In this document: positions 1 through 64,000 of the stretch, one piece after another
Position numbering within the stretch: position 1 is the first letter of the stretch
How the letters are laid out: every line of letters starts with the position of its first letter
From: Acidilutibacter cellobiosedens
GTDB lineage: Bacteria; Bacillota; Clostridia; Tissierellales; Acidilutibacteraceae
Length of the DNA stretch: 64,000 bases
Assembly: GCF_004103715.1 (NCBI RefSeq)
Contig: NZ_CP035282.1
Coordinates: forward strand, 3,248,501-3,312,500
Direction: 5' to 3'
Program-made: the position numbers and the translations under genes
The notes under the pieces: model-generated
What the model saw: the letters and a program-made list of their open reading frames with translations, nothing else
Database searches by the model: none
What the model was told of the DNA's origin: nothing

Positions 1-887
1 GAGATACTGAAGGAATTGTGGATCAAAAAAACCGAGCCAATCATGATAATGGCAACCACAATGCCGCCCACTGAGTACAAGAGCGCATTAAAAATCTTAT
101 CGGATGAATCGAGGCCCATGAAGCGCAGCACATCATGATTCAGGATGTAAGCATGGCCAGCCGCCTCAGTACTCGCGTAGGAATGAACCTGACGAGGATT
201 CTTCAGAGTGATAAACAAGCTGAGGTCGTCTGCCGTTTCTACAGTATCCGATATTGTAATCAAAGTATATCCCGGCGCGGAGTCTTCCTCAAAAACTGGT
301 GTTCCACAAATACCGACAACCGTATAAGTTTTCTCGCCGCGTGGTACAAGCGTTTCGGCCCCTGATGTGTACGGATCATTCTGACTGAGTTTCTTATTTC
401 CATTCATGCGACTTCCCACAGACAAGGAAACCGTATCGCCCACCGTATAGGAAACACCGCCGTTTGTCGCAGTTTTTCCCGAGACAAGAATTTCCCCGCT
501 GTTTTCAGGAAGTCTGCCCGAAAGTAAGGTCACGGGCAAGGCATCAAAGGTTTCCTTGCTGAATCCAGATATAAAGAGATACGGCTTATTAGGATTTTTC
601 CCGCCGTCAAGTTTTGCATAGCCGATATTTTCAAATTTTACGGTGTTTGCAACTTTGTCGTTACTTGCCTGCTTCGCTACGAAGGAAGAATCAACATCCA
701 GAAACGCAACGTGCCAATCGCCGTATTTTGCGGCTGCGCCCTTCGCCATATAGTCCAGCAAGGAAACACCAAAGGTAGCGACTGCCGTAATCATGGCGGC
801 GGACAGAACAACTCCGATAATCGTGACAATCGTTCGGGTACGGCTTTTTTTCATGCTTTGCAGGGTGACTTTGTTGAAAATGTTCAT
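1..887 (-). CDS. FtsX/MacB-type ABC transporter permease (partial)
   Basis: N-terminal 295 codons of an ABC permease that runs off the left edge of the window. The start ATG (887-885) overlaps the TGA of the upstream ATPase gene as ATGA, so translation is coupled. The protein begins MNIFNKVTLQSMKKSRTRT, followed by a first membrane segment, then a large extracytoplasmic MacB-like domain, and a second membrane segment begins near the window edge. The family exports peptides or lipids, or senses and relieves cell-envelope stress. The adjacent two-component system suggests a BceAB/VexAB-like peptide-responsive module, but the substrate cannot be read from the sequence. Family is clear, function inferred. 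Confidence 0.85.
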   Translation of the reverse strand, partial: MNIFNKVTLQSMKKSRTRTIVTIIGVVLSAAMITAVATFGVSLLDYMAKGAAAKYGDWHVAFLDVDSSFVAKQASNDKVANTVKFENIGYAKLDGGKNPNKPYLFISGFSKETFDALPVTLLSGRLPENSGEILVSGKTATNGGVSYTVGDTVSLSVGSRMNGNKKLSQNDPYTSGAETLVPRGEKTYTVVGICGTPVFEEDSAPGYTLITISDTVETADDLSLFITLKNPRQVHSYASTEAAGHAYILNHDVLRFMGLDSSDKIFNALLYSVGGIVVAIIMIGSVFLIHNSFSI

Positions 888-1570
888 GGTCGCACCATCC
901 TCTCATCCCGCGTTACTTTGCCGTCTGATATGCCGATAATGCGGTCTGCTTGCAGGGCGATATTTTCATCATGGGTGACGAGGAGCAGGGTCTGCCCATA
1001 TTTTTTATTGCTTTCTTTCAGCAGTTTGATGATTTCATGTCCATTTCGGCTGTCCAAACTGCCTGTGGGTTCGTCGGCAAGCATGACAGCCGGAGCGTTC
1101 ATCAAAGCGCGTCCTATGGCAACGCGCTGTTGCTGACCGCCTGAAAGCTGATTGGGTAAATGTGTTTTGCGGTCTTTTAGCCCAAGCAAATCCAACAAAT
1201 CATTCAGCCGTTCCTCGTTGACCTTCCGTTTGTCCATCAGTATAGGCAAGGTGATGTTTTCCACCACATTCAGAGTGGGAATGAGGTTGTGAAACTGGTA
1301 AATCAGTCCGACCTGCCGCCTGCGGAAAATGGCGAGTTTTTCATTGCTTTGGGTATATACATCCTGCCCGTCCAAATACACCTTTCCGCTTGTCGGCACG
1401 TCCACGCCGCCGATGATGTGAAGCAATGTAGATTTGCCGGAACCGGATGAGCCGATGATTGCGGTAAATCCTCCTTTTTCGATTGTAAGCGAAACATGGT
1501 CAAGGGCGGTAACTTGGTTTTCGCCCTTGCCGTAGATCTTACATAGATTTTCAATTTTTAAAAACTCCAT
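884..1570 (-). CDS. ABC transporter ATP-binding protein (MacB/LolD family)
   Basis: Complete 228-residue ATPase. Walker A is GSSGSGKST at residues 40-48, the signature LSGGQQQR starts at 142, Walker B/DEPTG at 166-170, and a THDE switch region lies near the C terminus. It energises the FtsX-type permease encoded immediately downstream, with which it overlaps by 4 nt. The start has a good site (AAGGAGG, 8 nt spacing). An 83-nt gap separates it from the histidine kinase gene upstream; transcription from there is likely. Length and motifs are normal for the family, and nothing is degraded. Confidence 0.93.
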   Translation of the reverse strand: MEFLKIENLCKIYGKGENQVTALDHVSLTIEKGGFTAIIGSSGSGKSTLLHIIGGVDVPTSGKVYLDGQDVYTQSNEKLAIFRRRQVGLIYQFHNLIPTLNVVENITLPILMDKRKVNEERLNDLLDLLGLKDRKTHLPNQLSGGQQQRVAIGRALMNAPAVMLADEPTGSLDSRNGHEIIKLLKESNKKYGQTLLLVTHDENIALQADRIIGISDGKVTRDERMVRP

Positions 1571-1653
1571 TATGTGAGCCTCCTTTTCTCTTGGTTCACC
1601 TATATAATAGAACCTTCAGCTTACATCTCGGTGACTTTCAGGTGAGAGATTCG

Positions 1654-2643
1654 TCACTTTGGGAAACGAATGGTAAATATCGCACCGCCCTGGGGGTGAT
1701 TTTTTGCGGTAATCGTCCCTCCCTGCCGTGTTATAATCATCTTGCAGAGAGCCAAGCCGATCCCGTATCCTGTCGCACCTGCGTTTTTCCCACGATAAAA
1801 CCTGTCAAACAGGCAAGGTAAGTCTTCTTTTTCAAAGCCTGCACCGCTGTCGTGGATGGCAATCTCGGTAAACAGTGGATTGGACCTGCAGACAATCTCA
1901 ATCTTCCCATTCTCGCCTGCGCTTTCTATACAATTTTTGATGATGTTCTGAATTGCTTCCGAAAGCCAGCCAGAATCGCCTTGAATAATTATCCCTTCCG
2001 GTACGTCTGTTTGCAAAGCAATACCATGCAGCTCCATTGAAATCAGGAATGGGCGAAGCGCGGCGCATACAAGAGCATTCACATCAATCTGCTCGCTTTG
2101 GAACACCACAATGCCCGCGTCCAGGCGGGATAATTTCAACAGGGAAGTAAGCAGCCAATCCATCTGTACAAACAATTCCTTTGTTTCCCGTATCAATGCT
2201 TTCCGTTCGTTTTCGTCAAGGTTATTCTCCAACAATGACAGAATAAGGTTTACGGATGTGAGAGGGGTGCGAAGTTGGTGAGCTATGTCGGCCAGCGAAT
2301 CAGCAAGATGTTCTTTTTCTTTTTTCAGTGCGTCGTTTTGCTCCCGAATACGCAGCGTCATTTTTGTTATCTCGCTTTGCAGAATGGAAAGTTCGCCCTC
2401 GTCCGATTCACCAATATACAGATGGTCGGCATTATGAAGCACAAGATCGATTTGATCTGAAATCCGCGCAATGCTTTTGTATCGGGCTTTGGTAAACGCA
2501 AAAAATGCTGCCCCAAAGGCGGCGGCAGAAGCAACGGCAAGGATTCCAGCCAACCTATTGATTGCAAATCCCAGCGTTACAGCGGCGGCGGCTATTAAGG
2601 AGAACAAAATGGCAAACTGCCGAAACTCTCTATTCCGAAGCAT
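1654..2643 (-). CDS. sensor histidine kinase, short-loop membrane type
   Basis: 329 residues. Two closely spaced membrane segments (about 10-30 and 32-50) leave almost no external loop, so sensing is probably within the membrane or through the partner transporter. A HAMP-like linker follows, then the H-box with phospho-accepting His122 (DIAHQLRTPLTS), the N-box around Asn237, the G1 box DSGAGF (265-270) and the G2 box GYGIGLAL (292-299). The gene overlaps the response regulator by 14 nt and starts after a GGGGGA site within it. It is the cognate kinase for the OmpR-type regulator and probably controls the ABC genes downstream; that link is inferred from order. Confidence 0.92.
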   Translation of the reverse strand: MLRNREFRQFAILFSLIAAAAVTLGFAINRLAGILAVASAAAFGAAFFAFTKARYKSIARISDQIDLVLHNADHLYIGESDEGELSILQSEITKMTLRIREQNDALKKEKEHLADSLADIAHQLRTPLTSVNLILSLLENNLDENERKALIRETKELFVQMDWLLTSLLKLSRLDAGIVVFQSEQIDVNALVCAALRPFLISMELHGIALQTDVPEGIIIQGDSGWLSEAIQNIIKNCIESAGENGKIEIVCRSNPLFTEIAIHDSGAGFEKEDLPCLFDRFYRGKNAGATGYGIGLALCKMIITRQGGTITAKNHPQGGAIFTIRFPK

Positions 2644-3316
2644 AACCGTCCCCCAATCTATACCCCGTCCCGCGAACGGTCAGAATGATTTGCGGACTCG
2701 CGGGGTCGTTCTCTATCTTCTCCCGCAGGCGTTTAATGTATACGGTTAACGTATTGTCATTAACAAACTCGCCTGCAGCGTCCCACAATTCGTCAAGCAG
2801 CCTGCTCCTCGTGATAATACTTTTTGGGTTGTTAATAAACACCAACAACAAGCGGTATTCTAAAGCTGAAAGAAAAACTTCGTTGCCGTTTTTTTTCACA
2901 ATGCCGCTTGCCGTATCGACATGAAGCTCGCAGATTTCAAAATCCGATGGAGAACGTCCGCTTTTTCGCAAGGCGGTTCTGATTCGTGCGATCAATTCCC
3001 GGGGACGAAAAGGCTTGGTGATATAGTCGTCCGCACCCATGTTCAATCCGGTAACAACACTTGCTTCATCGCCGGAAGCCGTCAGAAAAATAACAGGAAC
3101 ATGTTGCCTTTCCTTGATTTCCGTGCAAACCGTAAAGCCGTTTCCGTCAGGCAAAGAAATATCAATCAACGCCAAGTCAAATTTATTCCCGGCAAGAATA
3201 GCAAGGGCATCACTCCGCGTAGGGGCATGGGTGACTGTAAATCCCTCCGAGCGGAGCAAAAGTATAAGGTTTTTAGCGATTACTTTATCATCCTCAACCA
3301 AAAATATCCGTTTCAT
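2630..3316 (-). CDS. OmpR/PhoB-family response regulator
   Basis: 228 residues. Receiver domain 1-115 with acidic pocket E8-D9-D10, phospho-acceptor Asp52, switch Thr79 and conserved Lys101 (ITKPFRP). The winged-helix output domain occupies about 128-225 and ends with the typical TVRGTGYRLG. It is translationally coupled to the small HTH gene upstream (ATGA overlap) and to the kinase downstream. Such regulators bind direct repeats in promoters of their own transporter genes. All catalytic residues are present. The target is inferred to be the ABC pair in the same operon. Confidence 0.94.
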   Translation of the reverse strand: MKRIFLVEDDKVIAKNLILLLRSEGFTVTHAPTRSDALAILAGNKFDLALIDISLPDGNGFTVCTEIKERQHVPVIFLTASGDEASVVTGLNMGADDYITKPFRPRELIARIRTALRKSGRSPSDFEICELHVDTASGIVKKNGNEVFLSALEYRLLLVFINNPKSIITRSRLLDELWDAAGEFVNDNTLTVYIKRLREKIENDPASPQIILTVRGTGYRLGDGYASE

Positions 3317-3507
3317 TTATTCTCACCATCCTTTACTTTACTGCTCCTGCATCGTCCGTCAGCCGGTTTTTCAGCGTCAGCAGGAACAAGCCATGTATTT
3401 CCCATTTTTTTAGCTCCCTTAATCCGCCCAGCGGAGCAATGGTACACTACCATTCTGTCCGTGATTCCCCAATTTTTCGCTGCTTCTTTTGTCGTTATAT
3501 AATCCAC
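3313..3507 (-). CDS. small excisionase/MerR-like HTH protein, GTG start
   Basis: A 64-residue protein VDYITTKEAAKNWGITDRMV with a helix-turn-helix, a GRIKGAKKMGNTWLVPADA wing and a C-terminal KPADGR stretch, typical of small clostridial DNA-binding proteins. I chose the GTG at 3507 because GGAGG lies 8 nt upstream; the in-frame ATG further upstream is part of that ribosome binding site, and family members usually begin at DYITT. Its TGA overlaps the regulator ATG (ATGA), making it the first gene of the two-component/ABC operon. Its role there is unknown; DNA binding is inferred from the fold. Confidence 0.75.
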   Translation of the reverse strand: MDYITTKEAAKNWGITDRMVVYHCSAGRIKGAKKMGNTWLVPADAEKPADGRCRSSKVKDGENK

Positions 3508-3590
3508 GCATAACACCTCCATAGCTATATTGTATTTCTTTTGACGGAAATATACAAGCTGAGACATAACCGGTGGGTTATTGTATAGAT

Positions 3591-3622
3591 ACAATCAAAA
3601 AGGATACCATAACGGTATCCTC
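3591..3622 (-). terminator. Rho-independent terminator of the methyltransferase gene
   Basis: Inverted repeat GGATACC-N5-GGTATCC at 3602-3620, followed on the minus strand by TTTTTGATTG. It lies 18 nt after the stop of the methyltransferase and upstream of the HTH gene, so it separates the two transcription units. Confidence 0.8.
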
Positions 3623-3637
3623 AAATTTATATTATAT

Positions 3638-4672
3638 TTACTTAATGGCTGTAATAAACGGATCAATATATGTCGGGGCTTCAAATTGTACTGCAACGCT
3701 TACTACTTTTTTAATAATACCATCTATTGAAGCAAGATCTTTCGGTCTATCCTTGTCTGAATATTGATCAAACAATTTTGCAGCAGCTATACCGCCATTA
3801 TAGGTGGGAATTATTTTTCCAAAACCTATATCCTTTAACCAAGAAACAAAAGTTCTTCCGGATGGATGAATCGTTTTACATACTTGTGAATTAATGATTT
3901 TATGCTTTATACCTTCTAAATACGGTACAGTTATTTGGTTAAACGAGACCTCACCTTCTGCAGACAGTTGTTTTACAACTTCTTTTTTTGACATGGCAAT
4001 TGTCAATGCATATTGAACTGCATATTCTTTTTCAATATTCCTATTATATAAGATTATCTTACAAAGATTGTCCTTAATTTCTGAAATCCATATATCTTGT
4101 TCTTGCCCGTTTCTATAGCCGCTCAATGCTTCATAATAAATTCTTAATCTTCCTTTTGGTTTTAGTACCCGATATAATTCCTCTACGGTTTTTTTCGGGT
4201 CCGGTGTCTGCTCAATAGATGAAGCTGCCATTATACCATCAAATGTATTGTCATCAAAAGGAAGTTTTGTACCTACCGTATATTTTATAAACTCAGCATT
4301 CGTTATTCCCATTCTCTTTGCATTTTCTGTACAAACTTCTATTCTCTTTACTGATGAATCTATTCCAATAACTTTTTTTACATATGGAGCAACGATTAAT
4401 GAAGGCCAACCGTCTCCCGGTCCGAAATCCAATAAAATTTTTCCTTCTCCATCAGTCGAATAAAGAAAGTCATAAAGTTGTCCCCTATCTTTCCAGTGAG
4501 ATATTTTTGAAGCATCAAAGGGCTGATATATAATGGGTAAACTATATTCAGATTGTGACTCCATTTCATTATAAATAAATTCCTCTGATGTACATGATTT
4601 AGGCATTAATTTTTCTTCTATCCAGTTAAACACATTTTTCTCTGAAGCGTTTTGATTTTCCATTGACATCAT
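3638..4672 (-). CDS. class I SAM-dependent methyltransferase
   Basis: 344 residues. The SAM-binding motif I is ILLDFGPGDG (79-88), followed by the acidic end of the second strand (GIDSS) and a post-I region with FDGIMAASSIEQTPDP, as in UbiE/COQ5-like enzymes. The substrate-binding lid at the C terminus is long and unrecognised, so no substrate is proposed. The first ATG is supported by GGAGG with 6 nt spacing. The gene has its own terminator. Upstream lie a 19-codon ORF and ABC-F debris, which hints at an antibiotic-related neighbourhood, but that is inference. Confidence 0.8.
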   Translation of the reverse strand: MMSMENQNASEKNVFNWIEEKLMPKSCTSEEFIYNEMESQSEYSLPIIYQPFDASKISHWKDRGQLYDFLYSTDGEGKILLDFGPGDGWPSLIVAPYVKKVIGIDSSVKRIEVCTENAKRMGITNAEFIKYTVGTKLPFDDNTFDGIMAASSIEQTPDPKKTVEELYRVLKPKGRLRIYYEALSGYRNGQEQDIWISEIKDNLCKIILYNRNIEKEYAVQYALTIAMSKKEVVKQLSAEGEVSFNQITVPYLEGIKHKIINSQVCKTIHPSGRTFVSWLKDIGFGKIIPTYNGGIAAAKLFDQYSDKDRPKDLASIDGIIKKVVSVAVQFEAPTYIDPFITAIK

Positions 4673-4743
4673 TTGATACCTCCAATTATTTGTCTTTTAA
4701 TCTATTTATTTAAGGTACCTTTCGCCAATGGATAAAGTCATTT

Positions 4744-4803
4744 TTAGTTAAATACACTTCCTCCATTCGTTAAAAGGTCCCTATTATTAGTTATTGCTCT
4801 CAT
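4744..4803 (-). CDS. possible 19-residue leader ORF before the methyltransferase
   Basis: A short ORF beginning MRAITNNRDLLTNGG, with a good ribosome binding site (AAAGGAG, 9 nt spacing), ending about 70 nt before the methyltransferase start. Good SD and position suggest a regulatory leader peptide, but it could equally be the start of a lost gene. No clear attenuator hairpin was identified between it and the methyltransferase. Confidence 0.35.
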   Translation of the reverse strand: MRAITNNRDLLTNGGSVFN

Positions 4804-4934
4804 AATGTCCAACTCCTTTCATAATAGCATTTTTTGTTCATAAATATTATTCTGCAAGCAAAATGAAAATCCTCTTTTATAATAAAATTTTAAAGATAAA
4901 GGGACACCCTGTCTTTTCATGTCATGTGTTAAAT

Positions 4935-5181
4935 TCATAATTCAACAATCTTTGTGGCAACATTTTTGCAAAATTCACTGTCATGTTCCACAAATAATAA
5001 AGTTGGTAAATATTCAAGGATTAACTCTTCTATTTGTATGCGAGAGATAATATCAATAAAATTAAGAGGCTCATCCCTGATTTTCAAAAGTAAACCACCC
5101 ACGGATAAAAGCACAGGTTTCCAGCTTCTTCGTCCTCGTAACCTACTAACTCCAACTGAAAGTATATATTTAAGTCATTGC
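4935..5181 (-). pseudogene. C-terminal debris of an ABC-F ATPase
   Basis: Minus-strand translation ends with DEPLNFIDIISRIQIEELI, LFVEHDSEFCKNVATKIVEL and a stop. This is the Walker B to switch-His region of the second ATPase domain of antibiotic-resistance ABC-F proteins (Lsa/Vga/Msr-like). The sequence before the Walker B keeps only traces of the signature region (LLSVGG) and carries stops. Everything upstream has gone. Family assignment is from the motif; the resistance type cannot be determined. Confidence 0.7.
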
Positions 5182-5345
5182 GGCTTCAACTGCATCTTTC
5201 AGTTCTTTTTTTCAAACTGCCTCTTTCCCCTGTTCTCAGAGTATAACTGCTCACATGCTTATTTTTGGACGTTTCAATTTTAAAATATGCATTGCTCATA
5301 GCACGGCCACCCTTTCTTTACTAATATTTTTATATCTTAAAGTCC
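5182..5345. other. degraded sequence without a recognisable gene
   Basis: Between the ABC-F debris and the exporter genes there are only short broken reading frames on the minus strand, one starting MSNAYFKIETSKNKH after a weak ribosome binding site. I see no intact gene and cannot assign the fragments. Confidence 0.4.
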
Positions 5346-5828
5346 TTATTTATTAGACTTTTTGGATCTGCGTTCTATCTCATTCCACACTTCAGATTCC
5401 TGCTCCCATCCAAATACCTTTGCTGGTATTGAATAGGCAACTCCAATCCCGAGTGAAATTGCCAGAGCAATTTTAATACTTTCAATTCCTTTTAACATGG
5501 CCTCATGTCCCGCATTAATAAAAATGTAGTAAGCCATATAATAAATACCGGCACCGGGAACTAATGTAAATATCCCGCACAGAAGAAACAGGGTAGTTGA
5601 TGCTTTGCATTTTACGGAAAGAATGCGAGACATAGCTGTCAATATCATGCTGGCGATAAATGTAGCTAAAATCGAGTTATGAAAGTAATGGTTAATTATT
5701 AGATATACACTCCATCCCACACTTCCAGTAAGTCCACAGAAAAAGTAGTACTTTTTTGGAACGTTGAAGAGTATGGAAAATGCAACAGTACCTGTAAAAG
5801 CCATTATTATTTGCATTGCCGTTTTCAT
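5346..5828 (-). CDS. threonine/serine exporter family, small subunit (ThrE_2/YjjB-like)
   Basis: 160 residues, almost entirely hydrophobic, with about four to five membrane segments and the motif CGIFTLVPGAGIYYMAYY, characteristic of the C-terminal half of ThrE-type exporters (DUF3815). The start at 5828 is chosen because GGGGAGG lies 9 nt upstream and its ATG overlaps the TAA of the large-subunit gene by one base. The two genes together make one split exporter of threonine, serine or small peptides. The proC and aminopeptidase neighbours suggest handling of amino acids from peptides. Confidence 0.85.
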   Translation of the reverse strand: MKTAMQIIMAFTGTVAFSILFNVPKKYYFFCGLTGSVGWSVYLIINHYFHNSILATFIASMILTAMSRILSVKCKASTTLFLLCGIFTLVPGAGIYYMAYYIFINAGHEAMLKGIESIKIALAISLGIGVAYSIPAKVFGWEQESEVWNEIERRSKKSNK

Positions 5829-6643
5829 TAAAAAATTCCTCCCCTTATCATGCTCCATATTTTCATAGCAATACCAACTCCCATGGCAATGCAGCCTGCA
5901 GTTAAAAGTGTATCCATAAGCCTTATTATCCCTGATAAGTAGTCATTTTCCAAGAAATTCCTTATGGAGTTCGTTAATGGTATCCCCGGAACTAGCGGAA
6001 AAATCGATCCTATGATAATTCGATCCAGGTTATTCCCAAAACCTATACTGTAGAGACCGCAGCATGTAAGGGAAACCAGAAGACTTCCGATAATATTTAC
6101 CATAATTTTCGGCAAATTCGCTTTTGGAACCCCAAAAATTAGAAAAATATATAGAACCATACCTCCGACTAAGGCTACCAACGAATCCGTTATACTACCT
6201 TTAAACAAATAACAAAAGCTGGCACTTCCACAGCCGGAAGCAAGAATCTTTAGTAAATTGCCTGAAGAATTCATCTTTTCAATCCGTTCCAATTCCCTTT
6301 TAATATCAATAGAGCTACACTTTCCACCAGCAATTCGGCGTGAAAGATTATTAAGAGCCTCTACCCGACACAACATAATAGGTGCCAATGGGACAGCACA
6401 AATACGACTGGAATAAAACTTCCCATTCACAACAATTGAAGCAAAAATCCCGTTTGCAATTACATAAGCATTAAATTCTTTCAACCCCAGTGCTTCTGCC
6501 GCATAGCGCATGGCCTGATCAGTCCTGAAAATTTCTCCTCCGTTAAGAAGCATCATCTCCCCCATCCTGGTTACCAAGTTAAAGCATTCCAAAGTATAGC
6601 CGTCCTCGTTTTCTTTTATAATTCCATTGATTTTTTCACACAT
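5828..6643 (-). CDS. threonine/serine exporter family, large subunit (ThrE_1/YjjP-like)
   Basis: 271 residues. The cytosolic N-terminal part contains GEMMLLNGGEIFRTDQAM, the conserved start of the DUF1212 domain. It is followed by five membrane segments with the motif FPLVPGIPLTNSIRN, a hallmark of the family. It overlaps the end of proC by 28 nt and the small-subunit gene by 1 nt, so it is clearly co-translated. With its partner it forms a split ThrE-type efflux system for hydroxy-amino acids; substrate is inferred from family. Confidence 0.87.
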   Translation of the reverse strand: MCEKINGIIKENEDGYTLECFNLVTRMGEMMLLNGGEIFRTDQAMRYAAEALGLKEFNAYVIANGIFASIVVNGKFYSSRICAVPLAPIMLCRVEALNNLSRRIAGGKCSSIDIKRELERIEKMNSSGNLLKILASGCGSASFCYLFKGSITDSLVALVGGMVLYIFLIFGVPKANLPKIMVNIIGSLLVSLTCCGLYSIGFGNNLDRIIIGSIFPLVPGIPLTNSIRNFLENDYLSGIIRLMDTLLTAGCIAMGVGIAMKIWSMIRGGIF

Positions 6644-7413
6644 GCTTCAACCGCCTTTATTACACTGCCTCTGAAACCTTTTTCTTCTAAGACACTGACA
6701 GCTTCAATGCTGGTGCCACCGGGGGAGCATACCATGTCTTTTAACTCACTGGGAGACATGCCTGTCTCCAATAGAAGCTTCGCGCTTCCCATAACTGCCT
6801 GTTCAGAAAATGTATAGGCCTGCTGCCTATTCATTCCTTCTTTTACTGCCGCATCAGCCATAGCTTCAATCAGCAGACATACATAAGCCGGAGAACTTCC
6901 ACTTATTCCTACAACTGAATTCATCATATATTCCGGGACTTCCTCTACTCTTCCAAACCCATTGAACAGTTTTTTTATGTGTTCCATTTCAATCTTCGTT
7001 ACATTAGAATTTCCACATAAAGCGGTCATTCCTTCAAGTACCATAGCTGGAGTATTAGGCATAGCTCTGATAATTTTGGCTCCTTCTTTAAATCCTCTTT
7101 TTAATTTTTCCAACGTCTCTCCGGGAGCAATTGAAACAATGATTGTTTCAGGTTTAATTACATTCTGTATGCTTTTTATTATACCTTTGTAAAACTGCGG
7201 CTTAACCGCTAATATTACAATATGACTTTCGGCCGCTGCTTTCTGGTTGTCACAGCTTCCACTAATGCTCAATTCCTTTTCTATCCTCTTTACCTTTTCC
7301 TCATTAATATCTGTAACTATGACCTGAGACGTTTCCAAAAGACCTGCTTTTAAGATCCCTTTTACAATAGCCTTTCCCATATTTCCGCTACCAATCACGC
7401 ATAATTCTTTCAT
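6616..7413 (-). CDS. proC: pyrroline-5-carboxylate reductase
   Basis: 265 residues, the usual length. The NAD(P)-binding motif GSGNMG is at residues 8-13, the central RAMPNTPAMV and GISGSSPAYV motifs are present, and the C-terminal signature KDMVCSPGGTSIEAV is intact. It reduces pyrroline-5-carboxylate to proline in the cytosol. It is the middle gene of an aminopeptidase/proC/exporter cluster, overlapping the exporter gene. A plausible context is redox balancing during amino-acid fermentation; that is inference. Confidence 0.95.
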   Translation of the reverse strand: MKELCVIGSGNMGKAIVKGILKAGLLETSQVIVTDINEEKVKRIEKELSISGSCDNQKAAAESHIVILAVKPQFYKGIIKSIQNVIKPETIIVSIAPGETLEKLKRGFKEGAKIIRAMPNTPAMVLEGMTALCGNSNVTKIEMEHIKKLFNGFGRVEEVPEYMMNSVVGISGSSPAYVCLLIEAMADAAVKEGMNRQQAYTFSEQAVMGSAKLLLETGMSPSELKDMVCSPGGTSIEAVSVLEEKGFRGSVIKAVEACVKKSMEL

Positions 7414-7496
7414 ATTTATCTATCCTTTCTCCCTTATATTTCTGATGCCTCCCGTATTTATATTAGCAAAATCCGTATAAGTTCTGCTTTCCTTTT

Positions 7497-8564
7497 TTAT
7501 AATTCTATCAAGTCATGTGTGAAACGAACCATATTCTCATACCCGTCCTCTGTTACAAGTATCTGATCTTCGATTCTTACGCCTCCCCATTCTGGAATAT
7601 ATATTCCAGGTTCTATGGTCCTTACATTTCCGGACATTAGCTTAGTCAGGTCTGCCTCTGACGAAAATGGCCCTTCATGAACAAAAAGCCCTATGCCATG
7701 GCCGATATTTGTGTATTGGTATCCCATGTACTCCGTTCCTTCCAAGGCTTTTAAAGATTCACGATAAATCTCTCTTCCGGTAACTCCGGCTTTTGTTATG
7801 GCAAGACAATCTTCTACCATCTTTTTTTCCAGCTCATATACCTCTTTTTGTTTAGCTGTTGCTTTCCCCACCACAACGGTTCTTGTCATATCAGACATGT
7901 AGCCGTGTACCTGACAGCCAAAATCCATCAGAACAAAATCGCCATATTCGACCGCCTTTTCTGAAGGAATTCCATGCAAAAGTGAAGTTCTTGCGCCGGA
8001 AATCAAAATATTACCATACGGCATAGTATCGGCACCTTCCATAACCATATATAAAGATAATTTTGCTGCCAATTCTTTTTCTGTTACCCCTACCCTGATT
8101 TCCGGGAGGAGTTTTTCTAAAGCACGGCAGGATATCTCGCACGCTGCCCTCTGATATTCAATTTCCTGAGGACTTTTAACCTGACGCATTTTTTCAATGA
8201 CATCTGTTTCAGGAATCAATTCTCCTTTAAAAGTCTCTTTAAATGTCTGGTAATCGGCAAAATTCATTCTATCCGCCTCAAAGGCTAAAGTAGAAAGTTT
8301 GTTCTCTGCCATCAGTTCGCTAACCTTATCTCCTATTGTGTTGCCTTTTTCTCTCCAATTTACTACTTTATATTGAGGGCACTCTATGGCTGCCTGTTCC
8401 GTATATCTGGGATCCGTGAGGAAATAATAATTTGACCTTGTTATAAGAAGATAACTATCATCTCCTGTATAACCGCTTATAAAACGTACATTCTCCTTTT
8501 TGGCTACAAAAAATCCGTCCAAATGTTTTTCTTCCATATAAGACAATAATTTTTCTTCGTTCAT
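7497..8564 (-). CDS. M24 family Xaa-Pro aminopeptidase
   Basis: 355 residues with the creatinase-like N-terminal domain and a pita-bread catalytic domain. The metal ligands are all visible: Asp214, Asp225, His289 (IGHGIG), Glu318 (IEPGIY) and Glu332 (VRIEDQ). It removes N-terminal residues before proline, or cleaves Xaa-Pro dipeptides, in the cytosol. It lies 83 nt upstream of proC in the same direction, so peptide-derived proline and proline biosynthesis or reduction may be linked. Start is the ATG after an AGGAGG-type site. Confidence 0.92.
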   Translation of the reverse strand: MNEEKLLSYMEEKHLDGFFVAKKENVRFISGYTGDDSYLLITRSNYYFLTDPRYTEQAAIECPQYKVVNWREKGNTIGDKVSELMAENKLSTLAFEADRMNFADYQTFKETFKGELIPETDVIEKMRQVKSPQEIEYQRAACEISCRALEKLLPEIRVGVTEKELAAKLSLYMVMEGADTMPYGNILISGARTSLLHGIPSEKAVEYGDFVLMDFGCQVHGYMSDMTRTVVVGKATAKQKEVYELEKKMVEDCLAITKAGVTGREIYRESLKALEGTEYMGYQYTNIGHGIGLFVHEGPFSSEADLTKLMSGNVRTIEPGIYIPEWGGVRIEDQILVTEDGYENMVRFTHDLIEL

Positions 8565-8972
8565 TTATCGGTTCCTCCTTCTTTATGTAATATATTAGAC
8601 ATAATATGTAATCCTAAAACTATCATAATATTCCGCTATAACTACAGGTTATAATAATACAAATTGACTTTTGTGTCAAACAAATCATGCTTTCATTAAA
8701 ACTATTGCCAAAACTAATCATTTAACGTATGAAATAGTTTTGGCAACCGTAAAATTAAGCTATTTAGTTTTTATTCTTATACAGTACCTATCTTTTTAAG
8801 AATCATGCCAGTTCTCTTATGCGTTCCTTGTGATATATTTTCTATACCATCTATATTCTAATTTTTTATATTCTTTTAATCCAATATCTTCATTTAATAT
8901 TATTTCTGAAAAAATAAATATATTGTTGTAATAAAACATCCGCAACCCCTTCTTTTACTTGTTTCATCTTTT
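8565..8972. other. 408-nt intergenic region with one strong inverted repeat
   Basis: No intact gene. It contains a perfect 12-bp inverted repeat, TTGCCAAAACTA at 8705-8716 and its complement at 8735-8746, with an 18-nt loop. No T-tract follows, so it is not a textbook terminator; it could be an operator or the relic of a small mobile element. The promoter of the aminopeptidase gene should lie in the left part. Confidence 0.45.
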
Positions 8973-10178
8973 TTACAACTTCAGTTCCGCTACATTCCCA
9001 TAAAGTATCTTCTCCGTATCATCGTTTGATTCTTCAGCTTTTTCCTCTTTTGGTGTCATTATCTTTCCATAATTATCTGTTATCTTATTATTTACCGTAT
9101 TAAGTTTGTCTTCCGGTACTTCAATAAGTCCATAGTTAATTATCGATGCAACATTTTCATTGAATTTCTCATAGTCAAGATTTTCATCAAAGATAAGTTT
9201 CCCCATATTCCTTATAGTTACTTCCTCTTCTAAATTTCCTGATAATATAAGCTTTCCTTTATTGTTCAACAACTTTCCCTTGATTATTTCTACCTCCACA
9301 TTTTTGTCCAACCCATCCTTGATAATTTCATAAGTTTTTTCGTTGCATACAACCGTATCACAAATCAAATGCTCAATATACTGGTCAAACACTATATTAT
9401 CCTTCAAATATATTTCCGCATCTCCGTCTACATATAAAACATTATGGTCGTATTTTCTTATTGAAATATCATCTATGGAAATATCCCCATCTATATATTG
9501 AACTCCTCCGGACCCTTGAGGAATTAAAGTCTTGTTCACCGTATAATATTCATCAATATATGGAGAAATTTCATCTTCATATTCATCAAGCATTACTACC
9601 TTATCTAAAATCTGAATATTAGATATCTTCTCCTTTAATAGCTTTATGTCAATGTCGTCGATAATGATTAATTGCTCAAATGCTAACTTCGAATCCGATT
9701 TTAAACTCTTTAGAAAACTATTCGTCAACTTGAAATTTCCGCTGAAAAATTTGTAGTCGTTATTATAGTTGACGATTTTTCCGTTAATTATCCCTTTAGA
9801 CTGAACAGCCACAGCCAATCTCTTAGTACATATCAATTTACCATTCAGCAAAACGGAATAAACCTTATCATCAAATAGTTTGATATCAATGTCATTTTCA
9901 AAAGTCAGAATTCCGTTCACCATAATAGATACGGATTTCACTAATCCTTCTAAATAATCTCTGTCTACTTTCATTTTCCCGTTTTGAATTATGATATTTA
10001 TTTCTTTTGGTACTTTTATAGTACTGGCAACATTTATTTTTTCACAATTTTTTAAAAGTACCCGAGATTCATCACTTTCTACAAGTGTCCCAATATCCTC
10101 AATCTTTGTTATTTCCTGAGCTAAATCCTCAGAAATATTTCTAACATCTAACATTCCTATACCTATAATCTTTGACAT
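8973..10178 (-). CDS. repetitive cytosolic protein paired with an ECF sigma factor
   Basis: 401 residues from the ATG at 10178, which has GGGAGG 7 nt upstream inside the end of the sigma gene. There is no signal peptide or membrane segment. The protein is built from loose repeats with NGK/NGI turns (IIIQNGKMKV, IMVNGILTFEN, VLLNGKLICT, IINGKIV, NNKGKLILSGN, NMGKLIFDENL), suggesting a beta-solenoid like bactofilin or leucine-rich-repeat proteins. A charged tail (KEEKAEESNDDTEK) follows. I do not recognise a named family. It takes the place of an anti-sigma factor yet looks nothing like one. Function unknown. Confidence 0.8.
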   Translation of the reverse strand: MSKIIGIGMLDVRNISEDLAQEITKIEDIGTLVESDESRVLLKNCEKINVASTIKVPKEINIIIQNGKMKVDRDYLEGLVKSVSIMVNGILTFENDIDIKLFDDKVYSVLLNGKLICTKRLAVAVQSKGIINGKIVNYNNDYKFFSGNFKLTNSFLKSLKSDSKLAFEQLIIIDDIDIKLLKEKISNIQILDKVVMLDEYEDEISPYIDEYYTVNKTLIPQGSGGVQYIDGDISIDDISIRKYDHNVLYVDGDAEIYLKDNIVFDQYIEHLICDTVVCNEKTYEIIKDGLDKNVEVEIIKGKLLNNKGKLILSGNLEEEVTIRNMGKLIFDENLDYEKFNENVASIINYGLIEVPEDKLNTVNNKITDNYGKIMTPKEEKAEESNDDTEKILYGNVAELKL

Positions 10179-10180
10179 TT

Positions 10181-10645
10181 TTATTCCTCCCATAATCTAT
10201 TTTTTAATATTTTTAATGACGCACTTAATCGAGAACGGACTGTAGATGGGGAGATACCTAATATTTTACCTATCTCACTACTATTTAAACTCATTTTATA
10301 CTTCAGTAACAGCACTCTTCTGTTATTTGGGGGTAACTTTTCTAATAGTATCCTTATAACTGCGCTTTCTTCAAAGTCTCCATATCCTTCAAATATTTCA
10401 TCATTTTCTAAGTAAGTCAATTTAGCTTGCTTCCTAATATTGTCGATGTTCTTATTCTTAATGGTTGTAAAAAACCAACCTTTAATTTGATACTCGTTCA
10501 TATTTGCAAATATTTCTTCTCTCTCCAATGCAGCTACATAGGTGTCTTGAACTAAATCTACAGCTTGATCTTCATTGTGAGCAATTGACCTTGCAAAGGA
10601 AATAAAATCTTTATTGTATTTTTGATAAACCAAATACACATTCAT
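10181..10645 (-). CDS. ECF-type RNA polymerase sigma factor
   Basis: 154 residues. Region 2 includes EDQAVDLVQDTYVAALE and KGWFFTTIKNKNIDNIRK; region 4 is the HTH LPPNNRRVLLLKYKMSLNSSEIGKILGISPSTVRSRL. The length is normal. The gene is followed after 2 nt by the repetitive protein, so the two are co-translated. No zinc anti-sigma gene is present. ECF factors redirect RNA polymerase to a small regulon in response to a signal; the signal here is unknown and could be transmitted by the coupled protein. Confidence 0.92.
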   Translation of the reverse strand: MNVYLVYQKYNKDFISFARSIAHNEDQAVDLVQDTYVAALEREEIFANMNEYQIKGWFFTTIKNKNIDNIRKQAKLTYLENDEIFEGYGDFEESAVIRILLEKLPPNNRRVLLLKYKMSLNSSEIGKILGISPSTVRSRLSASLKILKNRLWEE

Positions 10646-10744
10646 TATCTCACATCCTCGATTAGTGCTTTCACTTATATAACGAATGAGGAATCAAAAG
10701 TGTCCAAATTAATTTTTAAATCTATTTAAAAAAATACTAATCGA

Positions 10745-10794
10745 CCCTTCTTTTGCATATAAGAAATAATATCAATAAAATTAAGTAGTCCATC
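10745..10794 (-). pseudogene. second, smaller ABC-F debris fragment
   Basis: Minus-strand translation DGLLNFIDIISYMQKK closely matches the DEPLNFIDIISRIQIEE segment of the ABC-F debris at 4.9-5.2 kb, and the DNA matches as well (both contain AATATCAATAAAATTAAG on the plus strand). It is a separate, more eroded copy lying between the sigma and Lrp genes. Confidence 0.5.
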
Positions 10795-10819
10795 TTTACA
10801 AATCATTTTTCATTTAATA

Positions 10820-11263
10820 TTAAAGATATTTTTTAATATTATTATTTATTGTTACTTCTGACAATGCTATAATGGTTTCTGTCATTGCATATGAAGATAT
10901 ATCATTTATAAATTCTTCTATATCATTTAAAGATCTAATTGATAATTTGACTAAAAAGCATCCATCCCCAGCAATTCTATAACACCATTCGCTTTGTTTA
11001 TACTCCTTAATAAATATCTTAAATTTTTCATACTGCCCATTTCTCATAGTTACCTTAATTATACAATCAATATACAATCCAAGTTTCTTTTTATTTATTT
11101 TAATTGTATATCCTTCAATGACCCCATTATCTTCGAGTCTTCTTACTCTTTCAGTAACAGATGGCGGCGAAAGATTTACACGTCTGGATAATTCTCTTAT
11201 AGATAATCTGCTTTCTTTCTGTAACTCTTGTAAAATTAGCACATCTATTTCATCTAATTTCAT
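10820..11263 (-). CDS. Lrp/AsnC family transcriptional regulator
   Basis: 147 residues. The N-terminal winged helix (LDEIDVLILQELQKESRLSI and SPPSVTERVRRLEDNGVI) is followed by a RAM effector-binding domain with the typical RIAGDGCFLVKL strand. These proteins bind amino acids or related ligands and regulate nearby genes. It is divergently transcribed from the AhpD-like gene, and the 135-nt AT-rich region between them is the likely target. The ligand is unknown. Confidence 0.92.
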   Translation of the reverse strand: MKLDEIDVLILQELQKESRLSIRELSRRVNLSPPSVTERVRRLEDNGVIEGYTIKINKKKLGLYIDCIIKVTMRNGQYEKFKIFIKEYKQSEWCYRIAGDGCFLVKLSIRSLNDIEEFINDISSYAMTETIIALSEVTINNNIKKYL

Positions 11264-11398
11264 TTGTACTCCCCCTCATAAATTATTGTTTTAAATGACA
11301 TACTTATTATTATATTATATATCATTTACAATACAATATTTATATTATAATTTATATAATATAAATTGTTAAAGAATATATTATAGAGGAGAGATAAC

Positions 11399-11815
11399 AT
11401 GGCAAAAATAATTTTTTCACAAGAAGGACTTTCACCATTTCAACAATTATTAGGTCATAATAAGTATGTATTGGAAAAATGGTCTTCTTTAGAGGAATGT
11501 TTTTTCAATAGTAATACATTTACAACCGAATTAAAAGAAGAGGTAAGACGTACTCTTGCTTTTAATAATGGATGCCAATATTGTATGGCTAGAGGTAAGC
11601 CTTCTGATGGAATAACTGATTCAAAAATTTTGATTGCTACCAAAATAGCAGATATTGTTTCTAAAAATCAGCCTATTAGTGATGAATATTTTAATAAATT
11701 AAAAAAAGAATTTACTGACAATGAAATTTCTGAACTTTTAGCTCTGATATGTTTTATAACGGCCTCTCAGAGGTTTGGAGCATTACTTGATTTACAGCCA
11801 AGTTGTCCAATTTAG
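11399..11815 (+). CDS. AhpD/carboxymuconolactone-decarboxylase-like protein
   Basis: 138 residues, all-helical, with the CxxC active site NNGCQYCMARGKP (Cys59, Cys62) typical of AhpD-like peroxidase-related proteins. The usual downstream His is not obvious. It has a strong site (AGAGGAGAG) and an AT-rich promoter region shared with the divergent Lrp gene, which probably controls it. It may act in thiol peroxide reduction; this is inferred from the family. Confidence 0.8.
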   Translation: MAKIIFSQEGLSPFQQLLGHNKYVLEKWSSLEECFFNSNTFTTELKEEVRRTLAFNNGCQYCMARGKPSDGITDSKILIATKIADIVSKNQPISDEYFNKLKKEFTDNEISELLALICFITASQRFGALLDLQPSCPI

Positions 11816-11899
11816 CTAAACTTTCAATAACAACTTATAGGCAATTGGGGTTCAAATACCCTATGATCGCAGCCCACACCATGCAGAAATATAATAAAA

Positions 11900-11930
11900 A
11901 TGCTCATTTGAAGTAAATTCAAATGAGCAT
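11900..11930. terminator. bidirectional terminator hairpin
   Basis: Perfect 13-bp stem ATGCTCATTTGAA with a 5-nt loop, preceded by AAAAA and followed by TTAAG. It sits between the AhpD-like gene (plus) and the end of the giant permease gene (minus). Confidence 0.65.
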
Positions 11931-12044
11931 TTAAGAATTTATATATTATATTTTATGTCCTGAAAGTTCTGCTTGGCAGGCATATCTTGCATCTTAGTTA
12001 TCTCCAATCCTTTGCGGAAATACTTTTTCAATTTATGCTTCGGC

Positions 12045-15000
12045 TTAATCCACTGATTTTAAAGATTCAAGCATATCAATGTTTCTAATTCTCGGCTTCG
12101 TGCACTGATTAACAATCCATGTAAAGAACATCATCAGAATTATAGCCCCAAGATAACCCTGCCATGTAAGATCACGGGCAAGAAATAGCATATCCGGCTC
12201 TACGGTTGTAACAACCGCTCGATAAAGGAAGACACCAAACAACAGTCCCACAAGGCATCCGACAGTCGATAAAATAACCGTTTCACGAAAAATGTAGCTG
12301 TATGTTTCCTTATCATAAAAGCCAAGGACTTTAAGCGTAGCAAGTTCCCTTTGACGTTCGCCGATATTGATATTCGTCAGATTATAGAGAACAACAAACG
12401 CAAGCACCCCTGCTGCAATAATCAGAATCCAGATGATATTGTCCACACTCTTTATAGAAGTCCTGATATTACCCAAAAGGTCGTCCGTAAAAGAGATTAC
12501 ACCAATACCGGAAGCTTCGGACAGGTATGTCTTTATTTCATCATCGGTACGGTTCTTTGCCGTAATAGCAAAAAACTGATTGTATTCGGGTGTTTCACCG
12601 AATGAGGCTTTATAGGCATTTTTACCAATATAAACATAGTTGGAAGCGTAATTTCTCGTAATTCCTGTAATTTTAACAGGATATCTCTCATCATTATCCA
12701 GATATTTCACCCAAATCGTGTCGCCGACACCGACATTCAAATTCAGTGAAAGTTTTTCAGTAATCACTGCACTGTCGTCTGTAAAAGAAAGATTTTTCTT
12801 TGTCTCTGGATCGTAAAGAGTAACATAATCCGTAAACTCTTCTGCTTCTTTTGGGGATACCACATAAATGTTATAGGTATCCTTATCCTTGTCCTTCAGG
12901 CTTGCCTCGGCAGAGTTATGAAGTACCTCGGTTGATTTATCGAAATATGTTTTATCCGATAAGAGGGAAGTAAGATCAGCGGAGGGCTTTTCCTCGTCGA
13001 AACCGATTGTGACATCGTAATGAAAGATATCACGGAATTGCTCATCCAAAATCGCCCTCACTGCATTTTTCGCACCCAAAGCCGTAACCACCAGTGCAGT
13101 ACAGCCAATAATGCCTGCGAGGGACATCATCAACCGTTTTTTGTTTAATCCAAGATTCCTGACAGTTACCTTTTGTGTGAAGGTAAGTCTGCTCCAAACC
13201 GGTTTTACATACTCTAAAAATACACGTTTCCCACTTTTTGGAGCCTTCGGACGCATAAGTTCGGCAGGAGATTCCCTCAAGGAATTTTTTGCCGCAATAC
13301 CGGTAGAAAGGGTCGTGATAAACACAGTCGCAAAAACCGACAGGGCTCCGATACCAAAATAAAAGGCCGGCGTCATTTTGGGCAATGCGAAAACAATGCC
13401 ATAAGCTCTCCATATAATAGTCGGGAGCAACCAAAATCCTACACATATTCCGCCCATGCTGCCTATCAGGCTGGCAGAAGCAGCATATTTTAAATATCTC
13501 CCGGCAATTTTTCCGTTTGAGTAACCAAGGGCTTTAAAAGTACCGATAAGGGTTCTGTCCTCATCCACCATACGGGTCATAGTAGTCAGACATACCAGTG
13601 CGGCCACGAGAAAAAATACAATCGGAAACACGGTGGCAAGATCGCGCATACGTTCCGTGTCGCCTTCATAGGTAACAAAAGCCTCATTCATATGCCTGTC
13701 AAGGACATACCATTTTGGTTTACCTAAACCGGAAAGCTTGTTCTCCGCATCCTCTATTTTTTGCTTTGCATCTGCAAGGTCCTTATTGGTTTCAAGTTTT
13801 TTATCTTCATATTCCTGTTGCTTTTCAGTGAGTTCTTTCTCCCCTTTCGCAATTTCTGACGCTGCATCATTAAGTTCTGCTTTAGCATCGGTGAGTTTCC
13901 TATCAGCCTCCGCTTTTTTATCCTTATACTCCTGTTGCTTTTCAGTGAGTTCTTTCTCCCCTTTCGCAATTTCTGACGCTGCATCATTAAGTTCTGCTTT
14001 AGCATCGGTGAGTTTCCTATCAGCCTCCGCTTTTTTATCCTTATACTCCTGCTGCTTTTCAGTAAGTTCTTTTTCTCCGTCTGTAATTTCTGACGCTGCA
14101 TCGTCAAGTTCTGCTTTAGCATCGGCAAGTTTTGTATCCGCTTCTGATTTTTGGGTATCATATTCCTCACGGCCCTCATCATAAACCCGTCTTGCAGAAA
14201 TCAATTCGTCTTTCGCTTGAGAAAGCTGATTTTCGGCACTCCCAAGCTCTGCACTCTTTTCAGAATATTCGTCTTCACCTCTGTCAAGGGTCTGTCTGGC
14301 ATCGGCAAGCTGTGCTTCACCTTCCTCTATTTGTGAGGCGGCAGCATTGTACTCCGCCCATTTCTGTGCAAGAGTATGCTTCATCGTTACAAGTCCGGCA
14401 AGCTGATCATACTGTTCCTGGGCTGCATCAAGTTGCGCCTTCATTACATCAAGCTGTGCAATCAGTTCGGCAGCCTGTTCCTCTGTAAGACCGGCGGCTT
14501 GTAATGCTGCCTGATATTGTTCATTCAGCGCATCGTATTCCGGCGTCCCCGGTTCGTAAGCGTCTCTCGCCGCTTTCAGCTGTGCAAGCTGAGAAATAGT
14601 TTCATATTGCGCTTTTGATTCATTAAGCTGGGATTCCATAGACGGGAGTGCGGCTTCTATTTCCTCCATCGTCATACCCATAGCACTTTCGGCTGACGCC
14701 GCACCTGCATCATATTGTGCTTGGACTGCATCAAGGGTCTCTTTATTTTTTGCAAGAGCAGCTTTTCCATCTTCAAGTTCATTTATTTTCTTATCGTAAT
14801 CAGCCCAGCCGTTATCAAGCTTCCCCCTAGCAGCTCTCAATTCAGATTTCCCAGAAGTAAGTCTATTCCGATTTGCTTCAAGCTCTTTCTCATCATCATC
14901 AATTTTTTCCGCAGCATCTTCAAGCTCTGCCTTGGCATCGGCTAATTGTCGCTGAGCATCTGCCTTTTGCTCGTTATATTCGGCCAACCCGTCGGCATAT

Positions 15001-16157
15001 TTCTCTTTTGCATCTTCAAGTTCTTTTGCACCTTCATTAAGCTTTTTTTCGGCATCAGCCAATTGTTGCCCGACATCTGCCTTTTGCTCATTATAATCAG
15101 CCAACCCGTCGGCATACTTCTCTTTTGCATCTTCAAGTTCTTTTGCACCTTCATTAAGCTTTTCTTCGGCATCGGCCAATTGCTGTTCGGCATCTGCCTT
15201 TTGTTTATGATATTCGGTCACTCCATCAACGTATTTTTCTTTTGCGTCTTCAAGGGTTTTCACACCTTCGTCGAGCTGTAATTTTGCATCCCCTAACTTT
15301 TCATCTGCCTCTTTATCGGCATCATTATATTCTTTCTTTGCCTCAGCCAAATCGGATTGGAACTCATCATGACGAAGAGTCTGCCGTTTTTCGGCAAGTG
15401 TTTCAAGTCGCTCTACAGCAATATCCGTACGGTCAAAATATTCGTTTTCAAAAGCGTTTAGTTCTTTTGCGCCTTTCACAGACACATACATATCCGTATA
15501 GCCATCCACGATAAAGTTTTTCTGCGGTACATACAAAACGTAATCAATCATTCCGCTACCCACAGAGGTGTTACCTTGCACAAAAGATAAATAATAAGGA
15601 GATTCTGCGACGCCGACAATGGTGTACTTCAACCGATCCAGCGTATCAGGAATATCACCGTTTGAATTTTTGTCCAGTGAGATGGTACTGCCGAGTACAA
15701 TATTTTTCAATCCGATGGACGGACGTATAATTACTGCCTCTCCGTCATTTTTCGGCCAGCGGCCATCTATCATTTTCAACTGGTTCATATAATCAGGAGC
15801 GGAAGTATCGGTTGTTTTGGATAAACCGTTTATACGAAAAGCATAGTCTTTATCTCCAACAGAGCCCGTTGCATCCACCGTATAACTTGCCATAACTTCT
15901 GAAACACCGTCGGTGTTGCGTATTGCCTTCACATCTTCATCGGTAAAACCATACGTCGAAAGCATACGGATGTCCATGACGTTTTGTCGGTCGTAGTATT
16001 CATCCCCGACCCGTTTCATATTGGGAGAAACTGCCGCTAATCCGGCAAACACTCCGGCCCCCAAAAATGAGATAAGGATAATGGATATAAATCGGGTTAA
16101 GGAACTTTTTACAGCCCGTGTTGAACTTTTTTGAAATACTGTGCTTTTCATTACCAT
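12045..16157 (-). CDS. giant FtsX-like ABC permease with extended coiled coil
   Basis: 1370 residues. A first membrane segment (about 22-45) precedes a MacB-like periplasmic-type domain to about 265, then roughly 540 residues of Ala/Glu/Lys-rich coiled coil (about 270-810). Two FtsX membrane blocks follow: VFFLVAALVCLTTMTRMVDED with conserved TFKALGYSNGKIAGRYL, and later LAFVVLYNLTNINIGERQRE with LATLKVLGFYDKE. The coiled coil contains 39-residue tandem repeats (117 bp in DNA). It overlaps the ATPase stop; either M1 (16157) or M3 (16151) could start. It is probably regulated by the divergent TetR. A role in cell-envelope or surface-lipid export is plausible but inferred. Confidence 0.9.
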   Translation of the reverse strand: MVMKSTVFQKSSTRAVKSSLTRFISIILISFLGAGVFAGLAAVSPNMKRVGDEYYDRQNVMDIRMLSTYGFTDEDVKAIRNTDGVSEVMASYTVDATGSVGDKDYAFRINGLSKTTDTSAPDYMNQLKMIDGRWPKNDGEAVIIRPSIGLKNIVLGSTISLDKNSNGDIPDTLDRLKYTIVGVAESPYYLSFVQGNTSVGSGMIDYVLYVPQKNFIVDGYTDMYVSVKGAKELNAFENEYFDRTDIAVERLETLAEKRQTLRHDEFQSDLAEAKKEYNDADKEADEKLGDAKLQLDEGVKTLEDAKEKYVDGVTEYHKQKADAEQQLADAEEKLNEGAKELEDAKEKYADGLADYNEQKADVGQQLADAEKKLNEGAKELEDAKEKYADGLAEYNEQKADAQRQLADAKAELEDAAEKIDDDEKELEANRNRLTSGKSELRAARGKLDNGWADYDKKINELEDGKAALAKNKETLDAVQAQYDAGAASAESAMGMTMEEIEAALPSMESQLNESKAQYETISQLAQLKAARDAYEPGTPEYDALNEQYQAALQAAGLTEEQAAELIAQLDVMKAQLDAAQEQYDQLAGLVTMKHTLAQKWAEYNAAASQIEEGEAQLADARQTLDRGEDEYSEKSAELGSAENQLSQAKDELISARRVYDEGREEYDTQKSEADTKLADAKAELDDAASEITDGEKELTEKQQEYKDKKAEADRKLTDAKAELNDAASEIAKGEKELTEKQQEYKDKKAEADRKLTDAKAELNDAASEIAKGEKELTEKQQEYEDKKLETNKDLADAKQKIEDAENKLSGLGKPKWYVLDRHMNEAFVTYEGDTERMRDLATVFPIVFFLVAALVCLTTMTRMVDEDRTLIGTFKALGYSNGKIAGRYLKYAASASLIGSMGGICVGFWLLPTIIWRAYGIVFALPKMTPAFYFGIGALSVFATVFITTLSTGIAAKNSLRESPAELMRPKAPKSGKRVFLEYVKPVWSRLTFTQKVTVRNLGLNKKRLMMSLAGIIGCTALVVTALGAKNAVRAILDEQFRDIFHYDVTIGFDEEKPSADLTSLLSDKTYFDKSTEVLHNSAEASLKDKDKDTYNIYVVSPKEAEEFTDYVTLYDPETKKNLSFTDDSAVITEKLSLNLNVGVGDTIWVKYLDNDERYPVKITGITRNYASNYVYIGKNAYKASFGETPEYNQFFAITAKNRTDDEIKTYLSEASGIGVISFTDDLLGNIRTSIKSVDNIIWILIIAAGVLAFVVLYNLTNINIGERQRELATLKVLGFYDKETYSYIFRETVILSTVGCLVGLLFGVFLYRAVVTTVEPDMLFLARDLTWQGYLGAIILMMFFTWIVNQCTKPRIRNIDMLESLKSVD
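13864..14100 (-). repeat. 117-bp tandem repeat in the permease coiled coil (block 1)
   Basis: Two almost identical consecutive 117-bp units encode DAKAELNDAASEIAKGEKEL plus 19 further residues, and a diverged third unit precedes them. Each unit is exactly 39 codons, so copy-number changes keep the frame. Confidence 0.85.
14985..15290 (-). repeat. 117-bp tandem repeat in the permease coiled coil (block 2)
   Basis: Three related 117-bp units encode EGAKELEDAKEKYADGLA-type segments (ELEDAKEKYADGL twice, TLEDAKEKYVDGV once). The period is the same 39 residues as in block 1, although the sequence differs, so both blocks probably derive from one repeating heptad-like unit. Confidence 0.75.
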
Positions 16158-16852
16158 TCAATCCTTTCCGCAGGCATGGGATTTTGATTTTCCCGTATCT
16201 CCGATACTGTACCGCTATTAATACGGATCACCCGGTCTCCAATTGTTTCAAATGCCGAGTTATGAGTAATAATAACCACAGTTTTCCCGTTGTTACGGCA
16301 GGTATCCTGCAATAATTTCAAAATGTTTTTACCCGTCTTGTAATCAAGTGCACCTGTCGGTTCATCGCAAAGCAGCAGCTTTGGATTTTTGGCAAGTGCA
16401 CGTGCAATGGCAACCCTCTGCTGTTCGCCGCCTGAAAGCTGGGAAGGAAAGTTATGCATTCTATCTCCAAGACCAACATCAATAAGGCATTTCTCAGCAT
16501 CAAGAGGATCTTTGCATATTTGTGAAGCAAGTTCGACATTCTCTACAGCTGTCAGATTCTGTACCAAATTATAAAACTGAAATACAAAACCTATATCCTC
16601 ACGGCGATACCGTATCAACTGATTACGGTTATATTTACTTATTTCCGAACCATCCAGGTAGATATTACCCGATGTGCAAGTATCCATGCCTCCGAGCATG
16701 TTCAGAACCGTCGTTTTGCCTGCGCCGGAAGGGCCAACAATGACAACAAGCTCTCCTTTGTTTATCGTAAAGTCAACGCCTCTAATTGCTTCAACTTTTA
16801 CTTCGCCGCTTTGGTATACTTTGCGGACATTTTCGAATTCTACAAATGGCAT
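16151..16852 (-). CDS. ABC transporter ATP-binding protein (MacB family)
   Basis: 233 residues with Walker [10 protein letters not shown] (40-48), [15 protein letters not shown] signature, DEPTGALD and ITHNSAFE switch region. It drives the giant permease, whose start codon overlaps its TAA. The C terminus MPAERIEW and the following gene junction are nearly the same as in the second MacB-like module at 58.9-62.0 kb, so the two modules are paralogous. It is transcribed away from a TetR gene through a shared operator region. Confidence 0.93.
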
Positions 16853-16946
16853 GATTATTGTCTCCTTCTACTTAATTAATAAATTTCTATAGTGCCAAAA
16901 GAATCAAAAATGATTTATAAATTTTTAACTCGATTCAAAACTATAG

Positions 16947-17030
16947 TTGATTAATTGACACAAGTCTATTATAATAAGAAGTGTAATAAATAACAATAAT
17001 CACATTAGTTTTGTAATGTCAATTAATCAA
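16947..17030. promoter_or_regulatory. paired TetR operators between ATPase and TetR genes
   Basis: TTGATTAATTGACA (16947-16960) and its exact reverse complement TGTCAATTAATCAA (17017-17030) form inverted arms 56 nt apart. Each arm includes a TTGACA-like -35 reading outward to one of the divergent genes, so a bound TetR could silence both promoters. The -10 boxes are not clear. Confidence 0.6.
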
Positions 17031-17067
17031 CATTGTTTAAAATAAATGTTAATTAAGGAGAAAAATT

Positions 17068-17643
17068 ATGGGTAACGAGAGTACAGACCGTCGTGTCCGA
17101 AAAACAAAAAAGCTGCTCCGCCAAGGTTTAACGGAACTGCTTGAAGAAAAAAGTGCGAAAGATATTACTGTCAGAGAGTTATCTGAGCGAGTCGATATTA
17201 ACAGGGGAACCTTCTATTTACATTATAAAGATATATTCGATATGATTGAACAGATTGAAAAGGAAATGTTCGAGGATTTTCACAATGTATTAGCCAGACA
17301 TCCATCAAAATCTTTAAACGGAAAACCACTGCCGATGCTTATTGATGTATTTTGCTTTGTCGCTGAAAACTCTGATATGTGCAGAGTACTTACAAGTAAA
17401 AACGGCGATATGGCATTTGTCAATAGACTGAAAGATTTGGTAAAACATCGATGCTTGAACGATTGGATGGAGATATTCAACACGGGAAAATCTCAAAACT
17501 TCGAGTATTTTTACTCCTTTATCGTATCCGGCTGCATTGGGCTTTTACAGAATTGGTTGGAAAATGGATTGAAGGAATCTCCAGAACACATGGCTTCCTT
17601 GGCTGAACAGATGATTATGACTGGAATTAAAGTACTTGAATAA
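17068..17643 (+). CDS. TetR/AcrR family regulator
   Basis: 191 residues. N-terminal HTH KDITVRELSERVDINRGTFYLHYKDIFDMIEQIE is canonical; the C-terminal ligand domain resembles the TetR_C_7 group. A strong ribosome binding site (AAGGAGAAAAATT) precedes the ATG. It is divergent from the giant permease operon, and the inverted operator arms lie between them. It most likely represses that transporter and itself until an effector binds. Confidence 0.92.
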   Translation: MGNESTDRRVRKTKKLLRQGLTELLEEKSAKDITVRELSERVDINRGTFYLHYKDIFDMIEQIEKEMFEDFHNVLARHPSKSLNGKPLPMLIDVFCFVAENSDMCRVLTSKNGDMAFVNRLKDLVKHRCLNDWMEIFNTGKSQNFEYFYSFIVSGCIGLLQNWLENGLKESPEHMASLAEQMIMTGIKVLE

Positions 17644-17754
17644 AACCTTTATGATTTCTAAACCACAATACATCATCGTATCAACGTGTCTTGAGGAGAT
17701 AAAAAAGATAGCGGGGTAAAATCCATCATATCTCTATAATACCTTAAACGTGGC

Positions 17755-18369
17755 CTAAGTTTGTTTCCTTTTTTTACGTTCTAATTTTTTCGATAAATGC
17801 TGTTGTATTTTTTTCTTAACAGGTTTTTTATCGGAACGTTTCTCCGCAATAAAAATAAAATAACCATCTCTTTCAATAACTTTACACCCTCCAAACACAG
17901 CTGTAATTTTGTTTTTATACCAGTCAAAACGTTTCGTAACCATAAGCAGTTTGCCGCCCAAGATTAATCGGTTGAAACTATTCTCAATAAAGTTTTTTGC
18001 TACAGAAAAGTCGGCATGATAAGGTGGATTGCTCAAAATAATGGTAAAATCATTTTCTCTTATATGTTCAAATCCATTGCTTCGCACTATATTTACCTTT
18101 CCCACCAAATTATATTCTGCATTCTTTTTAGCAAGCCTTATCGCTTCTTCCGATATATCACACATAACTACATTGTCTTCACCTATCATTTTTGCTGCTA
18201 AAATACCTACTACACCATATCCGCATCCCAAATCCAGAACCTTATCAGTCGGGAAAAATTCCACCTCTGCAAGCATCGCTGACGTACCTTTATCAATTGC
18301 GGAAGGTGAAAACACCTTGTCGCTTGTATCAAATTGAAGACCGACTTCTTTTATAATTGTCTTAATCAT
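17755..18369 (-). CDS. RsmC/RlmG-like class I methyltransferase (MTS domain)
   Basis: 204 residues. Motif I VLDLGCGYG (44-52), acidic CDISEEA, and the amino-group methylation motif NPPY (114-117, SNPPYHAD) define an N-methyltransferase of the MTS group, usually acting on rRNA guanines. A Lys/Arg-rich tail (KKPVKKKIQQHLSKKLERKKRK) suits RNA binding. It lacks the N-terminal pseudo-methyltransferase domain of enterobacterial RsmC, as is normal in Firmicutes. Substrate is inferred. Confidence 0.85.
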   Translation of the reverse strand: MIKTIIKEVGLQFDTSDKVFSPSAIDKGTSAMLAEVEFFPTDKVLDLGCGYGVVGILAAKMIGEDNVVMCDISEEAIRLAKKNAEYNLVGKVNIVRSNGFEHIRENDFTIILSNPPYHADFSVAKNFIENSFNRLILGGKLLMVTKRFDWYKNKITAVFGGCKVIERDGYFIFIAEKRSDKKPVKKKIQQHLSKKLERKKRKQT

Positions 18370-18433
18370 TATCTTTCACTCCAAATCTATTGATCACTTA
18401 ATGGTTTGCAATCAGAAATTACCGCAGTAAAAA

Positions 18434-19054
18434 CTATTTTCTCGTTCTCATAATCGCGGCCTGAAAGTCAGTATTCCTGCCAACGTCCATTTGTTTAAAT
18501 TCGATGATTTCAAATATACCGCCTAATATCTCTTTCAATTTATACTCGGAATAATAGGAAAAATAGCGTGGAACATCGGAAACTTCATTAATATAATTGC
18601 TCTCTGTATCAATACCACCATATACACCCATATAGAACAAGCCGTTTTCATTTAAAACCGAGTCAATTTCATTCAATACATGTGATAAATCCGGCTTCGG
18701 AACGTGCAGGAGACTATTCATAGACCAGATACAATCAAATTTTCTGTTTAAAGCGGCAATATTGTAGAAATCCCACTCATATGCTTCTACAGACTTTTTA
18801 CTGCAGATCTTAACCATTTCGCTTGACAGATCGACGGCGGTAACTCTTAATCCACATTTCATAAAAAACTGACTGTCTTCACCAGTTCCTGCCCCGATTT
18901 CCAGCAAAGACCGTTTATTTTCGGCCTTTATATAATTATTATAAAAATAATCTCTCTGATTTTTCTTCCATTCCTCTTTCGAGTTAGCATTTCTTAATGA
19001 CGCTTCTTGATTATAAAATTTTTGCAAATTCAATTTTATTAATTTCGTATCCAT
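18434..19054 (-). CDS. class I SAM-dependent methyltransferase
   Basis: 206 residues from the ATG at 19054, chosen because AGGAGG lies 7 nt upstream. Motif I is LEIGAGTGE (51-59), then VTAVDLSSEMV and CIWSMNSLLHVPKPDL, as in Methyltransf_25-type enzymes acting on small molecules. It follows the alpha/beta hydrolase gene by 50 nt in the same direction and is probably co-transcribed. The substrate is unknown. Confidence 0.85.
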   Translation of the reverse strand: MDTKLIKLNLQKFYNQEASLRNANSKEEWKKNQRDYFYNNYIKAENKRSLLEIGAGTGEDSQFFMKCGLRVTAVDLSSEMVKICSKKSVEAYEWDFYNIAALNRKFDCIWSMNSLLHVPKPDLSHVLNEIDSVLNENGLFYMGVYGGIDTESNYINEVSDVPRYFSYYSEYKLKEILGGIFEIIEFKQMDVGRNTDFQAAIMRTRK

Positions 19055-19104
19055 AAATAAACCTCCTGATTTTACAGTATTTATATTAATCGATTCTTCA
19101 CTTA

Positions 19105-20073
19105 TCATTTTTTATTTATTATATTAATTATTTCATCAGCAATAATTTCCGGATGGTATTGATGAATATAATGTTTTGAATCTTTTACTACAAACTGCCT
19201 ACTGTTATTCGACCATTCCATCATTTTTTTCTGGCTGTCCAACCATTCTTTACTTACATTGCCAAAATCGCCACTGGTTATGATTGTCAACGGTATATCT
19301 TGAAGTTTCCCTGCGTTGACAACCTTTTCAGCATTTTCCTGGCTTTTTTTCATTTCATCAATAATATTTTCGTTATTTCCCTTAAGAAGGGTAGCAGTTT
19401 CATCCAATTTCTTCAGCTCCGAAGGCAAAAGCCTAAGCCCGTTACGTTGGGAATTTACATAATCCGCAAAACCATTTGTCTTATATAGTACTCTCGCTAT
19501 GCCAAAATTTATCAGCTGTCTTTGAAAAGTACTGATAAAGGTAATCGGCTTTGTTTTGGCATAAAGCTCAGGATTTCCCCCATCGATCAAAACAATTCCT
19601 TTCACTTCGTTTTTATACAATTGGGAATACCTTATTATTTCAAGGGAAGCCAATGAATGGCCTACAAAAATATAGGGTGGTTTTTGCCCTGAAACAGTCA
19701 GAATCTCATGGATTTCATCAACTATTACATCAATTTCTCGTTTTTTGTCCGTAGTATCACTGTATCCATATCCAAATTTATCATAAACTATAAATTTTGC
19801 AAATTTCGATATGTTTCCATAAAGAGGATAAAAATCAACATAGGGATTCACCGTTCCCCAACCTGCAGCAAATACTACAGTTGCATCTCCACTACCTCCT
19901 TCATACAGATGCATCTTTTTATTCCCGACCTTATAAAGCGTACCCGGAGGTTTATATAATTTTTCATCTTTTTTAACGCTCATCATTTGATATATATATC
20001 CGGCGGTTAATGCTCCAACCAGTAAAACAAAAAAAACAATACCGATTCTTCTTATTACATTTATTTTTTTCAT
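19105..20073 (-). CDS. membrane-anchored alpha/beta hydrolase
   Basis: 322 residues starting at the ATG 8 nt after GAGG; a GTG nine bases upstream overlaps that site and is less likely. A membrane anchor spans about 8-30. The hydrolase core shows AAGWGT (oxyanion region), YDKFGYGYSD, nucleophile elbow GHSLAS with Ser140, and a late SKHYIHQYHPE carrying the catalytic His. The anchor implies that it acts outside the membrane. Substrate unknown; the adjacent methyltransferase and PadR genes give no clear hint. Confidence 0.85.
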   Translation of the reverse strand: MKKINVIRRIGIVFFVLLVGALTAGYIYQMMSVKKDEKLYKPPGTLYKVGNKKMHLYEGGSGDATVVFAAGWGTVNPYVDFYPLYGNISKFAKFIVYDKFGYGYSDTTDKKREIDVIVDEIHEILTVSGQKPPYIFVGHSLASLEIIRYSQLYKNEVKGIVLIDGGNPELYAKTKPITFISTFQRQLINFGIARVLYKTNGFADYVNSQRNGLRLLPSELKKLDETATLLKGNNENIIDEMKKSQENAEKVVNAGKLQDIPLTIITSGDFGNVSKEWLDSQKKMMEWSNNSRQFVVKDSKHYIHQYHPEIIADEIINIINKK

Positions 20074-20182
20074 TCTGTTCACCTCAGACTATACTGAAAG
20101 TATTACCATACTGTGTATTTACGTAAAATTTCTTTATTAGGCAACATTCAATACTCAAGAAATACAATTTTCATTCCTTCCA

Positions 20183-21103
20183 TTATAAATCTAAAAGCCA
20201 ATTTTCAGCTTCATTTTTGTTATTAAATGCTCTAAAGTTATCTCCTCTATTAGATTCGGATAAAAACTCCCTTAACTTTCCCTTAACTTTTTGACTGTCC
20301 GTAATAACAATCGTCACTTTTATGTGGTAATTTATAAACTTTTGTAATATATCTCCTGCCAACCCTGTCCTCAGCCTAAAAAAATCATCATCTAAAGCTT
20401 CCATATGGATCATTAACAGATTAGTATCGTGTTCAATGCAGGCAGCAATTAAATCCAATGCATTTTGTTCATTGTGGATTGGTGTTTTCGCTGAAGCACA
20501 TTCAATATATTTTTTATCCTTTCTTTTAACAACAGCATAATTCATCGTGTTTATCTCCTCCTCGTTATGGTTACAAAAAAGTTCAGTGCGCAATCTTTTT
20601 ATCCATTCCAACTCATTCTCGTAAGAAGAAATGATATTTTGATAAATCATATCCCATATAAATCCTTCTCTTGGAGTTCTGTTGGGGAAAAAAGCCTGTC
20701 TGCGTCTCATCTCTTGTTGTAATATAATTTGCATTTTAATTTCATCTTCATATTGAGATAACAAAGTATTCAATTCATCTGTGCTGAGTTGGTCCGCCCA
20801 AGCAAGTTGAATTAAAAAAGTTTTTTTAAATTCAGGAGGCTCTGGAGAAGAAAGTATCCATTTTTTCAGTTCATCCAATCCTTTTTCAGTAATTGTATAA
20901 ATTTTTTTTGAAGGAGAGCTTTCCTGATAACGAACTTCACTCGTAACAAGCCTTCCGTCAAGAAGCTCTATTAATGATTTGTATATTTGGTTATTGTTTC
21001 CGGACCAATACATAAATGATGAATCCCTTATAATTTTTTTTAATTCATACCCAGTAAAAGAATTATAACTTAAAATTCCTAAAATTGCATATTTAATTGA
21101 CAT
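20183..21103 (-). CDS. PadR regulator fused to a DUF4180 domain
   Basis: 306 residues. Residues 1-175 are a PadR winged helix (AILGILSYNSFTGYELKKII, NNQIYKSLIELLDGRLV, YTITEKGLDELKKW) plus the helical Vir_C-like dimerisation part. A linker ends at EEEINTMNYAV, and about 190-306 match the small STAS-like DUF4180 domain (NALDLIAACIEHDTNLLMIH, GLAGDILQKFINYHIKVTIV), normally a separate protein. Ligand sensing by the added domain is inferred. Its start lies directly behind a 42-bp perfect palindrome that carries the PadR consensus, so autorepression is likely. Confidence 0.85.
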   Translation of the reverse strand: MSIKYAILGILSYNSFTGYELKKIIRDSSFMYWSGNNNQIYKSLIELLDGRLVTSEVRYQESSPSKKIYTITEKGLDELKKWILSSPEPPEFKKTFLIQLAWADQLSTDELNTLLSQYEDEIKMQIILQQEMRRRQAFFPNRTPREGFIWDMIYQNIISSYENELEWIKRLRTELFCNHNEEEINTMNYAVVKRKDKKYIECASAKTPIHNEQNALDLIAACIEHDTNLLMIHMEALDDDFFRLRTGLAGDILQKFINYHIKVTIVITDSQKVKGKLREFLSESNRGDNFRAFNNKNEAENWLLDL

Positions 21104-21118
21104 ATCTTATCCCTCCTA

Positions 21119-21160
21119 TTCCGAATAACATATGTTAATATTAACATATGTTATTCGGAA
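21119..21160. promoter_or_regulatory. 42-bp perfect palindrome, PadR operator
   Basis: The 21-base arm TTCCGAATAACATATGTTAA+T is followed immediately by its exact reverse complement. The centre reads ATGT-TAATATTA-ACAT, the published PadR operator pattern ATGT-N8-ACAT. The site abuts the ribosome binding site of the PadR-DUF4180 gene (start 21103), so binding would block transcription start or early elongation. Confidence 0.8.
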
Positions 21161-21364
21161 AATCAACTATAAAAATCAAAATTTTTTTGTTATCTATACA
21201 TCTGTTTTTACTCCCTTTACAAGGTTAAAATACAAACTTTGTATAACGAATATCTTTTTCTTCTTCTCTCATTATCAATTTTATTTGATTACTCATAAGA
21301 TGAAAAACATGTATTTTATATTCGTATATTCCCCTATATTTATTAATTATTTAAATTAATTTCT

Positions 21365-21450
21365 TATAATCTTCATTATCTTTAAATATTATCTGTCTGT
21401 TTATTTCTCTAAGCATCAATATATTTCTGTGCTGTTCTTTCTTGACTTTT
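21365..21450 (-). pseudogene. remnant of a RAYT transposase N terminus
   Basis: The minus strand reads RQIIFKDNEDYK, matching [13 protein letters not shown] at the start of the transposase at 27.9-28.4 kb; the DNA similarity extends about 80 nt. It includes a small deletion and a frameshift. Nothing else of the element remains. Confidence 0.65.
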
Positions 21451-21454
21451 TTGA

Positions 21455-21511
21455 ATATAACTGACACTGTGTAAAATAATTATTGACACAGTGTCAGTTA
21501 TATATTATTAT
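21455..21511 (+). promoter_or_regulatory. TetR operator overlapping a sigma-A promoter
   Basis: Perfect 18-bp arms ATATAACTGACACTGTGT (21455-21472) and reverse complement (21486-21503). The -35 TTGACA (21483-21488) and -10 TATTAT (21506-21511) are 17 nt apart and overlap the right arm, so the TetR product would repress its own promoter. Confidence 0.75.
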
Positions 21512-21535
21512 TAGAGGCATGAGGAGATTATAAGT

Positions 21536-22171
21536 ATGGAATTTATTAGGGCAAGAACACAAGAACAAATTATTAACAGGCAGGAAGAAATTATCCATGC
21601 ATGTGATGTTCTGTTCAGTCAAAGCGGATATGACGGGGTAAACTTTAAGGCGATTTCCAAAATGACATCTTTCACCCGCCCATCAATTTACAATTATTAT
21701 CAGACAAAAGATGAAATCCTATTGGATCTTCTTAAACGGGAAATGCTGCATTGGCAGGCTGATTTTTTAGATATTATGAATTCAACCAGTAGCATGACGA
21801 AGGAGCAGTACAGTATTTCTATAACCAAAAGTTTACAATCCCATGATAAGATGTTAAAATTGCTCTCCATTCTTTTTATATTCTTAGAAAAGAACAGTAG
21901 GGTTGAAAAAATAGCAGACTTTAAAAAGACAGTATTTCGCATCTTTGGAACGATCAATGAGAGTGTAAATAAATACTTTCCAAACGCCTCTAAAAAAGCA
22001 AAAGATACTTTTACATCTGTGCTTTTTCCATATATCCTTGGACTTCACCCAATGACATATTTATCAGAAAAGCAGCTTAGAGCAGTTCAACTGACAGGCA
22101 TGAATTATACTGTACCTGATTTTCAGTATATGTGTTACCATGGAATTCTCCTATTGCTTTCCGATTTATAA
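21536..22171 (+). CDS. TetR family regulator
   Basis: 211 residues with the HTH YDGVNFKAISKMTSFTRPSIYNYYQTKDEILLDLL. The remainder is an all-helical ligand domain close to the TetR_C_21/YcfQ groups. A GAGGAG site precedes the ATG. A perfect operator overlaps its promoter. It is followed in the same direction by a membrane protein gene, which it may regulate. Confidence 0.92.
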   Translation: MEFIRARTQEQIINRQEEIIHACDVLFSQSGYDGVNFKAISKMTSFTRPSIYNYYQTKDEILLDLLKREMLHWQADFLDIMNSTSSMTKEQYSISITKSLQSHDKMLKLLSILFIFLEKNSRVEKIADFKKTVFRIFGTINESVNKYFPNASKKAKDTFTSVLFPYILGLHPMTYLSEKQLRAVQLTGMNYTVPDFQYMCYHGILLLLSDL

Positions 22172-22286
22172 AAATCGTAAAGCAAAAAGCTCTGAATACC
22201 GACGAATAAATTTATGCCAGGAAATATCAAGCTAAATAAAAAATTTGAAAGATGATATGGCACTATTTTGGGGAGGAATAAAAGAA

Positions 22287-22874
22287 ATGACTAAAAAAGA
22301 AAAAATAGCAAAAATCATACGAACCGTTACAGTACCGCCTGTGATGGTCTGCATACTTCTAATCATTCTTTATTTTACAAAAGATGGAATCATCTCTGGA
22401 CATACAGAATTGATAATATCTATTTTACTTTTGGGAATCGTTCCGTTGCTTTCATATCCATTGTCTATGTTAATACCAGCCTGGAAAAGAAAAGGCCGTG
22501 AAGGGCAACGAAGCCTTGCTTTTATTTTAAATTTTGTCGGATATCTGGCAGCACTGGTTTACGGACTGGCAGCGCACGTAACCCGGGACATGATGTTGAT
22601 CTATCTCACCTATTTCATATCCGTTTTTGTCCTTACTATATTCAATAAACTCATAAAAATCCGTGCCAGCGGTCATTCCTGCTGTATTACAGGACCACTG
22701 GTTCTGATGGTTTACTTTATCGGATGGAAAAGCGTTCTGCCTTGTGCCGTACTATTTGTTTTCATTATATGGGCATCCTTGACATTGAAGAGGCACATGC
22801 CAAAGGATTTAGCATGGGGAGGAGTGACTGCGGTTATTGCTTTTGCCGTTAGTATGCTTTTAACTGAGATATAA
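22287..22874 (+). CDS. polytopic membrane protein, PAP2-like membrane family
   Basis: 195 residues from the ATG at 22287 (GGGGAGG upstream); a longer in-frame start at 22245 lacks a site. About six membrane segments are predicted by hydrophobicity. The central region (GYLAALVYGLAAH, KLIKIRASGHSCCITGP) resembles phosphatase-like membrane proteins that retain an SGH element but lack the full PAP2 catalytic triad. It is probably co-transcribed with the upstream TetR gene. No function is proposed. Confidence 0.7.
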   Translation: MTKKEKIAKIIRTVTVPPVMVCILLIILYFTKDGIISGHTELIISILLLGIVPLLSYPLSMLIPAWKRKGREGQRSLAFILNFVGYLAALVYGLAAHVTRDMMLIYLTYFISVFVLTIFNKLIKIRASGHSCCITGPLVLMVYFIGWKSVLPCAVLFVFIIWASLTLKRHMPKDLAWGGVTAVIAFAVSMLLTEI

Positions 22875-23030
22875 TTCCGTCGGCACTTGCGTTTTCAGCA
22901 AAAAATGCGTTGCTCTATGTCCTTCTATCAGACCATTTTTATAAGTACCTTCCGCTTTTACCCTGCTATTCTTAAAATAATAGGTCAGCTTATTTTCAAC
23001 TAATTCATAGACTTTCTGTCCATTTACATA
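22875..23030 (-). pseudogene. MORN-repeat (YwqK-like) gene remnant
   Basis: The minus strand reads VNGQKVYELVENKLTYYF, then KAEGTYKNGLIEGHRATHF, the MORN-type motif of YwqK-family proteins (normally repeated several times). There is no start or complete repeat array, and the frame runs into the end of the membrane protein gene. It is a decayed fragment. Confidence 0.4.
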
Positions 23031-23352
23031 TTATTTTTTTTAACATGATTGCCTCCACTGTTCATTTTTTATTGACGGTAATCACCTATTTTTAAACAGG
23101 TTTTGCCACGTTTTTCGTCACGTTATATTATTCAATTAGCTCATCACCTCGTAAATCAGCCGGATATAAGAGTTTTCAAGTATCTTACATTCATTTCAAG
23201 AGTTTGAAACAGTTACTTTCAAAGCTTTAGGAATAGGTGCCAATATTTCAAAGAATAACCAGTTAGCATAATTTGGTGACCTCCTTGGCATTAAGTATGA
23301 CAAGGCAATTAAACTTGCAATTTATAGTTGCAAAAATATTTTTAGATATCTA
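23031..23352. other. intergenic region without recognisable gene
   Basis: About 320 nt with no intact reading frame and no motif I can name, apart from a ribosome-binding-site-like AAGGAGG on the minus strand near 23285 leading only to a short ORF. Confidence 0.4.
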
Positions 23353-23400
23353 TTGACCAAACCGGTTTATCATGATATGCTTTTATAAACCGATTCGGTT
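23353..23400 (+). promoter_or_regulatory. promoter with two operator palindromes for TetR gene
   Basis: TTGACC (23353) and TATGCT (23376) are 17 nt apart. Two related palindromes lie in and behind it: AAACCGGTTT and AACCG-ATT-CGGTT (23388-23400). Both share the AACCG half site, so the TetR encoded at 23424 probably binds both and represses its operon. Confidence 0.65.
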
Positions 23401-23423
23401 AATATCATGTGTGAGGTGGTTTT

Positions 23424-24044
23424 TTGGAGAAATTTTTAAATTTGCCCGTAGAAAAACAGAATACAATTATCGACGCTGCCCTTACATCCTTTGGCACAAA
23501 CGGCTATAAAAAAACATCGGTAAGAGATATAGCCTCTGCCGCCGGAATTTCAAAGGCAATGATATTTCATTACTTCGGGACAAAAAAATCATTATATCTT
23601 TATTTAATTAATTTATGCGGCAATATTTTTAAGAACGAAATTAATGAAAAATTCGATAATAGTATTACTGATTTCTTTGACAGAATTATTCTCGCTACTC
23701 GCATTAAAATTTCAATTATGAAAAAACACCCTGGAATCTTTTCCTTTTTAACCAGTGCATATTTTGAAAGCGATAGCGAAGTAAAAGTTGATAAAGATGC
23801 TATTTTTTCAAGCAGTGAAGGTAAAGATTTCAGAAGCAAGATTGCTTTCGGAGGTATAGATGCTTCGAAATTTAAAGATGATGTCGATCTGAAACTTGTA
23901 ATGAAAATGCTTACGTTGTTTGGTTATGGATGTATAAATATAGCATCAAGCAAAATCAACGTAAATCTTGATTCATTATGCAAAGAATTTGAGGAATGCA
24001 TTAATTTACTTAAAAATAATTTATATAAGAAAGAATATTTATGA
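23424..24044 (+). CDS. TetR family regulator, TTG start
   Basis: 206 residues. The TTG at 23424 follows GAGGTGG at normal spacing and gives the usual N terminus EKFLNLPVEKQNTIIDAALTSF. The HTH is KTSVRDIASAAGISKAMIFHYFGTKKSLY. It is followed by the remains of an ABC-2 exporter whose ATPase is destroyed; in intact relatives this regulator-ATPase-permease-permease order encodes a self-regulated efflux system. Operator palindromes sit at its promoter. Confidence 0.9.
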   Translation: MEKFLNLPVEKQNTIIDAALTSFGTNGYKKTSVRDIASAAGISKAMIFHYFGTKKSLYLYLINLCGNIFKNEINEKFDNSITDFFDRIILATRIKISIMKKHPGIFSFLTSAYFESDSEVKVDKDAIFSSSEGKDFRSKIAFGGIDASKFKDDVDLKLVMKMLTLFGYGCINIASSKINVNLDSLCKEFEECINLLKNNLYKKEYL

Positions 24045-24116
24045 TCGATGCAAATAAAATATTTGAATATTAATTTATTAGAAATTTTTTTAATGAAAAT
24101 ACAGGAGGACATTTAT

Positions 24117-24363
24117 ATGAGTGTTATCGAAACTAAAAATCTTACAAAAAGTTACGGTAAATCAAGAGGCATCATCGATGTAAATCTGAATATTGAAGAT
24201 GGATAGGTTTTTGGATTTAAACGACTTAAAAATCAAAGATAATACGGCCAGCTTTATATTCAGAGGAAACATTAATTCCATTATTAAAAGCGTTAGCCAA
24301 ATTGAGCTTAGCAACATATCTATTGATGAGCCTGATTTAGAGGAAATTTTCATGCATTATTAG
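24117..24363 (+). pseudogene. ABC ATPase with almost all of its core deleted
   Basis: It begins normally (AGGAGG, ATG, SVIETKNLTKSYGKSRGIID, NLNIEDG), then an in-frame TAG replaces the next codon. The sequence VFGF just before the Walker A continues directly into the C-terminal tail in another frame (NISIDEPDLEEIFMHYY, stop). Walker A, signature and Walker B, some 200 codons, are missing. The exporter encoded here therefore has no ATPase of its own. Confidence 0.85.
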
Positions 24364-24374
24364 GATTGAACAAT

Positions 24375-25178
24375 ATGAATATGTATTTGCACGAGCTTAA
24401 GTCCATGAGAAAGTCAGCTATTATATGGACATGCGCCTTAATAGGGCTGGCGGCATTATATATTTCAATCTATCCTGAAATGGCAAATGATGCGGAAGAT
24501 TTTAAGGAACTGCTTAGCGGTTACCCGGCCACCGTCAGGTCAATGCTTGGAATCGACATCAACTACATTACATCATTTTTAGGATTTTACTCTATGGTAT
24601 TTTCCTTTATCACGCTTTGTGGAGCTATACAGGCCATGAATCTCGGCGTTTCCATACTTTCAAAGGAGTCACGGGAAAGAACAGCGGACTTTCTGCTTGT
24701 TAAACCTGTTTCACGTTCGGCTATCGTAAGTGCAAAGCTCCTTGCGGCTCTAACAATAATGCTTGCCACTGATGCCGTATTTTATGCCGCATTGTACATC
24801 ATGGTCAATGTTGTTGAAATAGTGAATTACAGTGTAAAGCTGTTCTTCATGGTTAACCTTACATTGCTTTTTGTCCAGCTTATTTTTCTGTCCATCGGTA
24901 TGGTTATTTCGGTATTCTTTAAAAAGATTAAAAACGTACTCCCGATTTCACTTGGCACTGTTTTTGGATTTTACATTGTAGGCGCATTAATTGCTACAGA
25001 TAAAGGCAACGACATAGAACGTTTTATATCACCCTTTAAATACTTTGACAGTACTTATATCATTAAAAACTCAGAATATGAAGTACCATATCTTATTGCC
25101 GGTACAGCTATTATAATCGTCGCAATAATTGTATCCTATATCATTTATACAAAAAAAGATATTAATGCCGTAAGCTAA
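24375..25178 (+). CDS. ABC-2 type permease subunit 1
   Basis: 267 residues from the ATG at 24375. Six membrane segments with the family motif SKESRERTADFLLVKPVSRS in the first cytosolic loop after TM2. It is paralogous to the next gene (shared LHELKSMRK/LRELKANRK start and LLVKPVSR motif). The ribosome binding site is weak. With the ATPase deleted it can act only if another ATPase substitutes. Confidence 0.85.
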   Translation: MNMYLHELKSMRKSAIIWTCALIGLAALYISIYPEMANDAEDFKELLSGYPATVRSMLGIDINYITSFLGFYSMVFSFITLCGAIQAMNLGVSILSKESRERTADFLLVKPVSRSAIVSAKLLAALTIMLATDAVFYAALYIMVNVVEIVNYSVKLFFMVNLTLLFVQLIFLSIGMVISVFFKKIKNVLPISLGTVFGFYIVGALIATDKGNDIERFISPFKYFDSTYIIKNSEYEVPYLIAGTAIIIVAIIVSYIIYTKKDINAVS

Positions 25179-25213
25179 AGATGCTTCCGGATTGAATCAA
25201 GGGAGGTTTTATT

Positions 25214-26008
25214 ACGAATATTTTCTTGAGGGAATTAAAAGCTAATCGAAAAGCTATTATCATATGGAGTGTCTGTATGTTTCTGCTGGTTGTAAGCGGC
25301 ATGAGCAAGTATACGGCTTATTCCTCCAGCGGAACTAACAATGAAGTCTTCAACAAAATGCCGCATACAATGAAAGCAATACTCGGAATCGGATCATTTG
25401 ATGTTACGACCATAAGCGGTTTCTTTGCTCTCATGTTTCTTTACATTGAGCTTACGGCTGCCATCCATGCCGCACTTTTAGGAAGCGGCATAATTGCAAA
25501 AGAAGAACGCGATAAAACTGCTGAGTTTCTGATGGTAAAACCCGTGTCACGAACTACTATCGTTACTTCAAAGCTCCTCGCAGCCTTAGTGAACGTCTTA
25601 ATTCTTAACCTTGTTGCACTATTTTCATCGATAATTATGGTTAGTTCTTACAACAAGGGAAGTGATATTTCCGGTGAAGTAACAATGTTTCTATTGAGTA
25701 TGTTTATAGTTCAACTGATTTTTATGTCCCTTGGGGCTTTGCTCTCAGCATTAATGAAAAATCCAAAGACTTCAGGTTCCCTTGCCACGGGAATAATGCT
25801 CGGTGGATATGTCATATATATAATTACGGATTTGACGGATCGTCTAAACGCTCTGAAAGTACTGTCACCTTTTAAATATTTCAGCTATGAAGACATCATA
25901 AAGGGAAAGGGCTTAAGCTCCAGCGCTGTTATCCTTTCAATTTTGCTCGTAGCCGTTTTCTTTGCTTTAACATATTTCTTCTATCGAAGAAGAGATTTAA
26001 AAGTATAA
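25214..26008 (+). CDS. ABC-2 type permease subunit 2, start codon altered to ACG
   Basis: Six-segment permease with KEERDKTAEFLMVKPVSRT, paralogous to the previous gene. GGGAGG (25201-25206) is correctly spaced for codon ACG at 25214, and alignment of TNIFLRELK with MNMYLHELK puts the original start exactly there, so an ATG appears to have mutated to ACG. The next possible start is TTG at 25226, poorly spaced. Expression is probably low. A terminator follows. Confidence 0.75.
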   Translation, partial: TNIFLRELKANRKAIIIWSVCMFLLVVSGMSKYTAYSSSGTNNEVFNKMPHTMKAILGIGSFDVTTISGFFALMFLYIELTAAIHAALLGSGIIAKEERDKTAEFLMVKPVSRTTIVTSKLLAALVNVLILNLVALFSSIIMVSSYNKGSDISGEVTMFLLSMFIVQLIFMSLGALLSALMKNPKTSGSLATGIMLGGYVIYIITDLTDRLNALKVLSPFKYFSYEDIIKGKGLSSSAVILSILLVAVFFALTYFFYRRRDLKV

Positions 26009-26047
26009 TTTATCATTTTATGGTAACCAGTGATTAAACTTATATTT

Positions 26048-26087
26048 AAAAGCAGCCGGAAATATTTTTCGTTTTCCGGTTGCTTTT
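26048..26087 (+). terminator. Rho-independent terminator of the ABC-2 permease genes
   Basis: Stem AAAAGCAGCCGGAAA with TTTTCCGGTTGCTTTT, ending in the T-rich TTTTAG. It lies 40 nt after the second permease stop. Confidence 0.8.
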
Positions 26088-26283
26088 AGTTGCTTATATT
26101 ATTTGATATGGCAGCTTATCTTAAACAGAAGTATCCGTCCGCATATCATCTTGAATATTCACAAAAAGTTTGTTTATCATTAATTGACCATCCTTAGCAG
26201 AGATGCTACATGGTTAATATATATCTTCAATTAGAGTAAAATAAAGCTTCTTTATACAAAAGGAGTAAAAAATATCTTCTCCA
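26088..26283. other. short region with no gene seen
   Basis: Between the terminator and the end of the phosphotransferase pseudogene there is no convincing reading frame or structured element. Confidence 0.4.
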
Positions 26284-28400
<2,117 letters not shown>

Positions 28401-28416
28401 CTAGAAGTTATTACAA

Positions 28417-28439
28417 CACAAAAGAACCGTCCCCTTGTG
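28417..28439. repeat. REP-like hairpin next to the RAYT gene
   Basis: CACAA-AGAACCGTCCCC-TTGTG type element just upstream of the transposase start. Short hairpins of this kind are the usual targets of RAYT transposases. Confidence 0.5.
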
Positions 28440-28498
28440 CTCTCTATATTTCTAAGTTATGTGTCTTGTATAGCGACTATCATGAAGTTTTCATGGTA

Positions 28499-28528
28499 CA
28501 AAAAGGCATCCCTGAAGCAGGAATGCCT
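28499..28528 (-). terminator. Rho-independent terminator of the DUF7916-like gene
   Basis: Stem AGGCATCCCTG/AGGAATGCCT followed on the minus strand by TTTTTGT, 18 nt past the stop of the 305-residue gene. It closes the PTS-linked gene group. Confidence 0.85.
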
Positions 28529-28545
28529 AAGTATAATTATAATTA

Positions 28546-29463
28546 TTATCTGTTAATAGACCATGCCATCCTTAAATAAGTATGACGAATCCCTCTAATA
28601 GCTGTGCTATATGTTTTGATATTTTCAGGTAGTGCCATACCTAGGTAACCGGAGTCTCCAATATGATGGATATCAGTTCCTGCCATTTTGCACATTAAAG
28701 CAATCTCCCTAATTGTCTCTGGATCCGCACCTTCCTGTGAAGTTCCTATGGAAGTTAAGGTTGCTACACCAAGTTTATGTGCATAAGCAATAAGTTTTTT
28801 AGCAATATCAAGGGTTATTCCTGGTACAGTACCAGGGGCAGGAATAAGGATTACATCAGCACCGGACTTTACGAATTCTTCAATATCATTTTTACTTATA
28901 ATGTTATCTCCTGCTTCAGAGAGGATACATGCAGCGTGCATTTTACCAGCACAGAGGACTATGTCATCACCAACAACAGCGCTAATTTCTTTTAAAGCTT
29001 TAGCAATCTGTGCATTTCCAACACCGATCCCTGGGTTACCGGTTATAAGTATAAACTTTATACCTAGGTCCCTTGCTTTTATAGCGTTTTCTGTAGTAGC
29101 TTTTCTACCTTTATTAAATTTTAATTCGGGCAATTCAAGTCCAATGCTTTCAGATACAGGTTCTAAGTTTATTCCTAATGGTCTGCCTACAAGACGTTTA
29201 AGTTCTTCAACTGCTTCTGGACCCTGTTCTATTGGGATGCCTTTAATTAAAGGTTTATTTACATCAAGCATGTTTAATAATATAATATCTGCGCCCATAG
29301 CTGCAGCTAATTCTGCATCAGAGATTTGGTAAAGAGTTGGGTTGAGATGAGGGATAATTTCACTCATTAGAACCCTGCCTTCACTCGCAACAATAGAATT
29401 AAGAAGGTCCTTTTTACTTATGTTTTTAAAATCTGAGGCTGCCAAGTCTAAAAACCTTTTCAT
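28546..29463 (-). CDS. DUF7916-like TIM-barrel-type protein
   Basis: 305 residues. It starts MKRFLDLAASDFKNISKKDL after a GGAGGAG site. It has alternating strand/helix pattern and conserved-looking segments GADIILLNMLDVNKP, GRPLGINLEPV, ITGNPGIGVGN, VLCAGKMHAACIL and DIHHIGDSGYLGM. I recall this family as uncharacterised (DUF7916), sometimes mislabelled as haloacid dehalogenase, and often next to PTS genes. It carries no HAD motif. It lies downstream of cutC, mlrC and PTS genes, all minus, and ends at a strong terminator. A sugar-phosphate enzyme role is inferred only. Confidence 0.7.
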   Translation of the reverse strand: MKRFLDLAASDFKNISKKDLLNSIVASEGRVLMSEIIPHLNPTLYQISDAELAAAMGADIILLNMLDVNKPLIKGIPIEQGPEAVEELKRLVGRPLGINLEPVSESIGLELPELKFNKGRKATTENAIKARDLGIKFILITGNPGIGVGNAQIAKALKEISAVVGDDIVLCAGKMHAACILSEAGDNIISKNDIEEFVKSGADVILIPAPGTVPGITLDIAKKLIAYAHKLGVATLTSIGTSQEGADPETIREIALMCKMAGTDIHHIGDSGYLGMALPENIKTYSTAIRGIRHTYLRMAWSINR

Positions 29464-29805
29464 ATTTTATCTCCTCCTCATGTATTTTGCTTAAGTTTGT
29501 ACCCTAATTGTTAATAGCTAATCCCAGCTGTTTTTTATTTCGTTTGCGGTGGAACCACACAAGAATATTTACTCAGGTATCTCTTTTCCCTGGTTATCTA
29601 ATGGGCTGCTTTCGATCAGGTAACGGCGAACATGAGCTCAGCATAGATTCTCTTTATGTCGTCTATATTTCCATATCCAATTCAGCATTCGTTCCTAGTT
29701 CCTAGATACCCATGAAATCCTTCCAATAGTTTCTGGGCAACCTTATCGCTTTGAGAAGATGAATAATAGAAATAGGATGCCGTGATATTCTCCGATACCC
29801 CGCTC
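29464..29805. other. 342-nt gap with a T-box-like string on the plus strand
   Basis: No supported gene; an open plus-strand frame of 65 codons has no ribosome binding site or homology I recognise. GCGGTGGAACCAC at 29546-29558 resembles the T-box core GGUGGNACC, but on the plus strand with no gene downstream. The promoter for the DUF7916-like gene is probably here. Confidence 0.45.
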
Positions 29806-30546
29806 CTAAAGTGAGTTTACCAATTTTTTAACAAGTTTTATATCGACCACATCGTAATCCATTGTATGCGGATCTGAAAGATATGAATAACTTACATTAT
29901 TCCTTATAGTTGTTGGATCAGTGCGATAATTTTTGCATGAAGAGTGAACTTGACAAATTCCTGTTTTGGCTATTATTTCTTTGGCATTATCTGCATTGAT
30001 TCCACTGCCTGCTAAGATTTGAATCCGCTTTCCAAATTTCATCTGTAATAACCGAATCAGTTCAGTTCCTTCCATCGCTTTTGCCTCTTGCCCACTGGTT
30101 AAAACGCGGTCCACATTGCAAGAAATCAATTCTTCCATAGTCTTTAGTGGATTCGGGCAGACATCAAAAGCTCGATGAAAAACAGCCTCCTTTTGACATC
30201 CGTGAATCAAATCAGCCATTATTTTTGTCTTTTCAAGATCTACATTATTATCGGCTTTTAAAAATCCAAATGCAATGCCATCCGCACCATTCTCTAAAAA
30301 GATCTTTGCATCTTCCATCATAATCATTGCATCTGAATCGTCATAACAAAATCCAGCAGCACGTGGGCGAACCATACATACCACATTTAATTTTGTCTCT
30401 CTCTTTACATGAATTAAAGTTGCCAAACTCGGGGTCAATCCTCCAACACTTAATGCACTGTTAAGCTCAACGCGATTGGCCCCTCCTTTATAAGCCGATA
30501 AACAGTCTTGATAACTACCTGCACATACTTCAACAATTTTCTTCAT
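29806..30546 (-). CDS. cutC: CutC family protein
   Basis: 246 residues with the CutC signatures VEVCAGSYQDCLSAYKGGANRVELN, SVGGLTPS and MVRPRAAGFCY at the start and ILAGSGINADNA near the end. It is a TIM-barrel protein historically linked to copper homeostasis, though its enzymatic activity is unsettled. In many Firmicutes it sits in sugar or amino-sugar operons, as here, 45 nt downstream of mlrC. Confidence 0.92.
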   Translation of the reverse strand: MKKIVEVCAGSYQDCLSAYKGGANRVELNSALSVGGLTPSLATLIHVKRETKLNVVCMVRPRAAGFCYDDSDAMIMMEDAKIFLENGADGIAFGFLKADNNVDLEKTKIMADLIHGCQKEAVFHRAFDVCPNPLKTMEELISCNVDRVLTSGQEAKAMEGTELIRLLQMKFGKRIQILAGSGINADNAKEIIAKTGICQVHSSCKNYRTDPTTIRNNVSYSYLSDPHTMDYDVVDIKLVKKLVNSL

Positions 30547-30591
30547 AAAACATCCCAGCTTTATTATATTTAAGGATATCCTTAATGAAAA

Positions 30592-32055
30592 TTAATCAAT
30601 ATATTTTAAATCTTCAAATTCGTCCATAGGCCACATTGGTCTATAAATGCGTTTGAAAGGAATCCTTTCCGACCTTTGCACTGTTGGGCCATCAGTCAAC
30701 GCCATAATATGATATGCAGTCTCAGGCACTAAATACGTATCAAGATATCCCATTTTAACAACTGCAATATCATAGTCATGAAATTCTAATCCGGCTTTAT
30801 GGAATTGATCCATATTACCATATTGTATATTCTTATTTAGAATTATTACGTCAATAAAGGAATTATCAATATTTACTGTATATGCTTTACCTACAACATA
30901 TGAACTACATAACCCATACATTTCTTCACCTATTTGTTTCAACGTTCCTTCAATATGAACCGGAGTTGACAATTCATCTTCTCCTACTCCTAAATCAATT
31001 GAAACATGGTCTCCTATTTTATATAGATTCATTTTACTATATGCTATCGGATCATTAATTCCTGCAACAAGTATTTTTTTCCCACATAAATCGGATTTTA
31101 ATAATTCTCTTAAGATAACTGTATTCTGGCCGGCTCCACCTGCTCCACAGTTATCTCCTGAATCAGTAATAACTGCTGTTTTCCCTGCAAAATTGATTGC
31201 TCTTTTTACAGATTCGACAGGTTCATCAAAATTTCCGCTAAATTTAAATTCTTGTCTATGTGCCCAGGCATATTCTGAAATCTTGTCTGCAATTTTTTCG
31301 CAATATTGGATATCCTGTGGCGTATTCGGTACAACTACAACCGCCGCGCCTAATTTATCGTCATCATGACGAATATATCCTACATGATAGGAATCCGAGA
31401 AAACTCTGGAATCTTTTTCAGCTTCATCCAACATTGCATTTATAGTCAGCATAGGTTCCTGTGCTGAAACACTTCTTTCTCCCCCAACCATAATTGGTAA
31501 TTTTCGAATAATCGGCTTCATTTCTCTTCTATTTTCTAAAAGATTAATAAATTTTTCAGCAACTAATCTTTCTGTATCTACCTGATCCGAATGTGGAGAT
31601 TCTCTATAACAACGAACTAAATTAACATTTCTCGCCAATTTTTCGGTTATATTTCCATGCGGATCCATTACTACCGCAATTGGCATGTATTTACCCACGA
31701 CCTCTCTGATTTTCTTAATAAGATAATGCTCTCCGGAAACTTCATCAAGATTCTTTATCCCGCTTGCACCATGAAGTTGAAGATACATTCCATCTATTTC
31801 ATTAATATTATCCCTAATTGTATTTATAATTTTATTTACAATAAAATCAAAGGCTTCACGCTTAATCATCCCACTTGGATTAAGACCTGCAAAAATTGCA
31901 GGAACTAGCTCAATATTTTTTTTCTCAAAAACATCTTTAATATGCATTGCTTTTATGCAATCGTCTCCATACAATAGCAAAAATTCATCTAAATCTACGA
32001 CATGGGAGATATGTTCATTACATTCCGATGTAATATGTGCTACTAATACTTTCAT
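30592..32055 (-). CDS. M81 family metallopeptidase (MlrC-like)
   Basis: 487 residues. N-terminal M81 domain with VVMDPHGNITEKLARN and CYRESPHSDQVDTERLV carrying putative zinc ligands, and the C-terminal MlrC domain with ITDSGDNCGAGGAGQNTVIL. The family includes the linearised-microcystin peptidase MlrC, but most bacterial members act on unknown amide substrates. Gene order PTS EIIBC-mlrC-cutC suggests that it processes the imported PTS substrate. The start ATG lacks a clear ribosome binding site; a duplicated leader element lies immediately upstream. Confidence 0.87.
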   Translation of the reverse strand: MKVLVAHITSECNEHISHVVDLDEFLLLYGDDCIKAMHIKDVFEKKNIELVPAIFAGLNPSGMIKREAFDFIVNKIINTIRDNINEIDGMYLQLHGASGIKNLDEVSGEHYLIKKIREVVGKYMPIAVVMDPHGNITEKLARNVNLVRCYRESPHSDQVDTERLVAEKFINLLENRREMKPIIRKLPIMVGGERSVSAQEPMLTINAMLDEAEKDSRVFSDSYHVGYIRHDDDKLGAAVVVVPNTPQDIQYCEKIADKISEYAWAHRQEFKFSGNFDEPVESVKRAINFAGKTAVITDSGDNCGAGGAGQNTVILRELLKSDLCGKKILVAGINDPIAYSKMNLYKIGDHVSIDLGVGEDELSTPVHIEGTLKQIGEEMYGLCSSYVVGKAYTVNIDNSFIDVIILNKNIQYGNMDQFHKAGLEFHDYDIAVVKMGYLDTYLVPETAYHIMALTDGPTVQRSERIPFKRIYRPMWPMDEFEDLKYID

Positions 32056-32064
32056 ATTTATTTG

Positions 32065-32115
32065 TATGATATCTATAGAAGCTAAATATCATATTCTCCT
32101 TTCTTTTTAGATTTA
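32065..32115 (-). repeat. duplicated leader element, copy 2 (before mlrC)
   Basis: On the minus strand AAAGGAGAATATGATATTTAG and CTTCTATAGATATCATAC match the element upstream of the EIIBC gene at 36189-36235 with only a few substitutions. Its palindrome (TATGATAT...ATATCATA) is slightly imperfect. It also contains a ribosome-binding-site/ATG pair that opens a short ORF (MIFSFYRYHTN...) overlapping the mlrC start in another frame. Confidence 0.65.
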
Positions 32116-32171
32116 TTTCCTGTGGTTCAATGTAGCTTATTTACTTTATCTGATTCTGCAACGTCACTTAA

Positions 32172-33489
32172 TTAAACAGACAATGTATCTTTATTTTCTT
32201 TCACTTGTTTTCCAGACTTTTCTGTAAAACCAAATACTAATCCTAAAATAAAACTAACTGAAAATGCTATAACACAAGCAATGATTGCAGGGACTAAACT
32301 TGAACCATCTCCACCTGCACATACCGTAAAGAATAAAAAATTTCCTGTTCCTATGGTATATGCTTTTACATTTAGTATTGAAGCAATAATACCACCTATA
32401 AAACCACCAATGAACAACCATGCCATAGCTTTTTTGAAGCGGAAAATACATCCGAAAATTGTTGGCTCACTGACTCCTCCTAAAATTAAAGTAATTGCAT
32501 TAGATGTATTCATTGCTCTTTCTTCCTTTTTTGATCGAATAGCGTAGGCAATAGCTACTCCTATTAAAGCATATGTGGCAACAATGGCACTCAACCAAAA
32601 TAGGTTGTCATATCCATAATTTGCAAACTGATTCAATATAACCGGTACTAAAGCCTTATCCATTCCTAAACCAACAAGCACATACCATAATCCACCAATT
32701 AATCCTACTGCTAACGGCCCAACTGTTGAAACAAGCCAGTTAGCAAACATTGCAATCAGAATACCACAATAGCTTCCAATAGGACCTAATAAACATAGTG
32801 TTATGGGAAGCATAATAAGAACTGTACATAAAGGAACAACAGCTATTTTAACAGACTTCGGACAAATTTTATCTATATATTTATACACGTAAGATAAAAT
32901 CCAAACCATTAAAATACTAGGTAATAATTGATTTGAATATTTAACTAAAGTCATTGGTATACCAAAAACTGTAAATTTAGTACCTTCTGTAACTAGTCCA
33001 ACCAATGTTGGATGAACCAATACGGTGCTTAAAAATAAAGCAATTGGAATACTTGTATTAAATCTTTTTGCTGCTGTCCAAGCGACAAAAACCGGGAAAT
33101 AATAAAACCCAGCATCTCCTACAAAATTTAATAAAGTTAAAACGTCACTCTCTGCTGAAAAAAGATTCAATAAATTTGGTCCTAAAATTGTAGCAAGCAT
33201 TTTTATAATTCCAGCGCCAACAAAAATTGGAAAAATAGGAAATACACATTCCGAAATTGTACCTATAATAACTGTGTTAAAAAGATACTTGAATGAGAAC
33301 TTTTTCTTTTCTTTTAAAGCGGGATCAATATTTTCTTTAATTGTATCTTCCTTTTTAAATCCCTCAAGTTTGCAAATTGTTTCATATACATCGCCAACTT
33401 CTTGCCCGACTATAATTTGTAATTGATCGCCAACCCATTGGCATCCAATTACACCCGGTATCTTTTCAATTTCATTACTATTTACTAAT
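32172..33489 (-). pseudogene. PTS EIIBC gene, 3' portion (interrupted by IS21)
   Basis: Open frame from the insertion point: second half of the EIIB domain (VNSNEIEKIPGVIG, QLQIIVGQEVGDVYE) and the complete EIIC membrane domain with GPIGSYCGILIAMFANWL and GGVSEPTIFGCIFRFKKA, typical of the glucoside/sucrose/MurP group. Removing the IS and one CTAAT copy joins it exactly in frame with the 5' portion at 36052-36178. EIIC alone has no start, so the permease is inactive unless the IS excises. Confidence 0.9.
33485..33489. repeat. IS21 target-site duplication CTAAT (left)
   Basis: Matches CTAAT at 36052-36056 on the other side of the element. Removing the element and one copy restores the EIIBC frame. 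Confidence 0.85.
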
Positions 33490-33598
33490 TGTTTATGCTA
33501 ATCTAAAAATAGGTCAGCTGGCTCATTGAAAATTAGGTCACTTTCTTAAGAAAATATGGTATCCTTTCAGTATAAACTGGGAGGAGGAAGAGAAGGAA

Positions 33599-35182
33599 GT
33601 GATAAAATTGAATCAAAAACAAAAAATCATACTTAAACATATTGACGGTATGAGCAATCGAAGCATTGCCAGTGAGCTTCACATGAGCAAGGATACTGTA
33701 AATAAATATGTAAATGAGTATGAAAATCAAAAGCAAGAACTTTTAGCAAAAAATCCTGAAACAGATACAAAAGAATTAATTCAAGCAATTGTTGAAAAAC
33801 CAAAATACAATTCTGAAAACAGAGGGCCAAACAAGGTAACATCTGAGATGATTGAAGTAATTGAAGAATGCTTAAAGGTTAATGAATGGAAGCGTGCTAA
33901 CGGTATGTCAAAGCAGCAAATGAGAAAAATTGATATTCATGAATACTTGTTAAAGAAAAATTTTAATATTAGTTATTCATCAGTTAAAAGATTAGTTAAA
34001 ACAATCGAGGATAGGCATCGTGAAGCTTTCATAAGACAAGAATATGTTCTTGGAGATGTATGTGAATTTGACTGGGGTACGGCAAAATTAGATATAGGGG
34101 GAGAAGGATATAAAGCTTATCAAATGGCAGTTTTTACTCCTGCTAAAAGCGGAATCAGATATTCAATGCTTTTTAAATCTCAAGATACTCCAGCATTTCA
34201 ACAATCACATGCAGAATTTTTCTCATTTTGCAAAGGTAATTTTAGAACAATGGTCTATGATAATATGAGGGTTGCAGTTAAGAAATTTGTTGGATTGTTC
34301 GAAAAAGAGCCAACAAAAGCATTGACAGAATTATCAATATACTATGGATTCAACTTTAGGTTCACGAATATTGCAAAAGGCAATGAAAAGGGCCACGTTG
34401 AGAGAAGTGTAGAATATGTTAGAAGAAAAGTATTCAGTGAGCCGGGTAATGACAAATTCGACACTCTTGCAGAAGCAAACAAGTTTCTTTTTGAAGAATG
34501 TATGAAGCTTAATAATAAAGAAACATCTAACGGATTGGTGCCGATGGAAATCTTTAAAGAAGAGCAAAAACACTTGTTTCCTAACTTACCTAAGTTTGAA
34601 AGCAGTATTTATTCAGAAAACCGTGTTGACAAATATTCGACCGTAACGGTAAGTCAAAATCATTATTCTGTGCCGGATACATTAGTTGGTAAAATGGTAA
34701 AAGTGAAGATGTTTACAGATAAGATAATTATCTACTACGATAACAGCATTGTAGCTAAACATGACCGCAGTTTTAAACTGCATGACTGGAAAATTGAGAT
34801 TCATCATTATCTTAGAACTCTACATAAAAAACCAGGTGCCCTCAAAGGAAGCACAGCACTGCTCCAAACGGACACCCAGATCAAATATATCTATGAACAG
34901 TATTATACCAAAGATGCCAAGACATTTCTACAAGTTTTAGAAATTATTTATGAAAAAGGAATCCATGCTGTGACAGAAGCTTTAAGGGAACTTGAAAAAC
35001 TGTCACCAATGGATATGAGTGCTGATAAGGTTAAGGTGATTTGTGAAAGTAGAAAGGAAAAAGAAATTTGTGTTACTGTTCCATTAAATGATCATCTAAC
35101 TGAAAAATCAAGGAGCACATTATCGATTTATGATAAACTTGCAGCACTCCAATCAAGAAAGCTTAACAAGGAGGCTGTATAG
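33599..35182 (+). CDS. istA: IS21 family transposase IstA
   Basis: 527 residues starting at GTG 33599 after GGGAGGAGG. N-terminal HTH SNRSIASELHMSKDTVNKYV, then the DDE core: Asp158 (CEFDWGTAK), Asp221 (VYDNMRVAV) and Glu268 (KGHVERSVEYVRRKV). The C terminus has the beta-barrel YSVPDTLVGKMVKVK. All catalytic residues are present, so the element may still be mobile. Confidence 0.95.
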   Translation: MIKLNQKQKIILKHIDGMSNRSIASELHMSKDTVNKYVNEYENQKQELLAKNPETDTKELIQAIVEKPKYNSENRGPNKVTSEMIEVIEECLKVNEWKRANGMSKQQMRKIDIHEYLLKKNFNISYSSVKRLVKTIEDRHREAFIRQEYVLGDVCEFDWGTAKLDIGGEGYKAYQMAVFTPAKSGIRYSMLFKSQDTPAFQQSHAEFFSFCKGNFRTMVYDNMRVAVKKFVGLFEKEPTKALTELSIYYGFNFRFTNIAKGNEKGHVERSVEYVRRKVFSEPGNDKFDTLAEANKFLFEECMKLNNKETSNGLVPMEIFKEEQKHLFPNLPKFESSIYSENRVDKYSTVTVSQNHYSVPDTLVGKMVKVKMFTDKIIIYYDNSIVAKHDRSFKLHDWKIEIHHYLRTLHKKPGALKGSTALLQTDTQIKYIYEQYYTKDAKTFLQVLEIIYEKGIHAVTEALRELEKLSPMDMSADKVKVICESRKEKEICVTVPLNDHLTEKSRSTLSIYDKLAALQSRKLNKEAV

Positions 35183-35183
35183 T

Positions 35184-35948
35184 ATGAAGGTTAAATTAAA
35201 TGAAGAGATTAAAGAATACTGTAATATATTGAAACTTAAAGGAATTAAAACTCACTATGAAGAAGTAATATCTGAAGCGGCTGATTATGAGGATTTTCTT
35301 CATAAGCTTTTAACTTATGAGATGGAAGAAAAGGATAAGCGTTCCATTGAATGTCGTATTCGAAATGCACATTTGCCTTACAGGCAATATATTGAAGATA
35401 TTGAAATTGACTGTCTCCCAGTAGATATGCAGAAAAGACTTCCTGAGTTAGCAACACTTGATTTTATCGAAAAAGGCAAAAATATCATAATGACCGGTAA
35501 CCCGGGAACCGGAAAAACTATGGTTAGTATTGCTTTAGCATTAAAGGCTTGCATGGCAGGTTATAAGGTTCTGTTCACGACAATTCCACTACTGGTTACT
35601 ACATTGAAGGAAAGCAATAGCGCTAAGACCTTGAGATATTTTGAGAATAGATTTGAAAAATATGACCTTGTAGTGGCAGATGAACTTGGGTACACCTCGT
35701 TTGACCGGGAAGGGACAGATCTGCTGTTTAATAATCTTTCTTTAAGGGCAGCAAGGAAATCAACAATAATTACTTCTAACCTTTCATTTGAGCGTTGGAT
35801 TGAGGTTTTCGGTGATCCGACAGTTACAAGTGCGATGATAGATAGACTTACTTACAAGGCAATTCTTGTCGACATGGAGGGTGATTCTTATCGGCTAAGA
35901 GAAACATTAAGAGAAAATGGTGCATCTATTAAATCTTTAACAGCTTAA
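35184..35948 (+). CDS. istB: IS21 family helper ATPase IstB
   Basis: 254 residues; ATG 35184 follows AAGGAGG and lies 1 nt after the istA stop. DnaC-like AAA protein with Walker A GNPGTGKT (105-112), Walker B VVADELGY near 165, and sensor motif ITSNLSFERW. It assembles on target DNA and directs IstA. Full length and intact. Confidence 0.95.
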   Translation: MKVKLNEEIKEYCNILKLKGIKTHYEEVISEAADYEDFLHKLLTYEMEEKDKRSIECRIRNAHLPYRQYIEDIEIDCLPVDMQKRLPELATLDFIEKGKNIIMTGNPGTGKTMVSIALALKACMAGYKVLFTTIPLLVTTLKESNSAKTLRYFENRFEKYDLVVADELGYTSFDREGTDLLFNNLSLRAARKSTIITSNLSFERWIEVFGDPTVTSAMIDRLTYKAILVDMEGDSYRLRETLRENGASIKSLTA

Positions 35949-36051
35949 AGTATTTGTGCCTTTGTACACAAATTTTAGAGGCACATTTATTTACAAGAAA
36001 GTGACCTAAAATTAAATGGTCTTTTGACCTAATTTTCGGTTGACAAATACA

Positions 36052-36178
36052 CTAATCCTTTGTCTTTTAAATTAAATCTTAATCTAGTTACACAATGTGT
36101 AAAAAAGCTAATGTTATCTTTACCTCCAATACTTTTGACGATTTCAGATGACATTATTGAATAATCTTTCTTTTTCAT
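36052..36178 (-). pseudogene. PTS EIIBC gene, 5' portion
   Basis: Starts at ATG 36178 (AGAGGAAAT upstream), MKKKDYSIMSSEIVKSIGG, then FFTHCVTRLRFNLKDKGL with the phosphorylatable Cys of EIIB, cut by the IS21 element. A second ATG 39 nt upstream is in frame and has a stronger ribosome binding site (AGAGGAG), giving an extra MIFNFYKYHTRGN; it belongs to the duplicated leader element. Confidence 0.9.
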
Positions 36179-36188
36179 ATTTCCTCTC

Positions 36189-36235
36189 GTATGATATTTA
36201 TAGAAGTTAAATATCATACTCTCCTCTCTTTTTAG
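36189..36235 (-). promoter_or_regulatory. duplicated leader element, copy 1 (before EIIBC)
   Basis: Perfect 12-bp inverted repeat GTATGATATTTA (36189-36200) and TAAATATCATAC (36208-36219), followed upstream by AAAAAGAGAGGAGA. A near copy stands before mlrC. It may be an operator, an RNA hairpin controlling translation, or a short leader-peptide gene; the two copies show that it is a functional module of this gene group. Confidence 0.7.
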
Positions 36236-36490
36236 ATTTGTGATTTATAATGCATTTCAGATACTGTGGACATTTATAAGCTGGATATGCCTGGTCTTAT
36301 GCTCATGAGCATTTATTCCAATCAAGTCTATGATGATAAATCCAAATGGTATTGCCAAACTCAACACCTTTGTTAAACAGAGCCTAAATTTAAAAAAGAC
36401 TACGATTAGAGTTGACTTTTCATGGCTGACCACCTTATAGTTTTATATGCAAACGATGTTGCGCGCAATTACATCGTATTTGCTAAAATA
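36236..36490. other. region between LicT terminator and EIIBC leader
   Basis: About 255 nt with no gene that I can support. Short minus-strand fragments look hydrophobic but are broken by stops. A promoter may lie here. Confidence 0.35.
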
Positions 36491-36558
36491 AAAACCTCAA
36501 CATCAAAAAGAAAATTATCCCTTTTTATGTTGAGGTCAAGCCCTGTCGGTAACAATCC
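36491..36558 (-). promoter_or_regulatory. RAT antiterminator site and terminator, switch 2
   Basis: On the minus strand GGATTGTTACCGACAGGGCT followed by TGACC (36558-36534) matches the RAT consensus bound by LicT/BglG proteins. It overlaps a terminator, CCTCAACAT...ATGTTGAGG then TTTTTATTTT (36535-36490). The RAT lies within the last codons of licT itself, so read-through into the EIIBC genes is under LicT control. Confidence 0.85.
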
Positions 36559-37373
36559 TCACGTACACATAATCTATTAATGTGTATCATCAAATATAGT
36601 AATTCTTCATCATTTAATCTAAAATCTAGCATCTTGCACAAATAATCTCGAATTCTTATCGTACAATCATATATATCTGTATCTGTAAATTTATTCTTTA
36701 ACATTTTGTATATTTGTTCGTTATCACTCTTCATCTGTTCATTTGTTCTTGAGAATAAATAATGCAAATGTGATACAAATCTAAAATAATTAAATGACGA
36801 CCTATCTATCTTAATATTAAGCTCATCTTCAATTAGCTTAGTACAATTAGCAATAATCTTTTCTTCATTCTTTTCATCAATAGGATTATTTGTAATTCCA
36901 TAATTTACTAAATGTAGTGTAATGCTCACTGCTTCCTCACTCAGAAGATTAACATTTAATTCGTTTGAAATTAATTTAACAGCATCTATACCTATTTCTG
37001 TTTCTTTTGGATACAAGTGCCTTATTTCATATATCAATGGCAACTTAATACTAATGTTGTTTTGCCTTCTTTGTATTGCATAATTGATGTGATCAGCCAA
37101 CGATAAGACAACGTTAGACTTATAGCTTGTATTAAGTTTAATATTTGCCATATCAATAATCTTACTTGACACCTCTAGCACATTTTCAGGTAATGATGCA
37201 ATTACGTCTAAATAATTCTTATTAACATTATAGAATGTCCTTTCTATCTTAGATAAGGGAACTTCTTCATTAGCTTTTAGAAAGCCAACTCCCTTTCCAA
37301 AGATTACTACCTCTCTATTTTTACTGTCTTTACAAAGGGAAACGTTATTATTTATGTTGCGAACAATTTTCAT
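36525..37373 (-). CDS. licT: LicT/BglG family transcription antiterminator
   Basis: 282 residues from ATG 37373 (GGGGAG upstream), giving the standard start MKIVRNINNNVSLCKDS. Residues 1-55 form the RNA-binding CAT domain; PRD1 contains LADHINYAI and PRD2 contains FRFVSHLHYLFSR, with the phosphorylatable histidines. It binds RAT hairpins and prevents termination when the sugar is being imported. Two RAT sites flank it, one before EIIA and one in its own 3' end. gene_symbol is by family. Confidence 0.92.
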   Translation of the reverse strand: MKIVRNINNNVSLCKDSKNREVVIFGKGVGFLKANEEVPLSKIERTFYNVNKNYLDVIASLPENVLEVSSKIIDMANIKLNTSYKSNVVLSLADHINYAIQRRQNNISIKLPLIYEIRHLYPKETEIGIDAVKLISNELNVNLLSEEAVSITLHLVNYGITNNPIDEKNEEKIIANCTKLIEDELNIKIDRSSFNYFRFVSHLHYLFSRTNEQMKSDNEQIYKMLKNKFTDTDIYDCTIRIRDYLCKMLDFRLNDEELLYLMIHINRLCVREDCYRQGLTST

Positions 37374-37390
37374 AAATTTTCTCCCCATTT

Positions 37391-37873
37391 TTATTGTTTT
37401 TTTTCTAATTTAATTATTATATCATTTAAGCTTACTTTCTGATTTGACTTCAATATATTTAAACTATATTCATCACCATTAGTTAAAATCATGGGCGTTG
37501 TTAGATCAATTTTTTTCGAATTCATAAATTTTAAATTAACTTCTAATAATTTTGTGCCTCGCTTCACTTTATCACCAGCTTTAACAAAAACACTAAATCC
37601 CTCACCATTCAAATTAACTGTATCAAAGCCAAGATGAATTAACAATTCGCTTCCATTTTTTGTTTTTAGTCCAATTGCATGTTTTGTTTCCGCTACCATT
37701 ACTACTTCTGCATCACATGGTGAATATATTTTCCCGTCGGATAATAAAAAAGCAACACCGTCTCCTAATAGTTTTTTAGCAAATAGTTTATCATTAACTC
37801 TTGTAATAGAAATAACTTCTCCATTTGCTATCGAATACAACTCTTCATTTTTCTTTTTAATCAAATTAAGCAT
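37391..37873 (-). CDS. PTS glucose-type EIIA component
   Basis: 160 residues. The EIIA-Glc fold motifs include GDGVAFLLSDGKIYSPCDAE, accessory His65 (TKHAIGL) and active-site His80 (ELLIHLGFDTV). It passes phosphate from HPr to the EIIB Cys of the interrupted EIIBC, since that protein lacks its own EIIA domain. First gene of the group, preceded by a RAT/terminator, 17 nt before licT. Confidence 0.93.
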   Translation of the reverse strand: MLNLIKKKNEELYSIANGEVISITRVNDKLFAKKLLGDGVAFLLSDGKIYSPCDAEVVMVAETKHAIGLKTKNGSELLIHLGFDTVNLNGEGFSVFVKAGDKVKRGTKLLEVNLKFMNSKKIDLTTPMILTNGDEYSLNILKSNQKVSLNDIIIKLEKKQ

Positions 37874-37891
37874 ATTTCTGTCACTCCTAAT

Positions 37892-37969
37892 AAAAAAACT
37901 CTTCGAAGTCTTGATTTTATAATCAGTATTTACTAATTATAAGGTCAAGCCTCCGAAGAGTAACAATCC
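37892..37969 (-). promoter_or_regulatory. RAT antiterminator site and terminator, switch 1
   Basis: Minus strand GGATTGTTACTCTTCGGAGG then CTTGACC (37969-37943) is a clear RAT. It overlaps a terminator whose stem is CTCTTCGGAGGCTTGA with TCAAGACTTCGAAGAG (37899-37960), followed by TTTTTTT (37898-37892). It controls EIIA-licT expression by LicT antitermination. Confidence 0.9.
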
Positions 37970-38057
37970 TTACTTAATCTATTATAAAGGATATCACAAT
38001 AAACAAAAAAATGCAACAATTTAAAATAATCTTTTATAAGAATTTATTTTCTTAAAT

Positions 38058-38165
38058 TCATTTCTGATAATCGAAAGGAAAGATACTAAAATGAAGATCC
38101 CCCGCTACTTTTAGATTTCCTTCTGCTATCATTTCCCTTAATACTTTTTTTGGTAGTGCTGACAT
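38058..38165 (-). pseudogene. N-terminal remnant of a mutator-type (IS256-like) transposase
   Basis: A 35-codon ORF starting MSALPKKVLREMIAEGNLKV with a good ribosome binding site (AAAGGAGC). The sequence resembles the first residues of IS256-group transposases in Clostridia (KxLxEMIxxGxLKTAxD). The rest is missing and a stop follows after DYQK. Confidence 0.45.
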
Positions 38166-38289
38166 AAAAATGCTCCTTTCCGGTTTTCATATTATTTTTA
38201 TTCTTGCCAGAAAAGAGCATTTATTTTCACAAAAGCACAAATTATTTTATATTACTGACGGTTTTGGAGATGTTTGTGGGTTTTTGTGG

Positions 38290-38660
38290 GCCAAAAGTAC
38301 GCACGTCTCCACATGGGTGGAGTTGATGGAATTGATGTCTTGGGCTGCTTTTTTTAACCTTACGTTTACGGGAACATGCCAATGGGTTTTTGGCTGATTT
38401 TTGAAAAACCGCCGTTCACGGGAACATATCCACGGAAAACTTATTTATGGAAACATATTCACGATATTTGCGTTGTGGGCAACATATTAACAGCAGCAAA
38501 CTGAAATTTCTTACCTTATCCATCAGTTTCCCAAGCCATCTTGGATTGAGAGTTTAATAGTGATGTCCTTAGTGGACTTTTAAAGCTTATGTTCGTAGAA
38601 ACATATCCCTGTGATTTCAGCTGTCTTTTGAAAAACTGAGGTATAAAGGAACATATCTAT
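38290..38660. repeat. dispersed GGGAACATATCC-type repeats, left cluster
   Basis: At least six degenerate copies on the plus strand (near 38370, 38420, 38450, 38480, 38598, 38648) with core RGRAACATATYC. The cluster also has CTCCACATGG near 38310. A related cluster lies on the other side of the ABC/AbrB genes. No ORF is supported here. The arrangement resembles the multiple subterminal repeats of some IS elements, but no transposase remains. Confidence 0.55.
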
Positions 38661-38752
38661 TACATTCTTTATAAAAAGATGATACATCATGACTATAACT
38701 ACAAACACAGAGTATAATAATTTTAACAAAATTCAGTTTAATTAAATATAAT

Positions 38753-39490
38753 TTAATCTGCATCACTGTTCATTCTTTTACTAAATATCAATACTGCTAA
38801 AATAAAAATTACAGTTGCATATCCTATTACCCACCAAAGATGTGGAAACATTCCACTATAGTTACCTGCAAGTGCCGATTTACCAGCATCAACTGCATGA
38901 ACAAAGGGGAGTGCATAAGCAACCTGTTTAAAAGTTCCACCGACTAAATTTAAATCGAACCATGTTCCAGATAGCCATGCGGCAAGATTTGTAAGTAAAG
39001 CACCACAAACTCCCCCAACTTGTTTATCTGTAAGTAAACTTCCTGCCAATAACCCAATTCCTATAAAAAGAATGGATGTTGGAATGAGTACAATAAATAC
39101 AATCAATACATTAACGCTAATTTTAAGTCCAAGGAAAAATGCTGCAATAAAACAAATAGCACTCTGCACTATTGCAAATGGCAAAAGTGGAAGTGAATAA
39201 CCAAGTATAAAATTAGCTCCAGTAAGTGGAGATGAGAATAATCTCATTAAAAATGATGTACTTCTATCTTTTGCAATAAGCATTCCAGAAAATGTTGATA
39301 TAAATGAAAATCCAAAAACAGCAATTCCTGGCACAAGATTTTCGATTTCAAATAAACTTACTGGGACATTAGACTGAATAATAGAAAGTAAAAACAATAT
39401 AGCCAATGGAAATCCTATACCGAAAGCTAAGTTTAAAGGATCCCTTAAAATTTCCTTAGCATTTCGTGAAGCAAACGCTAATGTTTTCAT
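38753..39490 (-). CDS. ABC-2 type export permease
   Basis: 245 residues, six membrane segments, with the conserved FISTFSGMLIAKDRSTSFLMRLFSSPL of the DrrB/YadH group and a long MFPHLWWVIGYA last segment. Its ATG overlaps the stop of the ATPase gene. With it and the AbrB protein it forms a compact, coupled operon. Exports a hydrophobic compound or drug by family; substrate unknown. Confidence 0.9.
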   Translation of the reverse strand: MKTLAFASRNAKEILRDPLNLAFGIGFPLAILFLLSIIQSNVPVSLFEIENLVPGIAVFGFSFISTFSGMLIAKDRSTSFLMRLFSSPLTGANFILGYSLPLLPFAIVQSAICFIAAFFLGLKISVNVLIVFIVLIPTSILFIGIGLLAGSLLTDKQVGGVCGALLTNLAAWLSGTWFDLNLVGGTFKQVAYALPFVHAVDAGKSALAGNYSGMFPHLWWVIGYATVIFILAVLIFSKRMNSDAD

Positions 39491-40221
39491 ATAGATACAC
39501 CTCCATCTGTAGAAAGAGCAATAAATGCATCTTCAAAATTTTGTGCATTTGCACATTCCATAAGTTCCCTAGCTGTACCGACTGCTTTTAGTTTGCCTTT
39601 TGTCATAATACCAATCCTATCTGATAGAGCTTCAGCTTCTTCCAAATAATGTGTTGTGAGAATAATAGTAATTTTACCTTTTAATTCTTTTACCATAGTC
39701 CAAAGTTCACGTCTGGCGATGACATCAAGACCAAGGGTAGGTTCATCAAGAAATAAAATCTTCGGGTTAGAAATAAGAGACATTGCAATGCTTAGCCTTC
39801 TCTGCCAACCTCCTGATAATGTCTTCGCTTTACTTTTTGCTATTTCCGCAAGTCCAAAACTTTCAATTATCTCATCAGCTTTTCTTATAGCATCTTTTTT
39901 GTTATTGCCGTAAACTTCAGAAATCAATTGTAAATTCTCCTTAACTGTTAAATTTGGTGCAACTGCTGTTTCTTGCGGAGACACAGCTATTTTTTCTTTT
40001 ACAGCAAAGGGATTTTTAACTATGCTATCTCCAAGTAGTATTGCATCACCACTTGTTGGGCTACACAAACATGAAAGCATTTTAATTGTTGTTGTTTTTC
40101 CGGCTCCATTTGTACCTAGCAATGAAAATAATTCTCCTTCTTTAATAGATAAATTAAGCTTGTTTAATGCTACTTTTTCTTTGTACTTTTTTTCAAGGTC
40201 TATGGTTCTTATCGCAATCAT
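39487..40221 (-). CDS. ABC transporter ATP-binding protein (DrrA-like)
   Basis: 244 residues; Walker A GTNGAGKTT (36-44), signature LSGGWQRRLSIAMSLI, Walker B FLDEPTLGLD, and TTHYLEEAE with switch His. Overlaps both neighbours by 4 nt. Partner of the following permease. All motifs intact. Confidence 0.93.
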   Translation of the reverse strand: MIAIRTIDLEKKYKEKVALNKLNLSIKEGELFSLLGTNGAGKTTTIKMLSCLCSPTSGDAILLGDSIVKNPFAVKEKIAVSPQETAVAPNLTVKENLQLISEVYGNNKKDAIRKADEIIESFGLAEIAKSKAKTLSGGWQRRLSIAMSLISNPKILFLDEPTLGLDVIARRELWTMVKELKGKITIILTTHYLEEAEALSDRIGIMTKGKLKAVGTARELMECANAQNFEDAFIALSTDGGVSI

Positions 40222-40547
40222 TTACCTTCATCCTCCATCTTACTAACATTTTTTATTCCTTTTGCAAATTCAGTCAAATGTTCATTATTTTCGTTATTTT
40301 CATTTCTATCAGGCTTATATTTACCGCTAAATATTTCATCAGCCATTTTATCAAAGTAATCAAGTCTCTGAATAGCTATTCCTCTTTCTACATCTGCGAG
40401 TAAAAGAAGTGTATCACCTGGTTCTATATTAAACATCTCCCGTGCCTCTTTTGGAATCACTATCTGTCCCTTAGCCCCTACCTTTACAGAACCCATATAC
40501 TTATCTTGTTTGTCATTTTCTCGTTTTTCCTTATTGTTATTTTTCAT
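40218..40547 (-). CDS. AbrB family transcriptional regulator
   Basis: 109 residues. The swapped-hairpin domain KVGAKGQIVIPKEAREMFNI and EPGDTLLLLAD occupy about 20-52; the tail is charged and Asn/Glu-rich. It is the first gene of an AbrB-ATPase-permease operon, and a palindrome lies upstream, so it probably controls its own operon. Confidence 0.9.
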   Translation of the reverse strand: MKNNNKEKRENDKQDKYMGSVKVGAKGQIVIPKEAREMFNIEPGDTLLLLADVERGIAIQRLDYFDKMADEIFSGKYKPDRNENNENNEHLTEFAKGIKNVSKMEDEGK

Positions 40548-40589
40548 ATAATATATCTCCTTTCTTAAAGGGTATGTTAAGTCATACGT

Positions 40590-40605
40590 GTTATACTTGT
40601 ATAAC
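40590..40605. promoter_or_regulatory. palindromic operator before abrB-ABC operon
   Basis: GTTATAC-TT-GTATAAC, with a further GTTATAC-like half site nearby (AATTATAC). It lies 43 nt upstream of the AbrB start in the promoter region. Confidence 0.55.
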
Positions 40606-41059
40606 TAATTATACTTAAGTAATCATTTCATGTCAATAAAAAAGTAGGAGTTATCATAGAGTTTTTTCTACGAATTCTCCTACTTTATGAAGAATTTTAC
40701 TTAATTGCTAAAGAACTTCTTATATTTTGTTACATCCATCCCATCTTCTCAACCCTACGAATTTATCTATTCTGTCTCCTCAACCCTACCTAATTTCAGA
40801 CTTATTTTACCACAAAAAAACATCCTCGATATGTTTCCATGAACACATATCGAGGGCTTAGGTTGAGTGGACAGATTTACTTTCATTTTATGAAACCCAG
40901 TATTTTCAAGGCTTTCCGAGCTTTACTTTCTAGACATCAAGACAACTGTCTCCACATGGCTCGAGAGGACAGAATGAATGTCATTTGAGTGTGTCCGTTC
41001 TCGGGAACATATCCACTCCGTTTTTGGTGCTATCGGTAGACGGGAACATATCGATATTC
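40606..41059. repeat. non-coding region with hairpins and right repeat cluster
   Basis: No gene. It holds AAAGTAGGAG and its complement (40641-40686), tandem CTCAACCCTAC strings (near 40750 and 40786), and a right-hand group of the GGGAACATATCC repeat (about 41003 and 41041) preceded by CTCCACATGG near 40952. Together with the left cluster these repeats bracket the abrB-ABC operon. Confidence 0.5.
40813..40855 (-). terminator. terminator downstream of the GNAT gene
   Basis: Perfect 11-bp stem CCTCGATATGT with a 10-nt loop, followed on the minus strand by ATG then TTTTTTT. The loop and stem include the ACATATC core, so the repeat family overlaps this hairpin. Confidence 0.65.
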
Positions 41060-41590
41060 CTATTCAGAAAACTCTTTACTATAAACCACAGTTCCTGAAA
41101 TGTCTTCAAGGGCTCCATCTCCAAGTTCTAGTGCCATAAAAAACTCGTCTGGCACATCGAATGGGGCTTTAATCCCCCATGTACTTGCGGGTTTAAATCC
41201 AAATCGTGGGTAATATTTATCATGTCCGAGAACAATTACTGATTTGAAACCTATTTCTTTTGCAATCTTTAAACTTTCACTGATTAATGCACTACCTATA
41301 CCTTTATTCTGATGTTCAGGTACTACAGAAACTGGTGCTAATGCCAATGAGTCATATTTACTTCCCTCATTTTCTATGAGTAACTTTGTAAGCATTATAT
41401 GCCCTACAATTTCCCCATCAAGCTCTGCAACAAGTGAGAGTTCTGGTATAAAAGCACCGCCTTTTCTTAATTTAGCGACTAGTAAATGCTCTTTATGATC
41501 GGTATGCTCAGCATTCTTAAACGCTTTTTCTACCACTGTTTCCGAAAGTTTATAATCTTTTTCCGTTTCCTGTCTTATTATTATATTCAT
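41060..41590 (-). CDS. GNAT family N-acetyltransferase
   Basis: 176 residues. The acetyl-CoA loop is VVPEHQNKGIGSALISESL (about 89-107), followed by VIVLGHDKYYPRFGFKPA, typical of the YhbS subgroup. Cytosolic; acceptor unknown. Single gene with its own terminator. Confidence 0.9.
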   Translation of the reverse strand: MNIIIRQETEKDYKLSETVVEKAFKNAEHTDHKEHLLVAKLRKGGAFIPELSLVAELDGEIVGHIMLTKLLIENEGSKYDSLALAPVSVVPEHQNKGIGSALISESLKIAKEIGFKSVIVLGHDKYYPRFGFKPASTWGIKAPFDVPDEFFMALELGDGALEDISGTVVYSKEFSE

Positions 41591-41627
41591 CTTTAAATAT
41601 CTCCTTGAGTTAATTGGTTTACATTTA

Positions 41628-41748
41628 TTTATTCATTAATTGCTCTAACCCTGCTTCGGATGTTAGCATTTCAAGATTATTGAATATTTCCTCTTCGCTC
41701 CAGTTCCACCATTGAAGCTTTAGCAGGAATTCAATCTTTTCGTCACTT
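41628..41748 (-). pseudogene. duplicated 3' end of the Vat-type acetyltransferase gene
   Basis: About 121 bp nearly identical to the end of the gene at 45116-45757 (shared string GCTCTAACCCTGCTTCGGAT and flanks), covering its last 40 codons. It has no start or upstream part. Relic of a duplication or of recombination between resistance cassettes. Confidence 0.85.
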
Positions 41749-41812
41749 ATTACCACCAATTATCGTTGTTTAATAAAACACATTTCCGTAAGAATATTGA
41801 GTATTAAAAGAA

Positions 41813-42679
41813 TCAAGAATAGTCTTTCGATAAAAAGCTTTTTATAACCTTGGAAAATTCTTCTGGTCTCTCTTTTTGAGGCCAATGTTTGCATCCTTCC
41901 ATCAAATAAATTTCCGATCCTTGTATACTATCATGTGCTTGTTTCGCATATTTAACTGGGACACTTGAATCGTTTGTACCATGTACTATTAATGTAGAAT
42001 TTTTTATTTCAGACAATCTGCCCGCTAAATTCGTACGAAGACCTGTCCTTGTAATTTCACTTCTCTGAAATGAAATAAATGCTTTACCCGCATCGGGAGC
42101 CTTTAGAACCTCCTGTACTTCATCTACAAGTTCTTCTGATAACTTGTTTGGATCTCCAAACAAGCTATTTAACAATGTCCATTTCACAAACGCCCTGCTT
42201 TTACTAGATAATTTATAAGATAGTTCATTGAAGAAGGTTTTGGTATACCAATAGGATAGACGGTGATATGGCAGTTTGTTAAAAATTCCCCACGCGTCTA
42301 CTAATATTAATTTTTCTACTCGTGTTGGATATTCCAACGCAAACTTGAGAGATATTCCTCCGCCAAGCGACAAACCAATCAAACTAGCTTGATCAAAATT
42401 CAGGGTTTGCATGAATTGTTTCAAAAATTCCACATAAAATGAAAGGGAATATTCTATATCAGGTTTGTCACTCTTTCCATACCCAGGTAAGTCCGGGGCA
42501 AATACACGATTTGTTTCAGATAAAGGCTCTATTATTTCGCCCCATGAAATACGTGCGGAATCTACGCCTGCACCATGTAAAAGAATAACAGGCGGGCCTG
42601 TATCACCAGCTGTATAGCATTGAACGTTGATATTATTTATGTTTAAACTTATCGTATTTATTTTTGAATTACCTTGCAT
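41813..42679 (-). CDS. alpha/beta hydrolase
   Basis: 288 residues from ATG 42679 (AAGGAG, 9 nt spacing). Oxyanion LLHGAG (33-38), PDLPGYGKSDKP, nucleophile elbow GLSLGG with Ser104, acid in VHGTNDSSVPV and catalytic His in GCKHWPQKERPEEF. C-C hydrolase/proline-iminopeptidase-like group. The gene overlaps the end of the broken TetR gene, so TetR was probably its repressor and may no longer act. Confidence 0.88.
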   Translation of the reverse strand: MQGNSKINTISLNINNINVQCYTAGDTGPPVILLHGAGVDSARISWGEIIEPLSETNRVFAPDLPGYGKSDKPDIEYSLSFYVEFLKQFMQTLNFDQASLIGLSLGGGISLKFALEYPTRVEKLILVDAWGIFNKLPYHRLSYWYTKTFFNELSYKLSSKSRAFVKWTLLNSLFGDPNKLSEELVDEVQEVLKAPDAGKAFISFQRSEITRTGLRTNLAGRLSEIKNSTLIVHGTNDSSVPVKYAKQAHDSIQGSEIYLMEGCKHWPQKERPEEFSKVIKSFLSKDYS

Positions 42680-42864
42680 CTTCTTTGGCTCCTTCCTCTC
42701 CATGATTTATCCCGATAATCTGATCAATACACAGTTCAGTAAGTTTCTTTAACGATTGATCTTGTTTGTGAAGCCAGAGCATCACTACTCCTAGAACGGA
42801 GGCTTGCAATAAATAGGATGTATCTTTCACATTCATTTTCGCAATCTCCCCTTTGTCCATACTA
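42669..42864 (-). pseudogene. TetR regulator, 3' portion (split by IS630)
   Basis: The 63 codons MDKGEIAKMNVKDTSYLLQA to the stop are the C-terminal part of a TetR ligand domain. Deleting the IS630 element and one TA joins QRILQA with S-MDKGEIAK in frame with the 5' portion at 44050-44458. Confidence 0.85.
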
Positions 42865-42908
42865 TATAAATCACAATGACAAATGGCTAAATCCTCTTAG
42901 TGAAAGGC

Positions 42909-43195
42909 TTAACATATATATGCACATAGTTTTTTTAACTTACTCTTGTTTTTATTTATAGAACAAAGATAAGATTGAACTTCGTTTAATAATTCTGTAA
43001 ATTGATCAAAAAGTGTATTGTGTGTAACAGCAGCACGTATGTTTTTCCACAAGTGTTCTATTGCATTAAGTTCCGAGCAATATGAAGGCAAGTATAGAAA
43101 CTCTATATTCTTTAATTCTTTCAAGTATTCGTTTATACCTTTAAAGTGATGATATTTTACGTTATCTGCAATTATTATTACTTTTTTACCGCTGT
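42909..43195 (-). CDS. IS630 transposase, C-terminal frame
   Basis: Continues the catalytic domain in the +1 frame: GKKVIIIADNVKYHHFKG carries the second Asp (ADN) and LPSYCSELNAIEHLWKNIR the final acidic residue (NAIE). It has no good start of its own, so it is either produced by frameshifting from the upstream frame at TTTTTTAAAATAAGG or is a broken gene. Confidence 0.7.
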
Positions 43196-43209
43196 AATTT
43201 TTAGATACC

Positions 43210-43959
43210 TTATTTTAAAAAAGACTTGAAGTTTTCAGTATTTCCCTTATCACTAAATTGCTGTGATAATTCGCCGGTTTCAGGATTTACTGCCCCAAAT
43301 ATTACGTTTCTTTTTCTTGAGCCGCTGGTATTTGTTTTAACTACTGTTTGAGTACCTTTTTTAGACCAAACCGAAGAAATTGTAGGTTCAGATGTAATTA
43401 TTGCTTCATCTTCGTATACAATTACGGTATCTTCATCTTTAGATTCAAGTAAGCCGTTAAGTTCACTCCGAAAATTTTCTAAGGTTTCTTTATTTACTCT
43501 TTTATCTGTTTTCTTTGGACGAGTCTTGGAGTAGTTTAACCGGTGAAGAATGTTGTAGGCAGTTCCAAGGGCTATAGTTTTATTAAATTTGTTTTTAACA
43601 AATGAAACAATAAGCTGCCCCGTCCAGTTACTAAAATTTAAACCCGCATTTCTTGGGCTTGATGATAATGCTTTATCAATTTCTTTCAATTCATCATTAG
43701 TTAGTATGTTTTTTTTAGGCGGATGGGGTATGTCTTTCAGGCCCGCCAATCCGGCTTTATTATATCTATGAAGATATCTTCTGACTGTAGAATCAGATTG
43801 ATGTAACAACTTAGCTACTTCAAGGCTGGTATATCCTTCAAAGAAGTGTAAAATTGCAAGTAACCTGATTTTAAGCCTTACATCTTTTTCAGTTTGATAT
43901 AATTGCTTCAACATATCATATGAAGCATATTTAGGATTAACCTCAAGTTTTTTTCTCAT
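43210..43959 (-). CDS. IS630 transposase, N-terminal frame
   Basis: 249 residues. Two HTH segments (YTSLEVAKLLHQSDSTVRRYL and the winged part KTIALGTAYNILHRLNYSKTRP) and the first catalytic Asp region TVIVYEDEAIITSEP. It ends at TAA directly after a TTTTTTAAAA tract, where a +1 shift would continue into the C-terminal frame. Confidence 0.82.
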   Translation of the reverse strand: MRKKLEVNPKYASYDMLKQLYQTEKDVRLKIRLLAILHFFEGYTSLEVAKLLHQSDSTVRRYLHRYNKAGLAGLKDIPHPPKKNILTNDELKEIDKALSSSPRNAGLNFSNWTGQLIVSFVKNKFNKTIALGTAYNILHRLNYSKTRPKKTDKRVNKETLENFRSELNGLLESKDEDTVIVYEDEAIITSEPTISSVWSKKGTQTVVKTNTSGSRKRNVIFGAVNPETGELSQQFSDKGNTENFKSFLK

Positions 43960-44049
43960 GATATCATCTCCAAAACTGTATTTTCTTTAGTATACTCATT
44001 TTGGAGATTTTTAAGCAGTATTTACAGCTATTTGTTAATAAAATTTATA

Positions 44050-44458
44050 TAGCTTGAAGTATCCTCTGTACTTCGTTATCAATTAGTAAATTTCTTTCCT
44101 GCGAAATAGCATGCAATTCTTGATCCTGTACACCTTCTAAATAAATAGCTATCATAATTATTAAGGAAGTAGCATCGCCATTTTCTGCAGACCAATATGT
44201 CAGAAAATTTCGCAACGTATTTATATTGGGCTCTTTTAACTGGTTCTTTTCAACTACTAATCTTGTTTTTTCTAATGCATACCGAAAAAAACTAAGTATT
44301 AAGCCTTTTTTTGAACCAAACCGCTTTGACAAAATTGCTGTTGAGACATTGGCTTCTTTTGCAATTTTTTCTAATGACAATTTTGAATAACCATGCTTAG
44401 CAATTGCGGTATAAAATCCTAAAAAGATTTGTTCATCACTGTATTTAATTGGGCGCAT
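44050..44458 (-). pseudogene. TetR regulator, 5' portion (split by IS630)
   Basis: 135 codons with the HTH YSKLSLEKIAKEANVSTAIL and SKRFGSKKGLILSFF, then the start of the ligand domain, cut after QRILQA by the IS630 insertion. A stop inside the element ends the frame at once. A truncated DNA-binding protein may still be made, but dimerisation is doubtful. Confidence 0.88.
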
Positions 44459-44471
44459 TTTGCATACTCCT

Positions 44472-44497
44472 TTAGTAAGTAATTATTCACTTACTAA
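44472..44497. promoter_or_regulatory. operator of the split TetR gene
   Basis: Perfect inverted repeat TTAGTAAGT (44472-44480) and ACTTACTAA (44489-44497), just upstream of the TetR start at 44458. Confidence 0.65.
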
Positions 44498-44558
44498 TAT
44501 ATATATAAATAATTAGAAAGTCAAACATTTAATTTAAACCTCACTAATACTGTCAATA

Positions 44559-44634
44559 GTGCCAGGCACCGAACTTTAGAATTTCTTTCTTCTTATTCAT
44601 CGACATTAAGTTCTTTTATTAGATACCTGGCACC
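44559..44634. repeat. REP-like inverted pair GTGCCAGG/CCTGGCAC
   Basis: GTGCCAGGCACC at 44559-44570 and ACCTGGCACC at 44625-44634, with inner complementary GAACTT/AAGTTC. Similar GGTGCCTGGCAC elements accompany RAYT transposases in Clostridia; a broken RAYT gene lies at 28 kb. Confidence 0.5.
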
Positions 44635-44651
44635 TTTGTGAAGCCTAGAGA

Positions 44652-45113
44652 TTAATAGTTTTTAACCATTTTATAATTCACCAATGCAATACCGTTTCGG
44701 ATAACTTTATTTTCTGCTTCAACTGTATAACCTTGTTTTTCAAAAAAGGGCTTGGCGGTAATTGATGCATGCGTTTTAAAGTTAAATAAACCCACTTTTC
44801 GTGCGCAGCGTTCTAATTCTTTTACCAGAGCTGTAGCAATACCCCTACGCTGAAAATCCTTATGAACATAAAGTTTGTCCAGGTAGCCGGTATAATCCAT
44901 GTCCGCAAATCCTACGATTCCTCCATTTATTACTGCTACCAATGTATTATGCGCTATAAAAGAACTATTCCAAACTTCCAAATCAACATTTCCCGTTGCC
45001 CATGCGTTCAACTGCTCATTTGTATAATCCTTGGAATTGATTGTATGCACAGTATCATAAAACAGTTTTGCCATAAAAGCACAGTCACTTGGTTTATATT
45101 TTCGGATTATCAT
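44652..45113 (-). CDS. GNAT family N-acetyltransferase
   Basis: 153 residues; acetyl-CoA motif VHKDFQRRGIATALVKELER and a C-terminal HASITAKPFFEKQGYTVEAE, typical of the YafP group. It follows the Vat-type gene by 2 nt and is the last gene of the mef-type operon. Acceptor unknown; a drug-modifying role is possible from context only. Confidence 0.9.
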   Translation of the reverse strand: MIIRKYKPSDCAFMAKLFYDTVHTINSKDYTNEQLNAWATGNVDLEVWNSSFIAHNTLVAVINGGIVGFADMDYTGYLDKLYVHKDFQRRGIATALVKELERCARKVGLFNFKTHASITAKPFFEKQGYTVEAENKVIRNGIALVNYKMVKNY

Positions 45114-45115
45114 AG

Positions 45116-45757
45116 TTACCTCTTTTTATTCATTAATTGCTCTAACCCTGCTTCGGATGTTAGCTCTTCAAGATTATTAAATATTTCCTCTTCGCTCCAG
45201 TTCCACCATTGAAGCTTTAGCAAGAATTCAATCTTTTCGTCACTAAAACGTTTTTTGATAAACTTAGCTGGATTTCCACCATATATTGTATATGGCTCAA
45301 CACTTTTCACTACTGTTGAATTAGCGGCAATAATCGCACCATCACCAATTATAATGCCTGGAATAATAGTTGCATTTTGACCTATCCAGACATCGTTACC
45401 AATCACTGTGTCACCCTTAAAAGGAAGTTGTTCAATTGCAGGAGTTACTTTTTCCCATCCACAGCCAAAGATATTAAAGGGATAGGTCGTAATCCCATCC
45501 ATTCTGTGATTTGCACCATTCATAATAAACTTAATATCCTCTGCAATTGCACAGAACTTGCCTATTATTAGTTTATCCCCTAGAAATTCGTAATGATGCT
45601 CTATATTATCATAAAATTTTTCAGGAGATTTATTATTGTCGCTGTAATAAGTGTACTCACCAATCTCAACATTTGGTCTTTTAGGTAGATTGCTTATATA
45701 GCAAACCGTCTTTATATTTTCATTCGGATAAAGCTTTTTCTTATCTGGCCCCGTCAT
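45116..45757 (-). CDS. Vat/CatB-type xenobiotic acetyltransferase
   Basis: 213 residues, left-handed beta-helix of hexapeptide repeats (VIGNDVWIGQNATIIPGI, IIAANSTVV). The catalytic loop is NGANHRMDG with His84, and the tail LQWWNWSEEEI is typical of Vat (streptogramin A acetyltransferase) and CatB proteins. It acetylates a hydroxyl on a drug in the cytosol; the drug is inferred from family. It overlaps the nucleotidyltransferase gene by 4 nt and sits downstream of the mef-type gene. A 3' fragment is duplicated at 41.6 kb. Confidence 0.88.
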   Translation of the reverse strand: MTGPDKKKLYPNENIKTVCYISNLPKRPNVEIGEYTYYSDNNKSPEKFYDNIEHHYEFLGDKLIIGKFCAIAEDIKFIMNGANHRMDGITTYPFNIFGCGWEKVTPAIEQLPFKGDTVIGNDVWIGQNATIIPGIIIGDGAIIAANSTVVKSVEPYTIYGGNPAKFIKKRFSDEKIEFLLKLQWWNWSEEEIFNNLEELTSEAGLEQLMNKKR

Positions 45758-46593
45758 TGAATATGGACTCCTTTCAGGTATTCAACCTCATTTACTAGTC
45801 TTTGAAGAATCTCTATTCCTTTTCTTGTACAATCTACATCAGTTGATATTAAGGAAATAACCTTATCGACCCTTTCCTTGTAATCGCTTGGCTTGATCTT
45901 AAAATCTTCAATCATCTTAACAGCCTTTTTTTCATTTATACAGTATTCTTTATTTATTGCAAACAAGACTTGATTAAGGGAAGATATGCTTCGAAAGCAA
46001 TGTCCGCAAACATAGGATACATCGTCTTTATCAATATTGTTCTCAGCAAACATTAAAGAGAAACCTGCCTCAAACATAAAAAATTCAGTTAATCCCTTCT
46101 GCAAAGCGGTTGGATAACGTTCTGCTTGCTTTTTAAACTCATAAAAGTTTTCATCATTAGCATATTGTATCTTGCTGATCGCCAATTCTCCACGATACAT
46201 AGCACTTATATAACCATGTGGATGCCCAGTCTGATAATTGGCAGTAACACTTCCTTGCTCCGTATCTTTGATTATTTGTTCCACCCGTTTTATATCACGT
46301 AAAATCAAGTCAACATGATACCCGTTTATAACTAACCATCCGCCACCATTAATCCAATCACCCCACGCTCCGGGAGGTACAACAAGGTCGATTCTATTCT
46401 CATCATCCAATTCTGTAGCAATTTGATTAATCGCTGTCAGGTCAAATGATTCTGAATTGTAATAGATTCCTATATCTATATCAGAATCCTCTGTATGGGT
46501 ACCTCTTGCACGGGAACCCCCTAATACGATGCCTTCTATATAAGGCAAAGAGGATAATTTTTCTGTCACTGATTGAATAATATTATCTATCAT
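45754..46593 (-). CDS. aminoglycoside-type nucleotidyltransferase domain protein
   Basis: 279 residues. The nucleotidyltransferase core is LGGSRARGTHTEDSDIDIGIY (24-43) with Gly-Ser and Asp38/Asp40; a third acidic residue lies in YHVDLIL. The C-terminal helical domain contains FFMFEAGFSLMFAENN and resembles the DUF4037/ANT accessory region. It could adenylylate a drug, but related proteins act on other targets, so specificity is unknown. It lies between mef and vat-like genes in one operon. Confidence 0.8.
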   Translation of the reverse strand: MIDNIIQSVTEKLSSLPYIEGIVLGGSRARGTHTEDSDIDIGIYYNSESFDLTAINQIATELDDENRIDLVVPPGAWGDWINGGGWLVINGYHVDLILRDIKRVEQIIKDTEQGSVTANYQTGHPHGYISAMYRGELAISKIQYANDENFYEFKKQAERYPTALQKGLTEFFMFEAGFSLMFAENNIDKDDVSYVCGHCFRSISSLNQVLFAINKEYCINEKKAVKMIEDFKIKPSDYKERVDKVISLISTDVDCTRKGIEILQRLVNEVEYLKGVHIQ

Positions 46594-46611
46594 ACGAACA
46601 CACCCTTTATT

Positions 46612-47829
46612 TTATTTTGCATCTAATTTTCTAATCTCAGTTATCATTGGGCAAACTATTGCAATGCAAATAATTAAAATACCTGATAGTAAAAACCAAT
46701 GATTTACACCGATTTTATCAGCAAAGAATCCAGAAAGAATTAACCCAATTGGCATAGCAAGAGACATGATACTTCCAGTTAAAGAAAATACACGTCCTAA
46801 ATATTCAGGCTTAATTTTCTCCTGAAAAAGAGCTGTTTGCACACCGCTGTAAAACGGAACCGAAAGCCCCATTATTGCACAGCAGACTACAAATATGAAA
46901 AATCCACTTTGAGGAAGTAATCCTGAAATGGTTAAGCTTATCCCCATCATAAAAATTGATGCCATTATTAATAAGATTCGCTTTTGGTAATTCCCAAATA
47001 ACCCTAATAATAGACCCCCTATCAACATACCAGAGGCATAAGCAATCTCCGTAATAGAAATATGCATCGGTGTACCATTAAAATATTCCATAGTGATTAA
47101 AGGATATAATGCATTTATGGGCATATAAACAAACATATATAATGTTCCAACGAGTAATAAAGCAAATAATCCTTTATTTTGCCGTAGTACAGCCATTCCT
47201 TCTTTCATTTCTCCTATGAAATTTGGTTCCAAACTTTGCACTTGATCACCCAGCTTAGGAATACGTACAAGTGCTACCGTAATAGATGCAATCACAGCAC
47301 CCAATACATCGATGGCAATAATAGCATTTAAATTCCAAACGGAGTATAGGAATGCTGCAACTGCTGGACTAACAATATAGCTTATAGACTGCAAAGACTG
47401 ACTATAGCCTGCGCATTTCGTCAGCTGTTCTTCTGGTACTAAAAGTGGCGTAACCGCATTGAGTGCTGGGGTATGAAAAGCTGTTCCAATGCTACGGATA
47501 AACAATACTATCATAACTATCCAGACAGGTAGCTCCATATACAATGCAACAATAGCAAGCACTGCCCCAGCTGCTGCGATGATTAAATCAGCACCAATCA
47601 TTATCTTCTTCCTATCATGACGATCCACTAGCACACCAATCGCAGGTCCAAAGACCGCATAGGGTAAAAAACCTACTAGTGAAGCCATAGACAAGACCAT
47701 CGCAGATCCTGTTTTTTCTGTAAGGTAAAAAATAATCGCCATTTGCAGGATAGCACTAGTGATTAATGATACTGCTTGCCCTGCCCATATTGTATAAAAC
47801 TTAAGTTCCCAATTGTTGTATTTTCCCAT
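46612..47829 (-). CDS. mef: MFS efflux pump of the macrolide-efflux Mef group
   Basis: 405 residues, the exact length of Mef proteins, with twelve membrane segments. The start MGKYNNWELKFYTIWAGQAV and later SPAVAAFLYSVWNLNAI and VDRHDRKKIMIGADLIIAAA agree closely with Mef(A)/Mef(E) as I remember them. It pumps macrolides out using the proton gradient. In streptococci mef is followed by an ABC-F gene; here a nucleotidyltransferase and two acetyltransferases follow. A leader ORF and attenuator hairpin precede it, as in known inducible mef operons. Confidence 0.9.
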   Translation of the reverse strand: MGKYNNWELKFYTIWAGQAVSLITSAILQMAIIFYLTEKTGSAMVLSMASLVGFLPYAVFGPAIGVLVDRHDRKKIMIGADLIIAAAGAVLAIVALYMELPVWIVMIVLFIRSIGTAFHTPALNAVTPLLVPEEQLTKCAGYSQSLQSISYIVSPAVAAFLYSVWNLNAIIAIDVLGAVIASITVALVRIPKLGDQVQSLEPNFIGEMKEGMAVLRQNKGLFALLLVGTLYMFVYMPINALYPLITMEYFNGTPMHISITEIAYASGMLIGGLLLGLFGNYQKRILLIMASIFMMGISLTISGLLPQSGFFIFVVCCAIMGLSVPFYSGVQTALFQEKIKPEYLGRVFSLTGSIMSLAMPIGLILSGFFADKIGVNHWFLLSGILIICIAIVCPMITEIRKLDAK

Positions 47830-47882
47830 TTATATTATCTCCTCCATATTATTTTGCTTGAATTTCTATTTTGAATAGCATT

Positions 47883-47954
47883 CTAGGCAATAAAAAATGC
47901 AGGCCAAAATCCACAATGTGGCTTTTGGTCTGCATACATACAATTTGGAAACAT
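47883..47954 (-). promoter_or_regulatory. leader ORF and attenuator upstream of mef
   Basis: A 23-codon ORF (MFPNC...KPHCGFWPAFFIA) is encoded across a strong terminator: stem ATGCAG-CCAAAA-CCAC/GTGG-TTTTGG-CTGCAT (47897-47935) followed on the minus strand by TTTTTT (47897-47892). It lies 54 nt before mef. Ribosome stalling on the leader could melt the hairpin and permit read-through, the usual mechanism for such genes; that is inference. No strong ribosome binding site precedes the ORF. Confidence 0.6.
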
Positions 47955-48048
47955 TCATATTAAAGACATAGTTAAATAAAGCTATAGTTAAATGTTTTAT
48001 ATCTCACTGTAACTAATGAATGCTCAATATCGTATAAATAAGCATAAC

Positions 48049-48085
48049 AAAAAAGCCTATCATCGGGGATAGATTCTGCTTTTTT
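48049..48085. terminator. bidirectional terminator upstream of the mef leader
   Basis: AAAAAAGCCTATC-loop-GATAGATTCTGCTTTTTTT, with T-runs in both directions. It probably ends transcription from the XRE gene at 48264 on the minus strand; it could alternatively be a second leader attenuator. Confidence 0.6.
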
Positions 48086-48263
48086 TATTGCCAGCTTATC
48101 TTAAACGCATTGAGGCTGTCATAGTTTCGTTTCCTCCTAAACTCTTATTTGTATCAGCATATATTTTAACACAATAAGTCGTTTTAAACAACGTTTAAAA
48201 TTGAAAAAAAGCCATGGACAGTACAACAAACATATACATCCCAGGAAGATAATATTGATTTAA

Positions 48264-48854
48264 TTATAGATTACCTGAATATACCGATAAGCCATGCTTA
48301 ATACAATAAACAAATAGTTTGCCACCGGTGGTTATAGGAAACCTACAAGTTGGACTTTGTTCTGGGTACAAGCGATTTAGAAATACTCTGTCACTTTTAA
48401 CATAGGCCACAAAAGAAAGATAATGATCTTTGGTCATTGGATGGTCAAAAGTGGCAAAGTAATCAGTATCTATTTCCTCTACCGTGATTTTTGGTGCAAT
48501 AGTTGCAACAGTAGGCAAGATACGTTCTAATTTTCTTCCGCAGCAGAAGATAGAGGCACTTCCTGTGCTCACCAAAATATTGCCACAGGAAGGACAGACA
48601 TAAAAACGTACTTTATCAATATTGCCGCTATCTGGCTTATTTGATGTAATTTCACCCTCCATCATCTGTTTCATATCAACACCCAAAATAGCGGATAGTT
48701 CCGGCCACAACGACAGATCAGGACAGCCTAAACCACATTCCCATTTTGAAACCGTTTTATTTTGAATACCCAGTGCATCTGCAACATTTCTCTGGGTAAG
48801 GTTTTTTTCCTTTCGTAGTTTGGCAATTAATTTTCCTATTTTCACACAGTCCAT
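48264..48854 (-). CDS. XRE regulator fused to a desulfoferrodoxin-like domain
   Basis: 196 residues. HTH at 5-62 (LTQRNVADALGIQNKTVSKWE). Residues 87-105 carry a complete desulforedoxin-type iron site CPSCGN...CCG (Cys87, 90, 104, 105). The rest resembles a superoxide reductase domain: HPMTKDHYL gives His138 and His144, and YCIKHG gives Cys184 and His187 at the family spacing, but the usual EKHVP histidine is replaced in ERILP. This suggests an iron-based redox or superoxide sensor controlling transcription. Function inferred from motifs. Confidence 0.82.
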   Translation of the reverse strand: MDCVKIGKLIAKLRKEKNLTQRNVADALGIQNKTVSKWECGLGCPDLSLWPELSAILGVDMKQMMEGEITSNKPDSGNIDKVRFYVCPSCGNILVSTGSASIFCCGRKLERILPTVATIAPKITVEEIDTDYFATFDHPMTKDHYLSFVAYVKSDRVFLNRLYPEQSPTCRFPITTGGKLFVYCIKHGLSVYSGNL

Positions 48855-48890
48855 GCCATCACCTCCATTTCTCTTTAGTATATCATAATA

Positions 48891-50930
48891 CTACATGAAC
48901 CTTGCGATTATTTGTACCAACCTTGCTGGAAGCTGCCTCAAATCGGTTATATCCAATGTATTTTCAGCTCCATAAAGTTCTCGGATAGCCTCCTTATCCT
49001 GCCCAATGGCGGCAGCAAGGAATTGTATGCCTTTTCGCCTAAATTCCTGCAAAGTATCTTTCATATCACACGCTGCCTTTTCACCTGAATAATCAGGCAT
49101 AGCTTTAGGCTGCCCGTCACTGATGCTGATTATTAATTTGGTTCTTTGGGGCGTATTAAGCAATCTATCGGAAATAATGCGCAATGCCATGCCATCCCGA
49201 TTGTTGCTGCGAGCCTGAATGTTCATAAGAGCATATTTTTCATCTGCATCTTTGCTTTCAAAGTCTACATAGGCATGGATGGACATTTGCTCCAGCTTGG
49301 AGCGGTCTGCTGTATCCCCGTAGACCATGATTGGAATACCGCATCTTGTGCAAAATTCATACAAGGCAACAGCAGCTTGCTTTGCAGCTTCTAATCGGCC
49401 AAAGGCTGACATCGAAGCTGATTCATCAATCCTGAGAGCAACCGCAATAGAGGGTTCTTCCTCAGGCGGACGCTTGCGGGCAAATGTGCGAAAATCCATA
49501 GAAGCAACCTGAGCCGCGCAAAATTTTGTGCCATACAACCTCGATTTCGCGAATTCAGCAGATAATTCATGCTCCAACAGCGGATTTGTTTTTCTGATTA
49601 ATTCCCGAATAACTGGCATTAAAGTTGTCATCATACGGTTATACTCTTCCTTGTTCTGGTAGGTAACTTCCGGACGATGGACAATCAGCTTAATATTTTC
49701 ATGGACACTTCCTTGAACACTTTGCCGTGCTTCCCTGTTCAACTGTTTACGAAATTCTTTTTTTTGTAATTCGGTTGTATCTGATTTATCGAGCTCATGA
49801 TAGAATGGAGTGCCATTTTCCCCATTATCATTGCTTGAAATATCAGTATTTTCATCACTGCTCGTATCAGAATGCCCCTCACTGTCTTCTGATTTTCTCA
49901 GATGCACTGCATTTTTATCAGCTTGATCTGTCTTGGCAGAGAATTCTCCGTTTTCGGAAATATTAAGTTCCATTACTTCAGAATTTTCTCCGTCCTTTTG
50001 CGATTGACATATGTGATCCATTTCCTCAAGCTTTTCTGTCAAGCCATGACTAGCCAGTGCCTGCTCTAAAATAACAAGCTCCTGCGGATCGGTCGTGATT
50101 TTGTATAACACCTTATAATATAAACTTTTTTGGATTGAGGCACCACTTTGAACGGCATCCACCCAAAAGATATAGGAACGCATACCGGCCACACCTTTAA
50201 TGGCATTGGCGCGGGCTGTCTCATCCAGCACCATAATCGTTTCAGCTAAAAGAGATAGTACAGGTTCAGATTCATAACCGGTCTTAGCTTTAACCCGCTC
50301 CATCATCACTTCTTTAGGCGGTAAATCTAGTTTTTCTGCATGCTGCACTCGATCTCGCAAAGCTTCATTTAAGGGCCGGAAGCCATTGTAACCGCGGTTT
50401 GTTGTGATAACCGCAATAAAATCAGGGTGACGATGCGCGATACGAGTTGGCAAGTTTAGACTGCCATCTGGTTCTAATGCGGAATTTAGCGCCATTAAAA
50501 CAGCAGCATCCCGAATCACTGTCGGTTCCTGAATCTCCAAGAGCCATCCATTTTCATATGCACGAACAATTTCAGAAGGATAATAGCGATATTCAACCTT
50601 ATCAGAATGACCATCTTCTTCTGACAGCACCGGAAGAATCGAACCCAGGACATCGGATTTATCCATATCTGCAAAACAGGTTACTTTCGTATAAGGCAGG
50701 TTAAAATCAGCAGATAAAGCTTTGGCAATCTGGGTTTTCCCCGAACCAGCATCCCCCTCCAGCAAAATGGTGCTGATTTTCATTTCACCGCGATTCCAAT
50801 TTCTTACTACTTCTTGATATATACGTTTTTCTGCTTCACTCTCAATATGTGAAGGTGGTTTTTGCCAGACAAGGGACTTCTCCTCTTCTGATAGCTGTCT
50901 GGTAGGTGATAAAATACTGGTTTGTTTCAT
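48891..50930 (-). CDS. MoxR-like AAA ATPase with C-terminal VWA domain
   Basis: 679 residues. AAA module with Walker A GDAGSGKT (59-66), an EIQEPTVI Walker-B-like strand, ITTNRGYNGFRPLNEAL sensor and arginine region. An acidic Ser/Asp-rich linker (about 330-400) leads to a VWA domain whose MIDAS begins RIDESASMS and ends with ISDGQPKAMPD. Such single-chain MoxR-VWA proteins act as chaperones for metal insertion or complex assembly. Two small genes precede it and overlap or abut, so the three are one unit. Client unknown. Confidence 0.87.
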   Translation of the reverse strand: MKQTSILSPTRQLSEEEKSLVWQKPPSHIESEAEKRIYQEVVRNWNRGEMKISTILLEGDAGSGKTQIAKALSADFNLPYTKVTCFADMDKSDVLGSILPVLSEEDGHSDKVEYRYYPSEIVRAYENGWLLEIQEPTVIRDAAVLMALNSALEPDGSLNLPTRIAHRHPDFIAVITTNRGYNGFRPLNEALRDRVQHAEKLDLPPKEVMMERVKAKTGYESEPVLSLLAETIMVLDETARANAIKGVAGMRSYIFWVDAVQSGASIQKSLYYKVLYKITTDPQELVILEQALASHGLTEKLEEMDHICQSQKDGENSEVMELNISENGEFSAKTDQADKNAVHLRKSEDSEGHSDTSSDENTDISSNDNGENGTPFYHELDKSDTTELQKKEFRKQLNREARQSVQGSVHENIKLIVHRPEVTYQNKEEYNRMMTTLMPVIRELIRKTNPLLEHELSAEFAKSRLYGTKFCAAQVASMDFRTFARKRPPEEEPSIAVALRIDESASMSAFGRLEAAKQAAVALYEFCTRCGIPIMVYGDTADRSKLEQMSIHAYVDFESKDADEKYALMNIQARSNNRDGMALRIISDRLLNTPQRTKLIISISDGQPKAMPDYSGEKAACDMKDTLQEFRRKGIQFLAAAIGQDKEAIRELYGAENTLDITDLRQLPARLVQIIARFM

Positions 50931-50931
50931 A

Positions 50932-51396
50932 TTAATATAACTCCAATTCTTCTAAAATTCGGTTAAGCACCCGCTTGCGTTCTCCAATTATTTCTCCTAA
51001 ATCATTTAAACTTTGAGCAAATGCTTTGATGTCCTCATTGATATTTTGATTGTCTACACACACTTCTACTGGTAATACCCCACCTTGTACTCCAACTCGT
51101 TCCACTGTGGGTTTTTCCGGGTCATATAAAAGGGGGAGTCGGTAAGCCTCCTTGAAGTAAAGCAATGTCCTGGACAAAAAAATCATCAAATCAAATATTT
51201 GATGGATGGGTAGCTCCTGGGCCAAAATCAATTCACCATCTTTATCGTTTTTCCAAATCTGTGCGGCAATCTGCATTTTTTTATTTTCTTCCAGCATAGG
51301 CGCACCTAGCGTTAAACGTTTGATGTCAGATTGATAAGCATTTCTGCCATCTATACGCTCATAACCATTTGACACCATAACAACTTTTTCATTCAT
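50932..51396 (-). CDS. conserved hypothetical protein of the AAA-VWA operon
   Basis: 154 residues starting at ATG 51396 (GGAGG, 8 nt). No membrane segment or signal peptide. The sequence begins NEKVVMVSNGYERIDGRNAY and is alpha/beta in character. I do not recognise its family. It lies 1 nt upstream of the AAA-VWA gene and overlaps the GIY-YIG gene by 4 nt, so its product probably works with the ATPase. Confidence 0.75.
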   Translation of the reverse strand: MNEKVVMVSNGYERIDGRNAYQSDIKRLTLGAPMLEENKKMQIAAQIWKNDKDGELILAQELPIHQIFDLMIFLSRTLLYFKEAYRLPLLYDPEKPTVERVGVQGGVLPVEVCVDNQNINEDIKAFAQSLNDLGEIIGERKRVLNRILEELELY

Positions 51397-51740
51397 CGCC
51401 ATATCCTCCTTGCATTTGGATCAGCAGCGATACACTGTTCTCTCAAACTTTCTAATTTTGCTGTATGATCTTCACGTGGGTCATCATACTTTAACACTTT
51501 AATAACTGATAGTTCAAAGCCTTCAGAGCCATATTTGTTCCAGAGTTCCTGTAATCGTTTATTAGGATGCCAGTTGGCTGCCAATTTCATATTAATGCTG
51601 TTAAAGTCTGATTTTGTATCTTTGGAAATACCCAAAAATACCTCGCCAGTTTCTTTACAACGGTAAGATATTACTCCCATTTCAGGATGTCTGTTTTTAT
51701 AAGCTTCTAAAAGCTCTTTTTTTCTTTTTGTATCCATCAT
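51393..51740 (-). CDS. GIY-YIG-like nuclease-fold small protein
   Basis: 115 residues from the ATG at 51740 (GAGGTGAAA). It reads GVISYRCKETGEVFLGISKD and NMKLAANWHPNKRLQELWNKYG, a degenerate GIY-YIG core in which GIY has become GVISY and YIG reads FLG, with a conserved-type Arg/His region. The fold is likely but nuclease activity is doubtful. First gene of the three-gene unit with the AAA-VWA protein. Confidence 0.75.
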   Translation of the reverse strand: MMDTKRKKELLEAYKNRHPEMGVISYRCKETGEVFLGISKDTKSDFNSINMKLAANWHPNKRLQELWNKYGSEGFELSVIKVLKYDDPREDHTAKLESLREQCIAADPNARRIWR

Positions 51741-51961
51741 TTTCACCTCGACTCTAGTATAAAACAATGTATCTCAAAATATAATCCACGCTCCGTAGAC
51801 TATATGAATCCAAAATTATCCAATAGACAGTATTTTATAAAAATAGTAGCTTGTGCAACTTGCCGTTAAGTTTTTTCAATTTCCTGTATGACATAAGCAT
51901 TATAAAAACGAAAAGCCGCCAATCAAGAGCTGTTTCCCTAAATCAGCGGCAAGCCTTATAT
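51741..51961. other. spacer with no gene seen
   Basis: Upstream of the GIY-YIG gene. It should hold that unit's promoter; no reading frame or known element is evident. Confidence 0.4.
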
Positions 51962-52154
51962 CTAATTTTCTATATCTATTGCAATACTTGACTTAAATTC
52001 CACCTCAATTCTGTCATCATGCACCGTAACCCTTTCAATAAGCCGCCTTACTAATTGCTCATCATATTTCTCCAACTCGCAAGATTGTTCATTCAAGAAA
52101 TCAGTCATTTCAGCGATTCGTTGCCTTTTCCCTTCTCGCTCTGCATTCTCTACT
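51962..52154 (-). pseudogene. C-terminal tail of a large serine recombinase
   Basis: The minus strand encodes RQRIAEMTDFLNEQSCELEK and DEQLVRRLIERVTVHDDRIE, then VEFKSSIAIDIEN and stop, the usual end of TndX-type recombinases. The upstream part has been removed exactly at the IS630 fragment (TA junction near 52154). Confidence 0.75.
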
Positions 52155-52276
52155 ATATAAATTACAATGGCAAATAGCTAAATCCTCTTAGTGAAAAGCT
52201 TAACATATATATGCACATAGTTTTTTAACTTACCCTTGTTTTTATTTATAGAGCAAAGATAAGATTGAATCTGATT
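52155..52276 (-). mobile_element. fragment of an IS630 element (one end)
   Basis: Starts TATAAATTACAATGGCAAAT and matches the left 120 bases of the IS630 copy at 42865 with about 90% identity, then stops where another element has inserted. Confidence 0.85.
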
Positions 52277-52979
52277 TATAGATAAACAACTTGGATGTTA
52301 AAATTTACTTGTATACTTATGTCTACCTCATCTGATACAATTAATATCAGAGAGGAGAATGTAATATGGCAAGAAAATGTGTTGAAGTCAAAACTTTACA
52401 TGGATATACAATTGAAAATCTTAATGAGATTGAGAAAAAACTTAAGAGTGATTACTCAAAATCATTAATAAGGGCAGTTATCATGAGATATCAAGGCATT
52501 CATACATCTGTTGTCGCAAAAACAATTGGCAAATCTGTACCGTCAGTTACTATATATATTAATAGATGGAATGAATCAGGTATAGATGTCGCTGCCGATC
52601 TTCGTGGTGGCAGTGTAAGTACTTTTAACAACGAAATGCTTGATGACCTAAAAGATACTGTTATTAACAAAAATCCAAGAGAATTAGGGTTTACCGCAGC
52701 CACATGGAATACCCATATGCTCAAACAATATATTGCTGAAAAATATGGCTTAGAGTATTCTTCTGAATGGATACGACAATTGCTTATTAGATTAGGCTTT
52801 TCCTATAAAAGGGAATTATATCAGCCAACAAAGGCAGCCCCTGAACTACAGGCACTGTTTAAAAAAAATAGCTGACCTCTTGGATATTGTTGAGAATACA
52901 GAGGATATCTGCCTTTTCGCTATGGACGAAACAGGCATACGGCTTGAATCTAAAAATCACTATTCGTTGTTTATCTATA
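52277..52979 (+). mobile_element. deleted IS630-like element nested in the IS630 fragment
   Basis: Perfect 14-bp ends TATAGATAAACAAC (52277-52290) and complement (52966-52979), including TA at both edges. It contains only the 5' part of a transposase of a different IS630 group. The catalytic half is missing, so it is a non-autonomous, MITE-like derivative. Confidence 0.75.
52366..52965 (+). pseudogene. truncated IS630-group transposase
   Basis: Begins MARKCVEVKTLHGYTIENLN after GAGAGGAG. HTH and RNase-H-entry sequence are present; after LQALFKKNS a stop occurs, and the reading continues one base shifted past an eight-A tract with ADLLDIVENTEDICLFAMDE (first catalytic Asp). The gene then hits the element end. 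Confidence 0.8.
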
Positions 52980-52980
52980 T

Positions 52981-53879
52981 ATTAATTTTTGTATTGAATC
53001 TTCAAAATATAAATTATCTCCATCATTATAATCCCTAAAATTATTAATAAATCCAGCCTCATTATCATATTTAATTTGTAAAAATAAATCTCCCATATCA
53101 ATTTTATTATCTTTATTAGATTCTTCCAATTTAAGTGAATCGTTATTACCAACCCTATATACTCTTCCATTTAAATAATATATATTATCTTCTATAGAAG
53201 AAACATTTAATTTATTGGACAAATCAGCATTGTAATATTGTGCATAATAACATGTCCAATCTTTTGAATCAGTTACAACATATTGAGCTTGCCAGTCACC
53301 AAATTCATCGTCTGATTCCGGAAAATAAATAGATACTGATTTGTTCCTGCAGTTAACTGTTCAATCTCATCATGCTCGTCATCAAATAATGCTAAACTCA
53401 TCTGTGCAGCTAGATCAAAAGGATTATCTCTATGACCATGCATCCTTATCGTTCCTACACTGTTATCTACTTCACTTTCAAAATATGCCGTACCTCCGAC
53501 ATCTCCTTGGTTAAAATCAATTGATTCTGAATATCTATATGTCTAGTCACTATCGTGTTCATAATAAGAATCATGACTTACGAACATATCAAGTGCTTCA
53601 TCAAAAACCTTTATTGCTATTTCATACCAACTGTTATAAATTTATTTTTCCTAAAACCAACACGCATTCAGCAACATTGTCTTCCCCATGAATTACCAGC
53701 AAAATCAATGTGCCGAATTCAAAATCTAAAATCATCCTTGCTCTCTTACCATATACTTTTACCTCTTCAGCATCCAACGGTTTATTCATATCCCCCACCG
53801 GTGAGAGAATATATATAATCAGTCCTGAAATTGTGGAAGACGCTAGGCATTTTAAGAACTTCAACATATACTTTTTCAT
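52981..53879 (-). pseudogene. broken gene for a secreted or anchored protein of unknown family
   Basis: It starts MKKYMLKFLKCLASSTISGL, a signal-anchor-like segment, and continues in pieces: KVYGKRARMILDFEFGTLIL, WYEIAIKVFDEALDMFVSHD, MHGHRDNPFDLAAQMSLALF and WQAQYVVTDSKDWTCYYAQY. Frame changes occur near 53.64 and 53.34 kb and a TAG near 53.54 kb. The 3' end is cut by the deleted IS630-like element. I do not recognise the family. Confidence 0.6.
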
Positions 53880-54018
53880 AAGCAATCCCACCTTTTTGTT
53901 TTTTCTAATTATATCAGATATTTAAGCTCGTACCGTTTATTGTAACGAAATGTATATATTTTTGTAATAAAATGTCAAATTATTTTTGGAAGCAAAAATA
54001 ACATGCTTAAACCTTCTT

Positions 54019-54960
54019 TTATCCCGGCAATATTACAGTGACCTTAAACTCTTTATCATCGTAATGTATCTTTATATGGCCGTTATTTCTGTTAACAGCT
54101 TCTTCAACACTTTTCAATCCAATTCCATGATTTTTTTCATCATCTTTCAAAGTAAGCAATATCCCGTTTTTCTTTTTTATCTCTCCGTTGTATGTATTAA
54201 TTAAGGTTATTAAAGCATTGCCTTTGCTGTAATTGATTTTAACAGAAAAAATTTCTTGCCGCTGCATTTGTCCAATGCGGTAATGGCATTATCCATAAGA
54301 TTGCCAAGTATTACTGTCATATCATATGCGGATATGCTTAGCTTTTTCGGTACGTCTACTTCTACATGCAATTCAATGTCCATATTTTCCATTGTTTGCA
54401 GCTTGTAGTTTAAAATACTGTCTACAATTACGTTTTCCGAATTTGAATACACCGTCCTGGCATTGACAGAGGAAATAATATTGTCTACATATTCGCCAAA
54501 CCTGGTGTCTTCTTTATTGAAATTCAGATTTTTCAACGCAATCATATGATTTTTTATGTTGTGCCGCACAGTCTGCACTGAGTCAAGCGACTTCCGCATC
54601 AAATCCAATTGTTTCTCATATGCCTTGTTTTGCTGCTTCAAAAGCACTTTTTCTGTTTTAGCGGAAAACGAAAGGTATAAAGTATCATATAAAAACAATA
54701 TGGCAAAATTTGTCCCTAAAATAGAAATAATCAATATTATCATTTGAAATTGACCAAAGCTACCATTAGCAAAAAAACTTACAAATTGATATAATGACGC
54801 CAAAGAAACAAATATTGTACTGAACCAATCCGATTGAGGAATCATATTCACTGTACCCGAAAACAGGTATTGCAAAATACCCTGTAAAAGAAACAATAAA
54901 CGTTTCTGTAAGCATTAAAACCATAAAGGACAAGCCGGAAAAAATGATTTTTTTTGCTAA
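54019..54960 (-). pseudogene. AgrC-like GHKL sensor kinase, frameshifted
   Basis: Membrane segments at the start (FSGLSFMVLMLTETFIVSFTG in one frame, MIILIISILGTNFAILFLYD in another), then the phospho-acceptor region VQTVRHNIKNHMIALKNLN, N-box VILGNLMDNAITALDKC and G-box HGIGLKSVEEAV. Frameshifts near 54.87 and in a T-run at about 54.25 kb break the gene. Relatives sense peptide pheromones. Confidence 0.8.
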
Positions 54961-55350
54961 GGAACCATGATAATTAAGCGACAGGCAGAAGAGCGGTGAG
55001 GCATAATAAACCTGCTTTTTGAAAGCTGCTCCATTACAGAATCAACAGTTCCGTAAAAATAAAATGTCCCTTTAAAAGAAATTAGTTTTATCTGCCTGCC
55101 CGAACTTTCAAAATAAATTATTTCTTTAACAGGCAATTTATACATCTGATTGTCCGTTTTAAACGAAAATGTCTTATTTTCTTTTTCAAGAAGCATTGTG
55201 GCAAGCTTTATATCATTTATTATTTTTTTTCTATCTAAAGGCTTCTGTAAAAAATGCAACGGCTGTACGTCAAAACGTTGCCTGTCATAGCTGCTTTTTG
55301 ATAAAATATACACTATTTTTGTTATATAATCCTTCAATTCATCTCTTATA
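54957..55350 (-). pseudogene. AgrA-like LytTR response regulator, truncated
   Basis: The end of a receiver domain (PLHFLQKPLDRKKIINDI) and a LytTR DNA-binding domain (YKLPVKEIIYFESSGRQIKL, FIMPHRSS). The phospho-accepting first half is missing and the HRSYLVN region is frameshifted. It lies directly upstream of the AgrC-like gene, as expected for an agr-type locus. Confidence 0.8.
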
Positions 55351-55363
55351 AAATGTCCAACCT

Positions 55364-55660
55364 CTACAACGTCATTCCATAAACCTGTTCCCCGGCTTTT
55401 TTCCTCGTCAATTCAACCCCGCCGATTATGTTTGACCACTGGCCGTTTCCGCCGAACTGCATCTTACAGCCGTATTTTTGGTTTAAAATATAAAAGTCAT
55501 AGGACTGCATCAGCATGTAGCCGAATTCAAAGAATGTGAGCCCCTGCCGCATTATGGACATGACCATTATTTGTATGTAATGGCCTATGTGAAGGCTGTC
55601 GGCCGTAGGGTCGAATCCTAAGCAAATACAGAAACTCAATATATTAGAAACAAAAATCAC
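55364..55660 (-). pseudogene. tyrS: tyrosyl-tRNA synthetase fragment with internal deletion
   Basis: GFDPTADSLHIGHYIQI (the HIGH motif) is followed after a few residues by EFGYMLMQSYDFYIL and MQFGGNGQWSNIIGGVELT, which in intact TyrRS lie over 100 residues further on. It ends at GEQVYGMTL without the KMSKS region. The gene is therefore deleted internally and truncated. Confidence 0.8.
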
Positions 55661-56135
55661 AATTTATTGCGATTTTTTATTATCGATTTATTGCGCAACC
55701 TCTAACCTGAAAAACTTAGGTGGAAGCGTCCGAAAGGACGCGCAGCTGCACAATTCTATTGTGCGTTCAGTAGGGATTGGGAAGCCTTCCCCAACAAGCA
55801 TTTTTTGCAAAATTAACCTCAGGGGAATTGAAGCAAAAAAGCAAGGTGTATACCATTGCCAAGATTATCTTGAATTCGTGATAACCGGTTTTATGGTTCC
55901 TGTTTTGTGTTCCCGAGAAGACCATTATAATGAAATTCTTCTGCTCAAAATGCAGACAATGGCTCACTTTACTTGTAAACAACCAAAAGTGAAGGTTATT
56001 ACAACAAAAAATAGCGGGTATTGCAACTAAAAGTGGCGAAAAAACAACCAATAGTTTCATCATTTTATTGAATTCTGCGTGAAAATAGGTTAAGATAATA
56101 GCGTCGACTAAATCAAATAAGAGAGGGTACCCAAC
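55661..56135. other. gap with three consecutive hairpins (possible structured RNA)
   Basis: No supported gene. On the plus strand GCGTCC-GAAA-GGACGC (55726-55741), GCACAA-TTCTA-TTGTGC (55748-55764) and a TTGGG/CCCCAA hairpin (about 55777-55795) follow in series and end in CATTTTTT. This could be a structured leader or a terminated small RNA. The rest up to the XRE gene is the promoter region plus debris. Confidence 0.45.
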
Positions 56136-57035
56136 ATGTTAACATCAATTATGATAGGAAATAAAATTAAAGAAGCTCGAAAAGAGAAAAAATTATCTCA
56201 AGCCCAACTTGCGCAACGACTATCCGTCAGCTCACAAGCGGTTGGAAAATGGGAGCGCGGAGAATCGATGCCGGACATCATTACTTTTAACCAGCTCGCG
56301 GAAATCCTGGGTGTTGATTTAAACTATTTCTCTGAGAGCTTCCAATCAGCAATCGCCAAAAAAGCGTCTGCTGATTCATCGGTTGAGCAATCAGTCGAAC
56401 TGCCGCCCGAAAATGAAAATAAAAAGCTCGGTTGGGATATGTCAAGCGAAAATTGGGTGGATGCAGACTTTTCCGGATTAAAAAATCCGCATGGAAAATT
56501 TAGCTCTGCCAACATGCAGCGATGTCTTTTTATCGGTTCAGAGATGGCGGGGCTTCTGCTGAAAAGCAACAGTGTAAATAGTTGTGACTTCTCAAACTCC
56601 GACATCAGCAGCAGCCGCATTCAGAGTTCGGATATAATAAATAGTAAATTTCGGAACTGTTCATTAAAAGAAGTTGAGTTTTCTGGGAGCCGTATCAAAG
56701 GCTGCGATTTCTCTGATGCCGATTTTACGGGAGCGGCCATCAAATCTACTGAACTGTTAAAAAGTATAGTTACTGGTGCAGTCTGGAATAATACCACCTT
56801 TTATGCCGCACAGTTTAACGATATTGTTTTTGACGGCACATTTAACGATTGCTCTTTTGAAAACTGCGACTTTGCCAAGCTGACATTCCAAAATGCAGCG
56901 CTTATTAACACTTTCTTCAAGGGTAAGAGACTGAAGCGGATTCGGTTTATCGACTGCAAAGCAGACAGAATGACTTACGCCTTTTTGAAAAACGGGAAGG
57001 CGGACATGACCGGTATCACGTTATTAACACCATAA
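56136..57035 (+). CDS. XRE regulator with pentapeptide-repeat C terminus
   Basis: 299 residues. HTH at about 8-62 (LSQAQLAQRLSVSSQAVGKWE), linker, then A(D/N)F-type pentapeptide repeats from about 105 to 285 (CDFSNSDISSSRIQSSDIIN, SFENCDFAKLTF). The repeats fold as a square beta-helix and could mimic DNA or bind a partner. It is followed after 14 nt by an ABC exporter, which it probably regulates. Confidence 0.87.
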   Translation: MLTSIMIGNKIKEARKEKKLSQAQLAQRLSVSSQAVGKWERGESMPDIITFNQLAEILGVDLNYFSESFQSAIAKKASADSSVEQSVELPPENENKKLGWDMSSENWVDADFSGLKNPHGKFSSANMQRCLFIGSEMAGLLLKSNSVNSCDFSNSDISSSRIQSSDIINSKFRNCSLKEVEFSGSRIKGCDFSDADFTGAAIKSTELLKSIVTGAVWNNTTFYAAQFNDIVFDGTFNDCSFENCDFAKLTFQNAALINTFFKGKRLKRIRFIDCKADRMTYAFLKNGKADMTGITLLTP

Positions 57036-57049
57036 GGAGGGAAACGAAT

Positions 57050-57817
57050 ATGTCCCAAAATGAGATAGCCATCTCTGTACAAGGGCTTAAAAAATCCTAT
57101 AAAAGTACGCCTGTGTTGACAGGAGTAGATTTTCAGGTAAGAACAGGCAGTATTTTCGCCCTGCTCGGCTCCAACGGCGCGGGCAAGACAACGATTGTTA
57201 GAATCCTTACCACACTGCTCAAACCGAATGGAGGGACAGCTACCGTCAACGGCTTCGACGTTACATCAAAACCCGACTATGTGCGGCAGTCAATCAGCCT
57301 GACCGGTCAGTTTGCCGCCGTGGACGAGATATTAACCGGGCGGGAAAATTTGATCATGATTGCCAAACTGAGGCACCTCAAAAATCCGCGTCAGGTCGCG
57401 GATGACTTATTAAAGCGTTTTGGCCTGCCCGATGCTGCTGACCGAAGGGTTTCTACCTATTCGGGCGGTATGCGCCGCAGGCTCGACATCGCTATGAGCC
57501 TTATTGGAAAACCGCAGCTTATCTTCCTCGACGAACCAACCACTGGACTCGACCCCGAGGCCCGCATCGAGGTTTGGAAGATAGTCAAAGAGCTTGCCGA
57601 CAGCGGAACGACGGTATTCCTGACTACACAATATTTGGAGGAAGCGGAACAGCTTGCCGATCAAATTGCGATTCTACATGAGGGTAAGATTATCGCTAAC
57701 GGAACGCTCGCAGAGCTTAAAAGTTTGTTTCCACCCGCAAAAGTTGAGTATGTTGAAAAACAGCCGACGCTCGAGGAGATATTCCTCGCAATTATCGGCA
57801 AGAAGGAGGAAAAGTAA
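57050..57817 (+). CDS. ABC transporter ATP-binding protein (DrrA-like)
   Basis: 255 residues; AAGGAGGG site. Walker A GSNGAGKTT (40-48), signature YSGGMRRRLDIAMSL, Walker B FLDEPTTGLDP, TTQYLEEAE. The C-terminal PTLEEIFLAI tail is typical of drug-exporter ATPases. It pairs with the permease 2 nt downstream. Confidence 0.93.
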   Translation: MSQNEIAISVQGLKKSYKSTPVLTGVDFQVRTGSIFALLGSNGAGKTTIVRILTTLLKPNGGTATVNGFDVTSKPDYVRQSISLTGQFAAVDEILTGRENLIMIAKLRHLKNPRQVADDLLKRFGLPDAADRRVSTYSGGMRRRLDIAMSLIGKPQLIFLDEPTTGLDPEARIEVWKIVKELADSGTTVFLTTQYLEEAEQLADQIAILHEGKIIANGTLAELKSLFPPAKVEYVEKQPTLEEIFLAIIGKKEEK

Positions 57818-57819
57818 CG

Positions 57820-58590
57820 ATGAAAAAGTACTTTTTCAGCGACATGGGCGTCATGCTTGAACGCTCCATGCGCCATATTACCCGCAGTATGGACACCATT
57901 ATCACGGTCACTATCGTACCGATCATGATGATGCTGTTGTTCGTCTACGTATACGGCGGTGCGATAAAAACGAGTTTGGGCGTAAATGTGAATTATGTGA
58001 ATTATATGCTGCCGGGTGTGTTGCTGATGGCTATTGCAAGCGGCATAACCTATACGGCCGTGCGTCTGTTTTACGATGTACAGGGAGGTATATTCGAGCG
58101 GTTCCACTCCATGCCGATTGCACGTTCCTCCATGCTGTGGGGGCATGTGCTAACCTCACTTATATCAAATGCGATTTCAGTTGTTGTCATCATTTTTGTT
58201 GCATTGCTGATTGGCTTTCGCCCGTCGGCGGGGGTGATGTCATGGCTTGCCGTGACCGGGATACTCGCGTTGTTCACGCTGGCCCTGACATGGGTTGCGG
58301 TGATTCCCGGACTGACTGCAAAATCGGCAGACGGCGCGACCGCATTCGCTTATCCGATCATTTTCCTACCGTTTGTCAGCTCCGCTTTTTCCTCGACCGC
58401 AACAATGCCTGCCCCCGTCCGCGCGTTTGCCGAGAATCAGCCCGCATCATCAATAATTGAAACTGTGCGCTCGTTGCTGAACTCCGAGCCTGTCGGCAAT
58501 AATATTTGGGTCGCGCTTGCATGGTGCGTCGGAATTATGCTCGTAGCTTATATTTTTGCAATGCGCGCATACAAACGAAAAGCGGCTTAA
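57820..58590 (+). CDS. ABC-2 type export permease (DrrB-like)
   Basis: 256 residues with six membrane segments and the DrrB motifs MLPGVLLMAIASGITYTAVR, FERFHSMPIARSSMLWGHVL and FLPFVSSAFSSTATMP. Translationally close to its ATPase. It likely exports an amphipathic drug-like molecule; substrate unknown. The KTR gene follows. Confidence 0.92.
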   Translation: MKKYFFSDMGVMLERSMRHITRSMDTIITVTIVPIMMMLLFVYVYGGAIKTSLGVNVNYVNYMLPGVLLMAIASGITYTAVRLFYDVQGGIFERFHSMPIARSSMLWGHVLTSLISNAISVVVIIFVALLIGFRPSAGVMSWLAVTGILALFTLALTWVAVIPGLTAKSADGATAFAYPIIFLPFVSSAFSSTATMPAPVRAFAENQPASSIIETVRSLLNSEPVGNNIWVALAWCVGIMLVAYIFAMRAYKRKAA

Positions 58591-58638
58591 TGTGTGCTGG
58601 TATTCGTTTGGTATGGTTGTTAAGGAGGGGATGGTACG

Positions 58639-58827
58639 GTGTGCAAGAGCGAGTGGATATTATGCCCGGTCTGTGGCAACAAAACACGGGTCAAGATACG
58701 TGAAGATACAGTGCTTGAAAACTTCCCGCTATTTTGTCCCAAGTGTAAACAGGAAACGATAATCAGTGTAAATCATCTGAATTTGTCAGTTATCAAAGAG
58801 CCGGACGCTAAGACGCAGAGCCGATAA
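58639..58827 (+). CDS. cysteine-rich KTR zinc-ribbon protein
   Basis: 62 residues from GTG 58639 (AAGGAGGGG, 8 nt). Two CxxC knuckles, LCPVCGNKTRVKI and LFCPKCKQET, then SVNHLNLSVIKEPDAKTQSR. This small protein is common at the ends of Tn916-like conjugative elements; role unknown. A strong terminator overlaps its stop. Confidence 0.85.
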   Translation: MCKSEWILCPVCGNKTRVKIREDTVLENFPLFCPKCKQETIISVNHLNLSVIKEPDAKTQSR

Positions 58828-58856
58828 CCGTGAGTGGAATCACAGTTGTCGGCTCT
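58817..58856 (+). terminator. Rho-independent terminator after KTR gene
   Basis: AGAGCCGATAAC...GTTGTCGGCTCT stem followed by TTCTTTT. A closely related hairpin follows the next permease gene at 62029. Confidence 0.9.
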
Positions 58857-58948
58857 TTCTTTTATGATGCGCTGGATGAATTTATATATTGACTTTACGG
58901 CAGAAATGACTGCAGACATGGAACTAATAAAAAAATGAGGTGTTAAAT

Positions 58949-59644
58949 ATGTTTTTATCAGTATCAAACCTTACAAAAAGTTATCATACGGGGATTGTTA
59001 CCCATGTGCTCAAAGATGTGGACCTGAAGATGGAAAGAGGACAAATCGGCGTAATATTAGGCCCCTCCGGTTCGGGTAAATCCACGCTAATGAACATTAT
59101 AGGCGGCGTAGACCGGGCGGACGGCGGCACGGTCGAAGTGGGCGGCGAGCATATTACGGACTTCAATGACAATCAACTGGTAGAATACCGTCGAGAGCGC
59201 GTGGGTTTCGTATTTCAGTTCTACAACCTTATGCCAAACCTTATGGTAGCTGAAAACATTGAAGTTGTATCGAACATCAGTAAAAAACCACTTAAAACAG
59301 ATGAAGTGCTTTCTGCTGTCGGTCTTTCCGATAAAAAGAACCGTTTCCCTCGGGAACTCTCCGGTGGCGAGCAGCAGCGCGTGTCAATCGCACGGGCCAT
59401 CGTCAAAAACCCCAAGCTCCTGCTCTGCGATGAGCCCACCGGAGCGTTGGACCTCGAGACCTCCCGGGGCGTGCTGTCACTGCTCCAGAAAGTAAACGCG
59501 CAGTTCGGCACGACCATCCTGATGATTACCCACAACGTCGCCATCGCCGGCATGGCGCACGTCGTGTTCCGGCTGAGAAGCGGCGAGGTTGAGGAAGCCG
59601 CGCACAATTCCGAAATTATCCCGGCGGAAAGGATTGAATGGTAA
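58949..59644 (+). CDS. ABC transporter ATP-binding protein (MacB family)
   Basis: 231 residues from ATG 58949 (GAGG, 8 nt); an upstream GTG overlaps that site. Walker A GPSGSGKST (38-46), [33 protein letters not shown] terminus IPAERIEW and the overlap with the next gene mirror the module at 16 kb. Drives the following FtsX-type permease. Confidence 0.93.
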   Translation: MFLSVSNLTKSYHTGIVTHVLKDVDLKMERGQIGVILGPSGSGKSTLMNIIGGVDRADGGTVEVGGEHITDFNDNQLVEYRRERVGFVFQFYNLMPNLMVAENIEVVSNISKKPLKTDEVLSAVGLSDKKNRFPRELSGGEQQRVSIARAIVKNPKLLLCDEPTGALDLETSRGVLSLLQKVNAQFGTTILMITHNVAIAGMAHVVFRLRSGEVEEAAHNSEIIPAERIEW

Positions 59645-61992
59645 TGGTGCTGCGAAAACGCGTATGGCGTATGATCAAGAAAAACAAGGGCCGATATATC
59701 GGCATCGTGATTCTGATTCTTGTAGGCAGCTTATATTTCACCGCGGCTACGGGCATATCAACTACCCTCGAAAACATGGTCGTCGGGTTTGCGGAAGAAT
59801 ACAGGCAGGAAGACCTGACTTTTTCCACTGACAAGCCCATTCAGGACATTGCGGCTCTGGAGGAAGAATCCGGTGCGCTGATAGAAGCTTACCGGCAATA
59901 CGACGTAAAATTGCCTAACGGGGAACTGCGTCTTCTCAGCCCTGGCACGAAGGTCAATATCCCTGCGGTAACATCAGGACGCGGCCTTGAAAATCCGGGG
60001 GATATTCTGCTTGATCCGCACTTTTGCCAGACACAGGGCCTCACGATCGGCGGTCAGATTGAGTTGAACGGCAAAACCTTTCGTATCGTAGGTACAATGG
60101 CCGTGCCCAATTACGTTTATATCATCAAGAATCTTCGCGATGTGCTGCCGACCAGCGGCTTTGGCATCGGGATCGTTTCCGGCGCGGATCTTTCGGCGTT
60201 CCCGGAGGCATCCAACGAGGCGGTTACGGTCTATGGAGCGCGTTTTCAGGACAGGAAAAACATTGATGCGCAGACGACAAAACTGCACGGGCTTTTAAGC
60301 CAAAAAGGGTATTCCCTTTCCGAGTGGCTGGACTCCGAGAATAACAAGCGCGTCAGCATGCCCTGGGGAAACATTTCCAGCATGAAGTCCATGAGCTTTC
60401 CCGTAGCGACAGCTTTTTTCCTTCTGAGTTGCCTGATTGTAGGTGTGATGATTATGCGCACGGTAAAATCCGACGGAGTAGTCATCGGAACGCTGTACGC
60501 GCAGGGCTACCGCCGCCGTGAACTGACCCGGCATTATATGACAATTCCCGTGCTGCTGTCCGCGGTGGGAGGTCTTGCCGGCACACTGCTTGCGCTGCCG
60601 TGTGTAAGGCCTGTTGTTAATTCTATGTTGGCTTCCTATATCCTGCCTGATAAAGGCAATACCTTCTCTCCATTAAACCTGGCGCTTGCCGTGCTGGTGC
60701 CGGTGGCTTTGATCGGCCTGTCGAGTTTTCTTGCGATACGCAGAATCCTCAGGAAAACCGCCGTCGATCTGATGAAAGGCGATGAGCAAAAAGCAAAGGT
60801 GAATTTTATTGAACGCGCACTCCGGCTGGATCGTCTTCAATTCAACACCAAATTCCGAATACGCGAGCAGGTACGAAGCATCCCGCGTCTGCTGTTCTTA
60901 GTGCTGGGCGTGAGCGCAGCGTCTATGATATTGCTGTTTGGTTTCACCTACAACTACTCAATGGATGTGGTAATGGACAAAGGGTCGATCACAAGGTACC
61001 AGTATCCCCTGGAGTATAATTTCAAAGAAATACAGAATTTGCAGGAGAGGGCCGTCCCGAAAGGGGCGGAACCGTACAACGCGCTTCGCTGTTACCCCGA
61101 AGGTCGGGAATCGGTCGAGTTTTATCTGGTGGGTATGGAGCCGGATTCCATCGGCTTCAAAGTGAACGACATGCAGGGAAACGCGCTGTCCAGGGACCAG
61201 GTCAATATCTCGTCTCCGCTGGCCAGCCGGCTGAAGCTTACGGAAGGGGACACGATCCGTTTCGTAAACAAGCTGGACGGAAAATCCTACAGCCTGGCAA
61301 TCGACGGGATCGTCGAAGCCTACGGCGAGCAATTTGTTTATATGCCCTTTGATGAGTTCAACCGCATGACCGGTCAGCCTGTCGGAAGCTACAGCACCGT
61401 GCTCAGCAGCCATGAGATCGATTTTGACGAAAGCCTGCTTTCCGGCGTGATGGACGCGCGGAATCCCGAGGCGTATGAAGACCTAAACGCGCTTACGACG
61501 CTGATCGTCACGTCCGTAACAGCCCTGGCCGTATTGATCGCGGTCATTATTCTTTTCCTCGTGACGTCGCTGATGATCGACGAGAACCGGAACACCATCT
61601 CTCTGCTCAAGATATTCGGCTATCGCGGGAAAGAGGTGACGAATCTGATTCTGAACAGTTCCACCCCGGCGGTGTTTGTCGGCTTCTGGCTTGGGCTGCC
61701 GTTCATGCTGGCCTTCGGGAATGTCCTGTATGGTTACGTCGCGGAGATCACCAATATGCTGATACCCATGACGGTGAACCCGCTGTATGTCCTGATCAGC
61801 TTTGCATTAATCTTTGCGGTGTATGAGATCACCAAGCGGCTGTGCGGAAGAAAGCTCGCGAAAATATCCATGAGTGAGGCGCTGAGTGAATTACTTGGCC
61901 GCAGCCAATACACGCCGACAAATCTAAAGAAAAGTTACCACTTTTTTGTTCCAAGTATAAACAGGCAACGAAAATCAATGTATAACAACTGA
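59638..61992 (+). CDS. FtsX-like ABC permease with altered C-terminal tail
   Basis: 784 residues, two FtsX units. First membrane segment about 18-36; PVATAFFLLSCLIVGVMIMR with GTLYAQGYRRRELTRHYM; second block TALAVLIAVIILFLVTSLMI with LLKIFGYRGKEV. It lacks the coiled coil of its 12-kb paralogue. G+C is high compared with most of the window, suggesting transfer. The last 20 or so residues (KKSYHFFVPSINRQRKSM) are read out of frame from a duplicated KTR gene end, so the natural terminus has been replaced. Confidence 0.9.
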   Translation: MVMVLRKRVWRMIKKNKGRYIGIVILILVGSLYFTAATGISTTLENMVVGFAEEYRQEDLTFSTDKPIQDIAALEEESGALIEAYRQYDVKLPNGELRLLSPGTKVNIPAVTSGRGLENPGDILLDPHFCQTQGLTIGGQIELNGKTFRIVGTMAVPNYVYIIKNLRDVLPTSGFGIGIVSGADLSAFPEASNEAVTVYGARFQDRKNIDAQTTKLHGLLSQKGYSLSEWLDSENNKRVSMPWGNISSMKSMSFPVATAFFLLSCLIVGVMIMRTVKSDGVVIGTLYAQGYRRRELTRHYMTIPVLLSAVGGLAGTLLALPCVRPVVNSMLASYILPDKGNTFSPLNLALAVLVPVALIGLSSFLAIRRILRKTAVDLMKGDEQKAKVNFIERALRLDRLQFNTKFRIREQVRSIPRLLFLVLGVSAASMILLFGFTYNYSMDVVMDKGSITRYQYPLEYNFKEIQNLQERAVPKGAEPYNALRCYPEGRESVEFYLVGMEPDSIGFKVNDMQGNALSRDQVNISSPLASRLKLTEGDTIRFVNKLDGKSYSLAIDGIVEAYGEQFVYMPFDEFNRMTGQPVGSYSTVLSSHEIDFDESLLSGVMDARNPEAYEDLNALTTLIVTSVTALAVLIAVIILFLVTSLMIDENRNTISLLKIFGYRGKEVTNLILNSSTPAVFVGFWLGLPFMLAFGNVLYGYVAEITNMLIPMTVNPLYVLISFALIFAVYEITKRLCGRKLAKISMSEALSELLGRSQYTPTNLKKSYHFFVPSINRQRKSMYNN

Positions 61993-62010
61993 ATATGTCA
62001 GTTATCAAAG
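61938..62010 (+). pseudogene. 3' remnant of a second KTR gene
   Basis: DNA here (TTGTTCCAAGTATAAACAGG and on through GTCAGTTATCAAAGAGCCAG) matches the end of the KTR gene at 58735-58827. Only the last 30 codons are present, and the permease gene runs into them in another frame. Confidence 0.75.
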
Positions 62011-62028
62011 AGCCAGACGTTAAGACGC

Positions 62029-62069
62029 AGAGCCGATAACATGTGAGATCGCTCACAGTTACCGGCTCT
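62029..62069 (+). terminator. Rho-independent terminator after the permease
   Basis: AGAGCCG...CGGCTCT outer stem with an inner TGTGAG-ATCG-CTCACA hairpin, followed by TTTCTTT. A diverged copy of the terminator at 58817. Confidence 0.85.
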
Positions 62070-62449
62070 TTCTTTATACTGACCGGACGTAATTACTGAT
62101 ATTTTGCAACGTATTCAAAACCGTTGCTTGGGCGACAAGGTGATTTATGTCTATTCAATGGCGGTTTTGAAATAGAAGTCAAAGCCGCCGTTTTCCTTGT
62201 CAAAAAGGAGTTTATGGAGGATACGATAAGTGCTCCTTTGTTATCCCTCACTTAATAGCGGCGGCTTTGGGATAGGAGGCTTTTTCATGTACTCGAAGTC
62301 GCTGTTTTTTGTGCGTGGGGGGCCGACACCTTTCGCGTAATTTCGTGTAAAGGTGTTTTTTGTGACTTCGAGGCTAAATATCATATCTGCTCCGGTTGCC
62401 GCTCACCGCCTGCCTCTGTTTCGATCTGCCACAAACCCCAAAAATCGAA
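62070..62449. other. conjugative-element debris without intact gene
   Basis: About 380 nt. Several GGAGG-like sites (near 62215 and 62275) start no long frame; a CACCTTT...AAAGGTG hairpin lies near 62330-62355. It probably comes from the regulatory region of a Tn916-like element, but no gene can be assigned. Confidence 0.4.
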
Positions 62450-62641
62450 ATGGATGAAAGACAAATGGCAAAGATCAATCTGCGGGATTACTACCCGTTT
62501 TACAATGCTGACCTTTTTATTGACACACCCAATGAAGTGGCGGCTGTCTTATCGGAAGCCGAACGACTGGAACGAAACTATGGGTGTCAAACCGGTGGAC
62601 GTCGCTCCATTTTCCGGAACATACTGTACAAGCGGTTTTAA
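62450..62641 (+). pseudogene. N-terminal fragment of a conjugative-element sigma-like protein
   Basis: Starts MDERQMAKINLRDYYPFYNA and continues DTPNEVAAVLSEAERLERNY, the usual start of sigma-70-like proteins in clostridial conjugative elements. It then departs from the family and stops; the sigma region 4 is missing. Confidence 0.65.
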
Positions 62642-62664
62642 AGCTACGATGCCGTGGCAACTCA

Positions 62665-62691
62665 CCATACCCCCTTTTGTTGGGGGTATGG
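62665..62691. terminator. strong GC-rich hairpin
   Basis: Perfect 10-bp stem CCATACCCCC with a TTTTGTT loop. No T-run follows on the plus strand, so it may be a pause or protein site rather than a terminator. Confidence 0.45.
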
Positions 62692-62724
62692 CAAATGCGA
62701 CAAACTTTTCATAAAGAAAACAAC

Positions 62725-62745
62725 TGCTTATAATTTATATAAGCA
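62725..62745. promoter_or_regulatory. inverted repeat upstream of the recombinase genes
   Basis: TGCTTATA-ATTTA-TATAAGCA, 13 nt before a GGAGG site. Probable operator or promoter element. Confidence 0.45.
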
Positions 62746-62757
62746 ATACACTTGGAG

Positions 62758-62877
62758 GTGATTGCGAATGGAAAATATGCAAAGACGAAGGCATATCAGG
62801 ATTTTATAAATGTACTTTCGCAGACTGTCAAAAAACATGGTGCAGAAGTTTTGGCTGAGATAAATTGTGCCAAGTAA
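62758..62877 (+). CDS. small ORF before the recombinase, start uncertain
   Basis: 39 codons; the C-terminal part KAYQDFINVLSQTVKKHGAE and VLAEINCAK looks like a genuine helical protein. The GTG start used here is too close to the GGAGG site; the well-spaced ATG at 62769 is one base out of frame, and one extra A in its AAAA tract would restore MEKYAKTKAYQDF. A one-base deletion is therefore likely. Confidence 0.45.
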   Translation: MIANGKYAKTKAYQDFINVLSQTVKKHGAEVLAEINCAK

Positions 62878-62911
62878 AAATGTTTTCCAATAATTTATTG
62901 GAGGTATGGCT

Positions 62912-64000
62912 ATGAATAGGAGCGGAAGAAAATGTGTGCTTTATCCTTGCGTTAGTACCGAAATGCAGGTTGATGGTTTCAGCTTGGACGGGCAGAAAAA
63001 CAGCTTAAAGCGTTTTGCGGACAGGGAAGAAATGGAGATTGTAGACATTCACGAAGATCCCGGTAAATCCATAAAGGGCAGACCCGCCTTTAAACAAATG
63101 CTCTGTGATATTGAAAATGGCTTGGATATTGATTATATTTTAGTCTATAAGCTCCCCCGCTTTGGCAGAAACGCAGCCGATATTTTGAATTCCTTGGAAC
63201 ACGTTCAATCCTTTGGTGTGAACTTAATTTGCATTGAGGAAGAAATCGATTCCTCACAAACAAGCGGAAAGCTCTTAATCTCCGTGTTATCTGCCGTTGC
63301 TAAAATAGAGCGTGAAAATATCATTGAGCAGACAATGAACGGACGAAAAGAAAAAGCCCGTCAAGGCGGCTGGGACGGCGGGTCTGCTCCCTATGGTTAC
63401 TACCTCAAAGACAAGCAGCTCTATATTCAAGAAGATGAAGCCGAAGCGGTACGCATTATCTTTGACAAATATGTGAATGGTAATATGGGGTTTTATAAAA
63501 TTGCCAATTACCTTAATTTGCAGGGTATCCAAAAAATCAAATGTGCCAATGGTGCTCTCGCTGGGTGGAGTACGCATTTTGTCAGAATGATAATCGACAA
63601 TCCTGTGTACTCTGGAAAGATCGCCTTTGGCAGACGAACGAGAGAAAAGGTCAAAGGCACGAAAAATGAGTACATTATCACAGATGATCAGCACGATGCT
63701 ATTATATGTGAGGAACTATGGAACCAGGCACATGAAAAGCGAGAAATAGCAGGCATAAAATCCCCATCTAAAATTGGCCGGGACAGGGCACACTTATTAA
63801 GCGGCATTCTAAAATGCCCGAAATACGGTGGCCCGATGTACACCAACAAACACGCTTGGACAAACAAGGACAGTACATATAAAGAAATTTACTATTATAT
63901 GTTCAGTAAAGCTCGGATAGCGCGGGGAAAAAACTGTGACTATAAGTCTATGCTCAAAAAAACCGATATTGAACCGCTTGTCATTGAGGCAATCAGAGAA
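62912..64000 (+). CDS. large serine recombinase (TndX/TnpX type), partial
   Basis: 363 codons to the window edge; GGAGG 7 nt before ATG. The resolvase domain shows YPCVSTEMQVDGFSLDGQ, YKLPRFGRNAADIL and SAVAKIERENIIEQTMNGR, then a recombinase domain (GSAPYGYYLKDKQLYI, ADNPVYSG-like IDNPVYSGKIAFGR) and a zinc-ribbon region. Normally it excises and integrates a mobile element. The catalytic Arg of YxRVST is Cys, and two zinc-ribbon cysteines are altered (CPKYGG; YYYMFSKAR), so it may be inactive. Confidence 0.88.
   Translation, partial: MNRSGRKCVLYPCVSTEMQVDGFSLDGQKNSLKRFADREEMEIVDIHEDPGKSIKGRPAFKQMLCDIENGLDIDYILVYKLPRFGRNAADILNSLEHVQSFGVNLICIEEEIDSSQTSGKLLISVLSAVAKIERENIIEQTMNGRKEKARQGGWDGGSAPYGYYLKDKQLYIQEDEAEAVRIIFDKYVNGNMGFYKIANYLNLQGIQKIKCANGALAGWSTHFVRMIIDNPVYSGKIAFGRRTREKVKGTKNEYIITDDQHDAIICEELWNQAHEKREIAGIKSPSKIGRDRAHLLSGILKCPKYGGPMYTNKHAWTNKDSTYKEIYYYMFSKARIARGKNCDYKSMLKKTDIEPLVIEAIRE

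Follow-up and report, generated by a model that had tools for sequence, protein, structure and literature searches.

An XRE-family regulator built on a decayed superoxide reductase, with a candidate operator at fixed distance from the -10 box, in a horizontally spread operon of Bacillota

Proteins in which an N-terminal helix-turn-helix (HTH) is followed by desulforedoxin and superoxide reductase (SOR) modules were catalogued in SORGOdb in 2011 as the HTH-Dx-SOR class, with 19 members (PMC3116461). The text of that paper gives the class no operator, regulon or function, and a search of open-access papers found no characterised HTH-Dfx regulator. TrtA of T. denticola is not of this kind, judged by the description in its own paper. 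In the homologous enzymes, centre I holds its iron in a rubredoxin-like Fe(Cys)4 site (PMC3116461). Among known redox regulators, WhiB7 is an autoregulatory, redox-sensitive activator that acts immediately upstream of the -35 element and is tied to antibiotic resistance (PMC3905903). SoxR, which senses redox by means of iron, controls an MFS efflux pump, and the SoxR box lies between the -35 and -10 elements (PMC4411124).

The protein analyzed here is encoded by Acidilutibacter cellobiosedens within the window, by which we mean the whole 64,000-nucleotide stretch under analysis. It shares the HTH-Dx-SOR layout, with an HTH_3 domain at residues 10-61 and a desulfoferrodoxin fold at residues 80-194; its architecture is therefore not new, but its SOR site lacks the first histidine, and its cysteine spacing is X13. 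With desulfoferrodoxin, or 2Fe-superoxide reductase (1dfx, 2ji1), it has in common the fold, the Cys4 site and four of the five SOR ligands, whereas the added HTH, the incomplete Fe(His)4(Cys) site and a score under the NCBIfam cut-off set it apart. The likeness to WhiB7 lies in autoregulation, a site just upstream of -35 and a link to antibiotic resistance, as well as in redox sensing and activation, both of which we infer for this regulator, and the likeness to SoxR in an iron-based redox sensor placed over an MFS efflux pump; both are analogies. WhiB7 belongs to the unrelated Wbl family, with the Wbl fold and a C-terminal AT-hook, and SoxR carries a MerR-type HTH and a box between -35 and -10, in contrast to the XRE HTH, desulfoferrodoxin fold and candidate operator upstream of -35 found here. 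The regulator may work like either of them without kinship to either. The candidate operator, its fixed promoter geometry and a predicted list of redox and pump targets are new for HTH-Dx-SOR regulators. The regulator and its sites are located as follows.

48264..48854, minus strand: XRE-desulfoferrodoxin regulator, 196 aa (ORF, HMM and fold)
48672..48827, minus strand: XRE helix-turn-helix, residues 10-61 (Pfam HTH_3, E 3e-10)
48540..48596, minus strand: desulforedoxin-like Cys4 site, Cys87 to Cys105, CX2C-X13-CC (four ligands in 72/72 relatives)
48492..48494, minus strand: Pro121, where the first SOR histidine has been lost (placed by five-ligand relatives, 17 residues ahead of His138)
48294..48443, minus strand: remaining SOR-site ligands His138, His144, Cys184 and His187 (ligand census)

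A sequence-only reading of this DNA had described the gene as an XRE regulator carrying desulforedoxin and SOR-like iron sites. The open reading frame is real, with 196 codons on the minus strand, and the XRE domain is recovered by Pfam. Family models see the remainder of the protein faintly: Desulfoferrod_N matches weakly at residues 84-110, and the NCBIfam desulfoferrodoxin model TIGR00320 matches residues 81-189 with E 6e-11, its 42.7 bits falling short of the curated cut-off of 146.9. In a phmmer search, desulfoferrodoxins of the PDB were matched at E about 2e-8. Structure prediction by AlphaFold2 with 31 family members gave a model with pLDDT 85.6, for which desulfoferrodoxins were the best Foldseek matches (E 6e-9). 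Residues 80-194 take the desulfoferrodoxin fold, with a VIA Z score of 12.9 to 1dfx and an rmsd of 3.1 over 115 residues; the VIA rows are mostly HTH proteins, and the lack of other folds among them is uninformative. The SOR-like fold that the earlier reading had anticipated is thus what is predicted, and the resemblance it noticed is not due to chance.

All eight ligand residues named in that reading are present, namely Cys87, Cys90, Cys104 and Cys105 of the desulforedoxin centre and His138, His144, Cys184 and His187 of the SOR site. The cysteine spacing CX2C-X13-CC is two residues shorter in its long gap than that of canonical desulfoferrodoxin (CXXCX15CC). One histidine ligand is missing, as had been claimed, but the loss was misplaced: it is not at ERILP (residues 110-114) but at Pro121 in 'APKITVEE'. 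The alignment of EKHVP to ERILP is ruled out by five-ligand relatives, which place the first histidine (His1) 17 residues before His138, in the segments 'EHEVT' of L065 and 'EHEIT' of L070. Ala120 occupies the position where SOR has the lysine preceding this histidine (EKH); among the relatives keeping His1, only L066 has that lysine. The five-ligand centre II, Fe(His)4(Cys), was looked for and found incomplete, with Pro121 in place of the first histidine, and the regulator is therefore not classed as a superoxide reductase.

A ligand census over 72 relatives, non-redundant at 95%, shows how differently the two sites are conserved. Centre I reads CCCC in 70 and CCCH in two. In the SOR site, His2 is kept in 72/72 and His3 in 67/72, the axial cysteine in 65 of 71 and the last histidine in 54 of 71, while His1 is found in 21 of the 72. 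All five SOR ligands occur together in 16/72 only, and some relatives have one or two. In the tree, the window protein falls in a supported clade of 40 rows that all lack His1, and supported branches require the His1 label to have changed at least twice; the ligand loss is a trait of a whole clade, not a peculiarity of the window protein. These counts identify the Cys4 site, together with His2, as the conserved metal site of the family and indicate that the SOR site is decaying as a whole. The window protein is a regulator built on a decayed SOR. One relative with all five SOR ligands (L117:5899-7146) lies on a contig labelled phage; its long C-terminal extension resembles a GNAT domain by eye, with no confirming family match.

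The regulator is the last gene of an operon whose genes all run in the same direction, in the order p124, DUF6530, AAA-VWA and regulator.

48891..50930, minus strand: AAA_5-VWA protein, 679 aa, in the regulator's operon (Pfam; conserved order)
50932..51402, minus strand: DUF6530 protein, 156 aa (Pfam, E 2e-48)
51393..51740, minus strand: p124, GIY-YIG-fold protein, first gene of the operon (AlphaFold2 pLDDT 91.7; I-TevI match E 1e-4)
51756..51761, minus strand: -10 hexamer TATACT (promoter geometry)
51779..51784, minus strand: -35 hexamer TTATAT, abutting the candidate operator (promoter geometry)
51785..51799, minus strand: candidate operator TCTACGGAGCGTGGA, palindrome TCTAC-N5-GTRGA (alignment, motif searches and geometry)

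The AAA-VWA gene is separated from the downstream regulator ORF by 36 bp. No sign was seen of a promoter of its own, which the sequence-only reading had implied for it; there is one operon, with the promoter before the 124-aa gene. The predicted structure of p124 has the GIY-YIG fold of I-TevI (pLDDT 91.7; Foldseek E 1e-4), and since an Asp stands by eye at the position of the I-TevI catalytic Arg, p124 may be a non-catalytic relative. Although strongly conserved, the p124 family has no match in Pfam or NCBIfam, and DUF6530 is not mentioned in the literature searched. Among 87 regulator loci, p124 is present in 41, AAA-VWA in 37 and DUF6530 in 34. p124 directly precedes the regulator in L020, L030 and L065 among others, which suggests that these two genes may be the older pair. 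An anti-phage defence system was considered and rejected: PADLOC returned only generic HTH and AAA matches and a homing-endonuclease match to p124.

When the DNA before p124 was aligned from 37 loci, one nearly invariant block, GTCTACGGAGCGTGGATTR, stood out between poorly alignable flanks. It contains the palindrome TCTAC-GGAGC-GTRGA, and this candidate operator precedes p124 in 36 of the 37 loci. A degenerate form, TCTAC-N5-GTAGR, is found before the regulator's own gene in relatives without p124, down to about 35% protein identity; with up to two mismatches it occurs there in 28 of 41 such relatives, compared with 1.7% of shuffles. A clear operator before the own gene is missing in some relatives (L045, L046, L056 and L136). 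The distance from the palindrome to the -10 box is exactly 23 bp in 34/36 operon promoters and 26/34 own promoters (60/70 together). The procedure for picking -10 boxes favoured 23 bp in ties, but without any picking, the mean TATAAT match likewise has its sole peak at 23 bp in each promoter set. With this distance, the palindrome abuts a -35 hexamer followed by a 17-bp spacer, and its centre lies near -43. The -35 is poor in many of these promoters (TTATTT or TAGNNN, for example); the operon promoter of the window, whose -35 TTATAT is likewise poor, was not listed by a generic sigma-70 scan.

The 19-base block has a single site in the window at three mismatches, and the operon is the only convincing site for the palindrome in the window's genome, where a search at 2 mismatches gave three further matches against two in the control, none beyond chance. 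No redox gene thus appears to be under the regulator's control in this genome. Across the phylum, TCTACGGAGCGTNGA was found in 5/299 genomes, all five among the 20 with the regulator (p 8e-7, genome relatedness ignored). The exact motif was also found in 11 of 100 genomes of relatives, nine of which have the regulator (p 6e-7, again ignoring relatedness). In one motif-bearing genome, G380, p124 is cut by the contig end. In another, G340, the exact motif is present and no regulator was detected in the genome; there the operator (L164:1501-1515) follows a Mef-type gene and precedes a small ORF and a nucleotidyltransferase gene, not p124. The regulator is the gene common to p124 operons and to loci without p124, which makes it the best candidate for the protein that binds the operator. 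The regulator on a desulfoferrodoxin body, as proposed earlier, is well supported, and the DNA site that it probably reads is now mapped.

A site search over 35 regulator-bearing genomes at 2 mismatches returned mostly noise, from which sites were retained only if a -10 lay 22-24 bp away. The predicted targets so obtained, all with the -10 at 23 bp, are FMN_red-like genes located elsewhere in regulator-bearing genomes (L196, L206), an FMN_red-like gene near the regulator in L083, Mef-type MFS genes in L012, L035 and L037, and a TetR gene in L168. The FMN_red-like proteins have a compact Cys motif that seems akin to the one in iron-sulfur flavoproteins. Neighbouring genes have a similar flavour: the regulator has an FMN_red gene next to it in L127 and L129 and a flavin reductase gene in L135, a flavodoxin gene lies near L056, and a CatA-type acetyltransferase gene overlaps the regulator in L148. 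The flavin-related and resistance genes among neighbours and targets are suggestive of function, on a predicted target list that is short.

Taken together, we propose with moderate confidence an autoregulatory XRE factor that binds beside -35, most likely as an activator, and senses through the Cys4 site of its desulfoferrodoxin body. The XRE domain would bind TCTAC-GGAGC-GTRGA directly upstream of -35, and from this geometry the protein bound near -43 would most likely activate RNA polymerase. Lambda cI at OR2 is an activator of this kind, sitting directly upstream of -35 at fixed spacing and touching sigma region 4. The desulfoferrodoxin body would be an enzyme turned sensor, in which redox would probably be read by the near-invariant Cys4 metal site, and the drifting SOR site is presumably non-catalytic. 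A redox change or loss of the metal would alter the regulator and thereby switch the p124-DUF6530-AAA/VWA-regulator operon; in relatives, the switched targets would be the regulator itself, FMN-reductase genes or Mef-type efflux pumps. A redox signal is suggested by the rubredoxin-like centre I of the homologous enzymes and by the flavoproteins among basal targets. The redox sensor of the earlier reading is accordingly plausible, with a near-invariant Cys4 site and FMN-reductase genes among the predicted targets of basal relatives.

The signal could also be of another nature. If the Cys4 site were a structural zinc or iron site, the domain would serve only as a dimerisation or ligand-binding body, and the regulator would respond to a drug, a metabolite or a partner such as the AAA-VWA protein. 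Strong conservation, with CCCH in two relatives, would fit this as well, and the mobile clade often has resistance genes nearby; the rubredoxin-like iron of the homologous enzymes (PMC3116461) and the flavin and FMN reductase genes among targets and neighbours speak for redox instead, and we regard a structural site as a possible but somewhat unlikely account. A rather unlikely alternative is that the same protein acts on the same operator as an autorepressor, which would block -35 and hold down operon expression until oxidation or loss of the metal site. Autorepression is common among XRE proteins, and a site abutting -35 would suit a repressor too. However, a repressor does not need an exact distance to -10, whereas the 23-bp distance persists in very divergent promoters, and the poor -35 boxes in many of them suit activation; an autoregulatory activator is therefore favoured.

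The earlier proposal that an iron cage lacking one ligand senses superoxide appears improbable. The four remaining ligands are kept in the window protein and most close relatives, but the first is Pro121, and the close relatives L029, L033, L037 and L047 have lost more ligands with the rest of the protein kept, so the drifting SOR site is not the conserved sensing feature. The fold and four of five ligands would also fit an active superoxide reductase with an incidental HTH, a reading rejected as very improbable on the missing histidine, the missing lysine before it and a separate canonical desulfoferrodoxin encoded in the window's genome.

Downstream of the operon, the following elements form a resistance cluster.

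47890..48119, minus strand: mef(A) leader, a separate control element (Rfam RF02862, 249.8 bits)
46612..47829, minus strand: mef(A)-type macrolide efflux gene, co-mobile cargo (NCBIfam Mef(A), 873.6 bits, cut-off 675)
45754..46593, minus strand: nucleotidyltransferase-domain protein, co-mobile cargo (Pfam NTP_transf_2)
45116..45757, minus strand: Vat-family streptogramin acetyltransferase, co-mobile cargo (NCBIfam, 309.4 bits, cut-off 300)

The block 45116-52155 is found at about 92-96% DNA identity, in one or two pieces, in Heyndrickxia (Bacilli), Lutispora, Anaerotignum and others. Just upstream of it, several of these genomes have a recombinase-like ORF, which by our reading of its residues would be a large serine recombinase. 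Such identity in distant hosts, several with the recombinase-like ORF, points to recent horizontal transfer. Genes for mef(A), msr(D), the nucleotidyltransferase and the Vat-family protein come after the operon in several transferred loci. The window cluster 45116-47829 is without the msr(D)-type ABC-F gene that is present between mef(A) and the nucleotidyltransferase gene in L001, L004, L007 and L015. An IS630-family transposase fragment is located at 52366-52875, just past position 52155, where the conserved block ends. The Rfam family sRNA_1300 ('Enterococcus sRNA 1300') is matched over its full length in the interval from the regulator gene to mef(A); the matched DNA has a short ORF, MTASMRLR, and probably serves as an attenuator leader and not as an independent sRNA. 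Inclusion of mef(A) in the operator-driven operon of the window is unsupported, as its own leader intervenes, though read-through is possible; with its own leader, mef(A) is not simply driven by the operon.

On a broader and doubtful view, a retired SOR joined to XRE could be a Bacillota counterpart of WhiB7 and SoxR, a redox-reading activator of which one clade, with His1 lost, turned into a mobile regulator that governs a GIY-YIG-like/DUF6530/AAA-VWA stress operon and Mef-type pumps, travelling between distant hosts with macrolide-streptogramin resistance genes. In any case a catalogued and apparently uncharacterised class gains a DNA site, a promoter geometry and a short target list, which makes its function directly testable. 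If the redox reading is true, this would be an iron-based redox regulator of mostly anaerobic Bacillota, from a family distinct from SoxR and WhiB7 and derived from a former superoxide reductase, with one clade physically linked to mobile macrolide-streptogramin resistance. Elsewhere in the window, an XRE HTH fused to pentapeptide repeats with Qnr-like matches is encoded at 56136-57035, just upstream of an ABC transporter pair.
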